Below, one piece after another: positions 1 through 49,471 of a stretch of DNA of 49,471 nucleotides (positions are counted from its first letter, which is position 1; every line of letters begins with the position of its first letter). The DNA comes from a virus. The stretch spans positions 1-49,471 of IMG/VR virus record IMGVR_UViG_3300005466_000034; one strand, written 5' to 3'. The notes under the pieces are model-generated. The model saw only the letters and a program-made list of their open reading frames with translations. It had not been told where the DNA came from and did not search any database. The position numbers and the translations under genes were made by a program.

Positions 1-2
1 GG

Positions 3-56
3 CCTAAAGATCTTGAGGCACAGACGCTCTCAGGGATTGTCTGGTTAGCCATTTAA
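3..56 (+). CDS. Possible C-terminal end of a gene cut by the window edge
   Basis: The third frame is open from the window edge to a TAA at 54-56 and would encode PKDLEAQTLSGIVWLAI as the last 17 residues of a protein. Nothing in so short a piece identifies a family, and an open frame of this size can occur by chance. It is listed because the stop lies only 27 bases before the next start and the strand agrees with the downstream genes. Confidence 0.22.
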   Translation, partial: PKDLEAQTLSGIVWLAI

Positions 57-83
57 GCTTGGGTTGGAGTGTATGCTTAGCGG

Positions 84-383
84 ATGGGCGTTGGTAGCCG
101 TGTGTTTCAGACCTTCCTCTCCAATAAAACAAAGAAGGAGGACAAACAGCTCACTGGGAACATACCCTTCCCTAAGTACAGAAACTATATAGAGTTTGAA
201 GGTAGAGGCTACTGGCAGTGCAACCGTTGTGGATGTCTAGTAGCAGACTCTGATATTGATTTACACCATGAATTCCATGGGGTTCAGGACAGGCTCTTGG
301 AGAAGCTTATGATTGCTTTAGATAGGACTGAGCCTGTAGTCTCAAAGCATGAGCCTCCAACGGGATCTGATCCTCTATCCTGA
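84..383 (+). CDS. Small zinc-finger protein, C2H2-like
   Basis: A 99-residue protein with a single finger-like motif in the middle: CNRCG, then a spacer, then DLHHEFHG, a Cys-x2-Cys...His-x3/4-His arrangement that should bind one zinc. The N-terminus is Lys-rich (NKTKKEDK) and could contact nucleic acid; the tail is short and unstructured. Such small zinc-finger proteins are common in actinophages upstream of the terminase, but their roles are not established. The start at ATG 84 has no strong Shine-Dalgarno site. The 3' end overlaps the next gene by 35 bases in another frame. It is probably real because of the intact finger; the function is unknown. Confidence 0.6.
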   Translation: MGVGSRVFQTFLSNKTKKEDKQLTGNIPFPKYRNYIEFEGRGYWQCNRCGCLVADSDIDLHHEFHGVQDRLLEKLMIALDRTEPVVSKHEPPTGSDPLS

Positions 384-594
384 TGATCTCGGCCATGCTT
401 ACGCTCTGCTGCGGGCATGGGATCGATTTCTGGTGTCTCAAGAGCTACTTCCCCTCTTCACTTCTGATCTGAGCAAGGTAGGGCCAATCCTTGTCAACCC
501 AAACGGATCTCACGAGTACTACGAGTACTACATCGACCCCAACGGAATCCTCAGAACGATTCTGCAAGAAGAAAACATGCAGCAAGAAACTTGA
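349..594 (+). CDS. Hypothetical protein overlapping both neighbours
   Basis: An 81-residue protein of unknown family. The sequence looks like a small acidic globular protein (DLILYPDDLGHAYALLRAW, then YYEYYIDPNG) and its codons mostly end in C or G as in the neighbouring genes, which supports coding. It starts inside the zinc-finger gene and its last 104 bases overlap the following gene in another frame. No clear ribosome site precedes ATG 349, so it may be translated by coupling. An alternative is that it is joined to the next frame by frameshifting, which the sequence cannot settle. Confidence 0.5.
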   Translation: MSLQRDLILYPDDLGHAYALLRAWDRFLVSQELLPLFTSDLSKVGPILVNPNGSHEYYEYYIDPNGILRTILQEENMQQET

Positions 595-1228
595 ACGTCG
601 TCCTGGTGAACCTCGTACGCACTTCCTTAGTAGAGTTCACTGTGGGGAAGCGTGCTCCAAGTCCAATCCCGACCTTCATAGAGCACAATCCGATCGGTTT
701 AAGAAGATCCGAGAGAGCGAAACACGCATTTGTGAAATCTGTAATGGGTCTTACTGCCGTTCTGAACATGAGAGTCGCTCTGTTTTCCACACTAGAGCCA
801 CTTGCAGTCGTAAATGCTGTGACATCAAAAGGGTAAAGGATGCAGAGGAGGAACGAAAGAAGGAGCCCGGCAAGATTTGTGAGAATCCGGACTGCGGTAA
901 AGAGTTCCACCGTCACCGGTACGCTAATGGATTGATGGAGGGAAAGAAAAGATTTGAAAAGCGGCGTACTTGTAGTAAAGAATGTGGAACTGTCATTCGC
1001 CTAAAAAACAATCAGGGGACGAAAAAGGGTTCTGGAGGTGGAAAACCTCCGCGTAAGACGCCAGTTGTCAAGAAAAAGAGGGAAGATAAGCAAGAATTTG
1101 AGGAAGAAAGTACTCTTCCTCCCACTGAAGAGTGTCCAATTCCCATTCCTGAGCCTCCAAAGCCAGAATTTGTGGAGATTTGGCGTCCCGCAGTGTGGGG
1201 CGGCTCTTACACACAGAAGGTTGGGTAA
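491..1228 (+). CDS. Three-fold zinc-ribbon-like protein with basic tail
   Basis: A 245-residue protein with three related Cys clusters: CKKKTC...CGEAC near residues 25-55, CEICNGSYC...CSRKC near 80-108, and CENPDCGKEF...CSKECG near 130-165. Each has the plan Cys-x2/4-Cys, an Arg/Phe-rich spacer, then TCS-x2-C, so it looks like an internally triplicated zinc-binding module. Similar modules occur in phage HNH and DNA-binding proteins, but no HNH catalytic His-Asn pair is evident. The C-terminus is Lys-rich, then Pro/Glu-rich. The start is a TTG with AAGG about 11 bases upstream; no in-frame ATG lies before the first cluster. The first 20 or so residues (STTSTTST) are low complexity because they are read out of frame with the preceding gene. 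DNA binding near the terminase is inferred. Confidence 0.65.
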   Translation: MSTQTDLTSTTSTTSTPTESSERFCKKKTCSKKLERRPGEPRTHFLSRVHCGEACSKSNPDLHRAQSDRFKKIRESETRICEICNGSYCRSEHESRSVFHTRATCSRKCCDIKRVKDAEEERKKEPGKICENPDCGKEFHRHRYANGLMEGKKRFEKRRTCSKECGTVIRLKNNQGTKKGSGGGKPPRKTPVVKKKREDKQEFEEESTLPPTEECPIPIPEPPKPEFVEIWRPAVWGGSYTQKVG

Positions 1229-1863
1229 TGATCCCTCCATGTGAGTACGATGTTCGAACTCGGTGCCCTAGTCCTCCAGTTATCGGTTTCCGTATGTGCA
1301 TTCCGCACCTGGCGACAGCTCGCGGACTCCAGCACGCACGCGAGGTTATCGATTCCGGTGAGCTTTTCACCTATCAAGATCTTGAAAATGAAGTCAATCG
1401 GCGTACTGAAGCACCACTCCAGGACTATCACAAGACAGCACTGGAGCAGATGTCTGAAGCTTTGGCAGAAGCTCAGCGTTGGCAAGAACGTTGTAAGGAG
1501 ATGCTCTACGGCATTGATACCTCTCAGTGGAGGTTTGTGGCTCGGGATGGTACTGTCGGTACGATTCCTGAAGTCACTGCCTACGAAAGGGCAAAGGCAG
1601 AGGTTGCCAAGCTTGCTGAACGTGCTGCCAAGATGGCCCTTCAGGAAAAGGTAATCTCTCTTGGTCGCGCTCAGACAGAACTCGTCATCCGACTGGCAAT
1701 GGGCACCATAGAAGATCTCGGCCTCGATGCTGACGCTTTCGACAAGGCACGGAGTATCCTTCTGGAGAGGTTCCGCGCTGAGGCTCACCTGTCCGCGCGT
1801 CATGAAGCACAGGTGACGCACGAATTGGAGAGCATGAATGCCCCTAAAGCAATCGTTCGATAG
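1228..1863 (+). CDS. Probable terminase small subunit
   Basis: This 211-residue protein lies directly before the large terminase, the usual place for the small subunit that recognises phage DNA and loads the packaging motor. The N-terminus has CEYDVRTRC...CIPH, a possible metal-binding cluster. The middle (about residues 65-160) is rich in Ala, Glu and Lys and should form long helices or a coiled coil, consistent with a ring-forming TerS. ATG 1228 overlaps the preceding TAA (TAATG) and has AGAAGG seven bases upstream, which makes it better than the TTG at 1180. The gene end overlaps the large subunit start by 26 bases. Assignment rests on position and helical character, not on a recognised DNA-binding motif. 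Confidence 0.55.
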   Translation: MIPPCEYDVRTRCPSPPVIGFRMCIPHLATARGLQHAREVIDSGELFTYQDLENEVNRRTEAPLQDYHKTALEQMSEALAEAQRWQERCKEMLYGIDTSQWRFVARDGTVGTIPEVTAYERAKAEVAKLAERAAKMALQEKVISLGRAQTELVIRLAMGTIEDLGLDADAFDKARSILLERFRAEAHLSARHEAQVTHELESMNAPKAIVR

Positions 1864-3394
1864 CTGGGAATACGGAGAAAGCCTTCTCGAAGCACAAGTC
1901 AATCCACTTGACCCTGTTGATTGGGCATCCAAGAAAGCGAAGATTAACCTATGGTCCAAGCAGAAAGAAATCATCCGGTCGATTCGGGACAATCGACGGA
2001 CAGCAGTGCAAAGTGGACATGGGATCGGCAAGTCACTCACTGCATCCGTCGCAGCCTCATGGTGGGTGGACACGCATCCGGCAGACCAAACCTTGGTTGT
2101 TACTACTGCTCCCTCGGTGAAGCAGGTCCATGCCATTTTGTGGGAGGAAATCAGGAAGATTCATCAACAGGCGGGATTGCCCGGTGAAGTTCAGATCTCC
2201 GACAACTGGCTCATTGGTGGTCGACTCGTCGGCTTTGGTCGTAAGCCGCAAGATCACGATAGAGATGCATTCCAGGGTCTACACCGCAAGTACTTGTTGG
2301 TCATTCTCGACGAAGCCGCGGGTATACCTGAATGGCTCTGGGGTTCCGCTCGTGACATCGCTACCGGCGAACACTGTCGAATGTTGGCTATCGGTAACCC
2401 TACTGACCCCTCATCATACTTTCGTAAAGTATGTCGGCCCGATTCGGGTTGGAATGTCATCAAGGTTTCGGTTTTCGATTCACCGAACTTCACGGGTGAG
2501 AAGGTCGCCAAGACCGTTAGCGAAGACCTCACTTCCTGGAAGTACATCGAGGATGCTAAGCGAGACCTCGGTGAAGGCTCTCCGATGTGGAAGGCTCGTG
2601 TAGAAGGAGAATTCCCTGATGTCGATGAGTTCTCAGTCATCCCTCTGGGTTGGATTTACCAGGCTCAAGAACGATGGAATCAATGGGACGAAGCCGGGCG
2701 ACCTATTAGTGGCGATTGGCGCCGTATCATTGGGGCTGACATCGCACGATACGGAAACGATAAGACATGTTTCGCCGAGCGAATCGGAGATGCCTTCCTC
2801 ACCCCTCGAATCATGCCTCGAACGGACACAATGGGAACGGCGCAACTCCTCCAGAGTCAACTGAACATTGAACGAGGAGACTTGGCAGTAGTCGATACTA
2901 ACGGTGTCGGTGCTGGTGTCTACGACGCTATCAAGAAGAACAACTACACTGCTTTGGGCGTGAACGTCGGTAACAGAACATCCTTAAAGGATACTTCTGG
3001 CCAGATTGAGTTCTATAACGTTAGAGCTGCTGTCTACTGGAAGATGCGAGAAGCACTTGATCCGGCACGCTCCCCCTCAATCATGCTTCCCCCGGACGAT
3101 GACCTAGCCTCTGACTTATCGACTCCACACTGGAAGACCATGCCCGGTGGAAAGATTGTCATTGAATCCAAGGACGAGATTCGGAAGAGGTTGAACAGGA
3201 GCCCCGATAAGGGTGACGCTGTTTGCTTGGCTTGGTGGGCATCTGGACTAGGATTCAGTTTGGATCCCTCGGACTCTGCGTTTGCCTGGGGAGATGCTAC
3301 TCTGGGAGATGACGCAATTGATTGGGATAATTCCGGGTATTCAGGAGACTTCGGCGCTTTAGTGGAAGCTCCTAGTGGGGTTTGGTATGACTAA
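1838..3394 (+). CDS. Terminase large subunit (ATPase-nuclease)
   Basis: The DNA-packaging motor, 518 residues, a normal length. The N-terminal ATPase has a Walker A loop SGHGIGKS at residues 59-66 and a Walker B strand with catalytic acid (LLVILDEAAG) near 151-161, followed by a likely coupling motif (IGNPTDPSS). The C-terminal RNase H-like nuclease has its acidic residues in GADIARYGND near 297, VVDTNGVGAG near 350 and SPDKGDAVCLAWW near 455. It cuts concatemeric DNA and drives it through the portal. The start overlaps the small-subunit gene and the end overlaps the portal start, so the three are translationally coupled. Confidence 0.95.
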   Translation: MPLKQSFDSWEYGESLLEAQVNPLDPVDWASKKAKINLWSKQKEIIRSIRDNRRTAVQSGHGIGKSLTASVAASWWVDTHPADQTLVVTTAPSVKQVHAILWEEIRKIHQQAGLPGEVQISDNWLIGGRLVGFGRKPQDHDRDAFQGLHRKYLLVILDEAAGIPEWLWGSARDIATGEHCRMLAIGNPTDPSSYFRKVCRPDSGWNVIKVSVFDSPNFTGEKVAKTVSEDLTSWKYIEDAKRDLGEGSPMWKARVEGEFPDVDEFSVIPLGWIYQAQERWNQWDEAGRPISGDWRRIIGADIARYGNDKTCFAERIGDAFLTPRIMPRTDTMGTAQLLQSQLNIERGDLAVVDTNGVGAGVYDAIKKNNYTALGVNVGNRTSLKDTSGQIEFYNVRAAVYWKMREALDPARSPSIMLPPDDDLASDLSTPHWKTMPGGKIVIESKDEIRKRLNRSPDKGDAVCLAWWASGLGFSLDPSDSAFAWGDATLGDDAIDWDNSGYSGDFGALVEAPSGVWYD

Positions 3395-4952
3395 TCCAGG
3401 TCAGATTCCGGCATACACTGCCGCTAGGCCGCGTCCTATTGTCGAAGTAGATTATGAGGGTACTGATCCACCCCAGGGTGAAATTGGATCGTCTTTCCCT
3501 TGGGACGGGCCTTTCGCTGAGTTCAATCATGGGAATGTCTTCACTTATGAAGAGCCCATGGTGCGCGACTACCAGCACATGTTGCGTACTGACGGTACCG
3601 CTCAGTCAATAGAGCTCATGCTCACCTATCCCATTATCTCTGCCCCCTGGGAAATCGACCCCGCAAAGGGCGATACTGGAGAAGCAGAGTTTATCTACGA
3701 TGCGATGACCGCGCTTCCACATCAGGGTGGACCACTCACCACTGTCGAGCAGCTCGTTTCTCAGATGACGGACGCTTTCACCACAAAGCGTGCGTACTTT
3801 GAGAAGGTCTTCAAGGTAAACGACGACGGAAAGGTTGTCTACCACAAGCTCGCTTGGCGTCCACCGGAGACTTGTCAGGCTGCCTATGACGGACAACGGA
3901 GTGAGCTTCGTGGGTTCCGTCAGCTCCCCATGATTTTCACTGGTAAGACTCCCACTGTCAATTGGTCTGCCGGAGAGAGTGACTGGGTTTACATCGGTCC
4001 AGAACGGTCTTTCGTTTATGTCCACGGAATGCATCGTGATCCGCTGCTCGGAATCTCCGCCATGCAGGTTCCGTATCACTGTTTCCAGACAAAGCGTAAG
4101 ATCCGATGGCTCTGGTACCAGTTTCTCGATCAGGGGGTCTTGCCCAAGACTATCGTGCGAAACCCAGATGAGGGTCAAGCGCGCCTTGATGCTCGGAAGG
4201 TTGCTCAGCTCCGAGGAAAGGGAGTAGTAGGACTTCACGATCAGAGTGTCGTAGAACCATTCGAGGCTTCCGGCCGTGCGGGTGAGGCTTATGTTCAGGC
4301 AATGGCGTGGCTGGATTCTGAGATGCTGGACTCTGGACTCCTCGGTTTTATGGGTCTCTCTTCTCAGGCTGCTAGTGGCAAAGGCTCTTACGCTCTTGCT
4401 GAAAGTCTGTCCAAGATGTACCTGCGTACCCGCCGTATGGTTGCGATGGATATGGCGAGGCAGATTACGAATGAGGTCATTGGACCGCTCATCGCCTACA
4501 ACTTCGGACCGAAAGCATCTATACCTAGGTTCAAGTTTGGCCCACTATCTGAAGCGAACGAAGTCAACGTGCTTGATGTCTTCAGTAAGGTGGCGACCAC
4601 TGGAGCAAAGGTACCAGTGGAATTCTACGATCAGTTGGTCAATAGGGTTGCCACGCTTCTTGAACTCGATCCTGGAAAGGTTGCTAAGGACCTAGAGATT
4701 AACGGCTCTCCCCAGGAGCAGGACAACCTCAACCAGATGATGGGCGTTGTCGATTCCGCCACTAACATGGTGCGGAACGCTCAGGGTGCTGACGAGGAGA
4801 GCAAGGCTGGTGGTCCGCACTCTGCTAAGGCTAGAGCCGCTGTGAAGGAAGGTTCCCGGGGTGGTGGAACCGTAGGTTCCCGGCCGTTTGGTGGAAGGTC
4901 GGTGACGAGTGGAAAGAATAACCCCAAGCGGAAGCCATCAAGGGCGTCATAG
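3387..4952 (+). CDS. Portal protein
   Basis: A 521-residue protein of the size and character of a siphovirus portal, the dodecameric ring at the capsid vertex through which DNA enters. Visible features include an N-terminal region with PRPIVEVDYEG, a central block (KRAYFEKVFKV, LAWRPPETCQ) typical of the DUF935-like portal group, and a Gln/Ser/Gly-rich C-terminus (SRGGGTVGSRPFGG) likely disordered. ATG 3387 overlaps the terminase stop (ATGAC/TAA) and is preferred over the in-frame GTG at 3375. The last 44 bases overlap the following gene. Position after the large terminase and before the protease/scaffold strongly supports the call. Confidence 0.88.
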   Translation: MTNPGQIPAYTAARPRPIVEVDYEGTDPPQGEIGSSFPWDGPFAEFNHGNVFTYEEPMVRDYQHMLRTDGTAQSIELMLTYPIISAPWEIDPAKGDTGEAEFIYDAMTALPHQGGPLTTVEQLVSQMTDAFTTKRAYFEKVFKVNDDGKVVYHKLAWRPPETCQAAYDGQRSELRGFRQLPMIFTGKTPTVNWSAGESDWVYIGPERSFVYVHGMHRDPLLGISAMQVPYHCFQTKRKIRWLWYQFLDQGVLPKTIVRNPDEGQARLDARKVAQLRGKGVVGLHDQSVVEPFEASGRAGEAYVQAMAWLDSEMLDSGLLGFMGLSSQAASGKGSYALAESLSKMYLRTRRMVAMDMARQITNEVIGPLIAYNFGPKASIPRFKFGPLSEANEVNVLDVFSKVATTGAKVPVEFYDQLVNRVATLLELDPGKVAKDLEINGSPQEQDNLNQMMGVVDSATNMVRNAQGADEESKAGGPHSAKARAAVKEGSRGGGTVGSRPFGGRSVTSGKNNPKRKPSRAS

Positions 4953-5388
4953 GAAACAACTGGGTGTTACAAACACTCGTCGTGTAGGGCGAGTCATATT
5001 ATGGTATACAATCTTCGCCCTCGCAATGGGGGCGATTTTTGTTGGTGGCTATACGTTGGTGTGGTATCTCATCAGCGACGACAAACCTACGCTTCTTTCT
5101 ATCGCTCCCCATACAGATTTTACACCTGTGAATCCTTCTGCTCCATCCAGTCTTGCGAACATTGACAAAGAGTGTTCAGATTTCTTTGATCAAGATGATG
5201 CACAGAAATATTATGAGGCTCAAGGTGGGCCTCGGGTTGACCCTGATAGTCTGGATATGGACCACGACGGGTTAGCGTGCGAGAATTACGACTACAGCAG
5301 GCAGTCAAGTAGTGTCCCACCCACCACTAAGGGTGTGCAGAAACCTAAGTTCCACGGAACCGATACGTCTGAGGTAAACGCCAAGTGA
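4909..5388 (+). CDS. Membrane-anchored Excalibur-domain protein
   Basis: A 159-residue protein with a basic N-terminus, one membrane segment (WYTIFALAMGAIFVGGYTLV, about residues 32-54) and a C-terminal Excalibur-like domain: a Cys, then DxDxDG in LDMDHDGLACE and a second Cys. Excalibur domains are short extracellular calcium-binding modules of actinobacterial and firmicute surface proteins. The likely topology is N-in/C-out, placing the domain outside the membrane. The GTG start at 4909 has GGAAGG ten bases upstream. It sits between portal and protease, an odd position for a membrane protein; a role in host-surface modification or superinfection exclusion is only a guess. Confidence 0.75.
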   Translation: MERITPSGSHQGRHRKQLGVTNTRRVGRVILWYTIFALAMGAIFVGGYTLVWYLISDDKPTLLSIAPHTDFTPVNPSAPSSLANIDKECSDFFDQDDAQKYYEAQGGPRVDPDSLDMDHDGLACENYDYSRQSSSVPPTTKGVQKPKFHGTDTSEVNAK

Positions 5389-6077
5389 CCACCCCCTCGC
5401 CCAACGCAGATCGAGTACTGGACGTTCATTTCTTTAAGGATGACAGGTCTCGACAGTTTATGACGCGCTCTCTAGTTGGCCGTACCGCCAGATTCAAGCG
5501 TGTATGGACAACTCGTAAGGAGCCATTGGATCAGGGACAGGAAGGAGAGTGCGTTGGCTTCTCAATGGCCGGTGAGCTGGCAGCGAATCCCGCTGCGTAT
5601 GAGGTGACCAACTCTACTGGACATAAGATCTTTGCTGCTGCACGAGCTGTGGATCAGTCCGAGGGTCGGAACTTTCCTGAGGGCGCCACTGTCATTGCCG
5701 GTCTGAAGGCATGTCAGCGAGCTAAGTACTTTAAGTCTTACGGTTGGAACTTCGGTATCGACGATACCATTAACTGGATCGTTCGTCGCGGTCCGGTAGT
5801 GCTAGGTATCAATTGGCATGAGTCTATGTACGAAACAGACTCTAAGGGTCTCATCGATGTTGATGGGCCGATTGTAGGTGGTCATGCGATTATGGCAAAT
5901 GGTTTCTGGCCTGCTCATCCTACTTTCGGCGACGTACTTGTTCTTACAAATTCTTGGGGTAGGAGTTGGGGTGTTAGTGGCAGGGGCTATCTTCCTGTTG
6001 AGAGCGCTGACCATCTGCTCAAGGAAGATGGAGAATCCGCAGCCATTGTCGACCTTCCAGTCCGACCGGCAGACTGA
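5385..6077 (+). CDS. Papain-like (C1 family) cysteine peptidase
   Basis: A 230-residue protein with all four elements of a papain active site: Gln50 in LDQGQEGEC (oxyanion hole), Cys56 in ECVGFS (nucleophile), His167 in GGHAIMANG and Asn189 in TNSWGRSWG. The N-terminal DQG-x2-G-x-C and C-terminal NSWG are diagnostic of the C1 fold. No signal peptide or pro-region is seen, so it should act in the cytoplasm or in the particle. Its place between the portal and the Mu-I-like protease/scaffold suggests a job in head maturation, but it could act on a host target. The start is GTG 5385 overlapping the previous stop (GTGA). Confidence 0.88.
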   Translation: MTTPSPNADRVLDVHFFKDDRSRQFMTRSLVGRTARFKRVWTTRKEPLDQGQEGECVGFSMAGELAANPAAYEVTNSTGHKIFAAARAVDQSEGRNFPEGATVIAGLKACQRAKYFKSYGWNFGIDDTINWIVRRGPVVLGINWHESMYETDSKGLIDVDGPIVGGHAIMANGFWPAHPTFGDVLVLTNSWGRSWGVSGRGYLPVESADHLLKEDGESAAIVDLPVRPAD

Positions 6078-6268
6078 TGTACCTCCCAAGCCGTAGTGAC
6101 TACCGTGCTCTGGGAAAGACCTTTTCCTTGTTGGCATGGATTCTGCTGGTGGCTTGGTGGTTCTACCCTCTCATTATCGTTCTAGCTTTCTTCTATCACT
6201 GTATCCGCGCTATCGAATGGGTAGTGCTGTGGATTATTGAGGAGGTGAAAAATGATAGAGATTGCTGA
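6077..6268 (+). CDS. Small two-segment membrane protein
   Basis: A 63-residue protein that is mostly hydrophobic, with segments SLLAWILLVAWWFYPLIIVLAFF and AIEWVVLWIIEEV, hence one or two membrane helices, and a charged C-terminus. ATG 6077 overlaps the peptidase stop (TGATG), and the gene end overlaps the next start by 17 bases, where the strong ribosome site GGAGGTG for the following gene lies. No family is recognised. It could work with the membrane-anchored Excalibur protein two genes upstream. Confidence 0.65.
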   Translation: MYLPSRSDYRALGKTFSLLAWILLVAWWFYPLIIVLAFFYHCIRAIEWVVLWIIEEVKNDRDC

Positions 6269-6965
6269 TCTGGAAGAGGTAGAGGTACTTCTCTCGCGAA
6301 AGCCTGAACATTCCTCTCGTACTCATCCAGATCTGCCGGAAAAGCCTGGAGGTCCTGATAACTGGGTGGAGAAAGTTGGGGGTCTACCCAGTTTCATCAA
6401 GAGGGTAGCTAAGCACATCTTCTACGACTCTCCAGGAATGACAGTATCACATGCCATTGCTGCTGCTGTTGAGCAGTGTAAGAAGTGGGCAGCTAAAGGT
6501 AACGCTAAAGCTGCGGCGGCTGTTGCACAGTGGGAAGCCAAGAGGGCTCGCTCTCACGCTATGGAGGGTGATGAGGGAGAGGTGATAGTTGACCTCGGTC
6601 TCCTGGTACAGAAGCGCAATGTGCCCTATAGCACTTACGGTAACTCTACGTCGGCAGTGTCAACAGGTGTCAAGGGTGCATCTTTCAACGAGAGCAAGCA
6701 CTCTCGCACGTCTAGTGGACAGTTCGCGAACAAGCTGAACCCTAGTGAGCTGATCGCTGCGAAGCGTCAGATTGAGGGCGGTTTAGCTAACCTGAGAGTT
6801 GGCCAGACGTTCACTCTTCCTGGTAAAGTTGGCTGGGTGAAGCGAACCGCTGGCGGGTATTTCGTTCAAGGAAACGGCGGTTTCGTAGCTCCCGTTCGAA
6901 CACTTAGTGAAGCTATTAGCGCTGCTGCTTCCCTATTAGCAAAGAAGGGTTTTGATAAGAAGTGA
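6252..6965 (+). CDS. Conserved actinophage head-region protein
   Basis: A 237-residue protein. Residues about 30-95 (PDNWVEKVGGLPSFIKRVAKH, then a helix with SHAIAAAVEQCKKWA and KAAAAVAQWEAKRA) match a module I recognise from many actinophage head proteins, where it accompanies capsid protease or morphogenesis genes; its function is unknown. The rest has NESKHSRTSSGQFANK and a C-terminal beta-rich stretch. ATG 6252 has an excellent GGAGGTG site. The end overlaps the protease/scaffold start (GTGA). Confidence 0.65.
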   Translation: MIEIADLEEVEVLLSRKPEHSSRTHPDLPEKPGGPDNWVEKVGGLPSFIKRVAKHIFYDSPGMTVSHAIAAAVEQCKKWAAKGNAKAAAAVAQWEAKRARSHAMEGDEGEVIVDLGLLVQKRNVPYSTYGNSTSAVSTGVKGASFNESKHSRTSSGQFANKLNPSELIAAKRQIEGGLANLRVGQTFTLPGKVGWVKRTAGGYFVQGNGGFVAPVRTLSEAISAAASLLAKKGFDKK

Positions 6966-8059
6966 CTGAGATTCTGCTCGGTCCTACTCTTATGGATGGA
7001 CCGACTACTAAGGTTAAGGACCGTTCTTCGGGTAAGACCTATTTCAAGAAGCGCATTCTTAAGGAAGGCACTTTCGACTACAAGACTCAGTCGGGGGAGA
7101 AGATCAAGCTTGACCTGACTGCTCCTGAACTGAAGAAGTATGTTGAGGCTTTCAAGAATAAGGCATACGACGAGGTTCCGTTCCAGTTCGGTCACACGAA
7201 CGACGCAGACAAGCGTGGTGGAACTCTGGTTCAGGTAGAGCACGTTCCTGGTAAGGGAATTGATGGCTACTTCGAGCTGGATACAAAGGCCGCTGAGTAT
7301 GTCGAGAAGTACCCGAACTTCGGAGTTAGTCCACGTCTTGTGCTGGATATCTCCCGTGCCGATGGTAAGTCGTACGAGGGTGCTATTCAGCATGTTGCCG
7401 GTACTGTAGTTCCTAGGCTGAACGGCATGGGACCGTGGGAGAAGGTTGAGCTTTCCGAGTCTGAGGATACTGACGACTCGACTCCCATTCTTGATCTGTC
7501 TACTGAAACCATTACGATTGAGCGTGATAGGAAGGTCACCGTGCCAGAGAAGAAGACTGAAGAGGGGAGCGTTGTCCAGCTCTCCCAGGAGGAATACGAA
7601 TTCTTCAAGTCGATGAAGACTGAGTACGAGCAGGCCCAGCGTCTTCTCGGTGAGGCTGACAAGGAGAAGCAGACGGCTCCTACTCAGCAGCAGATTGACC
7701 TTTCTGAGGTGACCACTAAGGCTGAGTCGGCCCTTTCTGCCGTTCAGGCTCTTCAGAAGAAGGCCGTTGAGGATGGGTGGAAGGCTCAGCGCACTCTTCT
7801 GGCGCAGCAGGGTGTTCCTCCAGCGGCTCTCGACCTTGCCACTCCCATTATGACTTCAATGGAGACTCAGGTCTTTGACCTCTCCACTCCTGATGGTGAC
7901 ATTAAGGTTGACGCTAAGACTCAGATGCTCGGTCTTCTGGAGACCATGAAGGGCCAGATTGACCTTTCGGGTGAGCGCGGTCATGGTGTTGGTGGTACTC
8001 AGCCTGAGTACGACAACCCTAACGACATTGACGCTTACGTTCAGAACTACCTTCGATAA
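6962..8059 (+). CDS. Capsid maturation protease/scaffold, Mu I-like
   Basis: A 365-residue protein. The N-terminal 150 residues (GTFDY...GEKIKLDLTAPELKKYV, PFQFGHTNDADKRGGTL, GYFELDTKAAEYV, NFGVSPRLVLD) resemble the Mu I-type prohead protease family, in which the protease cleaves scaffold and capsid termini. From about residue 200 the protein becomes Glu/Gln/Lys-rich and helical (EEYEFFKSMKTEYEQAQRLLGEADKEKQ), as expected of a fused scaffolding domain. The start is GTG 6962 overlapping the previous TGA. It sits directly before decoration and major capsid genes, the canonical place. Catalytic residues were not assigned. Confidence 0.75.
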   Translation: MTEILLGPTLMDGPTTKVKDRSSGKTYFKKRILKEGTFDYKTQSGEKIKLDLTAPELKKYVEAFKNKAYDEVPFQFGHTNDADKRGGTLVQVEHVPGKGIDGYFELDTKAAEYVEKYPNFGVSPRLVLDISRADGKSYEGAIQHVAGTVVPRLNGMGPWEKVELSESEDTDDSTPILDLSTETITIERDRKVTVPEKKTEEGSVVQLSQEEYEFFKSMKTEYEQAQRLLGEADKEKQTAPTQQQIDLSEVTTKAESALSAVQALQKKAVEDGWKAQRTLLAQQGVPPAALDLATPIMTSMETQVFDLSTPDGDIKVDAKTQMLGLLETMKGQIDLSGERGHGVGGTQPEYDNPNDIDAYVQNYLR

Positions 8060-8089
8060 TTAAATAGAGCAGATTGATTAGGAGTTATA

Positions 8090-8530
8090 ATGGCTGGTCT
8101 TAGGCCACATCTGGAGAAGGGGCCAGAAACTCATCTGGTCTCTACAAACTTGGTGGGCGGTACTCTCGTTGAGGCTGACGGTGTTACCGGCAAGGTGAAG
8201 CCCGCAGTTGCCAACTCGACTGCTGTTCTTGGTCTTGCTATTGGTGATGCTGCTGCCATTGCTGGTGCCGTTGCGCAGACCACAGACGCTTGGGGTCGTC
8301 CTTCTGGTGGTGGTCTGACTCCTCCTAATGAGGTGGCAGTCGCCTACCGGGGTTCGTGGTGGCTGAAGAACACTTCTGGCACTGCTTGGACGTACGGTCA
8401 GCGACTTTACGCCGGTGCGGCAGGCGTTGTTCAGGGAACAGTCACTACCGGTGCTGTCATTGGTATCTGCATTGAGCCTGCTGGCGTTGCTAACAACGCT
8501 GAAGGCCGTGTCCGACTGACGATTCGATAG
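8090..8530 (+). CDS. Capsid decoration-type protein
   Basis: A 146-residue protein rich in Gly, Ala, Val and Thr, with no charged core and a DUF2190-like feel (VEADGVTGKVKPAVANSTAVLGLAIGDA, then YRGSWWLKNTSGTAWTYGQRLYAG). Proteins of this type just before the major capsid gene are typically decoration proteins that sit on the outer capsid surface. The ribosome site AGGAG lies six bases before ATG 8090. The call rests on position and composition. Confidence 0.65.
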   Translation: MAGLRPHLEKGPETHLVSTNLVGGTLVEADGVTGKVKPAVANSTAVLGLAIGDAAAIAGAVAQTTDAWGRPSGGGLTPPNEVAVAYRGSWWLKNTSGTAWTYGQRLYAGAAGVVQGTVTTGAVIGICIEPAGVANNAEGRVRLTIR

Positions 8531-8541
8531 GATAACTGAAT

Positions 8542-9519
8542 ATGGCTACAGTGGTCAGGGTTGGCCATTCTTACGACGGGCCTCAGTGGTCCGTTAGTCA
8601 GTTGGTCAAGGCCCCAACTCGTGTTCCAGGCATTGTGATTGCGGCGGTTAAGGATAACCTTATCGCTGATCTGCTTCTGCGTAAGGGTCCTGCTGCTCCT
8701 GGTGGTGCTGTTCAGTACCAGGAACAGGTTGCGTTTGCGAGTGCTCGTTCTGCTGAGATCATTGCTGAGTTCGGTGAGATTCCCACCACTCAGGGCGATA
8801 TGACGATGCCGGTCGTTGCGGCTACTCAGAAGCGCGGTCTTGGTCTGAAGATCTCCAAGGAAATGGAGACCCGCAATGACGTGGGTCGAGTTCAGATGGA
8901 GATGGGTCTCGTTCGGGATGCGATGATTCGCTCCTGGAATGCCGTTTTCTTCCTCGCTGTGTACCGTGCGTCGGTTCTCACCATGAACGCCTCTCGTCAG
9001 GCTACTGGTGGGTGGACCACGGATGTTGTTCCCAGTGCTGGTCTTACTCCCACTGCCGGTATCCGTAAGGACATTGCGAATGCGCAGTACCTTATGGCCA
9101 ACCAGCAGATCCAGGGTGCTGTTGGTAACGACCGCTACGGTCTGATTCCAGACACGATGATTGTTCATCCTTCGTTGATGCCTATCCTCCTCGACTCGGA
9201 GGAAGTCAACAAGGTCTTCATGAACTCTCCGGCAACGACTATTTCTCCTCGGTACCAGCTCGCGTACCCAACGAAGTTCGGTACTCTGGATATCGTTCAG
9301 TCGTGGGAGATCCTTCCCAACCACGTTATGGTTCTGAAGCGCGGCAACCTGGGCTTCATTTCGGATGAGTGGCCTCTTAGTGGTTCTCCGACTCAGTACC
9401 ACGAGGAGGAGCAGAGCTACAACACGTACTTCACGCGACGTGCTCTGAACGCTATCGACACTCCTAAGGCTTGTGTTCTTATCAACGGTGTCCAGGGCAC
9501 CATCACTGCGGTTCCGTAA
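8542..9519 (+). CDS. Major capsid protein, HK97 fold
   Basis: A 325-residue protein of the right length and place for the capsid shell subunit. Characteristic stretches include QEQVAFASARSAEIIAEFGEIP (E-loop region), KRGLGLKISKEMETRNDVGRV (spine helix region) and a beta-rich C-terminus with VQSWEILPNHVMVLKRGNLG. Codon use is strongly biased (GTT, GCT, CTC), as expected of a highly expressed gene. It follows the protease/scaffold and decoration genes, completing the head module. Confidence 0.88.
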   Translation: MATVVRVGHSYDGPQWSVSQLVKAPTRVPGIVIAAVKDNLIADLLLRKGPAAPGGAVQYQEQVAFASARSAEIIAEFGEIPTTQGDMTMPVVAATQKRGLGLKISKEMETRNDVGRVQMEMGLVRDAMIRSWNAVFFLAVYRASVLTMNASRQATGGWTTDVVPSAGLTPTAGIRKDIANAQYLMANQQIQGAVGNDRYGLIPDTMIVHPSLMPILLDSEEVNKVFMNSPATTISPRYQLAYPTKFGTLDIVQSWEILPNHVMVLKRGNLGFISDEWPLSGSPTQYHEEEQSYNTYFTRRALNAIDTPKACVLINGVQGTITAVP

Positions 9520-9542
9520 CCAAGCGCAGATAGGGAGTTGCT

Positions 9543-9803
9543 ATGGCTTACCGATTGAACGTTGACATGTGGCATGTGGTCAATCCAGAGGACCAGAAGA
9601 TTCACCGACTCTCACGCGGTGACAAGGTTCCTGACTGGGCTCTTGACAATGAGGGAGTCGACATGGAGGCGCTTGCTGCGAGCCGTGTTCCTCTCTTCGT
9701 TAAGGACGAAGACAATGTTCAGAGTTCGTCCGGCACTGTGCCTGCTCAGGAGGCTTCTGTGGCTCGGTCGGAGTCTCCACAGCAGCCTCGCGATAAGAAG
9801 TAG
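9543..9803 (+). CDS. Small head-tail region protein
   Basis: An 86-residue protein, conserved in type among actinophages between the major capsid and head-completion genes. The N-terminal half (YRLNVDMWHVVNPEDQKIHRL, GDKVPDWALDNEGVDMEAL) looks folded; the C-terminal 30 residues are Ser/Gln/Glu-rich and likely disordered. The ribosome site GGGAG is well placed before ATG 9543. A role as a capsid-associated or connector accessory protein is inferred from position only. Confidence 0.65.
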   Translation: MAYRLNVDMWHVVNPEDQKIHRLSRGDKVPDWALDNEGVDMEALAASRVPLFVKDEDNVQSSSGTVPAQEASVARSESPQQPRDKK

Positions 9804-9814
9804 GGGGCTGAGCA

Positions 9815-10288
9815 ATGGCATACTGTGACGAGAAAGATGTCATTAGAGTTCTGGCTGGTCGTCGTGACGAAGTTCGTAACGAAACACCAGCCGATCTGGA
9901 CGTTGATCAGATCCGGGCTGCCATTGCTGACGCTGATACACAGATCAACCTTGCTCTCAAGCGTCGTTACGTAATTCCATTTGAGGTTGGGGCGGTCCCG
10001 ACTATCGTTAAGCAGTGGTCGGTCAACATTGCATCGTACCTTTCCCTCCTCTATTTTCGAGGATCGAATCCGGTAGGCAGTGATGACCCGATGTTCCTTC
10101 TTTACGACCGTACTCGTCGCATGTTGGACTCAGTTCAGCAAGGACGAGTGGACGTAGATGGAGCTACGGAAATCATTTCTCTGGATGATGCAGTACCTGC
10201 TGTGTATAACGCTTACGACGGACCGCTCTTTCCTCTTTTTCCGACCTTCGAAGAGGGATATATTCCTCCAGATAAGATCTACAAGTAG
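9815..10288 (+). CDS. Head-tail connector, DUF1320/gp6-like adaptor
   Basis: A 157-residue mainly helical protein with the pattern of the head-completion adaptor that binds under the portal: YCDEKDVIRVLAG at the N-terminus, IRAAIADADTQINLALKRRYVIPF in the middle and an amphipathic helix ending in LYDRTRRMLDSVQQG. The combination of DAD-x2-I...L-x2-RY and a later RMLDSVQ is typical of DUF1320/HK97 gp6-like proteins. It lies at the expected place after the capsid gene. Confidence 0.75.
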   Translation: MAYCDEKDVIRVLAGRRDEVRNETPADLDVDQIRAAIADADTQINLALKRRYVIPFEVGAVPTIVKQWSVNIASYLSLLYFRGSNPVGSDDPMFLLYDRTRRMLDSVQQGRVDVDGATEIISLDDAVPAVYNAYDGPLFPLFPTFEEGYIPPDKIYK

Positions 10289-10296
10289 GAGGAGAT

Positions 10297-10695
10297 ATGG
10301 CTGGCACGTTTGACGGTCGTATCGATCGCCTCATGGAGAATGTAGGTACAGGAAAGTTGGTGGCTGGGTGTAAGGTGAATCAACCTTACGCTCAGAATCA
10401 GCACCAGAATCTCAGCTTTCGGCATCCCCATGGTGGTCGCTCTCACTACTTGGGAGGTCCGCTGTTGGAGAACTCTGCCGGTCTTCTAGAAGGAATTGCT
10501 AGGGCAGTCCTCTCTGAAAGAGGATCTAGTGTTCGTTTTGAGATGGCCAAGGTAGCTGAGGAAATGAACACATATGTGTTGGAGAATGCACCCGTAGAGA
10601 CTGGGAGACTGAGAACGTCTGGTAATCCTTGGGCAGAAGACAATGGTCTGAGGTATTACGAACGTCCTCCTATCTCTCCTCGGGAGTCTGACTGA
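10297..10695 (+). CDS. Neck protein, HK97 gp10-like
   Basis: A 132-residue protein with the gp10-family signature near the C-terminus: ENAPVETGRLRTSGNP, matching the common APVDTGRLR motif, preceded by a helix with MAKVAEEMNTYVLENA. This family forms the head-tail joining ring. A strong AGGAGGAG site sits just before ATG 10297. The N-terminal half is His/Asn-rich and not obviously part of the family fold. The end overlaps the next start (TGATG). Confidence 0.7.
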   Translation: MAGTFDGRIDRLMENVGTGKLVAGCKVNQPYAQNQHQNLSFRHPHGGRSHYLGGPLLENSAGLLEGIARAVLSERGSSVRFEMAKVAEEMNTYVLENAPVETGRLRTSGNPWAEDNGLRYYERPPISPRESD

Positions 10696-11090
10696 TGTTT
10701 ACCTCTCGACATTTGGTTAAGTGGATTGAGGACCACACTCCAGGCGACGTAGAAGTCTATAACGACACTCTTCCGCCCACTGGGCGGATTATTTATGTTC
10801 GAATGGGCTCTGGTCCTGGGTACACCCATGAGGGTGTGTTCGATAATCTCTCATTCACCATTGAATGTCGAGGGGCTGACCGGAATTACGACGATGCTGA
10901 ATACCTGGCACGGTTGGTTGATGACGCTATCCTGAAGTACGGTCCGGAGTCTTACACTTTCGATGATGGTGTTTATCTGGACTTCATTGGTCGTGTGGGT
11001 GGCCCACCCTCAGAGCTTGCAGTGTTCGACACTGCTGGACGGTATGCATACACGTGTAACTACTACTGCACCGTCGCAACAGATTTGTAG
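10695..11090 (+). CDS. Tail terminator-like protein
   Basis: A 131-residue protein with the alternating helix/strand pattern of tail terminators, which cap the tail tube and join it to the head: N-terminal helix (RHLVKWIEDHTPG), a strand (GRIIYVRMGSGPG), FTIECRGADRNYDDAEYLARLVDDAILKYG and a final strand pair. Its place between the gp10-like neck gene and the tail-tube gene agrees. ATG 10695 overlaps the previous stop. Confidence 0.7.
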   Translation: MFTSRHLVKWIEDHTPGDVEVYNDTLPPTGRIIYVRMGSGPGYTHEGVFDNLSFTIECRGADRNYDDAEYLARLVDDAILKYGPESYTFDDGVYLDFIGRVGGPPSELAVFDTAGRYAYTCNYYCTVATDL

Positions 11091-11117
11091 TAAAACTGAA
11101 TAAGAAGGTTGGATGAT

Positions 11118-11399
11118 ATGGCTGAAATTCAAAAGGTAGGGGATGAGGTGGCCGCAAATAGGCCAACTGGTCCTGAGGTGGAACTTCGTGACACTGCTGC
11201 TGATCTTGTTCGTGAGGCTCCGGAGCCGACCGACGAAGATGGAGCGAAGGTTTACAAGGTGGTTTACCCCACCGACCTGTTTGTTGTTGCTGGACATCCA
11301 GTAGTGAATACTGAGGGTGTTCGCCTTACCTCTGCTCAGGCTGAGGAGATTCTTCCTGCTGCTGAGGCCAGCGGCGTCAAGATTGTAGAGGTTGACTAA
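11118..11399 (+). CDS. Small tail-region protein
   Basis: A 93-residue acidic protein placed between tail terminator and tail tube genes. The C-terminal half (KVVYPTDLFVVAGHPVVNTEGVRLTSAQAEEIL, then ASGVKIVEV) looks like a small folded domain; the N-terminal half is Glu/Asp-rich. ATG 11118 is preferred because AGAAGG lies nine bases upstream; an in-frame TTG at 11109 would sit on the ribosome site itself. The end overlaps the tail-tube start (TAATG). Function unknown. Confidence 0.65.
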   Translation: MAEIQKVGDEVAANRPTGPEVELRDTAADLVREAPEPTDEDGAKVYKVVYPTDLFVVAGHPVVNTEGVRLTSAQAEEILPAAEASGVKIVEVD

Positions 11400-12004
11400 T
11401 GCCTACACTTACTCCTCGTTACACTCGTAAGAATGTCATTCGTGGGCAGGCTCAGATCTGGACTCGTCCTCAGGATGACACCGCTACCCTTCCGGCTAAC
11501 AGTATGGCGCTCGGTGGGGACTGGGCTGGTGCTGGCGGTAACCCTCTGTGGACTGCCATTGGTGCTAGTGAGTCGGGCGCTACTATGCGTTTCTCTCGCT
11601 CGACTAATGACATCTCGATTGAGGAGCAGCTTAACCCAGTCGACATTGCGACGACATCGGTTGACCCTCGTATTGAGGTGACGCTGTCGGAAGACACTCT
11701 GGAGACGATGAAGCTGGCCTATGGTGGTGGTACCATCACCACTGTTGCACCGGCTACTGGTATCCCTGGATATCGAGAACTGACTATTGCTGAGGACATT
11801 GAGCACCTGACTCTCGGTCTGGAGGGTATGAACACGAAGACTCAGTGGCGTCGTGTTCTGTGGTTGGATGTTCTCTCGGTAGCAGACGTGGAAACCTCGT
11901 ACCGTCGTGCGGAAACTCAGCGGCTCTACGCGGTGAGTTTTAGGTTGGTGTCGCCAATTGCCTCGGCTATTGTTCGTGAGTGGAACCTTGCGGCTCTGCC
12001 GTAA
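11399..12004 (+). CDS. Major tail (tube) protein
   Basis: A 201-residue beta-rich protein just before the G/GT chaperone genes and the tape measure, the canonical place for the tail-tube subunit. Features include a strand-rich core (TMRFSRSTNDISIEEQLNPVD, RIEVTLSEDTLETMKLAYGG) and a C-terminal section ending in FRLVSPIASAIVREWN. Codon bias is strong, as in the major capsid gene, consistent with high expression. Confidence 0.85.
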   Translation: MPTLTPRYTRKNVIRGQAQIWTRPQDDTATLPANSMALGGDWAGAGGNPLWTAIGASESGATMRFSRSTNDISIEEQLNPVDIATTSVDPRIEVTLSEDTLETMKLAYGGGTITTVAPATGIPGYRELTIAEDIEHLTLGLEGMNTKTQWRRVLWLDVLSVADVETSYRRAETQRLYAVSFRLVSPIASAIVREWNLAALP

Positions 12005-12031
12005 AGATTGAATTAGAAAGGACGGTCCCTA

Positions 12032-12496
12032 GTGCCTAAGTTTGATGGTGAATCTCTGGGGGGAGATCTCGCCTACGACTTCACTGCCTACGGCCACCCC
12101 GACATTGTGGGTGTAGTCCCTGAACCATCTCGGTTCGCAGCGAAGCGCTTTTTTAAGGAAGTTCAGCAGGTCTTTAAGACACTGGACATTGCTCCGGACA
12201 AGGAAGCTGAATCGACTTCTCCTGACCAGATCGTAGAGGTAATGAATGCGATTGATGATGAGGAGATGTTCGACAAGCTAACCGACGGCATTACTGATTG
12301 TCTTGCTAAGTTGTGTGGCGGTGAGAGGTCAGACAGTGGAGATTGGTCTGGTGGAAGTCCTTCGCACAAGCAGTTGACGGCACTAGGGTACCGGCCATTC
12401 ATGGGCTTCTTTGGTTATCTCATGCAGAACCTTATGAACCCGGAATTGCAAGCGCCCGCTACGACTCGCTCGCCGGTACGCCTGCGCAGCGTGTAG
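12032..12496 (+). CDS. Tail assembly chaperone G
   Basis: A 154-residue protein (GTG start, AGGA nine bases upstream) with the character of the upstream tail-assembly chaperone: acidic, helical (FFKEVQQVFKTLDIAPDKE, DQIVEVMNAIDDEEMFDKLTDGI). It binds the tape measure during tail assembly. The last 20 residues in this frame (APATTRSPVRLRSV) are unlike the rest, whereas the -1 frame across the same bases is clearly coding, so part of the translation should move into the GT frame before 12494. Confidence 0.8.
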   Translation: MPKFDGESLGGDLAYDFTAYGHPDIVGVVPEPSRFAAKRFFKEVQQVFKTLDIAPDKEAESTSPDQIVEVMNAIDDEEMFDKLTDGITDCLAKLCGGERSDSGDWSGGSPSHKQLTALGYRPFMGFFGYLMQNLMNPELQAPATTRSPVRLRSV

Positions 12497-12705
12497 AGTG
12501 GTTTCGGGCGCTACTCCACTTTCAATTGACTGTAGATGAGTGGGAGCGTCTTCCTTGGTGGCAACCGCAGATGTATATGGAAGAACTCGGTAGATACCTG
12601 CGGATACAAGCCGGGGAAGAACGCCCTGAGGACACTCCTATTAGTGGAGACATCTCTGATAGTGGAGATGATGACCTTGGGGTGAGGATAGAGAAAGTCA
12701 ACTGA
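12310..12705 (+). CDS. Tail assembly chaperone GT extension, reached by -1 frameshift
   Basis: The -1 frame relative to G is open from 12310 to 12705 and encodes a convincing GT tail: SARYDSLAGTPAQRVEWF, then ALLHFQLTVDEWERLPWWQPQMYMEELGRYL and an acidic end. It has no plausible ribosome site or ATG of its own, and it is the standard partner of G before a tape measure gene. The G-GT fusion would be about 224 residues. It should bind the tape measure and nucleate tube polymerisation. The crossing must lie between 12310 and 12494. Confidence 0.75.
12404..12445 (+). other. Window of candidate -1 frameshift sites in G
   Basis: No textbook X XXY YYZ heptamer is present in the overlap. The two best candidates in the G frame are C-TTC-TTT at 12406-12412 and C-CCG-GAA at 12439-12445. 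In the second, a tRNA-Pro on CCG could slip back to CCC with two good base pairs. The first would need a first-position mismatch. The site is therefore proposed, not identified. Confidence 0.35.
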
Positions 12706-12726
12706 ATAGGGAGTGGGAGTCGCTAG

Positions 12727-15700
12727 ATGGCTTTCGACGCAGGTTCCATCGAAGCGACTCTCATTCTCAATAGGAACCCTTTTACTGCTGGTCTGCTAGC
12801 AGCCAAGCGACAAGCTGAAGAATTCCAGCGGCGCAATAAGATTGAACTTCCTGTCACAGTCAAGCTTGACCGATCATCTCTAGCTAAGGTCAAGCAAGAG
12901 ATCAATAAGGCTGTAGGAAACATCAAGGTCAAGGCTCAACTTGACCGAGCATCTCTAGCTAGAGTTAGACAGCAAATCGAGGGAGTATCTGGCAATGTTC
13001 GAGTCAGGTTCTCCATTGATAGAGCTTCCCTCGCTAGACTCCGTGCTGAACTAAGGGCTCAGTCTTTTACTATCAACGTCAGGATCAATACTGATCGATC
13101 TCTTCTGTCTCAGTTGACTCAGTTGAGACAGCAAACTCAGGGGCTTGGCGGAGACTTTGATGTTGGTGGATCTCGCTTTGCCAGGATGGCCAGCCTTATC
13201 ATTGGGCTGTTACCAGTCATAGCCTCAGGATTCACTGCTGCCGTTGGAGCAGTAGGCGCTTTGACGTCTGCGTTTCTCATTGCCGGTCTGGGTGCAGGTG
13301 CACTAGCACTGGTAGCTGTTCCTGCCTTTAAGCAGATCAGAGCGGCAGTCGTTCTCGGTCAGGGGGCTATTGACAAGCTCCCTGACGGTCTTCGTCAGGC
13401 TGCTAATGCTCTCAAGGAACTCTTGGCTGAGTACGACAATCTCGTCAAGGCCAATCAGAAGCTTGTTGGTATTGGTATCTCGGCATGGCTCAATGCCGGT
13501 ACTGCTGCCCTGAAGACCCTATATCCTCTGGTGAAGGCGTCTGCTAATGCTTTTGGTGACGCTGGCCTACAGGCCATTATGTTCTTTGAGGGTCCGTGGT
13601 GGCAGAGGTTTGTCAACTTCCTGAGCAGAGCTATCTGGCCTGCGGTAGATGCCCTGACTCGGAGTATCTTTGCGCTGATTCGAATCGTTGGCAATCTCAC
13701 GATGGCTTTCTGGGACCTTGGTGGTTCTCAGATACTAGACATGATTGTCAAGGGCCTTGAACAGTTTGCCACCTGGACAGACCACATTGGTCAGAATAAG
13801 TCTTTCCAGGCATTCATGGATGCCGCAGTGCGCTCCTTCCCTGTAGTTGCCACTCTCATTGGTGACTTGGTTGTCTTCATCCTCAAGCTTGCTGCTGGTC
13901 TAGAGCCTCTTGGTACGATTATCATTAGAGTTTTCAATGGTATCTTTGAAGCTATCAACCAGCTACCACCTCCAATGATTGCTGCACTTGCTTTTGCTGT
14001 AGGGTCTCTCATGGCCGCATTAGCGTTGGGTGCTGGAGGACCAGTTGCTCTCGGCATTGCCGCAATAGCTGGACTGGCTACAATCTTTGCTGATGTTTAT
14101 ACGCGGAGTGAGACTCTTCGTAATGGCATTAATGGCTTTGTTGATGACTTACGTACTCGCTTTATGCCAATCTGGGATACGATCGTCAGAAACTTCAACC
14201 AGTTCATCTTGCCAGCATGGCAATCCCTGGTTGACATGGTCCAACAGAAGCTCATTCCTGCTCTGCAACGCTTCGGCGATGTATTCCTGCAAGAGGTCTG
14301 GCCCAAGATTCAGCCATTCGTCGATCAGATTACTGAGACCCTGATCCCAGCTATCCTTCGCTTCCTGGGTGCACTCACCAACATCATCTCCTTCCTTATC
14401 GATGTGTTTGGTCCTACTGTTGCTCGGGAGCTTGGCGCTGCGGTTACTGTCTTCCAGGGATCATTCGATATGATTGCTGGTCTGCTGGACATCTTCACGG
14501 GTATCTTCACTGGCAATTGGACGACGTTCACTCAGGGAATTACCGAGATCACTCGCGGTTTCTGGACCATCATTGCAGGACTGTTCGGAACCAATCTTGA
14601 CGGGCTCAAGGCCACTATGCAGCGGTGGGACCAGGAGATTGATGCCATGTGGCATACCTTCTGGGACGGCCTGACCGGATGGTTTAAGGGTCTGTGGGAA
14701 GGTATCAAGCTCTGGTGGTCTGGCTTCCTGGACATCCTTCGTGGAGACACAGATCAGGGCGCACAGAAGATTGGCGATGCCTGGAGGAAGATCGCTAACC
14801 TCTTCCGCGATCCGATCAACTGGGTAATCAATACCGTCATCAATGATGGAATCATTGGTGCCTGGAACACGGTAATGGGCTGGATCGGAGTTGGAGGAAT
14901 TAGTGGGAGGGTGCCTAGCCTTCCCGCTTTCGCTGCCGGTGGTCCAGTCAGTGGCGGAATTAAGGGTAAAGATTCAGTCCCCATTCTTGCACAGCAAGGA
15001 GAGTACGTTCTCTCTGTCCCAGCCGTTCAGCGTATGGGTGGTATCGGTGCAGTAGATGCCATGCACACTGCGGCACGAGGGGGTAGAGCTGGCGGTCCTA
15101 CTTTCGCTCAGGGAGGACCTATTGGAATTCCGCACTATGCTGTAGGCGGACCAGTTGCCGCCACTACCCAAGTGTCTATGTGGAGCATCTTTGGTAGCCA
15201 GGTAGCTAATCTGTTCCATAGTCTTGGGTTTGGAAATTCCCCAATGGGTGGACAAATCGGCGCGGCTATCTCTCGTATCCCTGGAGCGCTGGTCACCAAG
15301 GTTCTCGAAGCTGCTCAGAAGAAACTGGAATCTGTCTTCCAAACTATCGTTACCTTCCTCGGTGGTGGAGGAGGAGGGGGCGGTGGAGTGGGATTGGGAG
15401 GTGGAGATGCACGTGCCTGGATCATTGCACATGAGTCCGGTGGTAATCCAAGAGCACAGAACCCTACCTCCTCGGCTTCTGGTCTCTACCAGTTCATTGA
15501 TGGAACGTGGCGGGCATTGGGAGGGTCTACTGCACACGCCAAGGACGCATCTGTTGCTGAACAGAATATGATTGCAGACCGTTATGTTGCACAGCGATAC
15601 GGCGGTTGGGCGGGTGCTCAGGCATTCTGGCAGGCTCATGGTTGGTATGACAAAGGTGGATGGCTTCAGCCTGGCACTACTATTGCTCATAACCTGACAG

Positions 15701-15921
15701 GTAAGCCAGAACTCATCATTCCAATGGATCAGATTCGTCCTGGTAGGGGGAGTCTTTCTCCAGAGGACATCGCAGCTATTGTGGCAGCACTGCGTGGTGG
15801 TGGTAGTGGTGGTGGAGATGTCTACAACGTCATGCTCCCTGAGAAAGCCACTGTTCGTGAGCTAGCCGATTCGTTGGACTTTAAGCGTCGAGTTGTGAGT
15901 AAAGGCAGGTATACTCGATGA
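12727..15921 (+). CDS. Tape measure protein with C-terminal transglycosylase domain
   Basis: A 1064-residue protein that sets tail length and is ejected ahead of the DNA. Residues 47-130 hold a repeat of exactly 25 residues (LDRxSLAxVxQxI....GNxxV). Residues about 150-205 are strongly hydrophobic (GLLPVIASGFTAAVGAVGAL) and further hydrophobic helices follow near 410-450, as usual for membrane-penetrating tape measures. A run of Gly near 880-895 links to a lysozyme-like/Rpf-type domain (AWIIAHESGGNPRAQNP, SGLYQFIDGTW) with the catalytic Glu in HESGG, which should cut peptidoglycan during DNA entry. The C-terminus (PELIIPMDQI, then a helix) is typical. The end overlaps the next gene by ATGA. 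Confidence 0.92.
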   Translation: MAFDAGSIEATLILNRNPFTAGLLAAKRQAEEFQRRNKIELPVTVKLDRSSLAKVKQEINKAVGNIKVKAQLDRASLARVRQQIEGVSGNVRVRFSIDRASLARLRAELRAQSFTINVRINTDRSLLSQLTQLRQQTQGLGGDFDVGGSRFARMASLIIGLLPVIASGFTAAVGAVGALTSAFLIAGLGAGALALVAVPAFKQIRAAVVLGQGAIDKLPDGLRQAANALKELLAEYDNLVKANQKLVGIGISAWLNAGTAALKTLYPLVKASANAFGDAGLQAIMFFEGPWWQRFVNFLSRAIWPAVDALTRSIFALIRIVGNLTMAFWDLGGSQILDMIVKGLEQFATWTDHIGQNKSFQAFMDAAVRSFPVVATLIGDLVVFILKLAAGLEPLGTIIIRVFNGIFEAINQLPPPMIAALAFAVGSLMAALALGAGGPVALGIAAIAGLATIFADVYTRSETLRNGINGFVDDLRTRFMPIWDTIVRNFNQFILPAWQSLVDMVQQKLIPALQRFGDVFLQEVWPKIQPFVDQITETLIPAILRFLGALTNIISFLIDVFGPTVARELGAAVTVFQGSFDMIAGLLDIFTGIFTGNWTTFTQGITEITRGFWTIIAGLFGTNLDGLKATMQRWDQEIDAMWHTFWDGLTGWFKGLWEGIKLWWSGFLDILRGDTDQGAQKIGDAWRKIANLFRDPINWVINTVINDGIIGAWNTVMGWIGVGGISGRVPSLPAFAAGGPVSGGIKGKDSVPILAQQGEYVLSVPAVQRMGGIGAVDAMHTAARGGRAGGPTFAQGGPIGIPHYAVGGPVAATTQVSMWSIFGSQVANLFHSLGFGNSPMGGQIGAAISRIPGALVTKVLEAAQKKLESVFQTIVTFLGGGGGGGGGVGLGGGDARAWIIAHESGGNPRAQNPTSSASGLYQFIDGTWRALGGSTAHAKDASVAEQNMIADRYVAQRYGGWAGAQAFWQAHGWYDKGGWLQPGTTIAHNLTGKPELIIPMDQIRPGRGSLSPEDIAAIVAALRGGGSGGGDVYNVMLPEKATVRELADSLDFKRRVVSKGRYTR
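12865..13101 (+). repeat. Coding repeat, 75-bp unit (25 residues) in tape measure N-terminus
   Basis: Three full copies and part of a fourth of a 25-residue unit begin at residues 47, 72, 97 and 122, with the pattern [LIT]-D-R-[SA]-x-L-A near the start and GN-[IV]-[KR]-V near the end of each. The period is exact in protein while DNA copies have diverged, so selection acts on the protein. The regular period suggests a coiled-coil or helical-hairpin ruler segment. Confidence 0.7.
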
Positions 15922-16850
15922 GTTTCCCTCCTGACCTTGGCTATGAGCTAGTCAATCCTCCTTTTACTCCTGGAGATGGATTTCGTTTTGGTCGTGGAAC
16001 TCTCGTGCATGTGACCAGTAGTGAGTTCACGTCTCCAGATATCAGGACGGATGATGTCAATAGGGCACGTGCGGATGGTATGTATATGGGGAGGGACTAC
16101 TTTGGTGGAATGACAGTCAACTTTGACATCAACATCAAAACCCGAAGCCCTGGCGATAATGGTGCGGCAGCTAAAGACCTACACAGAAGGATGTCTGCTG
16201 CTTGGTTCACTGAGGATACTTTCGTAGGAGCGTCTCGTTTGACTCCTGGAGAGGTCTCAGAACTGTATATCACTGATGATGATAGGACGTTGATTGTATA
16301 TGGTCGTCCCCGTGAGTATCAGCCTACTCGTGGGAGGACTCGTGCTGGTTGGATTCCTGTCACGTGTTCGTTCCGGGCAATCTCTCACAAGTTTTACGAA
16401 GCGGAGTGGCAACACGGATCGATTACCAGCGCTCCCTCGACGTCTACTGGGTTTGTACCGCCCTTCCAGTTCCCACTCTCGACGTTCGCAATCCAAGTCC
16501 TCGACGACTTCCTATTTGTGGGGGGAAACACCGAGACGTGGCTCTTGACGAAGGTCTACGGGCCTATTGCTCAGCCTGTTATTGAGGTCACGAACTACTA
16601 CAAGATCGAGACGTCTTCGGATTTCTTTCTCCGGGCCGGGGAGTGGATGGAGATTGACCCTCGTCCCTGGTCTCGTAAGGTAATGAAGAACGGTACAACA
16701 CCTATTGCTGGAAAGTTCAAAGCGACTAGTCGGCGTCTTTCTATGCAAACACTCCCACCAGGCACTCACCGAGTCGTCCTGAAGGGTATTGATCCTACTG
16801 GTACCGCGAGACTTGAAACCTCGTGGCGTAACGCTTGGAGTACTTGGTGA
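15918..16850 (+). CDS. Distal tail protein (Dit-like)
   Basis: A 310-residue protein directly after the tape measure, the standard position of the distal tail protein that joins tube to tail tip. The N-terminal part is beta-rich with GYELVNPPFTPGDGFRF and a long section of RARADGMYMGRDYFGGMTVNFDINI, followed by GRPREYQPTRGRTRAGWIPVTCSF, a strand pattern usual in Dit proteins. The C-terminal half is a second beta domain (galectin-like in known Dits). ATG overlaps the tape measure stop; the end overlaps the next gene by GTGA. Confidence 0.75.
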   Translation: MSFPPDLGYELVNPPFTPGDGFRFGRGTLVHVTSSEFTSPDIRTDDVNRARADGMYMGRDYFGGMTVNFDINIKTRSPGDNGAAAKDLHRRMSAAWFTEDTFVGASRLTPGEVSELYITDDDRTLIVYGRPREYQPTRGRTRAGWIPVTCSFRAISHKFYEAEWQHGSITSAPSTSTGFVPPFQFPLSTFAIQVLDDFLFVGGNTETWLLTKVYGPIAQPVIEVTNYYKIETSSDFFLRAGEWMEIDPRPWSRKVMKNGTTPIAGKFKATSRRLSMQTLPPGTHRVVLKGIDPTGTARLETSWRNAWSTW

Positions 16851-17899
16851 CATTCTCAACTGTCCCATGGGCGGTCGGTGGCGGAGCTGTCATCCCTGAG
16901 GATGTCGCCCGAATGATCCCTTACTTTATGTTCAACAAGACTGAGGGAGTGCTAGGGGCTACCGACTTGGAGGTGAAAGCCCTTGCTACTCCTGGTGGTT
17001 CTGTTCGTATCTCGCCTGGTGGTTTCGTTGTACTCGGACGTGGATCAGGCCAGTTTTACGAAGCTTACATGGGGAAAAACCCTGACGATCACGTCGTGCC
17101 AGTGGCTCCAAACAACACTGCTAGCTCTCGGTCTGATCTACTTGTTGCCGTCGTTAAAGACCCTTATATTGCTGGTTCGCCTTGGAATATCCCAACTGAC
17201 AGAGCTAACGGTCCTTACGTAGAACCTGTTATCGTTCAGGGTGTTCCTTCCACTACCCGGACGGTGCGCTCTTTGGGCAACAACTGGTCGGCTATCGACC
17301 TTGCACGCATTGACATTCCAGCCAATACAGCAACTATCCAGACCTCACATATCGTGAGTCTGCGGAATCGGGTATCGGCCCCTCCACAGCAGATTCCTCC
17401 ACCGTCTACTCCTCCGCCAGTGCCCGACGTTGACATTTTCATTGTGAATCCAGAGAATGAGTTCTCATATCTCATCGGTGGGCCAACAGTTGAACAGACT
17501 CTTCCAACGGCACAGCAGAACATCTGGCGGAACTGGCCTGCTGCCTCTGAAGTAGTTGTCCCCATTCCAACATGGGCGACTACTATGGATGCACAGTTCT
17601 CTCTGCTGAATACTATGGTTGACGATGACGTGTGGGGAGAGACTCGTCTGGAGGTAGGCTCTGGAGAAATCTATAGTGGATCGACTGTATATGACTTCAA
17701 CAAGTCTACTGGTTGGGAACGTATTCAGGTCTTTGCTGGAGGTCGAATGTCAATCCCGAGTTCCTTGCGTGGGAAGAACAAGCGCTTTAGAGTGAATGCT
17801 CGCTCCCTGGATGTGTCCTCCAATCACACTGGTACACTCAAGGTCGATCGAGGCTCGCTCATCCGTCTTGAGGTAACTTTCAAAGAGCAGGTCTCATAG
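16847..17899 (+). CDS. Minor tail protein
   Basis: A 350-residue protein of the tail-tip module. The N-terminal half (PWAVGGGAVIPEDVARMIPYF, ATDLEVKALATPGGSVRISPGGFVV, SSRSDLLVAVVKDP) is of a type often encoded next to Dit in actinophages. A Pro-rich hinge (QQIPPPSTPPPVPD, about residues 180-195) leads to a C-terminal beta-sandwich. GTG 16847 overlaps the Dit stop as GTGA and is preferred to the in-frame TTG at 16835. Confidence 0.7.
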   Translation: MTFSTVPWAVGGGAVIPEDVARMIPYFMFNKTEGVLGATDLEVKALATPGGSVRISPGGFVVLGRGSGQFYEAYMGKNPDDHVVPVAPNNTASSRSDLLVAVVKDPYIAGSPWNIPTDRANGPYVEPVIVQGVPSTTRTVRSLGNNWSAIDLARIDIPANTATIQTSHIVSLRNRVSAPPQQIPPPSTPPPVPDVDIFIVNPENEFSYLIGGPTVEQTLPTAQQNIWRNWPAASEVVVPIPTWATTMDAQFSLLNTMVDDDVWGETRLEVGSGEIYSGSTVYDFNKSTGWERIQVFAGGRMSIPSSLRGKNKRFRVNARSLDVSSNHTGTLKVDRGSLIRLEVTFKEQVS

Positions 17900-17922
17900 C
17901 CTATAGGATAGGATAATTTAAT

Positions 17923-20900
17923 ATGGTCCTGGCGGTGAATGAGCTTCTCCATCTGGGACCAGATCCGGCAGGAGCTTCCTGGAACCATTTCGATTTGGGT
18001 CTAGGACTTGCCACCCATATCAATTATCCTCAAGCACAACTCAAGAACTCTCCACCTCAAGGGGCTCCCTGGTTCTACTCCAGGACTAACCCAACTAGCG
18101 GTAAAGATGTAGGAGTCTTCTCAGCGCCTCTTGGCGGTGCCACCACATCTACTAACACTCAGTACTCGCGTTGTGAATTGCGTGAGTATGAGCGTGATGG
18201 CACCACTAAGATGGCTTTCAATCCAAAGTCGGGTGACCACTGGATTGAAGGTATCTATCGCATCTATGGACTCAGTGGTCTTACTAAGCCTGGTGTCTGT
18301 GTTCAGCAGTACCATGATCCTAATGACGACGTCATTATGGTCAGAACTGAGCTTGAGAGTGGAGCTACCAAACTCATCGTGAACTTTAATGGTTCACGAG
18401 TAGCTGTCCTCAACTCTAACTATGCTGATGGTACTGAGTTCTACCTGAAGACCAGAATCAACGCTGGTACTCCCAGTATTTACTACACGACCAACCTTGC
18501 CAGTATCCCATCCACTCCGACTTACACTTCTGCTGGCTTCTTCTCGGGTGCCGGTACCGGTTGGTATGCTAAGACTGGTTCTTACAACCAGACTAACGAG
18601 AACACAGATCCTAATGTTGATCCGGATGCCTCGATCATCCGTGTTGAAATTCGAGAGCTGAAGCACTGGCACTCCGAAACCCCTGCTGGTGGTGCATGGC
18701 CTACTCCTGCCTCCTACGTCGGTGGTGGAGGCGCTACTACTCCGGTAGTCGACGCAGGCGCAGACGCTCAGATCCTACCGAGTGGTACGTTCTCTAGGAC
18801 TGCTTCGGTCACTCTCAATGGAGCAACTCTTAGCTCTCAGAAGTGGGAGATTCTTTCTGGACCTTCTGGTGCTGGAAATGTGCTGTCCACAGCGGCAGCA
18901 GTTTCATGGGTTCCCAGTGCTACTACTGTCGGTAGTGGTGTTCCTGTTGGTCAGACTCAGGTTTTCAAGGAGACATTTGATTCTGGACTGAGTAACACCA
19001 ACTACTCTTCGGTTCAGACTCACACGTATGAAGGTAGCCCTTCGGGCTACAACATGAACTCTGAGTACCGAATGCAGATCGTTAACGATCCGTCTTCGGC
19101 AACAGTACTCCGTACTGAGGTTCATGATGGCGATACGGCAGTAGGCTCTCATGAGCGATGTGAGGTCTCTAGTTTTGGTAAGTTCTGGAACGACCATGAC
19201 GGAGACGAGCGTTGGTATGAATTTGGTGTTAAGTTTGAAGCATTCCCCAGTATGGGGTCTGCTGATGACTGGTTAATCTTTTTCCAGTGGCACCAGGTCA
19301 ACGATGATGGTGCTCCTGCTCTCGCAATGTCTCTCCACAATGATGGAAAGGTATACTTTGAGAGAGCAAATGACACTGACGATGAAGACATCCCCGTATG
19401 GACACCAGCTCTTAATACTTGGTATAACGTAGTCGTCCACATCAAGTGGTCGACGTCTTCCTCAACAGGTTTCATTCAGTGTCATGTAGATGGTGTTGAG
19501 AAGGTCGCTAAGATCTCTCGCAAGACCATGTACTCGACCGACCATACCGACCCGTACTATGTCAAGTTCGGTCAGTATAGGCGCAGTAGTATCTCTGGCA
19601 CGTCGACTGTCAAGCACGACAACATTAGGGTTTCTTCTCCTCCCGCTGTTACCTCTGGCGGTACAGGAGGAGCCTACCCGAATGGTACCTATATTCTGAG
19701 GTACTCAGCGGTTACTTCTGCTGGTACCTTTACCGACAACGTCTCTGTTACTCTTACCCCCACGCCTACTGACCCTGGTACTGGAGGGGGTGGGGGTGGG
19801 GGCGGTTCACTAGGAACCTACCCAACACTTGTCGGTGTTGGGCCTACAGCTACTTCCAATGGCTCTACGACTGTTACTGTTCAGCCTCCTACAGGAGTAG
19901 GCAGCGGACAGTTTCAAATCTGTATCATTCAGCTAGACGATGTCGAGAGTATCCCTAACCCCTCGGCAGGTTGGACGCTTCTCGACGATCAGGATGTTCC
20001 CAATACTGCTTCTCCTTCTAATGCAATTGTTCTTTACAATACTACAGGAGATTCCAACCCTCTAACCCTGACTAAGTCTGGGTCCGGTGCTTACCATGCA
20101 GTTCGAATTGCGTGGAAGAACTACTCTACACTCGGTCAGCACTCTTCTCGCGGATCATCAGATACTCTTACCCCCTATGCACCTTCGGTAACTCCTGCTA
20201 CAGATAAAGCTCTTGTTGTCACTATTATGGGCAGTGACAGAGCTACTACTGGTGCCGGACCGGTTACTGTCCCTACGGGATGGACCTCTCGCTACAACAG
20301 TGGGCAGACAGTTAACTCTACTCAGATTGAGTGGATTGCTGTTGCTGAAATCAATGTTGATAACCAAACAGTCACGGGTGCCAACGTCCCTACGGGGACA
20401 GGAACGGGTACATCTAACTTCACCCTGACCAACTCCGATAACTGTTCCATGTTCTCCTTCGTCCTCGAAGGTGGAATCAGTACTGGAGTTTCCTTTGGGG
20501 GTGCAGTCACCCTCCCCGCACTGTCGCGGTTGACTGCCAGTAGCCCACTGACTCCAGTACCAATTGGAGGCATTCTTCTCACTGCCTTCCCGCAATTGAT
20601 CGCTCGATCGATCGTTCCGGGTGGAATTGTTATCTATGTCATTCCTAGACTAACTCTGAATGCTTCAGTGTTCCCTAAGGGTGCACTGATTATCCTTCCC
20701 AACCTGACGTTCCAGGCCCGGCAACAGACTATTGCTGGTCTTCTGTTGCAGGCCGTGGCCATGCTTCGCGCTGGCGCTCTCCCCTATCGACGCCCAGTAC
20801 TACGCACTGAGTATGTCTATCCTCCTCAGGATCATCCATTCCGGTTGATTGCTCAGCGCATCCTTGACGGGGAAATCATTGAGTGGGAACTTCCGGTCTC

Positions 20901-23900
20901 TGAAGATTTCGAGTACACAGACCAGCTCTCTGGTCCTACAGTTATGCACGGCTCTATCAGTCCGGAGCTGATTCAGGTTCAGGAACTTGGTCTGGACGGA
21001 TATGCTTACTGGTTGCATGTAGAGATCAACCAGGAGATTCGAGCCTCAGCCATTATGCTTCCTCCTCAGTATGAGGAAAGCTCAATGGCATTCTCTGCTG
21101 AGGGAGTAGCGGCAGTACCTCACTACACATACTATGATTCTACATTCTCTCAGATCCAAGTTGATCCTCTGTCTGTTGTCCGTACACTGTGGAACTATGT
21201 TCAGGCACAACCACAGTCAGACTACGGAGTAGTTGTATCTCAAAACTCCTCTCCAGTGAGGATTGGAGAGCCTGCTACCTCTCAGGCATATAACGACAGG
21301 ACAGAGGCCGCCAGCCTTATCCTTCGTCGACTTCAGAGTGGTGACCCAATCTTTGAGGACTGGTCATGGGATGGAGCAGAAGCTGTAGTCCAAACCTATA
21401 ATGATGAGTTGTCCAGACTTTATACAGATTCTCATTCTACCAACCCCCAAGATTGGTTAGAAGGATTCATCAATGGGCATAGGGCAGAAGATGCCAAGCC
21501 CTACGAACTCAATTGGTGGGACGCTAAGAATGTTGGAGAGGAGATCGACTCCCTTTCAGGCTCAACCCCATTCGACTACGTCGAGAGGCATGCCTGGAAC
21601 TCTGACAGGACAGACGTACTCCATTTCATCGATCTGGGGTACCCACGGCTGGGAGTGGCACGTCCTAACCTCCTCTTCAACGAAGAGAACATCCTAGAAG
21701 TAGTTCCCGTTCAGGAACCAGAAGACACTTATGCCAGTGCCGTTCTAGTTATTGGCGCTGGTGATGGTGCGGATACTATTCGTGCTTACCGAGCCGAGTC
21801 TTTCGCTGATCGAGTGCGCAAGGAGGTGGTGATTACTGACAAGTCCATTACCAATCAGAGTCTCGCTGATGCTCGTGCAGCTCAAGAGTTGGCCTTCAGA
21901 CGAGGCCGAGCATTCGAGATTGGTGAGCTGGTCATCAATGCTTACCACTCCAACGCACCGGTAGGATCCTATCGGATTGGAGATGATATCCAGGTTCAGG
22001 TAGAGATTCCATGGCTCATGGTTCTCCACACGTCCTGGTATCGCATCACCAGCATTTCGAACAAGCCCTCCAGTGACAAAGTCAGGCTAGGACTGGCACG
22101 CTCTGACAGTCTACTGGATACTTCGGACATCTGGATTCAGCCTGACGATTACGTTCCGTTTGATCCTGTTCCTCCGATCGGTGCAGTGGCGTGGGTGGGC
22201 AATGTTCACTTCACTATCACTCCGGTACTGGTTGTTATTCCTTCAGTGCCAGTGCCTACAGCAAGAGTATTCCTCATTGCTACACCCAACCTTACGGTTA
22301 ATGGTGTTGCGTTCGGTGGATCGTTTGCCTTTGTCAACAACCTCTTTATCTATCACAGTCTTCTCATCGGAAACTCCAAGCTCATTGCCTTTGCTGGAAT
22401 TGCTCTACCAGTATCTCCGACTCTGGCGGTATCTGGAATCGTTACAGGGCCTGGGTTCTCCACTGTCACACTAATCTCCAATACCCTATTGACAAGTGCT
22501 TCTCAGATTCCGAGCGCTAGTGTAAGTCTGTCTGCTACTTCCTCGCTGACAGCAAATGCTACTGGAACATTCACTATCGGTGGCGGCTTTGGGGACGCTC
22601 CATTTGGTGCATTGGCGTTTGGTCCTGGTGCTGGTAGTGGGGGTGGAGGTTTTGGTGACTCTCCATTTGGATCTCTACCATTTGGTGCAAGTGCTATTGC
22701 TGGTTCAGGTGGCGGAGTCAGTCTTGCAGCTAAAGCCACACTCACTGCAAATGCGAGAACAATTCGTTCCGCTGCTGTAGCTATGTCAACAACTATGACT
22801 CTATCTGCTAGTGGAACAGTGAGCAGTGGGTCTACTACATCTCAACTCGGTAAGATCACTAACGGAACTCAGACATCTAGCTCTAGTGCTAACAAGACTG
22901 TTGTCTCCAAGTTCACTGCTACGGCAACTGGCACTGTCACCACAGGACACGCTCGACTGTGGGTGGATTCCGGTACTGCCTCTGTAGAGATGGTGGTTTA
23001 CGCGGACGCTAGTGGAAGTCCGGGCAGTCTGTTGGGTCTGTCGGATACACTGACTGTCTCCAATACTACTGAAGTTCTTCAGAACTTCACCTTCTCTGGA
23101 ACTCAGCAGACAGGAATTAGTGCCGGAAATGACTACTGGATTGGCTTTACCTGGCCAGATCCAGGACTCAACAACATTTCTTGGTCGCGAGACGCTACAG
23201 CAGGATCGACTCAGCAGAACGCTTTCCATGCTGCGGCATCCTTCGGCACTCCAGGTACGGCGCTCTCTGGTCCCATCGACGCATACATTGATGTGGTCTC
23301 CACAACTGGTGGCGGTGGCGGTGGACCTACCACTCCAATTATCAGGTCGTCGTCCTCCGCTGCTGAAGGTAACTCACCTACTGTGGCTTGTCCTAGGCCT
23401 CCCGGGTTGACATCCGGTGACTACATTGTGGTGTTCCAGGAGTCTGACACTGACGGCTCTCTGTCGTCGATGACTGCTCCTTCAGGATTCTCGTTGCTGG
23501 GATCTCAGGCTCCTGCTACTGCTGGGAATGGGACTCCATATGGCAAGGTGTGGGGCAAGATAGCTACATCCTCCGATGTGTCTACATCTACCTTCTCTTT
23601 CCCAGATGACACTGGAGCGAACTGTACTGTCGTAATGCTTGCTATTCAGGGCGGGACGTTCGACAGCAGCTCTCCCGTTTCAAACGTTACATGGATCCGG
23701 GATAATAGTGGCTCGACTTCCATTCAGGCGCCGTCAATCACCGGAACTTCTGGTGATGCTCTCATCACTGCGCATATGGCAGAGACGGGAGGAACGGTGA
23801 GAACGTTCAGCAGTGGACCTTCTGGAATGACTCAGGTGATTCAGTCTACTGCCGGTAACTCTACCTACACTCGAATTGGGGTGTACGAGCAAGATCTTGC

Positions 23901-23991
23901 CTCTAGTGGAGCTACTGGTACAAAGACAGCAACACTATCTGGAGCACCTTCAGGATGGCTTGGTGTTGCTCTTCAGGTGAACGCAGCTTAA
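17923..23991 (+). CDS. Giant tail hub: PL7-like lyase, nested lyase, Gp37-like hub, beta repeats
   Basis: A 2022-residue multidomain tail protein. Residues 1-255 are alginate-lyase-2 (PL7)-like, with all three family motifs: SRCELREY, VCVQQYHD and WYAKTGSYNQ. Residues about 275-335 begin an Ig/PKD-like domain (VDAGADAQILPSG...WEILSGPSG), which is interrupted at 340-575 by a heparin-lyase-I-like domain (ERCEV, DERWYEFGVKF, FFQWHQ, YVKFGQYRRSS) and resumes at 584-617 (NGTYILRYSAVTSAGTFTDN). A Gly run and a beta domain follow (632-850), then hydrophobic 20-residue beta repeats (856-956), a ReqiPepy6 Gp37-like hub (956-1416), more repeats (1416-1630) and two beta domains. It probably builds the tail tip and degrades host surface glycan. 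Substrates are unknown. Confidence 0.85.
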   Translation: MVLAVNELLHLGPDPAGASWNHFDLGLGLATHINYPQAQLKNSPPQGAPWFYSRTNPTSGKDVGVFSAPLGGATTSTNTQYSRCELREYERDGTTKMAFNPKSGDHWIEGIYRIYGLSGLTKPGVCVQQYHDPNDDVIMVRTELESGATKLIVNFNGSRVAVLNSNYADGTEFYLKTRINAGTPSIYYTTNLASIPSTPTYTSAGFFSGAGTGWYAKTGSYNQTNENTDPNVDPDASIIRVEIRELKHWHSETPAGGAWPTPASYVGGGGATTPVVDAGADAQILPSGTFSRTASVTLNGATLSSQKWEILSGPSGAGNVLSTAAAVSWVPSATTVGSGVPVGQTQVFKETFDSGLSNTNYSSVQTHTYEGSPSGYNMNSEYRMQIVNDPSSATVLRTEVHDGDTAVGSHERCEVSSFGKFWNDHDGDERWYEFGVKFEAFPSMGSADDWLIFFQWHQVNDDGAPALAMSLHNDGKVYFERANDTDDEDIPVWTPALNTWYNVVVHIKWSTSSSTGFIQCHVDGVEKVAKISRKTMYSTDHTDPYYVKFGQYRRSSISGTSTVKHDNIRVSSPPAVTSGGTGGAYPNGTYILRYSAVTSAGTFTDNVSVTLTPTPTDPGTGGGGGGGGSLGTYPTLVGVGPTATSNGSTTVTVQPPTGVGSGQFQICIIQLDDVESIPNPSAGWTLLDDQDVPNTASPSNAIVLYNTTGDSNPLTLTKSGSGAYHAVRIAWKNYSTLGQHSSRGSSDTLTPYAPSVTPATDKALVVTIMGSDRATTGAGPVTVPTGWTSRYNSGQTVNSTQIEWIAVAEINVDNQTVTGANVPTGTGTGTSNFTLTNSDNCSMFSFVLEGGISTGVSFGGAVTLPALSRLTASSPLTPVPIGGILLTAFPQLIARSIVPGGIVIYVIPRLTLNASVFPKGALIILPNLTFQARQQTIAGLLLQAVAMLRAGALPYRRPVLRTEYVYPPQDHPFRLIAQRILDGEIIEWELPVSEDFEYTDQLSGPTVMHGSISPELIQVQELGLDGYAYWLHVEINQEIRASAIMLPPQYEESSMAFSAEGVAAVPHYTYYDSTFSQIQVDPLSVVRTLWNYVQAQPQSDYGVVVSQNSSPVRIGEPATSQAYNDRTEAASLILRRLQSGDPIFEDWSWDGAEAVVQTYNDELSRLYTDSHSTNPQDWLEGFINGHRAEDAKPYELNWWDAKNVGEEIDSLSGSTPFDYVERHAWNSDRTDVLHFIDLGYPRLGVARPNLLFNEENILEVVPVQEPEDTYASAVLVIGAGDGADTIRAYRAESFADRVRKEVVITDKSITNQSLADARAAQELAFRRGRAFEIGELVINAYHSNAPVGSYRIGDDIQVQVEIPWLMVLHTSWYRITSISNKPSSDKVRLGLARSDSLLDTSDIWIQPDDYVPFDPVPPIGAVAWVGNVHFTITPVLVVIPSVPVPTARVFLIATPNLTVNGVAFGGSFAFVNNLFIYHSLLIGNSKLIAFAGIALPVSPTLAVSGIVTGPGFSTVTLISNTLLTSASQIPSASVSLSATSSLTANATGTFTIGGGFGDAPFGALAFGPGAGSGGGGFGDSPFGSLPFGASAIAGSGGGVSLAAKATLTANARTIRSAAVAMSTTMTLSASGTVSSGSTTSQLGKITNGTQTSSSSANKTVVSKFTATATGTVTTGHARLWVDSGTASVEMVVYADASGSPGSLLGLSDTLTVSNTTEVLQNFTFSGTQQTGISAGNDYWIGFTWPDPGLNNISWSRDATAGSTQQNAFHAAASFGTPGTALSGPIDAYIDVVSTTGGGGGGPTTPIIRSSSSAAEGNSPTVACPRPPGLTSGDYIVVFQESDTDGSLSSMTAPSGFSLLGSQAPATAGNGTPYGKVWGKIATSSDVSTSTFSFPDDTGANCTVVMLAIQGGTFDSSSPVSNVTWIRDNSGSTSIQAPSITGTSGDALITAHMAETGGTVRTFSSGPSGMTQVIQSTAGNSTYTRIGVYEQDLASSGATGTKTATLSGAPSGWLGVALQVNAA

Positions 23992-24006
23992 GGAGATAAC
24001 TGAAAT

Positions 24007-24552
24007 ATGGCAATCACTGTTCCAGCAGACAATGCTCCCGCATACACTTACACTCAGCCTATTCGAGATTCTATTTCACGAGCCAATGAGCTGACTGACG
24101 ATGCGGACACTGCAACGCCTAAGCGCATTCCAGTAGGAGTATTGGCTACTGGTACTCCAACAGGAACTAAGTATCTTCGGGATGACAGGACGTGGGCTGA
24201 CCCCGGTACTGGTGGAGGATCACCAACATCGGTTACTCATAATTTCCAGACGGGAACGAGTTACACCGCTGTACTGTCCGATGCAGGGAAGTTGGTTGAG
24301 CAATCCAATGCGGCAGCCAATACGCACACTGTTCCTCCGAACTCTTCGGTAGCGTTCCCAGTAGGCACCTTCTACCACATTCGTCAGGGTGGAGCAGGAC
24401 AAACCACTATTACTGCTGGAGCAGGGGTGACATTCAGATCTCGATTGGGAACTGGACTCACCTCAATCAAGCTAGGCGGTCAGTGGGCTGAGGCTACAGT
24501 CACACAACGCACAGCGAATGAGTGGGTTGTCTCAGGAGAGATCACACTATGA
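24007..24552 (+). CDS. Tail adaptor protein, paralogue 1
   Basis: A 181-residue protein. The first 65 residues (MAITVPADNAPAYTYTQPIR, then ATGTPTGTKYLRDD) are closely similar to those of the protein at 25511, so the two are paralogues sharing an N-terminal attachment module. A Gly linker leads to a separate C-terminal beta domain with NAAANTHTVPPNSS and GTFYHIRQGGAGQTTITAGAG, which resembles the small beta-sandwich often found in phage fibres. It likely sits on the tail tip and carries or orders the glycosidase encoded next. Confidence 0.65.
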   Translation: MAITVPADNAPAYTYTQPIRDSISRANELTDDADTATPKRIPVGVLATGTPTGTKYLRDDRTWADPGTGGGSPTSVTHNFQTGTSYTAVLSDAGKLVEQSNAAANTHTVPPNSSVAFPVGTFYHIRQGGAGQTTITAGAGVTFRSRLGTGLTSIKLGGQWAEATVTQRTANEWVVSGEITL

Positions 24553-25508
24553 GCAGACGTCGTCTTGTGGGTAGGCGTCCCAAGCCTATGGTCGGAATGT
24601 ATAAGGGCTATGACGGTGGCTCTGCTATCACTACATGGGAAACTACGAATGCCATTGGCGTTCCGCTAGGACACGAGTTCGGTGATCAGACTCAGTTCTC
24701 ATTCTTTAACACCGGCACGAACTTTACGAACTGGAATACATGGGTTGGCGCCAAGGCAGGACGACGGTTCTCCTACTCTGCTCCTTTGCTCACCGTCAAT
24801 GATGACTCTGGACTAACTATTGCTCAGAAATATGCCAAACTGGCAGCATCATCGTCTAACTACGATTCTAACTTCACCAGTTTGGGAAACGCATTTCAGG
24901 CGAAGGCCAATCTACAGAATTCAATAGTGAGGTTGGGTTGGGAGTTCAATGGCAACTCTCGCGCGTGGGCTGTCCCTCCTAGTGACGCAACTACTCTGGC
25001 GAACTACAAGACTGGTTTCAATCGTGCGGCGGCTGCTCTGAAAGCTGCCTGCCCCACCCTGCTCATTGAGTGGTGCCCGAACTGTCAGCTCGATTACACC
25101 AACCAATCCTTCGACAATATGTATCCCGGTGACACATATATCGACATTGTAGGTATTGGACTGTACGACTACTACTGGCCTGGTGGATCACCATCGCATA
25201 CTACTGTGTGGACATGGCTGCGTGATGGTGAGACCGGAGTCAATGGTCTAAAGCATCAGGTTCAGCTTGCCCGTTCGCACAATAAGCTCCTCGGTCATAC
25301 CGAGTGGGGCCTCTGGGCAGTGGTCACAGGGGGTGGAACTACTGGAGAGGGTGACTCTCCTTCGTTCATCAATGACCTCTATGATTGGTACGAAACTCAT
25401 GGGTATCTCTATAACGTCTACAACAATGACTTTGGGGTAGTAGACCACCAATTGGACTCTTATCCAAATGCTAAGGCTCGTTACATTCAAAAGTTTAAGG
25501 TCACTTAA
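24549..25508 (+). CDS. GH26-like glycoside hydrolase (tail depolymerase)
   Basis: A 319-residue TIM-barrel-type protein. The acid/base motif is VRLGWEFNGNSRAW with Glu132, matching the R-x2-[HW]-E-x-N-G pattern of GH26 endo-beta-mannanases and related enzymes, and LGHTEWGLWA supplies a candidate nucleophile Glu252 at the expected place near the end of the barrel. Other barrel marks are LLIEWCPNC and YIDIVGIGLYDYY. No signal peptide is present, so it should be a virion part, cutting a host surface or cell-wall-linked glycan. ATG 24549 overlaps the adaptor stop (ATGA). The exact substrate cannot be read from sequence. Confidence 0.78.
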   Translation: MSRRRLVGRRPKPMVGMYKGYDGGSAITTWETTNAIGVPLGHEFGDQTQFSFFNTGTNFTNWNTWVGAKAGRRFSYSAPLLTVNDDSGLTIAQKYAKLAASSSNYDSNFTSLGNAFQAKANLQNSIVRLGWEFNGNSRAWAVPPSDATTLANYKTGFNRAAAALKAACPTLLIEWCPNCQLDYTNQSFDNMYPGDTYIDIVGIGLYDYYWPGGSPSHTTVWTWLRDGETGVNGLKHQVQLARSHNKLLGHTEWGLWAVVTGGGTTGEGDSPSFINDLYDWYETHGYLYNVYNNDFGVVDHQLDSYPNAKARYIQKFKVT

Positions 25509-25510
25509 TT

Positions 25511-26035
25511 ATGTCCATCACTTTGCCACCAGATAACGCAGCTCCCTACACGTGGACGCAGCCTATTCGAGATGGTCTTGCACGGGTCAATGATATTGGT
25601 GACGTTGTTGGTTCTGTCATTCCCATCTCTCGATTGGCAACGGGGACACCCACAGGTACTAAGTTTATTCGAGATGATGGAACTCTGGCTGTTCCCCCGG
25701 GAGGGGGAAGTTCTACAGAGAACACTCACGCAATCACGGCGTCTGGAGCTACCACTCTAGATCCTGCCGTAACGGGAACTTACAAGATTGTTACTATGAC
25801 TGCGAACTCTACCTTTACTTTCGGTTCTGGAGTTGCTGGTCAGGTAGTGCGTATGGACGTGCACATCATTGAGAACGCTACTGGCGGGTGGACGATCACC
25901 TGGCCGACAATCAAATGGCAAGCAGGCGTTGTTCCCACCCATGTGACGAACGCCAACTCCATTAGTCTTTACACCTTCTGGAACCCCAACAATCTAGGTT
26001 GGTATGGAGCGGTAGGCGGACAGGGGTTTGCGTAA
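25511..26035 (+). CDS. Tail adaptor protein, paralogue 2
   Basis: A 174-residue protein whose N-terminal 65 residues (MSITLPPDNAAPYTWTQPIR, then LATGTPTGTKFIRDDG) repeat those of the adaptor at 24007. After a Pro/Gly linker the C-terminal part differs: a beta-sandwich with TYKIVTMTANSTFTFGSG and GGWTITWPTIKW, as seen at the ends of some phage fibres. The two adaptors bracket the glycosidase gene, so they probably bind the same tail structure and present different tips. Confidence 0.65.
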   Translation: MSITLPPDNAAPYTWTQPIRDGLARVNDIGDVVGSVIPISRLATGTPTGTKFIRDDGTLAVPPGGGSSTENTHAITASGATTLDPAVTGTYKIVTMTANSTFTFGSGVAGQVVRMDVHIIENATGGWTITWPTIKWQAGVVPTHVTNANSISLYTFWNPNNLGWYGAVGGQGFA

Positions 26036-27009
26036 TGTCTAGAGGCGCGGTGCTTGCAGCGGCAGGAAGGAACGCTCGCCCTTTCTTTCCAGACGCAGAC
26101 TGGCTATGGAATCCTATTCCGGCAAGTCCAGTTCTTGACTCAAACTCTGCAACATGGGCTGGGTATTTTTCGGCTGCTGCTCAGCAACATGTATGTGACA
26201 TCATTGAATACGGTGTTGCTATGCGAGGGCCAGGCGGGTCTGCTGGAGCAGCAGTGACAGCATCGACACCTAAGTATGACGTGACGTTTAGCAATGTTCC
26301 AGCATGGGGACCTGACCCTCATTCAATACCAATGGCTATTCCGTCTGACGTCATTGTACCAGGTGTTGCTATTGGTGCGAACTACGACGGACATGTCACG
26401 ACAGCCGATCCTACTCGCGGCGTCGTCCACTCTCTTTGGCGTGCTGTAAATGGTGGTTCTTCGTGGACTGCTCAATGGGGCCGTCAGAATCCACTTAATG
26501 GAGATGGTAGAGAGGCTGGAGCTGCATCAACTGGTAGCTCAACTGGCGCCCGTCTGTCACGTTACGGCTCTGTCGTTCGATCCTCAGAGATGACTGTTGC
26601 TGCTGCGGCTGGTTATGCGTCTCTTAACCATGCTCTGTTCTTCTCTACAAACATAGCCTCATCAGCTGTACGCTATCCCGCATCTGTGGGTGACGGAGCT
26701 AATGGAGCTGGAGTAGCCACTCCTATACCTGAGGGTGCACGGGTACAGATCGATCCATCGATCAACATGGATACCGTTACTGGAATCACCACTTGGGAAC
26801 GAATCATAGGCAAGACTCTTCAGAAATACGGTGCGTACGTTGGTGACAATGGCGGCGCTCGAATGGCGTTCCTGTTTGAATACCTTGGAGAGGGAGCAAC
26901 ACCTAACCAACCCTATGTCAATGTGTATTCAGGAATCTTCGACTACTACGACATGACCCACATTCCTTGGTCATCTCTGCGTGTACTACGACAGTGGGAC
27001 GGGCGCTAA
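26035..27009 (+). CDS. Tail-tip protein of an uncharacterised family
   Basis: A 324-residue protein with conserved-looking blocks FFPDADWLWNPIPASPVLD, IPMAIPSDVIVPG, DGHVTTADPTRGVVHSLWRA, SLNHALFF and LQKYGAYVGDNGG. I associate this layout with secreted proteins of actinobacteria and some eukaryotes whose activity is, as far as I know, not settled; a glycan-related role is suggested by the neighbours only. ATG 26035 overlaps the previous stop (TAATG). No signal peptide, so it is most likely assembled into the tail tip. Confidence 0.55.
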   Translation: MSRGAVLAAAGRNARPFFPDADWLWNPIPASPVLDSNSATWAGYFSAAAQQHVCDIIEYGVAMRGPGGSAGAAVTASTPKYDVTFSNVPAWGPDPHSIPMAIPSDVIVPGVAIGANYDGHVTTADPTRGVVHSLWRAVNGGSSWTAQWGRQNPLNGDGREAGAASTGSSTGARLSRYGSVVRSSEMTVAAAAGYASLNHALFFSTNIASSAVRYPASVGDGANGAGVATPIPEGARVQIDPSINMDTVTGITTWERIIGKTLQKYGAYVGDNGGARMAFLFEYLGEGATPNQPYVNVYSGIFDYYDMTHIPWSSLRVLRQWDGR

Positions 27010-28850
27010 TGCCTATCATTGCACCTCCGAACCCGGAGACTAGGAAGATTGTCTCTCTGGTTACTGACCTAGAACAGAGAATGCGGAGAGCGGAAGCTGG
27101 TCTTCGTGCTGCTCAACTGAAGAATGCCTCCATTACAGATGGTGGACTCAACATTTACGATGACAATGGTGTCATTCGTACAGTCCTAGGAAAGCAGACT
27201 GATGGGTCGTTCACCGCTGCGTCCGTCAACAACCCTAATCCTCCTCCTGTTCCTGCTGCTCCTATCGTTATTCCTAATCTCGCTTCTCTCATAGTCCGTC
27301 ATACAGGAGAAACACAGAGCGGTGTAGGTTGGCCTTCAGATCTCGACCACCTGAACATCTACTACGCTCCTACACAAAACCCTGATGACATCAAGGCCGG
27401 AGGATCTCTAGGTACTGGGTGGCCAGAGGAGTTCCCCATTGCTCCTCTGGAATACACCAACTATCTGGTGTGGGTGACCGCTGTCAATCACTCCGGCAAA
27501 GAGAGTGAGAAGAGTGAGCCTGCCTCTGGAGACCCCAGACAGGTTGTCTCCAATGACTTGATTGCAGACATCACTAGCAACCTAGAACTGTCCGCCAACT
27601 CTGTCACTGAGGCAGCATTACAAGCGGGAGCAGTTACCGAAACCAAGATTGCTCCAGACTCTATTTCCTCGCCTAAGATCATGGCGGGGGCTATTCTTGG
27701 TGTGCATATTCTGGCCGATCAGATTGACGGCGGGAAGCTCATTGCTCAGGCCATTACAGCGAGGGAGATTGCTGCTCTCGCTGTCATAGCTGGTAAGATC
27801 GATGTCAACGCAGTGACGGCGGGAACTATTGCCGCCGGTGCCGTTACTGCGGTAAAACTAGAAACCAACCTCGTCATCACTAACCGCTTCATTGCTGGCT
27901 CTCCTACAGGCAACCGAGTGGAGATCCATCCACTACTCGGTCTTCAGGCATTCATCAACAATGGGACAACCCGTTCCTTCTGGATTGACGCTGCTACTGG
28001 CTCTGCATTCCTCATGGGCCAGATTGCCACTGCCGGAGTAGGCGAGCGCATCATTATGAATCCCGGTGGGAACAATCCCAATAGGATGCAGTTCTGGGCG
28101 TCCAACAGTTCCTTTGCTTATATCGATGTCTTCACTGAGGGGACGTCTGCTGCCGGTATTACCATGCAGGCCAGTGGCGGAGATACTCGCAGGGTCGGAA
28201 CGGTCTGGCTACGTCAGCAGTTCGCTCAGCTCGGCATTGCCGATGAGGGACTGGTAGCTGGTTCCCAGTTCTATGCGGAGCCCAACTTCGTAAGGTGCCG
28301 GTCGGCCACGGTTGACCTCATTATTGACCAGGCATTGATTCCTGTTCAGGGTGACCGACGAGTTGCCTTTATTAACTACGATACCAATGGCGCACCAATG
28401 GCGTCTGGCCACATCAACTACCAGCACGGTAGAGACGGTAAGGGTTGGTTCTGGGGAGTCAATCAGAATTCGGGTCTGAAATTCGACACCGATGGTCTAG
28501 CGGTGACCAATGGTGACTCCATGACGTTTGGCCCCATTAGTGCATCTGGATTCCTTACGGCCTCTTCAGAGCAGAAAAAGGAGGCAGTAGGCGCTCCCCG
28601 ATTCGCGGGAGGGAAGACCTCTTGGGATGTCATTCATGGAGCGAAGGCCAAGGAATGGCGATATAGAGAGGGGGCACAGCACAAACACCGCTTTCCTGTC
28701 GCTGAAGACCTGGCTGCTATTGACCCATCTCTCGTTGTACGTCGAGGCGATAACGATGAGGATACTCAGGTGGATCTTCGTGACATGATTGGTATTCTAT
28801 GGGATGCCGTAGGAAAACTGATCCAAGCGCAAAGAGAGAACAATGAGTGA
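27009..28850 (+). CDS. Tail fibre with S74-type intramolecular chaperone
   Basis: A 613-residue fibre protein. The N-terminus has a coiled-coil segment (LEQRMRRAEAGLRAAQLKN) followed by a fibronectin-like part (VWVTAVNHSGKESEKSEPASG). The middle has alternating short repeats (SVTEAALQAGAVTETKIAPDS, ITAREIAALAVIAGKIDVNAV), as in trimeric fibres. From about residue 510 the C-terminus (SGFLTASSEQKKEAVG, then AKEWRYREG and a final helix) is of the peptidase S74/endosialidase-chaperone type, which trimerises the fibre and then cleaves itself off at a Ser. Likely receptor-binding or depolymerase support fibre. Confidence 0.78.
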   Translation: MPIIAPPNPETRKIVSLVTDLEQRMRRAEAGLRAAQLKNASITDGGLNIYDDNGVIRTVLGKQTDGSFTAASVNNPNPPPVPAAPIVIPNLASLIVRHTGETQSGVGWPSDLDHLNIYYAPTQNPDDIKAGGSLGTGWPEEFPIAPLEYTNYLVWVTAVNHSGKESEKSEPASGDPRQVVSNDLIADITSNLELSANSVTEAALQAGAVTETKIAPDSISSPKIMAGAILGVHILADQIDGGKLIAQAITAREIAALAVIAGKIDVNAVTAGTIAAGAVTAVKLETNLVITNRFIAGSPTGNRVEIHPLLGLQAFINNGTTRSFWIDAATGSAFLMGQIATAGVGERIIMNPGGNNPNRMQFWASNSSFAYIDVFTEGTSAAGITMQASGGDTRRVGTVWLRQQFAQLGIADEGLVAGSQFYAEPNFVRCRSATVDLIIDQALIPVQGDRRVAFINYDTNGAPMASGHINYQHGRDGKGWFWGVNQNSGLKFDTDGLAVTNGDSMTFGPISASGFLTASSEQKKEAVGAPRFAGGKTSWDVIHGAKAKEWRYREGAQHKHRFPVAEDLAAIDPSLVVRRGDNDEDTQVDLRDMIGILWDAVGKLIQAQRENNE

Positions 28851-29088
28851 TCAGGAAAAGAATTTCGATGTCCGAGTCACCATTAGCTCTCTGGCCAACG
28901 AACGGCGAACCATTATCTTCAGAGATCAAACCAAAGAAGAAGCCCAGGGAATTGTTCAAACCTGTAGCAATGCCTACAATATTATCCGATCGAACTCTTC
29001 TCTTCTGTTGACAGGATCAGACGGAGTAATCGTTATCGCTAACCTCGACAACACAGCCTTTGTTGAGGTGCAAATTGCAGAATCCTAA
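28843..29088 (+). CDS. Small hypothetical protein after the tail fibre
   Basis: An 81-residue protein starting at an ATG that overlaps the fibre gene end by eight bases. It has a beta-hairpin-like N-terminus (FDVRVTISSLANERRTIIFRD) and a helix (KEEAQGIVQTCSNAYNIIRS), then a last strand pair. No family is recognised. Coupling to the fibre gene suggests a fibre-assembly or tail role. Confidence 0.6.
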   Translation: MSDQEKNFDVRVTISSLANERRTIIFRDQTKEEAQGIVQTCSNAYNIIRSNSSLLLTGSDGVIVIANLDNTAFVEVQIAES

Positions 29089-29578
29089 TGCATACGATAG
29101 AACAGAGAAGTTCTTTATCCAACTTGTCGGTACCCGAGGAGTTGTTCTTCTCCTTATAGGTACCATTTGGCTTTTCCTTGGAACCGGACTTCTAGTAAAA
29201 CCTATGGAGCGGTTCTCCAGACCAGGGTCAGGAGGAGTTCTCGACTTCTTGGACAAAGGTCCAGGAATTTATATCTTCTCTTCCATGTGGATTGTTGGGG
29301 GAGTACTGGCTCTTGTGGCAGCGATTCAACGACCTAAGACCTGTGAAGATGGTTGGGGTTTCATTGGCTTGATGCTTCCTCCATTTCTCTGGGGAGCTGG
29401 ATATTGGTGGTCGTGGTTTATTAATGTTTTTTCTGGCGGAGAATATGGTAGAGAAAATACCTATATAGCAGGGTTGGTTTATGGAACTCTTACTGTCCTG
29501 CTTATGTTCCTATCAAAGCACCTTCCTGATCATCCAGAAGGTCCCTGCGCCCGGAGACGCAGTGGGCCTACTGAATAG
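29072..29578 (+). CDS. Multi-pass membrane protein
   Basis: A protein of about 168 residues with four hydrophobic segments: GVVLLLIGTIWLFLGTGLLV, YIFSSMWIVGGVLALVAAI, FIGLMLPPFLWGAGYWWSWF and YIAGLVYGTLTVLLMFL. The start is uncertain; TTG 29072 has GAGGTG four bases upstream, and an upstream TTG at 29060 is the alternative. It overlaps both neighbours and stands before a one-helix protein and the holin, so it belongs to a membrane/lysis group. Its individual function is unknown. Confidence 0.65.
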   Translation, partial: KLQNPNAYDRTEKFFIQLVGTRGVVLLLIGTIWLFLGTGLLVKPMERFSRPGSGGVLDFLDKGPGIYIFSSMWIVGGVLALVAAIQRPKTCEDGWGFIGLMLPPFLWGAGYWWSWFINVFSGGEYGRENTYIAGLVYGTLTVLLMFLSKHLPDHPEGPCARRRSGPTE

Positions 29579-29939
29579 TGGTCTCTTTCAAGTGATCGGT
29601 ATAGTACTTACCTTTCTAGGAGCATTCGTAGCAGCTAAGTTCACTAGAAGTAGTTCTAGAGAGGCTAATCAAACTACAGGCTGGACCAATCTAGTAGCTG
29701 CACTACAGAAAGAAGTAGCAGAACTTAACTCCAGAGAAGACAAGAACGATGAAAGAGTTAAAGAGCTGGATCGGGGTAACAAAGATCTAGCACGACGAGT
29801 CTACGTTCTAGAAAGAAGTCGCCACCGGTGGAAAGGTTGGGGACAAAGAGTAGTAGAAATTATGGAGGGTACTGGAATCAAGTTCCCTGATCCTCCAGAA
29901 CCACTAGCAGATACAGATCCTAACTTGGAGAAACAGTAA
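29562..29939 (+). CDS. Membrane protein with coiled coil (lysis region)
   Basis: A protein of about 125 residues: one N-terminal membrane helix (LFQVIGIVLTFLGAFVAAKF) followed by a long charged coiled coil (LQKEVAELNSREDKNDERVKEL and on) and a Pro-rich end. GTG 29562 has GGAGA five to six bases upstream and gives a natural N-terminus; the ATG at 29481 would lengthen the overlap with the preceding gene to nearly 100 bases. One-helix proteins with a cytoplasmic coiled coil are frequent beside holins in actinophages and may modulate them. Confidence 0.65.
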   Translation: MGLLNSGLFQVIGIVLTFLGAFVAAKFTRSSSREANQTTGWTNLVAALQKEVAELNSREDKNDERVKELDRGNKDLARRVYVLERSRHRWKGWGQRVVEIMEGTGIKFPDPPEPLADTDPNLEKQ

Positions 29940-30313
29940 TGACTATCGCAAAGGCAGTAGCTCAGGCACTCGGTGCCGTACTCGTGGCCATCGTCCCGCT
30001 TCTCGTAGCCGGACCTCTTGGCTTCTCAGAAATCGTGAACATCATCGTTGTCGCGATCGGCGCGTTTGTGGTGTGGAACACAAAGAACTACCCTAACTGG
30101 AGATACGGGAAGGCTCTCGCAAGTGGAGCTGCGGCTCTTACTACTGCCCTTGTCGCTATCGGTTCTAACTATGCATTTGGTGATGTCTCAGCACAGCAGT
30201 GGTGGCAGATTGTAATCTCCATCCTTACCGCCGTTGCCGTTGCAGCGGTGCCAAACACAGGTTACGTATACAGGGATGCTTCTGCACGTGATGGAGGCCC
30301 CCGTCCCGTGTAG
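29939..30313 (+). CDS. Holin
   Basis: A 124-residue protein with three hydrophobic helices (AQALGAVLVAIVPLLVAG, IVNIIVVAIGAFVVW, and paired segments ALTTALVAIGSNYAF / ISILTAVAVAAVP) and a short charged tail, the size and topology of a phage holin. Holins form lesions in the cytoplasmic membrane that set lysis time. ATG overlaps the previous stop (TAATG). The endolysin is not adjacent; it lies 8 kb downstream at 38406. Confidence 0.72.
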   Translation: MTIAKAVAQALGAVLVAIVPLLVAGPLGFSEIVNIIVVAIGAFVVWNTKNYPNWRYGKALASGAAALTTALVAIGSNYAFGDVSAQQWWQIVISILTAVAVAAVPNTGYVYRDASARDGGPRPV

Positions 30314-30339
30314 ACCCTCATGCCCAGTGTGCTACACTG
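30311..30339 (+). promoter_or_regulatory. Candidate promoter with overlapping palindrome
   Basis: TAGACC at 30311-30316 and TACACT at 30333-30338 are 16 bases apart and resemble -35 and -10 boxes; TG at 30329-30330 lies close to an extended -10 position. The -10 box lies inside a perfect inverted repeat, CAGTGT-GCT-ACACTG (30325-30339), which could be an operator or a small hairpin. This is the first real intergenic space after about 22 kb of tightly packed late genes and precedes the replication operon. Confidence 0.4.
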
Positions 30340-30423
30340 TACGTCTGCGACGGGGGTCTGGTGATCCCGCGACCTGGACCTCCGTTGCATTCCATTTCTC
30401 CATTCAGTTGTTGAGAAGGGAAC

Positions 30424-30579
30424 TTGCCTACAGTGGCACAAACACCGAAGAAACCAGAACAGAAAAAGCCTCAACCTCAGCCTCAGCCAACGTGTGGACT
30501 CATTGTCTACTACAGTGGCAATCCACCTAAGCGAGAGCGTTGCTGGAAGCCATACGGGCACAAGGGTGAGTGCGGATGA
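30424..30579 (+). CDS. Small Lys/Pro/Gln-rich protein with Cys pairs
   Basis: A protein of 51 residues (TTG 30424) or 48 residues (GTG 30433). The N-terminal half is Lys/Pro/Gln-rich (KKPEQKKPQPQPQP), the C-terminal half has CGLIVYYSG, RERCWKPYGHKGECG, with three Cys and a His that could bind zinc. AAGGG lies 12 bases before the GTG and three bases before the TTG, so the GTG may be the true start. The stop overlaps the Cas4-like gene start (ATGA), so the two are coupled. No family known. Confidence 0.55.
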   Translation: MPTVAQTPKKPEQKKPQPQPQPTCGLIVYYSGNPPKRERCWKPYGHKGECG

Positions 30580-31751
30580 ACGAGACCCGCACTCACGAGA
30601 TCCATACTTCTGAAATCCGCAGTTTCCTAGGTTGCAGGCGTAGATGGGACTGGGCATACCGAGATGGTATTCTCCCAGAGATATCCGCCAAACCTCTTCA
30701 GTTCGGGATTGCCTTCCACATTGCGATGGAGAAGTTCTATGATCCGGAGACATGGGACCAGACTTCTCCTGAAGAGAAGACACGCATCGCTATAGATGCA
30801 TTCATTAACTCTTGTGAAGAGCAGCGCGCAAACTACCTCAAGCAAACCGGACAGACCAAGCTCCTAGAGGCTGATGGAGACGATTACACAGAGCGTATCG
30901 ACCTCGGCATTGGTATGCTTGAGTGGTACGGCCTCAACGTCCATCCCAAAGAAGACCACTGGTTCCGTCCGGTAATGGTAGAAGTTCCGTTCCAAGTTCC
31001 CATTGTTGACCCTTCTACCGGTCAACCTCTACGTTGTATGGCTCCACCCATTCAATATGCTGGTGAAGGTATTAATGTTACTGAGGATGAGTGTCTACGC
31101 ACCTGTGGACAGGTCCACCCGTACGGCGCCGTAGTCACTTTTGATGGTCGGATCGACGCCATCATGCAAGACCTTTACAATGGCGGCTATTTCATTTGGG
31201 ATCACAAATCTGCCAGTCAGATCAGAAAAGACGATAGGCTCCTACTACTCGACCCTCAGGTGAACGGCTACACCTGGGCTGCATCATCAATTTTAGGTAT
31301 TGACATTCGAGGGTTCTTGTACGTTGAGTACCGCAAGGATTACCCTCGTACGCCCAAGATGTTGAGCCGCAGCTATAAAGGTAAGCATTTCAGTACGGAC
31401 AAGGCAGCGGCGACGGACCTCCAAACTTTCACCCAAACGGTGCAGCGGTTTGACCGTGCAGCCTACGATTCAGGTGCGTACGATGAGTACATCGCTTTCC
31501 TGAAGAGCAATGACGCACCAGTATTTCATCGTAGATTCACAATTATCAAGACTAAAGAAAACTTAAAGTCTGCTGGCACTACGATCTATCAGATCGCACG
31601 AGACATGATCTCTCAAGATCTGACGATCTACCCGAACGCAGGACACTTCTCCTGCTCTGGATGTGCCTACTACACTCCTTGTCTCGCCAAAACAAATGGT
31701 GAAGACTTTGAGCATTCTCTTCGTAGCGATCCATTTGTAAAGGTGAAGTAG
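30576..31751 (+). CDS. Cas4/RecB-like PD-(D/E)XK exonuclease
   Basis: A 391-residue nuclease. Residues 14-25 (EIRSFLGCRRRW) are the usual RecB-like N-terminal motif with the first cluster Cys; FDGRIDAIM and IWDHKSASQ provide the catalytic Asp and the D-x-K core, with QVNGYTWAA as the motif with Gln/Tyr. Near the C-terminus CSGCAYYTPC supplies three more Cys, so a 4Fe-4S cluster is likely. Such enzymes make single-stranded ends for recombination or end processing and often pair with Sak4-like ATPases, as here. Start ATG 30576 with AAGGGTGAG upstream. Confidence 0.82.
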   Translation: MNETRTHEIHTSEIRSFLGCRRRWDWAYRDGILPEISAKPLQFGIAFHIAMEKFYDPETWDQTSPEEKTRIAIDAFINSCEEQRANYLKQTGQTKLLEADGDDYTERIDLGIGMLEWYGLNVHPKEDHWFRPVMVEVPFQVPIVDPSTGQPLRCMAPPIQYAGEGINVTEDECLRTCGQVHPYGAVVTFDGRIDAIMQDLYNGGYFIWDHKSASQIRKDDRLLLLDPQVNGYTWAASSILGIDIRGFLYVEYRKDYPRTPKMLSRSYKGKHFSTDKAAATDLQTFTQTVQRFDRAAYDSGAYDEYIAFLKSNDAPVFHRRFTIIKTKENLKSAGTTIYQIARDMISQDLTIYPNAGHFSCSGCAYYTPCLAKTNGEDFEHSLRSDPFVKVK

Positions 31752-31955
31752 ATGTGGCGTAAGAGTTCTCTCTGCAAGACAGATAGCCCGATATGTGTAG
31801 AAGTTCAGATGGTGACCAGTCATGTTGATGGTCCCATTGTTGCCATTGACGTTCGTGACTCGAAGGAGAATAATGGTCCTGTTCTCTCCTTCCTTCCTGA
31901 AGAGTGGCAGTCGTTCATTGACGGAGTAAAGGCAGGAGACTTCGATATCACATGA
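31752..31955 (+). CDS. DUF397-domain protein
   Basis: A 67-residue protein that is essentially one DUF397 domain: WRKSSLC at the start, CVEVQ, VAIDVRDSKENNGPVLSF, and the terminal PEEWQSFIDGVKAGDFD. DUF397 proteins are very common in Streptomyces, where they are normally encoded beside Xre-family regulators (WhiJ-type systems) and are thought to act with them in development or as antitoxin-like partners. Here no helix-turn-helix partner is nearby, and the gene is locked between a Cas4-like nuclease and a Sak4-like ATPase with a four-base overlap. It may act on a host regulator. Confidence 0.85.
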   Translation: MWRKSSLCKTDSPICVEVQMVTSHVDGPIVAIDVRDSKENNGPVLSFLPEEWQSFIDGVKAGDFDIT

Positions 31956-32785
31956 CAATGACTCTGACTCCAGGGAAACTCGGTGGACTAAAGGTACGTC
32001 GTGCGAGTGACGATCGATCTCTTCCTAGCGTTTGTATTTACGGAGGGTCTGGAGTTGGGAAGACTACTCTTGCTGCTTCTAGCGTAGAAGTACCTGAGAT
32101 GAACCCTGTCCTCCATCTCAACATTGAGAACGGTACTCAGAGCATCACTGACATCTATCCTGACCTTGAGATCATTGACATCTCTCGATTCAAGCAGCTT
32201 CAGGAAGTCTACAACGAGCTGTATAGAGGGCAGGATTTCAATGCGCAGACTTGTGCAGGATACAAGACAATCATCCTCGACAATCTGACTGAGGGTCAGA
32301 AGAAGGGGATGGAGCACATCTTCCAGGCTGAAAAGCTGGCAGCTCAGGGTATCAACTTCACTGAGTTTGCTATGGCAACCTTTGCCAATGGAGGATGGAA
32401 CCAGTCATCGGAACAGATGCGGAAGCTTATCCGCGCTTTCCGAGAGCTTCCCTGCTACGTTATCCTTGTAGCGTGGGAGCTAGATATTGACAAGTCGGAG
32501 TCGCGCCACAAGTGGACTCCTGCTTTCACGAACAAGCTTGCCGGTGAAATGCCAGGCATGGTCAATGATGTCTACCGACTCTCTGTTGACCGATCTGGTG
32601 TTCGCTCTTTGCAGACGGGACTGAGCGGCGATGTTGTCGCTAAGGATCGCACCCGAAAGCTACCGTTCAAGCTTGACAATCCGACTATGCCTCTGATCCA
32701 CCAGTACTGGTCAGGTGCGCTGGTCAAGTCCGCTGAGGACACAAACAAGCCAACTGGGAACCTCAAAATCGGAAAGAAGATCTGA
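31952..32785 (+). CDS. Sak4-like RecA-fold ATPase
   Basis: A 277-residue ATPase with Walker A YGGSGVGKTTLA at about residues 30-41, Walker B TIILDNLTE near 105-113 and a later VILVAWE sensor strand, the layout of phage Sak4/RecA-like recombinases that promote single-strand annealing or exchange. The region between (LHLNIENGTQSI) is the usual beta strand after Walker A. It is followed by a DUF669-like protein, a frequent partner acting as a single-strand DNA-binding protein. ATG overlaps the DUF397 stop. Confidence 0.82.
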   Translation: MTMTLTPGKLGGLKVRRASDDRSLPSVCIYGGSGVGKTTLAASSVEVPEMNPVLHLNIENGTQSITDIYPDLEIIDISRFKQLQEVYNELYRGQDFNAQTCAGYKTIILDNLTEGQKKGMEHIFQAEKLAAQGINFTEFAMATFANGGWNQSSEQMRKLIRAFRELPCYVILVAWELDIDKSESRHKWTPAFTNKLAGEMPGMVNDVYRLSVDRSGVRSLQTGLSGDVVAKDRTRKLPFKLDNPTMPLIHQYWSGALVKSAEDTNKPTGNLKIGKKI

Positions 32786-32790
32786 TCTAA

Positions 32791-33228
32791 ATGCCTAGTG
32801 TTGACTTCACTGACGTTGGTGAGCCTGAAGAGTGGACTCCTGCTCCTGCGGGTGACTACATCCTCCAGCTTATTGAGGCTGAGGACACTGTCACCAAGGG
32901 TGGCAAGAATCCTGGTTCTGACATGTCCAAGCTGAAGTTCGAGATCACTGACTGTGACGGTGATCTGGAGAAGTACAACGGTCGTACAATCTACTTCAAT
33001 GCTCTGTACGATGAGAAGTCTCTTCCGGTCACTAAGAAGATGCTTCAGGCATTCGGCGTGGAGATGGAAGAGGGCAAGCCACTTGACTGGGAGTGGGACG
33101 AGCTGATCGGTCTCAAGCTCAAGGCCAAGCTCCGCTCTGTCGGCGCTCGCAAGGACAAGAACGACCCGACCAAGGAATACGGGCCGAAGAACGAGATCTC
33201 CCGCTTCCTTGTCGACAATGAGGAGTAA
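32791..33228 (+). CDS. DUF669-like, probable single-strand DNA-binding protein
   Basis: A 145-residue beta-rich protein with PAPAGDYILQLIEAEDTVTKGG, SKLKFEITDCDGDLEKYNGR and KLKAKLRSVGARKDKNDP, the pattern of DUF669-type phage proteins that accompany Sak/Sak4 recombinases and likely coat single-stranded DNA. Its C-terminus is acidic (VDNEE), as in many SSBs. It is five bases downstream of the ATPase gene with only a weak ribosome site, so translation is probably coupled. Confidence 0.7.
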   Translation: MPSVDFTDVGEPEEWTPAPAGDYILQLIEAEDTVTKGGKNPGSDMSKLKFEITDCDGDLEKYNGRTIYFNALYDEKSLPVTKKMLQAFGVEMEEGKPLDWEWDELIGLKLKAKLRSVGARKDKNDPTKEYGPKNEISRFLVDNEE

Positions 33229-33234
33229 TTTTTT

Positions 33235-33339
33235 ATGAGTAGGGCTACTGGCTCCCATCCTGTTGGGTGGGGGCCAGTGGTCTTAATGAGGACTGAGGTT
33301 CATGAGTCGCATAACTTTCAAGAGAGCAGGAGACAGTGA
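33235..33339 (+). CDS. Possible leader peptide containing a strong hairpin
   Basis: A 34-codon frame begins at ATG 33235 with a clear AGGAG nine bases upstream, better than the site of the next gene, and ends inside the following gene. It would encode MSRATGSHPVGWGPVVLMRT and on. The sequence spans a 14-bp hairpin. It may be a real small protein, a leader peptide whose translation opens the hairpin, or a chance frame. Confidence 0.3.
   Translation: MSRATGSHPVGWGPVVLMRTEVHESHNFQESRRQ
33247..33278 (+). promoter_or_regulatory. Strong RNA hairpin between DUF669-like and DUF3987-like genes
   Basis: Fourteen bases at 33247-33260 pair with 33265-33278 (12 Watson-Crick and 2 G-U pairs) around a TGTT tetraloop. 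There is no T-run on either strand after it, so a simple intrinsic terminator is unlikely. It may be a processing site, a stability element or an attenuator that lowers expression of the next gene, whose start is 23 bases downstream. Confidence 0.6.
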
Positions 33340-34693
33340 ACCTGAGGAAACCTTCATCGATCGATATGTAGAGTACGGTTGGTCTCGGACAGATGCACCC
33401 CGACAGTATCACATAGCTGGTGGAGCTGTCATTCTGTCTGCCATTATGTGCCCCTTCGTTACCCTACCAGCACAACACACCAAGATCCGTCCTAATATCT
33501 GGGCGATGATACTCGCTGGAACTACTGTTACTCGCAAGTCCACATCTATGGACCTTGCTATGTCCACATTGGGCGAAGTACTATCTTCTGATGATTTCCT
33601 CATGGGCACTGATGGATCTCAAGAGGGCATTCTTACCGAGCTACAGCAACGAGACGGGAAGACCTCAATCTTCCACCGTGATGAGATCACTGGATTCATT
33701 GAGGCCACAGTCAAAAAAGACTACATGGCTGGTCTTCTCCAGTCTCTGACCTCTCTTTATGACTGTCGACAGGAGAAGAGAACACTCCGCACCGGTACCA
33801 TTGATGTAAAGAAACCACGCCTGATCATCTGGTGTGGTGGAATCAAGACGCAAATGCAAGAGGTAGTCACTATCGAGCACATTCGTAGTGGCTTCCTTCC
33901 ACGGTTCATTATCGTGTCGGGCACCACGAGTAGTGAACAACTGAGACCGATTGGACCTCCGCCCGAAGTGGACCCTACGGAAGACGTCAAGGCTCAGATC
34001 CTCGAAGAGTTGTACGGGATCGTGAACTTCTGGCAGCCCCGGCCAACAGTCAAGACTATCACTCTGGGAGGCACGACCACTCAGCGGACTGTGAAACAGA
34101 CTGAACGGGAAATGCACGCTACTCCTGAAGCGTGGGATCGTATCAGAGACCTTAGTTATGACGCTTTCAAGCTAGGCGAAAACTCCACTGATCCCAACAT
34201 CTATACCCCGATGTATATCCGTCTTTCCGACTCGATCATTAAGATCGCTATGCTACTGGCAGGAGCACGGAATTCTCTCACCATAGAACGTGATGATGTC
34301 TGTCAGGCCATTCGCTTGGGAGATATCTTCCTCGAATCTGCTACCGATTTCGCGCATGGTGTAGAACAAGCTCCAGACATTAACCCTTGGGAGAAGAAAG
34401 CGGACAAAATTCTAGCTTATATCAAAGCACAGCACAACAAGAACAAGACCGTCACCCGAACCGAAATGATGAGAATGTTCCATGTCAGATCTAGAGATTT
34501 AGCAGACGTGGAAACAACTATGGTCCAACGCGGCCAAATCAAAATTAGTGTTCGTAAGGGGATAATGCCCAATGGCAATAAGTCTTCGAGAGAACGGGTT
34601 GAATACTGGATCGTCGAGAATGAACCTCGGCCGATCGACGACACTCTATCCGTCCCCATCGGGCGCTTTAGAAAGGAAACACCCTACAGCTAA
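33302..34693 (+). CDS. DUF3987-like helicase/primase-type ATPase
   Basis: A 463-residue protein. The degenerate Walker A loop AGTTVTRKSTSMD (about residues 72-84) has the RKST ending seen in DUF3987 ATPases of phage and plasmid replication, with an upstream PNIWAMIL strand and later FHRDEITGF as a Walker B-like acid. The C-terminal 100 residues (KADKILAYIKAQHNKNKTVTR and on) look like a winged-helix DNA-binding domain. It most likely replaces a DnaB-type helicase or acts as helicase loader in phage replication. The last 122 bases overlap the polymerase gene. Confidence 0.68.
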   Translation: MSRITFKRAGDSEPEETFIDRYVEYGWSRTDAPRQYHIAGGAVILSAIMCPFVTLPAQHTKIRPNIWAMILAGTTVTRKSTSMDLAMSTLGEVLSSDDFLMGTDGSQEGILTELQQRDGKTSIFHRDEITGFIEATVKKDYMAGLLQSLTSLYDCRQEKRTLRTGTIDVKKPRLIIWCGGIKTQMQEVVTIEHIRSGFLPRFIIVSGTTSSEQLRPIGPPPEVDPTEDVKAQILEELYGIVNFWQPRPTVKTITLGGTTTQRTVKQTEREMHATPEAWDRIRDLSYDAFKLGENSTDPNIYTPMYIRLSDSIIKIAMLLAGARNSLTIERDDVCQAIRLGDIFLESATDFAHGVEQAPDINPWEKKADKILAYIKAQHNKNKTVTRTEMMRMFHVRSRDLADVETTMVQRGQIKISVRKGIMPNGNKSSRERVEYWIVENEPRPIDDTLSVPIGRFRKETPYS

Positions 34694-37130
34694 ATGTGAG
34701 GAGTGTCCTCTCCGTGTTCATGGACGTATGGTCCCGAGTAGTTTTCCTACTATCCGCAGTGACAGCAGCAGTAAGTCTAACGTACTTGCTTTCATTGGTG
34801 AAGCTCCGGGACGTTATGAAATTGCTAAGCAAGAAGTCTTCATCGGCCCATCGGGCAAGCTCCTCAACGCAGTTCTCAACTCATATGGCGTCGATCGAGA
34901 AGAGGTCTTCCTCGGAAACGCAACCCTCTGTCACTACCCAGACTCAATGAAGAAACTGCCTGATGAGGCGATCGAATGCTGCAAGCCAAGACTACACGAG
35001 GAACTACAGCAAGCCGGTGTAACTACTGTCATTCCAATGGGGAACTCTGCCCTCAAAAGCGTTCACCCAGAAATGGCCAAGAAGCTTGGGATCACGAAGG
35101 CTCGGGTAGGCCGTCCCAAGCTCCTGAATCAATTCTCCGTGGTGCCGACGTTCCACCCAGCCGCGTGTCTGCGCAGCCAGGAGAAGTTCCCTCACATGCT
35201 TAGCGATATAGGTAAGGCTGTGTCCCGGGACAACCTTCCTGACAAGTGGTACGAGCCTCGCATTCACGTCATCACCAAGAACGACATGCCTTCCACCACT
35301 ATCCGTTCTTTGACTGGTAGTGATCTGCTTGCATTCCTGGACATCGAGACGTCCCGAGAGAAGGACACTTCTTACGGCAATGTCCACATGGAGAAGCTTC
35401 TCTGTGTCGGCATTGGTCTAGAAGGAGAAGATGATGTCTTTGTCTTCGCCCAGGACTGTTTTGAGGATGAAATCTTCCGTGAGTACTTCAGGGAGTTCCT
35501 CGCCACTAATCCACTAGGGGCGCAGAACGGAAAGTTTGACCTCGGATCTCTGCGAGCTTATCTGGGGTATCCGGACTTCGAAGGTCCCACTCTAACCGAA
35601 GATACCATGCTTCAGTCCTATGCTCTACATGAATACCAAGGAGTACACGGCCTTGAATATATGGGGATGGAGTTGCTGGGTACCCCTGACTGGAAACATG
35701 ACATTGCTCCTTATCTTAAAGGTCCAGACGGAAAACAACCAACGGACTATGGAAATATCCCTCCTGACATTCTTCACAAATATAACGCATTCGATGTTCA
35801 CGCAACCAGGCTACTGCACAGTTACTTCAACAAGGAACTTAATGTACGAGGACTTGTAGATGCCTACAGATTCATGCTCCGAGTATCCAATACGCTTCAG
35901 CTCATCGAACCGCGCGGTTTCGGATTTGATATCGAGTATTCAAAAGAACTCGCTCAAAAATACGCTAAGGAACGTGAGGACCTATCAAGAGGCCTTCCAA
36001 TCGTATGTGATCCTGAGGCTAAGGGAAAACATCTTAGAGTCCCACACACGCTCAACATCGACTCACCCCGTCAGGTAACCAAGTACTTTAAAGACAACGG
36101 CATAGACGTTGAGACTACTGAAGCTGACTTCCTAAAGACCCTACTCGATGACCCGAGGATTCCCGACAATGTCAAGGCAACCACTCAGCTCGTACTTGAA
36201 ATCCGTGGCATCTCCAAGATGGACGGCACGTTTGTCACGGGCCTTCAGAAACGCACTACTCCCGAAGGTACGGTACACCCGTCATTCCTTATCCACGGCA
36301 CAACTAGCGGTCGCCTATCCGCGCGCAATCCTAATTCTCAAAACATACCGCGGGCCAAGCAGATCAAACGACAGTTTATTGCAAGAGCTGACGATCGTAT
36401 TCTCGTCGGTGTTGACATGTCGCAAGCAGAACTACGAGTTCTTACTTGGTTGGCAAAGGAAGAGCTGACCCGTGACATCTTCAACGATCCTTCAAGAGAC
36501 CTTTTTGTCGAGCTTTGCCGCTCTATGTTTCCTGACCGGTATCCTTCGAGTATGTCAGACAAGACTGTTAAGGAACTCTCTTCAGCAGAGAAACCTGGCG
36601 AACCAAGTATCCGAACTCTTGTCAAGACGTTTGCCTATGGTATCGCGTACGGCCGCACCGCTGCTGGTATTGCTGGCGATCCTCAATTTAATATGGATGT
36701 TCGTGTCGCTCAGCGTCATATGAACGTCTTTGAGAAGACAATTCCCTCAATCATCTCCTTCCTAGAAGGAGCAGCAGACAAGGCATGTCGGGGAGAGGCA
36801 CTCATTACCCCGTTTGGTCGTCACCGTAGGTTTCACCTGGTGACTCCACAGAACAAACATGCAGTTCGGAACGAAGCTAAATCGTTTTATGCCCAGAGTA
36901 TCGCATCAGACATTGTTCTTGAAGCTGCTTGCCGATTGACGTACGATCACAAGGTCTTCATCGTGAATCTTGTGCACGATGCCATCTATGCGGACGTTCC
37001 CAAAGATGAAGCCGAAGAGGTCCGCGATCTCATTGCAAGGGTGATGGTGGAAGTTGGAGAGGAAGTCACCGAAGGCTATGTTCGATTCGCTGCCGAAGGT
37101 AAAATCGGTAGAAGTTGGGCGGATGTCTAG
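34572..37130 (+). CDS. Uracil-DNA glycosylase-like / DNA polymerase I fusion
   Basis: An 852-residue replicative enzyme. Residues about 35-205 are a family-4-like UDG domain with GEAPG (76-80), HPAACLR (His195) and all four cluster Cys (42, 45, 120, 137). Next comes a 3'-5' exonuclease with DIETS (Asp257, Glu259), QNGKFDLGSL and YNAFDVHATR. The family A polymerase has motif A GVDMSQAELR (Asp615), motif B KTFAYGIAYG and motif C VHDAIYADV (Asp803). In motif C the usual Glu after Asp is Ala804. No 5' nuclease is present. The start is uncertain: ATG 34572 has AAGGGG 11 bases upstream, ATG 34620 has none. Confidence 0.88.
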   Translation: MAISLRENGLNTGSSRMNLGRSTTLYPSPSGALERKHPTAKCEECPLRVHGRMVPSSFPTIRSDSSSKSNVLAFIGEAPGRYEIAKQEVFIGPSGKLLNAVLNSYGVDREEVFLGNATLCHYPDSMKKLPDEAIECCKPRLHEELQQAGVTTVIPMGNSALKSVHPEMAKKLGITKARVGRPKLLNQFSVVPTFHPAACLRSQEKFPHMLSDIGKAVSRDNLPDKWYEPRIHVITKNDMPSTTIRSLTGSDLLAFLDIETSREKDTSYGNVHMEKLLCVGIGLEGEDDVFVFAQDCFEDEIFREYFREFLATNPLGAQNGKFDLGSLRAYLGYPDFEGPTLTEDTMLQSYALHEYQGVHGLEYMGMELLGTPDWKHDIAPYLKGPDGKQPTDYGNIPPDILHKYNAFDVHATRLLHSYFNKELNVRGLVDAYRFMLRVSNTLQLIEPRGFGFDIEYSKELAQKYAKEREDLSRGLPIVCDPEAKGKHLRVPHTLNIDSPRQVTKYFKDNGIDVETTEADFLKTLLDDPRIPDNVKATTQLVLEIRGISKMDGTFVTGLQKRTTPEGTVHPSFLIHGTTSGRLSARNPNSQNIPRAKQIKRQFIARADDRILVGVDMSQAELRVLTWLAKEELTRDIFNDPSRDLFVELCRSMFPDRYPSSMSDKTVKELSSAEKPGEPSIRTLVKTFAYGIAYGRTAAGIAGDPQFNMDVRVAQRHMNVFEKTIPSIISFLEGAADKACRGEALITPFGRHRRFHLVTPQNKHAVRNEAKSFYAQSIASDIVLEAACRLTYDHKVFIVNLVHDAIYADVPKDEAEEVRDLIARVMVEVGEEVTEGYVRFAAEGKIGRSWADV

Positions 37131-37236
37131 CCCTAGAGTGTGCAATAGTTGTTTCTTTGGAGAGTGTGGAGAGTGCATCGGAAACGGCTGCCTCTGCAAC
37201 CATGGAGTAGAAGATGCCACTAAACCTCAGGACTGA
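37123..37236 (+). CDS. Tiny Cys-rich zinc-binding protein
   Basis: A 37-residue protein of which nearly a fifth is Cys: CNSCFFGECGECIGNGCLCNH contains two Cys-x2-Cys pairs and a Cys-x-Cys, enough for one or two zinc ions. ATG 37123 lies in the last codons of the polymerase gene and the end overlaps the resolvase start by 23 bases, so it is held tightly in the replication operon. The function is unknown. Confidence 0.6.
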   Translation: MSSPRVCNSCFFGECGECIGNGCLCNHGVEDATKPQD

Positions 37237-37765
37237 ACCACTCAGACCCTTTAACGTTCTAGCCTTTGACCCAGGCGGTACTACCGGTTGGGCTCAGGCT
37301 GTGCTCATTAGAACCGATAATGTGGAACTAGAAGATATCCATCTTTGGACAGGAGAATTTGGTCCGGAGCCTCATCACCGCGAGCTTTATGACTTCTTAA
37401 ATAAGGAAAGAAGACACGCAGATCTAGAGATTGTCTACGAGCCATTCACATACCGACAGCACATCGAAGAGGACGCAGAGGGGCGCGTCCGAGCCTCACG
37501 ACACAAGGTGGAGTTGATCTCTGCGGAGTACATCGGAGTTATTAAATTAGCTTGCTCGGAGCTTGGCCTCACCTACTATGATCGTTTCACACCGGGAGAG
37601 GCAAAGCGCTACGTCACGAACGAAAAGCTATCCCTACTGGGATGGTTGCAAACCCCACCACACCCTATGCGTCACCGGAATGACGCATTGCGACAGCTCG
37701 TCAAGTACCTTATAGTCAGAAAAGGTGTACGGCACCCCCTCACGACGACATGGAAAGAGAGATAG
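37214..37765 (+). CDS. RuvC-like Holliday junction resolvase
   Basis: A 183-residue RNase H-fold protein. The first catalytic Asp19 is in LAFDPGGTTGWA, the second acid is in VYEPF near residue 77, and the final acid is in HRNDALRQLVKYL near residue 155. This acid pattern and order match phage RuvC-like resolvases, which cut branched DNA before packaging. The gene follows the polymerase and closes the recombination set of nuclease, ATPase and SSB-like protein. Confidence 0.75.
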   Translation: MPLNLRTEPLRPFNVLAFDPGGTTGWAQAVLIRTDNVELEDIHLWTGEFGPEPHHRELYDFLNKERRHADLEIVYEPFTYRQHIEEDAEGRVRASRHKVELISAEYIGVIKLACSELGLTYYDRFTPGEAKRYVTNEKLSLLGWLQTPPHPMRHRNDALRQLVKYLIVRKGVRHPLTTTWKER

Positions 37766-37768
37766 TTG

Positions 37769-38125
37769 ATGCGACAGGTTGTAACGGAACTGGACTCTAT
37801 GGCAGCAGTCTATGACTACCTTGCTTGGCAGTTGGATGACCGACTGAGGTATGAGTACACAGAAGAGATGGAGACTATTGACGCCCTAGTCCAAAGTCTC
37901 CGTGACCCTCTTATGCGTATTGATGCTTCTGAAATGAAGCGTCGGTTGATGGAGTACGTCACTGAAGTTGTTGATGTGGTTGTGAACCACGAGATCATGG
38001 CATGTCCGTGTGGTGCTGACACAAGTTTCTACAAGGCATTCGTCAACCTGATCTGGAATGCACATGAGAACACGGCAGAATGGCTTAGGGAGCAGGGAGT
38101 TGTCGTCGGACAATCCACCAACTGA
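37769..38125 (+). CDS. Hypothetical helical protein with Cys pair
   Basis: A 118-residue mostly helical, acidic protein (YDYLAWQLDDRLRYEYTEEMETID, EMKRRLMEYVTEVVDVVVNHE) with one ACPCG motif. ATG 37769 follows the resolvase stop by three bases; an in-frame TTG at 37766 is the alternative. No family recognised. It belongs to the replication operon by spacing. Confidence 0.6.
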   Translation: MRQVVTELDSMAAVYDYLAWQLDDRLRYEYTEEMETIDALVQSLRDPLMRIDASEMKRRLMEYVTEVVDVVVNHEIMACPCGADTSFYKAFVNLIWNAHENTAEWLREQGVVVGQSTN

Positions 38126-38354
38126 GATTGGTAAATACTTTGAACGAGAATGGGTAACCGAGATCTACTACGGTGGCGAGTGGTACCAAGTAAAGCCTGG
38201 AACCTATCAGTCATTCAGTACACAGGATGGCTTGGTCTACTCTTACGAGGATCCTGTTGATGCTGAATCAGTTGTAGTTTCAGAAGAAGTCAAAGGCTAC
38301 AAGTTCAGAAAGCCTGAATCTCCAGGTACCGTTACACAACTTCATAAAAGGTAG
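38100..38354 (+). CDS. Small hypothetical protein at operon end
   Basis: An 84-residue protein. TTG 38100 is chosen because GGGAG stands seven bases upstream and the domain begins soon after (GKYFEREWVTEIYYGGEWYQV); the ATG at 38058 would add residues with no match to the rest. The body looks like a small beta barrel (KPGTYQSFSTQDGLVYSYEDP). It overlaps the previous gene by 26 bases and is followed by an intrinsic terminator. Function unknown. Confidence 0.55.
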   Translation: MSSDNPPTEIGKYFEREWVTEIYYGGEWYQVKPGTYQSFSTQDGLVYSYEDPVDAESVVVSEEVKGYKFRKPESPGTVTQLHKR

Positions 38355-38360
38355 TAGACT

Positions 38361-38386
38361 GGGGCCGAAAGGCCCCTTTCTATTTC
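38361..38386 (+). terminator. Intrinsic terminator of the replication operon
   Basis: GGGGCC at 38361-38366 and GGCCCC at 38371-38376 form a six-bp all-GC stem capped by a GAAA tetraloop, followed by TTTCTATTTC. This is a classic Rho-independent terminator six bases after the last stop codon of the operon. It lies 30 bases upstream of the endolysin start. Confidence 0.85.
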
Positions 38387-38405
38387 AAGACAAGGAAAAC
38401 TCAAT

Positions 38406-39137
38406 ATGGCAATCAGTCAGAACGGTTGGACAGCTAACGATGCGACCCTAGTATCTCGACGTCAGGTTCCTGGTACCAATATTTGGCTTTCGGTTCGCAA
38501 AGGCGCGCCGGGAGATCTCCTACTCGAAGTTGCAGCTCAGTTCGACCGTTATGTGCAGGACATTGACTACCCGCCAGGAGATGACTGGGGATATGCAGAG
38601 CGCCCCATTCGAGGTGGTATCGCTCTCTCCAACCACGCATCGGGTACCGCTATCGATTTGAACGCGACACGGTGGCCTCTAGGATCTAACCCTCTAGTTA
38701 ATCTCTCATCCGCACAGATCCAGAGACTCCGTCAAATCTTGAGCTCTACTGGTGGAGTGGTGAGATGGGGAGGCGACTATGATGGCCGCAAAGACCCCAT
38801 GCATTTTGAGATCAATAACGGACGAACATATGCGGACTGTGTCAATGCTCTAGCAGCGCTCCAGCGTAGCACCGAGGAGAATACAAACACTTGGTCTAGT
38901 GGTACGTACTGCCAGAAAGGTGATCGAGGGGACCGAGTCTGGAACCTTCAGAAGTTTCTCACTAGAGTCTACCCACGCTATAACCCCTATGTTCCTAACG
39001 GCTACTACGGAGACGGTACTACTCTGGGAGTCAAAGCATTCCAGAGCAATGTGGGAATTACCGGTCCAGATGCCAATGGGACTATTGTTGGACCTGCTAC
39101 TATGCGCGCGTTGATCCAGAATGGATTCCGGCCGTAG
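38406..39137 (+). CDS. Endolysin: M15 peptidase with peptidoglycan-binding domain
   Basis: A 243-residue lysin. The N-terminal domain is a VanY/M15-type zinc peptidase: SNHASGTAIDLN supplies His77 and Asp84, and DPMHFE supplies His133, the three zinc ligands. It should cleave peptide cross-bridges in host peptidoglycan. Residues about 165-243 (GDRGDRVWNLQKFLTRVYP, YGDGTTLGVKAFQ, GPATMRALIQNG) are a PG_binding_1 domain. No signal peptide, so release through the holin is expected. The gene is preceded by the operon terminator and its end overlaps by 38 bases with a convergent gene. Confidence 0.9.
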   Translation: MAISQNGWTANDATLVSRRQVPGTNIWLSVRKGAPGDLLLEVAAQFDRYVQDIDYPPGDDWGYAERPIRGGIALSNHASGTAIDLNATRWPLGSNPLVNLSSAQIQRLRQILSSTGGVVRWGGDYDGRKDPMHFEINNGRTYADCVNALAALQRSTEENTNTWSSGTYCQKGDRGDRVWNLQKFLTRVYPRYNPYVPNGYYGDGTTLGVKAFQSNVGITGPDANGTIVGPATMRALIQNGFRP

Positions 39138-42100
39138 TCCATTCTCGATCAATAGGACGTCGAGGTACACCAGTCCTAGTATCCTTATGGATACCGCTCT
39201 CTGACCAGTCAGTTCTAGTGAAACGAACCTTACGGACGACATCAGGATGAATACCGGAGAAGTCCCACTCTCCACCCGCTCCCAAGTGTATCTGTGGGAA
39301 GAGATCAATGAATCCTAGGACGCCAGAGACCAAAAGAGCGACGGAAGCTGCTGCTCCTCCAACAATAGAGACATTGAATCCCACACTAGCCAGTAGGGCA
39401 ATAGTGCCAAGCTTGGAGATGACGCTAGGACCAACAGTAAGTTGTCCCGCAGAGTCAAGTCCCACACTGGCAAATACACCAACACGACCAGCCAAATTCA
39501 GGGAAGGAAGGACAGTAAGTTGAGTAGCACTGAACCCACCAAGGAACCCACCAACCGACAGGCTGTAAGTGGTAGCCAGATTCAGAGCATCTATCTTGAC
39601 CCGAACGCCGTCAACTACCAGCCCATAACTGACGTTCAGTACACAAGCGCCGGGAACTCCTCCAGCAATAACAGTAAGGTTGCTGAGTACGGAGAGGTTA
39701 ACTACTCCACGAGCACTCAGAATGCCAGAGATTGTCAGAACCCCGACGGCACTCGCCGACACTGATCCCACCATTATTAACGTGGGATTAACGCTGAGTG
39801 TAGCGCTAGCTGTCAGACTGGTAACACCAAAGGTAGTACGAACGGCAGACACCGATAGTGTCGCAACATTGGAAAGACTGATTGCGGCAGAGAATGTCTG
39901 TGTCGCAGTGACGGACAAAGACCCTACAGCTACCAGAGATACGTTCCCAGTAATACCGCCCGGAGCAGCAAAAAGGGCTTGACTAGTTGTCAGAGAGACA
40001 ACGCCGAACGTAGTTCGAATGCCGTTAGCACTGAGTGTGCTGGCGGCATTCAACGTTACTGTACTAAAGTTAACTACAAAAGCTGCGGATGCAAGGTTAG
40101 CCGCAGCCGACAGACTGACCGCGCCTGTAGTTGTACGGATACCATTTACAGCCAACACACCGATTGCGGTAAGGGTGATCCCTGCACCCGGAGCAACTAG
40201 AGTCACAGAGAGCGTTACAGCGCTTGCCAGATTGGCCGCTGCGCCCATAACCACAAAGGGCTGGACGGAGAGTGACCCAGCCGCAGAGAGGGTCACCAGA
40301 CCGCTGGTTATACGAACACCATCTACAGACAGCAGACCGGAAGCGGGTAGGGAGACACCGGCAAAGGCCTCCAGCCTGGCAGCGGTCGACAGGGAGCCAG
40401 CAGCAGCCAGGGCCACTGACCCTGAGGTCGTTCGGAGGCCAGCAACCGACAGCGTGGCAGTAGTACTAAGGCTGGTAGTAGCTACAGCAGTAAGCTGAGC
40501 GCCCGCAGACAGTGTAGCTGTAGCAGTAAGTGTGGTCTGAGCGGGAGTAGAAGTGACACCAGCGGAAGTCAGCAACCCAGTAGCAGTAAGAGATACACTA
40601 CTGAAGAGTACTGCAATGCCATTAACGCTCAGAGTAGGAGACGCAACCATTGTGGTTGCTGCGGCAGTCTGCCGAATTCCGTTAGCAGAAAGAGATGACG
40701 TACTGGTCAGGCTTACCGCACCGACCATATTGGCAGTTGGAGCAGAAGTCAGAGTAGAGGTGGCGGCAAGACTGACTGCTCCCGACTGAATACGTATACC
40801 GTCAGCAGTCAGAGTGGCAGTAGCACTAAGACTGGTAGCTCCTTGATAGGTAGTACCAGTCTGGAAAGCAATATTTTGTGACAGCTCGAACCATGCAGCA
40901 GGAGCAAGGCTTGTCAGGCCAGAGGTAAGAGCGTAATCAGAGGCACTAGTGGGATCACCCCACTGGAACACCATGTTCTGTGAGGTGGAGGTGGTGTTTG
41001 CAAATCTACCACCAACCTCTAGAACAATCCGATCTCCAGCCTGAGCAACTACTGGAGTGAGAGCAACTCCAGACATGATTCTTGTAGCGCCACTGGTGGA
41101 CATTTCCTCACCGAGAGCACCGACTGTCGCATTGTTAGCTGCTGAATGGCCTCCGTATAGCGTTCCTCGAACCGTAGAGCCGTCGCTAGAGACCACTCGA
41201 ATGATGGCTTGCAGACTCGCGTCAGCAGTAGTCGCATTCTCCAAACAGGCAACTACGAGAGAGAAAGTTCCTGAGATCGTCTGCGCATCAATAGGGTCAG
41301 AGACAAACTGTCGACCGAGTACGTTGAGCGCAGTAGCACTGGTCTCTGAATAGACACCAGAAGAGTCAAACGGTGTGTTGGTTTTCGTCGTCGGCAATCG
41401 CATCCGAGACGTACCAGCAATACTACCCCATGAGGCTGACGGTGCCGGTGTAGCTCCAGCAGTACCACTAGCCGGAAGATAGAATCTAGTAGCTAGAGTG
41501 ACTCCATCAGCAGTAAGTGTAGGAGTAGCTGTCAGAGAGACAGAACCTGTAGCAGCTACCGGAACGCCTTTAATTTCAATCGCAACTATCGTCGCCTTCT
41601 GTGTAGGCGATGTCATACCGACAGTTTGCGACCCTGCTGTGTCTGCTGCCTGATATGCGTAGTAGGCTACATAGTTGTTCGGAGAGCCATCATGAAATCC
41701 CTCCTCAACAGCACCAGAACGGTAAGCGCGAGTAGTAGGAGAGGAAGCTGACCAGTCACCAGACAACCACGAAACAACTGAGTTGTTACCAACAGTGGTT
41801 ATCGTCGTTGATGGAGCTGTACCGGTAGCAAGGTTGACTGCTGTCGTCGCTGGAGTAGCTGCGAGAGCAGCATTAGACCAACGCTCTACTGTAGCAGAGT
41901 GGAATCCAGTAGATCCGGTAAATGGAACTGTGACCGTCATAGAGCCGGGCGAAGTTCCCACTACAGCAGTGTAAATTGCTCCAGCACAGCTGCTTGCGTT
42001 ATTTGTCAGTGCGCGCTGAGTATAAGTGAGACTTCCGCCTGTCGGGGTCCCAATTGTGGGCTGTCCCTGATTCTCAGTGGATATCTTGACAACAATAACT

Positions 42101-42243
42101 TCGTTATCGAATGGAGTAAAAGAAGGAGTAACTAGGGAGTTGAGATTAGTAGCTGCGGTAAGAGTGTAGGAAGCAGTAAGTACAGGTTTAGGGTTTGGAC
42201 TGCCGTCCATCCCCATAGCAGACCGGAAGGCAAGTAGCGTCAC
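39100..42243 (-). CDS. Repeat-rich tail fibre-type protein
   Basis: A 1047-residue protein with few charged residues. Residues 1-235 are a beta domain (ITTVGNNSVVSWLSGDWSA, ending in KATIVAIEIKG) resembling domains of the tail hub at 17923. Residues about 260-465 form a second beta domain. From about 465 to 985 there are some 26 consecutive repeats of about 20 residues with the pattern [AS]-V-[ST]-L-x-A-x-[AG]-x-L-[ST]-x-x-G-[IV]-R, suggesting a beta-solenoid shaft. The last 60 residues carry three EW-x2-[SA]-GIH motifs. The start is GTG 42243 with GGAGG upstream. Probably a long virion fibre. Confidence 0.72.
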   Translation of the reverse strand: MTLLAFRSAMGMDGSPNPKPVLTASYTLTAATNLNSLVTPSFTPFDNEVIVVKISTENQGQPTIGTPTGGSLTYTQRALTNNASSCAGAIYTAVVGTSPGSMTVTVPFTGSTGFHSATVERWSNAALAATPATTAVNLATGTAPSTTITTVGNNSVVSWLSGDWSASSPTTRAYRSGAVEEGFHDGSPNNYVAYYAYQAADTAGSQTVGMTSPTQKATIVAIEIKGVPVAATGSVSLTATPTLTADGVTLATRFYLPASGTAGATPAPSASWGSIAGTSRMRLPTTKTNTPFDSSGVYSETSATALNVLGRQFVSDPIDAQTISGTFSLVVACLENATTADASLQAIIRVVSSDGSTVRGTLYGGHSAANNATVGALGEEMSTSGATRIMSGVALTPVVAQAGDRIVLEVGGRFANTTSTSQNMVFQWGDPTSASDYALTSGLTSLAPAAWFELSQNIAFQTGTTYQGATSLSATATLTADGIRIQSGAVSLAATSTLTSAPTANMVGAVSLTSTSSLSANGIRQTAAATTMVASPTLSVNGIAVLFSSVSLTATGLLTSAGVTSTPAQTTLTATATLSAGAQLTAVATTSLSTTATLSVAGLRTTSGSVALAAAGSLSTAARLEAFAGVSLPASGLLSVDGVRITSGLVTLSAAGSLSVQPFVVMGAAANLASAVTLSVTLVAPGAGITLTAIGVLAVNGIRTTTGAVSLSAAANLASAAFVVNFSTVTLNAASTLSANGIRTTFGVVSLTTSQALFAAPGGITGNVSLVAVGSLSVTATQTFSAAISLSNVATLSVSAVRTTFGVTSLTASATLSVNPTLIMVGSVSASAVGVLTISGILSARGVVNLSVLSNLTVIAGGVPGACVLNVSYGLVVDGVRVKIDALNLATTYSLSVGGFLGGFSATQLTVLPSLNLAGRVGVFASVGLDSAGQLTVGPSVISKLGTIALLASVGFNVSIVGGAAASVALLVSGVLGFIDLFPQIHLGAGGEWDFSGIHPDVVRKVRFTRTDWSESGIHKDTRTGVPRRPIDREWTTAGIHSGSTRA
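39118..39145. other. Hairpin at the convergent gene ends
   Basis: AGAATGGA at 39118-39125 pairs perfectly with TCCATTCT at 39138-39145 around a GC-rich 12-base loop. It straddles the endolysin stop codon and the 3' part of the opposing gene. No T-run follows on either strand, so it is at best a weak or Rho-assisted convergent terminator. Confidence 0.35.
39290..40850 (-). repeat. About 26 coding repeats, 60-bp unit (20 residues)
   Basis: Successive units such as AVSLTSTSSLSANGIRQTAA, TTSLSTTATLSVAGLRTTSG and TVTLNAASTLSANGIRTTFG follow each other without linkers. The hydrophobic positions are regular, while third bases and several residues vary, so the array is old or under protein-level selection instead of being a recent DNA expansion. 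The same unit occurs in two blocks of the tail hub encoded on the other strand. Confidence 0.8.
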
Positions 42244-42284
42244 TGGTACCTACCTCCGACGCTCATATGAAATTGTATTACTGG

Positions 42285-42455
42285 TTAGTGCTTTTCAGTC
42301 TGAGAAGTGTTAGTCTTACGTCGAAGAAGTACTGAATAGCTGAGAGGGACCGTAGAGCCTGTAGAGAAGCCAATAACTTCCCAGTCTTTATCCAACTCGG
42401 CAAGCTGGACTGTAATCTCCTGGTCAGGACCGCCAACAACCTTGTACTCAGTCAC
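42285..42455 (-). CDS. Small hypothetical protein (56 residues)
   Basis: A short gene missed by size: GTG 42455 directly follows the upstream stop (TAAGTG) and encodes MTEYKVVGGPDQEITVQLAE, then DKDWEVIGFSTGSTVPLSYSV and a Lys/Thr-rich end. Its compact beta-strand pattern and exact coupling to the previous stop suggest a real gene. It sits between other virion-type genes; the function is unknown. Confidence 0.6.
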   Translation of the reverse strand: MTEYKVVGGPDQEITVQLAELDKDWEVIGFSTGSTVPLSYSVLLRRKTNTSQTEKH

Positions 42456-42632
42456 TTAGACCCCCTGAGTAACGTAGTGAACAAGAACTAGGGTGTAAAG
42501 AGAATCGCCATTAGCATCGGTTCCAGTGTAGACCATACTTTGGAATCCACTACCGTCATTGTTATAGCGAGTAGTCAACTCTTGACCAATTTCAGTGGCT
42601 GTAAGACCTTCAAGTGTGTACCACTCATACAT
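42456..42632 (-). CDS. Small hypothetical protein (58 residues)
   Basis: Encodes MYEWYTLEGLTATEIGQELT, then a Gly/Asp-rich loop and a last strand pair (YTLVLVHYVTQGV). ATG 42632 is preferred because AGGGA lies eight to nine bases upstream and the start falls 12 bases after the upstream stop; the longer frame from 42686 would overlap the previous gene by 43 bases. No family recognised. Confidence 0.6.
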   Translation of the reverse strand: MYEWYTLEGLTATEIGQELTTRYNNDGSGFQSMVYTGTDANGDSLYTLVLVHYVTQGV

Positions 42633-42643
42633 AAGTATTTTCC

Positions 42644-43336
42644 CTACGGAAGTGTGAATTCGTCCCAGTCGAACATACATGTCCAACGGTTCGTAGTTGG
42701 GTTACCAGCAGCAACCGATGCATCGAGAGTGACGGCAACACCTTCAGAAGCCCTAAGGGTAATGTCAGGCTCACCAACAAAGAATGGAACAGTGTCAACT
42801 GGTTCGTAAAGTGTGGTCGCCGGTGTAGTTCCTACGATAAGAACACGTGGAGAGTACACCTGATGCAGTGTGCCCACTGAGGTAGCTGCTAACTGAGTGG
42901 CAGCAACAGTACCGTCAGCAGTTGCATCACAGAGAGCCGTCACCGACGCATTGGAGGAACCCCCAGTATCACGGAGGCTCTTGGTGATAGAGCCACCGCC
43001 AGTAGGCGCGGCGCTAATTCTCTGCACACGTACCAAAGGTACGAAGACAGTAGGTGCAATACCAGCGGCAGCGGTAATCAGTACGTCAACAATGACTCGG
43101 TTAAGTCGAACCAGAACAGTCGAACCGGAAGCATTGAACAGTGTGGCAAGCTTCTGAGTAGTACCACCTCTACCAGGAACAATGAAAGAGCAAGCTCGTA
43201 CCTGAGCAGAGACTACCTTCTCTTCCTGAATAATGACGTATTGTTCCTCGACCGCGTTAGCCCCAATAGTACGCGCCCGAGTTCGAATCTTTGCACCGGT
43301 ACTATCGGGGGCTATCTGGACAAAGTCTTCTGCCAT
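42644..43336 (-). CDS. Virion-type beta-rich protein
   Basis: A 230-residue protein rich in Val, Thr and Ala (STVLVRLNRVIVDVLITAAAG, VRVQRISAAPTGGGSITKSL, PRVLIVGTTPATTLYEP) with no enzyme motif. Proteins of this look are common structural components in actinophage tail regions. ATG 43336 overlaps the upstream stop (TAATG). It is co-transcribed with the other reverse-strand genes and most likely part of the particle or of fibre assembly. Confidence 0.6.
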   Translation of the reverse strand: MAEDFVQIAPDSTGAKIRTRARTIGANAVEEQYVIIQEEKVVSAQVRACSFIVPGRGGTTQKLATLFNASGSTVLVRLNRVIVDVLITAAAGIAPTVFVPLVRVQRISAAPTGGGSITKSLRDTGGSSNASVTALCDATADGTVAATQLAATSVGTLHQVYSPRVLIVGTTPATTLYEPVDTVPFFVGEPDITLRASEGVAVTLDASVAAGNPTTNRWTCMFDWDEFTLP

Positions 43337-43716
43337 TAGCTGAAGCTAGCCACGACAGAGCCAGCGGCAAAGGAGAGAGTATCACCAGAAGCGGTAGTAC
43401 GCGGAGTGGTAAGCGCTCCATATGCCTTACGCACAGTGCCGCCAGAGTTGTAAATCTCAACTCCGTTAACAGTAGTGGCAGGCATACCAGTGAAAGAAAC
43501 TGTACCAGTATTCGAGCAAGACCGAGAAGCAGCAGCGGCCATTGCCATCGACTGGTGAGCATACGAACCACCAGTGACCAGAGTGCCAGCAGCAGCGTCA
43601 GTACCAGTGGCGGTAGCGAGTCGGAGCTGAGATCCGGTCGTGGCACCAACGTAATCAGCAGTCGAAAACGCAGCGTCTAGCAGCCTGTTAGCTTCAGCAG
43701 TATCGAAGACAGCCAT
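43336..43716 (-). CDS. Virion-type small beta protein
   Basis: A 126-residue protein: an N-terminal helix (FDTAEANRLLDAAFSTADY) followed by a Gly/Thr/Ala-rich beta domain (GSQLRLATATGTDAAAGT, TASGDTLSFAAGSVVASFS). I recognise this layout from actinophage minor tail or fibre-associated proteins, where it forms a jelly-roll-like domain. AAGGAAG stands nine bases before ATG 43716. The exact role is not known. Confidence 0.62.
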   Translation of the reverse strand: MAVFDTAEANRLLDAAFSTADYVGATTGSQLRLATATGTDAAAGTLVTGGSYAHQSMAMAAAASRSCSNTGTVSFTGMPATTVNGVEIYNSGGTVRKAYGALTTPRTTASGDTLSFAAGSVVASFS

Positions 43717-43746
43717 TATTCATTCTTCCTTATGGAGTTGTACGTC

Positions 43747-44070
43747 TTAGTTGTTGGGGAGCTGCTGAGGAACGGCAGCTTCAGTAGTGAAAATCTCAGC
43801 ACGCTCGCGTTCCGGCTTGTTCATCTCCCGGATCAGTACCTCGTGAAGCTGCTCATCCTTCAGACCGTCATTAGAGTGGTCAGTGTTCAGTGCCTCAAGA
43901 ACCTTCTTGCAAACATCGCAATCAGCAATCAGAACATGGCAGTCCCAATGGTAGAAAGCCTGGTTGCCATCAGGAAGAGTGACGACATCCCGAGGAGCCT
44001 TGTCACGCTTTCCACATCCCATGCATGGACGCTCAGGACGAGAGTCGTAAGTCTCAGTAATCTCTGCCAT
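43747..44070 (-). CDS. Zinc-binding hypothetical protein
   Basis: A 107-residue protein with CMGCGKRDKA, then YHWDCHV and CDVCKKVLE: three Cys-x2/3-Cys/His groups that could bind one or two zinc ions. The C-terminal half is acidic and helical (DEQLHEVLIREMNKPERERAE). ATG 44070 overlaps the stop of the upstream gene (TAATG). Function unknown; the metal site suggests a structural or nucleic-acid-binding role. Confidence 0.62.
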   Translation of the reverse strand: MAEITETYDSRPERPCMGCGKRDKAPRDVVTLPDGNQAFYHWDCHVLIADCDVCKKVLEALNTDHSNDGLKDEQLHEVLIREMNKPERERAEIFTTEAAVPQQLPNN

Positions 44071-44426
44071 TACCTATCCAATCTAAAGGGGCCGTGATCT
44101 ACTCGTTCAGTCTTACTATTGACATTGGGACCAGTCACATAGAGTTCATAGTGGTACTTGTAGAAATCCCACTCACTAGTCACTGTCGGATCGGGAGTGA
44201 TAATTACAGCGCTGTCGTTCAGCGAGAGCCACTGGAGAAGACCAGTGCCCTGCACTGTCGAGAGCTGAGCGAAGACCGGTGCATTCGGGTCAGGGTACTC
44301 TATAATGAACAGGTCAGCACGCCACGTTCCAGTAGCGAAGTCGACAGGTTGCCCATCCTTGTCCAATAACGAACGAGTCAACGGCTTACCTGAACCAGGT
44401 GCAAGGATTATCTCGGAACCACTCAT
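44070..44426 (-). CDS. LtfC/gp6-like beta-sandwich protein
   Basis: A 118-residue protein with the pattern of small LtfC/gp6-type beta-sandwich proteins of actinophages: VDFATGTWRADLFI, TGLLQWLSLNDSAVIITPDP, TSEWDFYKYHYELYVTGPN and a closing strand VDHGPFRLDR. These are thought to be virion components near the tail. GGGAGGTGA five bases before ATG 44426 is one of the strongest ribosome sites in the window. Confidence 0.7.
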   Translation of the reverse strand: MSGSEIILAPGSGKPLTRSLLDKDGQPVDFATGTWRADLFIIEYPDPNAPVFAQLSTVQGTGLLQWLSLNDSAVIITPDPTVTSEWDFYKYHYELYVTGPNVNSKTERVDHGPFRLDR

Positions 44427-44497
44427 AGGGAATCACCTCCCATCCACTCGTACCAGAGTATCACGCGGGAGAACTGCCCCGATTGGAATAACTTCAT
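44423..44497 (-). CDS. Possible 24-residue peptide at the head of the reverse operon
   Basis: A frame of 24 codons encodes MKLFQSGQFSRVILWYEWMG plus four residues. Its ATG (44495-44497) abuts the ATG of the forward gene at 44498 in a shared CATATG, and its stop overlaps the next reverse gene (ATGA). It could be a leader peptide that couples translation; it may also be chance. Confidence 0.35.
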   Translation of the reverse strand: MKLFQSGQFSRVILWYEWMGGDSL

Positions 44498-45427
44498 ATG
44501 GGAAAACATCACCACCCACAGAGTCACCGCTTCTCTCATAGCGCTCTGCTCTCTTTGAGCATTCTGTCGGTGGGTTCTCCAGTAGGCCTTCTCATGGCTG
44601 TCGATGCCCCTCAGCCTATCCCCAAGCAAGCTGAGGCATCCGAAGATCCATCTATAGACTCTCTCGACGACTCATGGCTAGCTCTGCCCCAAGGAAAGCC
44701 CACTCTGAACAATGCAGTTCTGCCTCAGATTAAGGCGGTATCTACCAAAGCCAAGAAGAAATCCTCACCATCACCATCACCATCACCCTCTCCCTCTCCA
44801 ACCTCTAAGCTAATCAAGACTCCAACATCTAAGCCAACTCCCACTGTTACCACAAAGACTACCCAACGTCCTACTGTTGTTCAGCGACAGATAGCCAAGA
44901 CTACTACCAATCCAAGTATCACTAAAGACAGAGCTACACCAACCACTAAAACAACGAAGGCACCCACACCCACTCCAATACCTACCAAAGCTCTCAAGTC
45001 TACAACTACACAGACTACACAGACTACACAGACTACACAGACTACTACAACTAAGAGTATACCAACACCGAAACCTTCTTCTAGTGTTGGTGAGAGGATA
45101 GTTGCAGTAGCCAAAACATACGTTGGCAGGAACATGCCCTACAAGATGGGCGGGGATTCACCAACTACCGGCATTGACTGTTCACATTTCGTCTACAGAG
45201 TACTCACTGAGGCTGGACTCAACGTCCAATATAGGAGCAGTGACGCTCTTGCAGCATGGGCAGAGCGCACAACTGATCCTCAACCTGGAGATCTTGTCCT
45301 GTATAGAGGCCATGTTGGTATCTATGCAGGCAATGGAATGATGGTTCATCACGGAAAGCCGGGAGGGGCTTTCTTTGTTAAAATCTACACACAAAATTTC
45401 ATAGGGTATGGAAGGGTGCCATTGTAA
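44498..45427 (+). CDS. Secreted NlpC/P60 peptidase with Ser/Pro/Thr linker
   Basis: A 309-residue protein. Residues 1-37 look like a signal peptide (His-rich basic start, then ALLSLSILSVGSPVGLLMAVDA). Residues 60-195 are a disordered linker with SPSPSPSPSPSP and TQTTQTTQTTQT. Residues about 196-309 are an NlpC/P60 domain with Cys228 in TGIDCSHF, His272 in GHVGIYAG and a later His pair, which hydrolyses D-gamma-glutamyl bonds in peptidoglycan. The signal peptide makes it an exported wall enzyme, unlike the cytoplasmic endolysin at 38406. The end overlaps the next gene (TAATG). Confidence 0.85.
   Translation: MGKHHHPQSHRFSHSALLSLSILSVGSPVGLLMAVDAPQPIPKQAEASEDPSIDSLDDSWLALPQGKPTLNNAVLPQIKAVSTKAKKKSSPSPSPSPSPSPTSKLIKTPTSKPTPTVTTKTTQRPTVVQRQIAKTTTNPSITKDRATPTTKTTKAPTPTPIPTKALKSTTTQTTQTTQTTQTTTTKSIPTPKPSSSVGERIVAVAKTYVGRNMPYKMGGDSPTTGIDCSHFVYRVLTEAGLNVQYRSSDALAAWAERTTDPQPGDLVLYRGHVGIYAGNGMMVHHGKPGGAFFVKIYTQNFIGYGRVPL
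44765..44790 (+). repeat. Hexanucleotide coding repeat (Ser-Pro)
   Basis: Four copies of TCACCA-type hexamers in a row, continued by diverging CTCTCC units, encode the (Ser-Pro) run in the linker of the NlpC/P60 protein. Likely grown by replication slippage; it makes linker length easy to change. Confidence 0.75.
45008..45043 (+). repeat. Four exact 9-bp coding repeats (Thr-Gln-Thr)
   Basis: ACACAGACT occurs four times without interruption and encodes TQTTQTTQTTQT in the linker of the NlpC/P60 protein. Exact identity, including third bases, points to recent slippage, in contrast to the diverged 20-residue repeats of the fibre gene. Confidence 0.85.
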
Positions 45428-46098
45428 TGGCAGGTAAGCATCGTGCACGAAGTCAATTCGTTCCGCGGATCATTAAGGTCGGGACCACGGGTCTGGTTGC
45501 TTCTAGTATTCCTCTCGTTAGTGTCGGGAGTGCTGAGGCTACTGAGTCTACTAGTCCAGTGCTGGAAATCATTGCGCACTGTGAGAGTGGCAACTCGAAC
45601 GTCAACACCAGAGGTGGATCTACCGCAAGTGGATTCCTCCAGATCCTCGACTCAACCTGGCGCGCGTTCGGTGGTACACAGTTCGCTTCACGGGCAATCA
45701 ATGCAAGTCGTGAAGAGCAATTTATTGTAGGACAGAGAATCCTTGCTGGTCAGGGAATCAATGCCTGGAATCCATCCAGAGGATGTTGGGGTGGAAAGAT
45801 CGGTAAGGCAACAACCGTAACCAATGCTGCACCCACACCCAAGAAGAAGGTAGCGACAACTCCAGCTCCAACTCCAGTCAAGAAGGCGAAGTCTGCACCT
45901 AAGACTATTAAGAAGCCTGTCTCCACTCAGTCTATCTCTCGGAATGCTGCTAAGAGCTACACAATCAAGAGGGGAGATACGCTCCTCAAGATTGCCCGTG
46001 CTAACAATACTACCTGGCGTTCTCTCTACAATGCCAATCGTGATACAGTGAAGAACCCGAATCTTATTTATACGGGTAATCACTTGCGATTGACGTGA
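45427..46098 (+). CDS. Secreted Rpf-like transglycosylase with LysM domain
   Basis: A 223-residue protein. Residues 1-37 form a signal peptide (basic start, TTGLVASSIPLVSVGSAEA). Residues 42-120 are a resuscitation-promoting-factor type domain: LEIIAHCESGNSNVN with catalytic Glu53, ASGFLQILDSTW, and a Cys pair (Cys52 and the Cys of RGCWGG) likely to form a disulphide outside the cell. A Pro/Lys linker leads to a LysM domain at 178-222 (SYTIKRGDTLLKIARANNTT...NPNLIYTG) that binds peptidoglycan. This is the domain order of host RpfB/RpfE-like secreted muralytic proteins. ATG overlaps the preceding stop. Confidence 0.88.
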   Translation: MAGKHRARSQFVPRIIKVGTTGLVASSIPLVSVGSAEATESTSPVLEIIAHCESGNSNVNTRGGSTASGFLQILDSTWRAFGGTQFASRAINASREEQFIVGQRILAGQGINAWNPSRGCWGGKIGKATTVTNAAPTPKKKVATTPAPTPVKKAKSAPKTIKKPVSTQSISRNAAKSYTIKRGDTLLKIARANNTTWRSLYNANRDTVKNPNLIYTGNHLRLT

Positions 46099-46105
46099 GG
46101 TAGTA

Positions 46106-46519
46106 ATGGGACAAAGAGAGTTCCCGGCAGTGATCTCTGAAGTTTACGATGGAGATACTGTCAACGTGTGGTGTGATCAAGGATTCGATAATTGGCGTTT
46201 CACCAAGGTTCGTATTCGGGGTATCGCAACCAGGGAACTCTCCCAACCTGGTGGGAAGGAGGCTAGAGATTTCCTCTCTGGCCTTCTTCCTCCGCGTTCT
46301 TATCCTCTAGAACCAACATGTGTTGTCTACAGCTACAAGTGGGACAAGTACGCACCCCGTGTAGACGGTGACATCCTTATGTTTAATGCCCGTCTAGTAT
46401 CGGAGTTGATGATTGAAAGTGGGTACGCACTCCCTTGGGACGGTAAAGGAAAGCAGCCTATTCCAGCGTGGCCTATCCCTCCTGAGATGGACAAAGGCAG
46501 AACGCTTTTTGTTCCTTAA
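46106..46519 (+). CDS. Staphylococcal-nuclease-like (SNase) protein
   Basis: A 137-residue protein with the SNase-fold motifs: VISEVYDGDTVNVW (calcium Asp in DGDT), KVRIRGIATREL (the Arg and Glu of the active site, but Ala where the family has Asp in V-D-T-P-E), and WDKYAPR (second catalytic Arg). Family length is similar. No signal peptide is seen, although most bacterial relatives are secreted. It may degrade nucleic acid or have become a binding protein because of the lost Asp. It stands between two exported-protein genes. Confidence 0.78.
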   Translation: MGQREFPAVISEVYDGDTVNVWCDQGFDNWRFTKVRIRGIATRELSQPGGKEARDFLSGLLPPRSYPLEPTCVVYSYKWDKYAPRVDGDILMFNARLVSELMIESGYALPWDGKGKQPIPAWPIPPEMDKGRTLFVP

Positions 46520-47231
46520 GATCGTAGGGCTAGCGGCTGTACCTGCTGTGGCTATCGGTGGTACGATTGGAATCGTCACAACCCCTACGCCTCAAGGGAA
46601 CTTACCTATATGGACACCGCCAGCGGCTGCCTCGCCTGCGCCCTCGAAGAACTTACCAATAACCCAAACCACTACGAAGCCGAACAACACACCTGCAAAA
46701 TCGGAACCGAGACTGGTTCAGGGTCCAAAGGTAGTGCCAGCGCTTATACGCTCGACAACTACCAGCAAGACACCGGACTCACGGCCATCTACCCCCACTC
46801 GGGAAGCGGAAACGAAGACGCAGCAAACTACTGCATCCTCGGTCTCATCGGAGAAGCCGGTGAGATCGCCAATAAGTTCAAAAAGCTCTACCGAGACGCA
46901 CCCAACTTCGCAACCCACCCAGCAGAATACTACGACTTCTACGCAAAACTCCGAGAAGACATCTTCAAAGAACTCGGGGACGTCCTCTGGTACACCAGTC
47001 AGCTCGCCACGGAACTCGGCGCAACACTCGGAAGCGTCGCAGCCGACAACATCCGTAAGCTCAACTCCCGGAAAGAGCGCGGAAAGCTTCACGGGAGTGG
47101 AGACGAGCGCTAGAACAGCTGGTTCCTTCTGCGCAAAGGGAGATGCCGGTAAGACAGGACAGAGTGCTACAGGAATAAAACTCACCTGCAAGATAACGGG
47201 CAGCGATTCATCATTTCGCTGGCGAGAATAG
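46509..47231 (+). CDS. Anchored Ser/Thr-rich protein with C-terminal Cys domain; hosts a nested gene
   Basis: About 240 residues from TTG 46509 (no in-frame ATG; TTG 46413 is an alternative). The N-terminus is a signal or anchor helix (FLKIVGLAAVPAVAIGGTIG). The middle, about residues 25-200, is a disordered Ser/Thr/Pro/Gln linker. The C-terminus, SFCAKGDAGKTGQS...KLTCKITGSDSSFRWR, is a Cys-pair module I recognise from actinobacterial exported proteins. The folded ends argue for a real gene even though the linker region also encodes a MazG-like protein in another frame. The product should lie at the outer membrane face or be secreted. Confidence 0.62.
   Translation: MFLKIVGLAAVPAVAIGGTIGIVTTPTPQGNLPIWTPPAAASPAPSKNLPITQTTTKPNNTPAKSEPRLVQGPKVVPALIRSTTTSKTPDSRPSTPTREAETKTQQTTASSVSSEKPVRSPISSKSSTETHPTSQPTQQNTTTSTQNSEKTSSKNSGTSSGTPVSSPRNSAQHSEASQPTTSVSSTPGKSAESFTGVETSARTAGSFCAKGDAGKTGQSATGIKLTCKITGSDSSFRWRE
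46610..47113 (+). CDS. MazG-like nucleotide pyrophosphohydrolase, nested out of frame
   Basis: A 167-residue protein. From residue 45 it is a clear all-alpha MazG-like domain: YTLDNYQQDTGL, LGLIGEAGEIANKFKKLYRD (metal-binding EAGE motif near 79-87), and IFKELGDVLWYTSQLATELG (second E-L-G-D motif near 120). Such enzymes hydrolyse NTPs or dNTPs to monophosphates. The N-terminal 45 residues are low complexity and include three Cys. AAGGGAAC stands nine bases before ATG 46610. The whole gene lies within the gene 46509-47231 in a different frame, and its third codon positions are strongly C/A-biased, unlike neighbours. Confidence 0.8.
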   Translation: MDTASGCLACALEELTNNPNHYEAEQHTCKIGTETGSGSKGSASAYTLDNYQQDTGLTAIYPHSGSGNEDAANYCILGLIGEAGEIANKFKKLYRDAPNFATHPAEYYDFYAKLREDIFKELGDVLWYTSQLATELGATLGSVAADNIRKLNSRKERGKLHGSGDER

Positions 47232-47242
47232 GACAACAGAAT

Positions 47243-48061
47243 ATGAACCGCAAGGTTCTCGTGGCAGGAGCCTCAACACTATTGGTGTTGGGGCTCTTTC
47301 CCGTTCCAGCTTCAGCGACCCCCACACCCAAGGGCGGAGGTACCAATCCTCCCGCACTTCAGTTCACTGGGGATTTCAATACCGGAGACACATCACAGTG
47401 GGAGCTGGAGACCGCACATAAGTATTCACTTCAGGTCAAGAATGGAGGACCCAATCACCCAACCGCAGGACGATTCGAGGTTCGTGACGGTGACCACCCG
47501 GTAGACTCTGGAGAACGGTCAGAGGCTAAGGTACCGAACAAGATTGACGTCAAGAATGGAGAAGAGCGTTGGTACTCATTCTCTCTCATGTTTGACAAGA
47601 AGTTTCCTGTGCCCAAGGATGGGTGGTGTATCCCTATCCAGTGGCATCCGGCAAACAAGGATCACTCTGCTGCTGACGGTGCTCCCATGATGAACTTCCA
47701 GTGTGGCAACCATAATGATCCTGATAACCTCTATCTGGAAGTGGGAGATAAGGAACGTTTCAAGCTTGGACCTCTGGATAGAGGTGTGTGGCACACGTTC
47801 CGAATGCACGTGAAGTTCTCGACTAACCCCAAGGATGCTTTTGAGGAGGTTTATCGGGACGACAAGTTGGTTATTCCGAAGATGTCTCCCAAACATGCCA
47901 ATATGAGTAGCCCTCTGGCCTACCTGAAGATTGGTATGTATCGTAAGAGCATTAACAACGGGCCGATGGTCGTGTGGCATGATGACATGAAGATCTACAC
48001 TCAGGACCCAGGGCCACTCGTTCCAACTCCACAGCCCCTCAACGGCTGCACAACTCAATAA
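47243..48061 (+). CDS. Secreted heparin-lyase-I-like polysaccharide lyase
   Basis: A 272-residue protein with a textbook signal peptide (NRKVLVAGASTLLVLGLFPV, cut after ASA near residue 25). The body is a beta jelly-roll of the Polysacc_lyase (heparin lyase I-like) type: GRFEVRDGDHPVDSGERSEA, EERWYSFSLMF, WCIPIQWHPA, HTFRMHVKFS and YLKIGMYRKS. The same landmarks occur in the lyase domain nested in the tail hub (residues 340-575 of the product of 17923), so the phage carries one virion-bound and one exported version. The C-terminus ends in a Pro-rich tail with a Cys. Substrate unknown, probably an acidic exopolysaccharide. Confidence 0.82.
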   Translation: MNRKVLVAGASTLLVLGLFPVPASATPTPKGGGTNPPALQFTGDFNTGDTSQWELETAHKYSLQVKNGGPNHPTAGRFEVRDGDHPVDSGERSEAKVPNKIDVKNGEERWYSFSLMFDKKFPVPKDGWCIPIQWHPANKDHSAADGAPMMNFQCGNHNDPDNLYLEVGDKERFKLGPLDRGVWHTFRMHVKFSTNPKDAFEEVYRDDKLVIPKMSPKHANMSSPLAYLKIGMYRKSINNGPMVVWHDDMKIYTQDPGPLVPTPQPLNGCTTQ

Positions 48062-48070
48062 GGAGAAGAA

Positions 48071-48316
48071 ATGGCTAACAATCTGAACGAGCTGAACGAA
48101 GACAACGAGCTGGACCCAGAGACCAGCCCCGACCCGCTCACAGACACCCGTACCGTCGCTCAGACTCCCACTCCCGATGAGGAGATTCAGCCCCTCCCCG
48201 AGACGGAGGACGCCCAGGGCAACCGCTCTCGTGCGGGAGATTTCGATCCCACTACTGGTGCAGCTCACCCTAGCGAGGACAGCGGAGCCGACAAGGGTCT
48301 GGATCGGGAGAACTAA
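48071..48316 (+). CDS. Acidic disordered protein
   Basis: An 81-residue protein with a strong excess of Asp and Glu and many Pro, Thr and Asn (NELNEDNELDPETSPDP, TPDEEIQPLPETEDAQG), no hydrophobic core and no signal peptide; it should be unfolded alone. AAGGAG is well placed before ATG 48071 and the end overlaps the next start by one base. It may be a DNA-mimic or a partner of the following protein; neither is shown. Confidence 0.6.
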   Translation: MANNLNELNEDNELDPETSPDPLTDTRTVAQTPTPDEEIQPLPETEDAQGNRSRAGDFDPTTGAAHPSEDSGADKGLDREN

Positions 48317-48663
48317 TGGCACGTACCGAGATTCCAGTTACCACTCTCAATGGAGCAGTGGCCGGCGTTCCGAATACTACTCCAGTAGCTCTGGACGCCG
48401 TGAACAACAATGTCATCAGTAACTACAGTCCAACAATGTGGTTGGAGCTGACCTGTACTGTTGCCGGTCCGGTTACTGTTACTTTTGTGACTCCCGGAGA
48501 CGTTCAGGGCAGAGCTATCAGTGATGACACCGCATCGTTGAGCACTATTGGTAGTGTGCGAAGGTTCGGACCGTTTGACAGTGATGTCTACGGTCCGTCT
48601 CTTCAGATCAATGGTCCAGCAACGGTGACTGCGGCTGCTTATCAGACAGTGCAACCGAGCTGA
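48316..48663 (+). CDS. Beta-rich virion-type protein
   Basis: A 115-residue protein (TEIPVTTLNGAVAGVPNTTP, VTVTFVTPGDVQGRAISDD, FGPFDSDVYGPSLQINGPAT) with the composition of a small jelly-roll. Closely similar layouts occur in actinophage structural proteins of decoration type. Start ATG 48316 overlaps the previous stop (TAATG). It is the last gene before the terminator at 48689. A virion role is inferred. Confidence 0.6.
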   Translation: MARTEIPVTTLNGAVAGVPNTTPVALDAVNNNVISNYSPTMWLELTCTVAGPVTVTFVTPGDVQGRAISDDTASLSTIGSVRRFGPFDSDVYGPSLQINGPATVTAAAYQTVQPS

Positions 48664-48688
48664 CAACTCTAAGCGCACACACGCACAC

Positions 48689-48747
48689 AAAGAAATACCC
48701 CTCCAGAGTTCCCACAACTCGTAGCAGGAGGGGTATTTCTTTTTCTT
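48689..48747 (+). terminator. Strong, probably bidirectional terminator
   Basis: A perfect 16-bp stem pairs 48689-48704 with 48727-48742 around a 22-base loop and is followed by TTTTC. The core is ACCCCTCC/GGAGGGGT, extended by A/T pairs, so transcripts from the right also meet the hairpin followed by a short T-rich run. It ends the forward cassette and can stop the reverse transcripts of the tRNA region. Confidence 0.9.
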
Positions 48748-48827
48748 GCATCCCTTGTTGCCACACCGATCGCGCCCTTACAGCACATTTTTCTCGGTGT
48801 ATTGCCTAGCCGTATAGCTGGGCACTG

Positions 48828-49052
48828 TCAGTCTACCACCTCTACTTGCCCCGGCCGGAGCTGAGTCTCGGCCGCTCGCATACCGCAGGCACGAGCTTCC
48901 AGCAGGAGGCGAAGCATTCCGTCCTTATCGTCACCGTCCGGCAGAAGCGTATCCAAATCGCCAGCCATCATCGCAAACCGCTGAGCGGTATCCCGACGAG
49001 GTCCCGCTTCATAGGCTCTGAAGTGAAACTCATCCAGAAGACTGTGGGCCAT
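48828..49052 (-). CDS. Small hypothetical protein
   Basis: A 74-residue helical protein (HSLLDEFHFRAYEAGPRRDTA, MAGDLDTLLPDGDDKDGMLRL, LEARACGMRAAETQLRPG). ATG 49052 is chosen over the TTG two codons upstream because AAGGGG stands nine bases before it. The pattern resembles small proteins common in actinophage accessory regions, of unknown function. It lies downstream of tRNA-Pro on the same strand. Confidence 0.65.
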   Translation of the reverse strand: MAHSLLDEFHFRAYEAGPRRDTAQRFAMMAGDLDTLLPDGDDKDGMLRLLLEARACGMRAAETQLRPGQVEVVD

Positions 49053-49080
49053 ATTCAATTCCCCTTAAGTTGAGAAGGTA

Positions 49081-49111
49081 CCAGGCGCCTTACCGTTATG
49101 ACCACCACGGA
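49081..49111 (-). other. tRNA-Gln-like 5' half
   Basis: On the reverse strand the bases read as an acceptor 5' strand TCCGTGG, TG, a D-arm GTC-ATAACGGTAA-GGC with the conserved GG, a G and the anticodon-stem 5' strand CCTGG. No anticodon loop with T33 follows. This half lies downstream of its matching 3' half, so the gene is in permuted order. Confidence 0.6.
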
Positions 49112-49182
49112 TGCATTACTTACGTTGCTAACCCGACCACTAGTCGACTCCGTCGAAATGGTACACGGACACCGTAAGGTTA

Positions 49183-49216
49183 CTCCCTGAGTCAGACTCG
49201 AACTGACATCTCCTGG
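49183..49216 (-). other. tRNA-Gln-like 3' half
   Basis: On the reverse strand: anticodon-stem 3' strand CCAGG, a four-base variable loop AGAT, a perfect T-arm GTCAG-TTCGAGT-CTGAC, acceptor 3' strand TCAGGGA and discriminator G. It begins six bases after the end of tRNA-Pro, leaving no room for its own 5' half upstream. G73 and a T1-A72 pair are features of tRNA-Gln. Confidence 0.65.
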
Positions 49217-49222
49217 TACCCG

Positions 49223-49296
49223 TCGGAGTGAGAGGATTTGAACCTCCGACCCCCTGCTCCCAAAGCAGGTGCGCTGCCAAACTGCGCCACACTCCG
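49223..49296 (-). tRNA. tRNA-Pro (anticodon UGG)
   Basis: A complete cloverleaf on the reverse strand: acceptor CGGAGTG/CACTCCG (7 bp), D-stem GCGC/GCGC with AGTTTGGCA loop, anticodon stem CCTGC/GCAGG with loop TTTGGGA (anticodon TGG), variable GGGTC, T-stem GGAGG/CCTCT with loop TTCAAAT and discriminator A. CCA is not encoded (ACG follows). It reads CCN proline codons and may compensate for codon use that differs from a G+C-rich host. Confidence 0.95.
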
Positions 49297-49297
49297 G

Positions 49298-49320
49298 TGT
49301 CAAGCTTAACGCACTTGACA
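49298..49320 (-). other. Hairpin just upstream of tRNA-Pro
   Basis: TGTCAAG and CTTGACA form a perfect seven-bp inverted repeat with a nine-base loop, two bases before the tRNA 5' end and overlapping the stop of the small gene upstream. It could help RNA processing at the tRNA 5' side; there is no T-run to make it a terminator. Confidence 0.4.
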
Positions 49321-49398
49321 GAATCTCTCGGTGAGATAGCGGTGGAGCTTTATACGCTTACCGTCCTCTCGATCGAAGACCGTAGTCACGACAAACAT
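49306..49398 (-). CDS. Tiny protein (30 residues) before tRNA-Pro
   Basis: ATG 49398 overlaps the stop of the preceding gene (TAATG) and the frame encodes MFVVTTVFDREDGKRIKLHR, then YLTERFCQVR. The stretch VFDREDGKRIKL is similar to FRIDREDGDKPKLVIL at the end of the preceding gene, so the two may be a tandem pair of small related proteins. Function unknown. Confidence 0.45.
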   Translation of the reverse strand: MFVVTTVFDREDGKRIKLHRYLTERFCQVR

Positions 49399-49471
49399 TA
49401 GTCGCCCACATTCTCTAGGATGACGAGCTTGGGCTTATCACCATCTTCACGGTCAATTCTAAAAGAGAACC
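49398..49471 (-). CDS. C-terminal part of a small gene cut by the window edge
   Basis: The reverse strand is open from the window edge to TAA at 49398-49400 and encodes FSFRIDREDGDKPKLVILEN followed by VGD as C-terminal residues. Similarity to the next small gene around the shared DREDG supports coding. The start is outside the window. Confidence 0.45.
   Translation of the reverse strand, partial: FSFRIDREDGDKPKLVILENVGD

Follow-up and report, generated by a model that had tools for sequence, protein, structure and literature searches.

In a soil phage, the 49,471-nucleotide IMG/VR record IMGVR_UViG_3300005466_000034 (the whole stretch analysed, hereafter the window), a mazG-type ORF lies entirely within a longer ORF on the same strand and out of frame with it, such that about 500 bases are open to being read twice (Table 1). 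We hold it probable, at roughly 0.8, that this is true same-strand double coding, in which the disordered linker of a membrane-anchored protein lies over the gene of a MazG enzyme. Five relatives of the phage furnish a natural experiment on this point: codon choice within mazG changes at the point where the second frame stops and keeps to its pattern where that frame continues. Such a within-gene change allows selection on a hidden frame to be tested directly, independent of expression.

An earlier note, made from the letters alone, had described two long frames sharing positions 46610-47113, one of them with its own ribosome site and a MazG-like domain bearing the motifs EAGE and ELGD, the other with an anchor helix, a Ser/Thr/Pro linker and a Cys pair. 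Most of this architecture was recovered: both ORFs are present, a probable AAGGGA precedes the nested one, and the outer one has a single hydrophobic helix, a linker rich in Ser, Thr and Pro and two Cys in its tail. The domain and its motifs also stand, but the first 45 residues of the nested product are not MazG, homology beginning at about residue 46. The nested frame is the outer frame shifted by one base, the second codon position of the outer gene being the third of mazG, and the outer frame is also open from an upstream TTG at 46413. A frameshift or sequencing error is ruled out, two contigs being concordant over the locus and both frames hundreds of bases long; beyond the window's phage, the full-length overlap was observed in just one contig, 99.8% identical to it. 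A minus-strand ORF of 172 codons (46718-47236) was set aside as probably an effect of composition, the stretch being T-poor.

Table 1. The two overlapping ORFs, their parts and their upstream neighbours, in window positions
Feature	Positions	Strand	Remarks
NlpC/P60 wall-hydrolase gene	44498..45427	+	upstream; profile match
Transglycosylase-LysM gene	45427..46098	+	upstream; wall-hydrolase order same in L064 and L071
Nuclease-like gene (PHROG 452)	46106..46519	+	upstream; overlaps outer ORF by 11 nt
Probable ribosome site AAAGG, outer ORF	46493..46497	+	11 nt upstream of TTG; predicted from sequence
Outer ORF: single-pass anchored protein (anchor, Ser/Thr/Pro linker, two-Cys tail)	46509..47231	+	TTG start, 240 aa; same ORF type in five relatives
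Membrane-anchor helix, residues 5-23	46521..46577	+	mean Kyte-Doolittle 2.21, sole such segment of outer ORF
Ser/Thr/Pro linker of outer protein	46578..47113	+	also enzyme gene from 46610
Probable ribosome site AAGGGA, nested ORF	46594..46599	+	10 nt upstream of ATG; predicted from sequence
Nested ORF: N-terminal extension and MazG nucleotide pyrophosphohydrolase	46610..47113	+	ATG start, 167 aa
N-terminal extension, CLAC-x16-HTC	46610..46744	+	outside MazG homology; tentatively, what may remain of a small CxxC..HC ORF that is separate in relatives
MazG core	46745..47110	+	third positions C/(C+T) = 0.90 over 119 codons compared
11-codon insertion in MazG	46910..46942	+	adjoins place where relatives' outer ORF stops; from alignments
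Outer-only tail with two Cys	47114..47231	+	no relative found; atypical codon usage

The nested ORF is a MazG nucleotide pyrophosphohydrolase, its predicted activity being assigned by family. It matches the Pfam MazG profile PF03819 at E 1e-7 (32.3 bits, with a cut-off of 22) and PHROG 229 at E 1e-30, and it carries both metal motifs of the EXXE/EXXD type (EAGE at 46853-46864 and ELGD at 46970-46981), their spacing being wider than in the relatives owing to the 11-residue insertion between them. An AlphaFold2 model of the core has a pLDDT of 84 and shows the four-helix fold, Foldseek matching it to dCTPase and iMazG structures with a probability of 1.00 at E-values of only about 0.01. The core is about 51-55% identical to those of the relatives. 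The cyanophage S-PM2 MazG prefers dGTP and dCTP and is inactive on ppGpp (PMC6850273); the window enzyme would clean or recycle nucleotides in the cytoplasm.

The outer ORF, by comparison, matched no family in Pfam and PHROG profile searches, and its product had no relative in a protein-level search against the annotated phages; this and its TTG start were counted against double coding. Codon usage in its anchor part is normal (0.13 per codon vs 0.15±0.12 for real genes), and the tail past mazG scores -0.14 vs 0.16±0.11 in normal genes. Searches with the two-Cys tail gave nothing significant in phages, Pfam, the relatives' contigs or 296 genomes of one phylum, and no claim is based on what we take to be a likeness to actinobacterial secreted modules. 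As no relative was detected and its codon usage is atypical, the tail is the least certain part of the locus. Since, in the window and in two relatives (L064 and L071), the outer gene follows those for NlpC/P60 and transglycosylase-LysM, its position points to a likely role of the product in the envelope or in lysis; the protein would sit in the membrane with its long disordered linker outside.

The surroundings of the locus hold some further features. Of these three phages, the window has the nuclease gene between the wall hydrolases and the outer ORF. A secreted polysaccharide lyase gene (PF14099; 47243-48061), unmatched in the phage collection, directly follows the locus, and the Thr-rich linker of NlpC/P60 differs in frame by 9 bases (45005-45013) between the window and contig IMGVR_UViG_3300005535_000050. 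A tRNA-Pro(TGG) lies downstream of the locus in all three (window 49222-49296, L064 3647-3719, L071 3687-3762) and is perhaps useful to phages with proline-rich linkers.

When the MazG protein was held fixed and its codons were randomised with the usage of the phage, the overlap was open in 1.2% of cases for the full mazG and 3.8% for the core, and other open windows of the same size are present elsewhere in the phage genome; on its own, openness of the second frame says little for double coding. What that frame encodes is far more unusual. Over the core, it has 58% Ser/Thr/Pro vs 34±4 in open randomisations and 6% hydrophobic residues vs 37±4, with 0/1131 reaching the former value and 0/1131 being as low as the latter, while over the whole overlap the values are 53% vs 30±3% expected and 10% vs 38±3% expected, respectively. 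Not one of 1820 same-size windows across 35 other genes of the phage comes up to these values. The outer frame is Ser/Thr/Pro-rich and hydrophilic because its second codon positions are the C-biased third positions of mazG, where C/(C+T) is 0.86; in the 35 other genes it is 33-59%, and no other gene of the phage has this bias. C (or A) at mazG third positions does not alter the enzyme, and it renders the shifted frame rich in Ser, Thr, Pro, Ala, Asn and Lys and clears it of stops and hydrophobic residues; both proteins would be made, from separate starts.

Gene transfer could give the same bias, and relatives were therefore needed as a test. Terminase and MazG searches yielded five distinct phages with mazG beside wall-hydrolase genes, namely L064 (=L065), L066, L067 (=L069), L070 and L071 (=L075), so that the comparison covers six phages of few lineages. 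All six conserve the same ORF pair in the same relative frame. In 5/5 relatives, the anchored Ser/Thr/Pro-rich ORF enters mazG and stops 154-193 bases in, giving a partial overlap, with one to four additional stops in the outer frame beyond the first. The mazG genes of unrelated genomes have no anchored Ser/Thr/Pro ORF over them.

Codon choice in the relatives follows this boundary. When the five are pooled, mazG third positions give a C:T of 147:30 upstream of the outer stop and of 78:64 downstream of it, for an odds ratio of 4.0 (P = 7e-8, by a statistic that ignores shared ancestry); the C preference falls after the stop in 5/5, individually at P <= 0.05 in 4/5. Their C/(C+T) ranges from 0.76 to 0.94 in the overlap and from 0.46 to 0.60 after the stop, as against 0.42-0.49 in their other genes. 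In the window, the outer frame has no stop and the C bias continues to the end of mazG: the part that matches the relatives' single-coding half has a C:T of 26:4 vs 78:64 (P = 0.001). The excess of Ser/Thr/Pro and the deficit of hydrophobic residues persist in 6/6 phages after conditioning on an open frame. As the earlier note had proposed to check, synonymous sites are indeed more alike inside the overlap than outside it: at conserved residues, third positions are identical in 279/491 cases inside and 100/254 outside over all relative pairs, which are non-independent, and in the L064/L071 pair the identities are 0.76 and 0.33. Selection on the second frame is thus visible as synonymous-site constraint on the first, and, because the mazG bias relaxes past the relatives' stops, persists in the window and is joined by conserved third positions, we read these patterns as selection on both frames. 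The same note had named relatives with an intact MazG gene and stops in the other frame as evidence against double coding. Literally, all five are of this kind; yet they do not refute it and instead come to support it, because the codon bias of mazG relaxes beyond those stops.

These data bear directly on the origin of the bias. If mazG had come from a donor preferring NNC/NNA codons, the outer frame would be no more than its shadow, an account that fits the standing of mazG as the codon-usage outlier of the phage (no other gene exceeding 0.59), the fact that the other frame is always open when mazG's own codons are shuffled, and the movement of mazG genes between phages (PMC2297514). A donor's bias would, however, span the gene, whereas in the five relatives it is limited to the stretch shared with the outer ORF and ceases close to the stop of that ORF, and the anchor helix lies outside mazG with normal coding statistics, which makes this origin very unlikely. 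Selection at the RNA level, for instance to keep the beginning of mazG unstructured or rich in C, would agree with the biased part being the 5' half in the relatives; it is the least probable account of all, given that the bias follows the extent of the outer ORF, over 47-62 codons there and over all of mazG in the window, that this ORF also retains, upstream and in frame, an anchor helix, and that unrelated mazG loci have no comparable pattern.

The five relatives fall into two subclades whose outer stops fall at comparable places in mazG, and because these stops cluster, position in mazG and presence of the stop are partly confounded, with the window alone breaking the confounding. It might accordingly be supposed that the outer gene is real but relevant only to about mid-mazG in the window too, the openness of the second half and the Cys tail being chance read-through. 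That the outer ORF stops at that place in 5/5 relatives, and that the tail lacks relatives and scores poorly for codon usage, speak for this; the C-rich second half of the window's mazG, set against relatives with one to four further stops there, speaks against it, and on balance we judge it unlikely, if less so than the other alternatives.

A mazG that is dying, its frame held open only by a linker still in use, could be read from the window, where the ancestral start, which in four relatives is an ATG directly preceding the core, is missing and ATG 46610 is the sole start, and from L070 (G013), whose mazG (~2486-2821) starts with ATC behind a kept AAAGGA and has Ala for the second, metal-binding Glu of EXXE. 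That copy may be inactive, with the outer frame kept. For the window, such decay is improbable: EAGE and ELGD, the core identity and a confident MazG fold are all retained, and the relatives' mazG is intact past the overlap, beyond the linker's protection.

MazG is an old and widespread family, and the linker is thus the younger reading within the enzyme region, mazG being the older coding frame. The earlier note's interpretation holds as to real double coding of a disordered linker with a folded enzyme, but its suggestion of an enzyme printed onto the linker does not. In the terminase tree, the window groups with the partial-overlap contigs L018 and L020 (contigs of L065 and L075, near-identical to L064 and L071), with partial-overlap L025 (a contig of L070) outside. 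On this placement, the most parsimonious view is that the full-length overlap is derived; the MazG tree does not fix the placement of the window, and the derived status rests on the terminase tree. Both the full-length overlap and the cysteine tail would be recent additions in the window lineage, and the locus would belong to an overlapped-to-embedded series, with the anchored ORF reaching into the 5' half of mazG in the relatives and through the remainder in the window.

The N-terminal extension may have a history of its own. Three relatives have a small CxxC..HC ORF (FPTGYNPLCPTC...HC) entirely inside the anchored-protein ORF and in the mazG frame (L066 1985-2320, L067 2042-2335, L070 1985-2308), and its motif is better conserved there than the linker. 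The window extension matches these ORFs of L066 and L070 in spacing and position, with a weak protein alignment, and tentatively the small ORF can be seen as fused to mazG in the window. A second nested ORF in L064/L071 (HDINHYTVTQYD) was rejected as a gene, as it lacks an ATG/GTG/TTG start and a shadow of the linker frame could account for its conservation. A joint reading, which we entertain as a possibility with more doubt than confidence, is that the linker offers other genes a permanent place to settle, in one alternate frame: the CxxC..HC ORF would have fused to the window mazG, the two-part enzyme gene would have become embedded, and the later linker would be the enzyme's shifted reading.

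Annotation of tailed phages routinely overlooks or discards long double-coding genes, and the present locus suggests a searchable rule for other phages, whereby C or A at third positions yields a soluble linker in the shifted frame. The phenomenon is of a known kind; we know of no earlier case in which the partner is an unrelated enzyme, in which one clade holds such a series or in which a single gene supplies its own control, and a literature search turned up no description of an overlap involving mazG. In sequence, metal motifs and predicted fold, the window MazG is like other phage MazGs (PHROG 229; cyanophage S-PM2 MazG), from which it differs in its N-terminal extension, the 11-residue insertion between the motifs and its complete nesting. 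In viral overlapping genes, a disordered product over a folded frame is a general trend (Rancurel, Pavesi and colleagues; PMC8227390, PMC6195259), and those sets share with this locus a folded ancestral frame, a disordered other product and a marked composition bias; they come mostly from small eukaryotic viruses, whereas here a tailed phage of ~50 kb provides single- and double-coding halves as an internal control.

A parallel might also be struck with the spanins (lambda Rz/Rz1, P2), in which a membrane-protein gene likewise shares DNA out of frame, one partner being Pro-rich and little structured, and in which the pair is wholly nested or partly overlapping and lies near lysis genes. Spanin partners, however, act together and are both in the envelope, whereas here the nested partner is an unrelated cytoplasmic enzyme, MazG, rather than an outer-membrane lipoprotein. 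The Rpf-like transglycosylase domain (PF06737) of a neighbouring gene presumably indicates an actinobacterial, Gram-positive host, and to our knowledge spanins are not expected in such hosts. A survey of spanins proposed that loss of the first gene's stop turns "overlapped" into "embedded" pairs and had no family combining members of both types (PMC6139136). The relatives and the window resemble the two ends of this proposed path, with both types in one clade, and may thus exemplify a step hitherto only proposed for phage membrane-protein genes.
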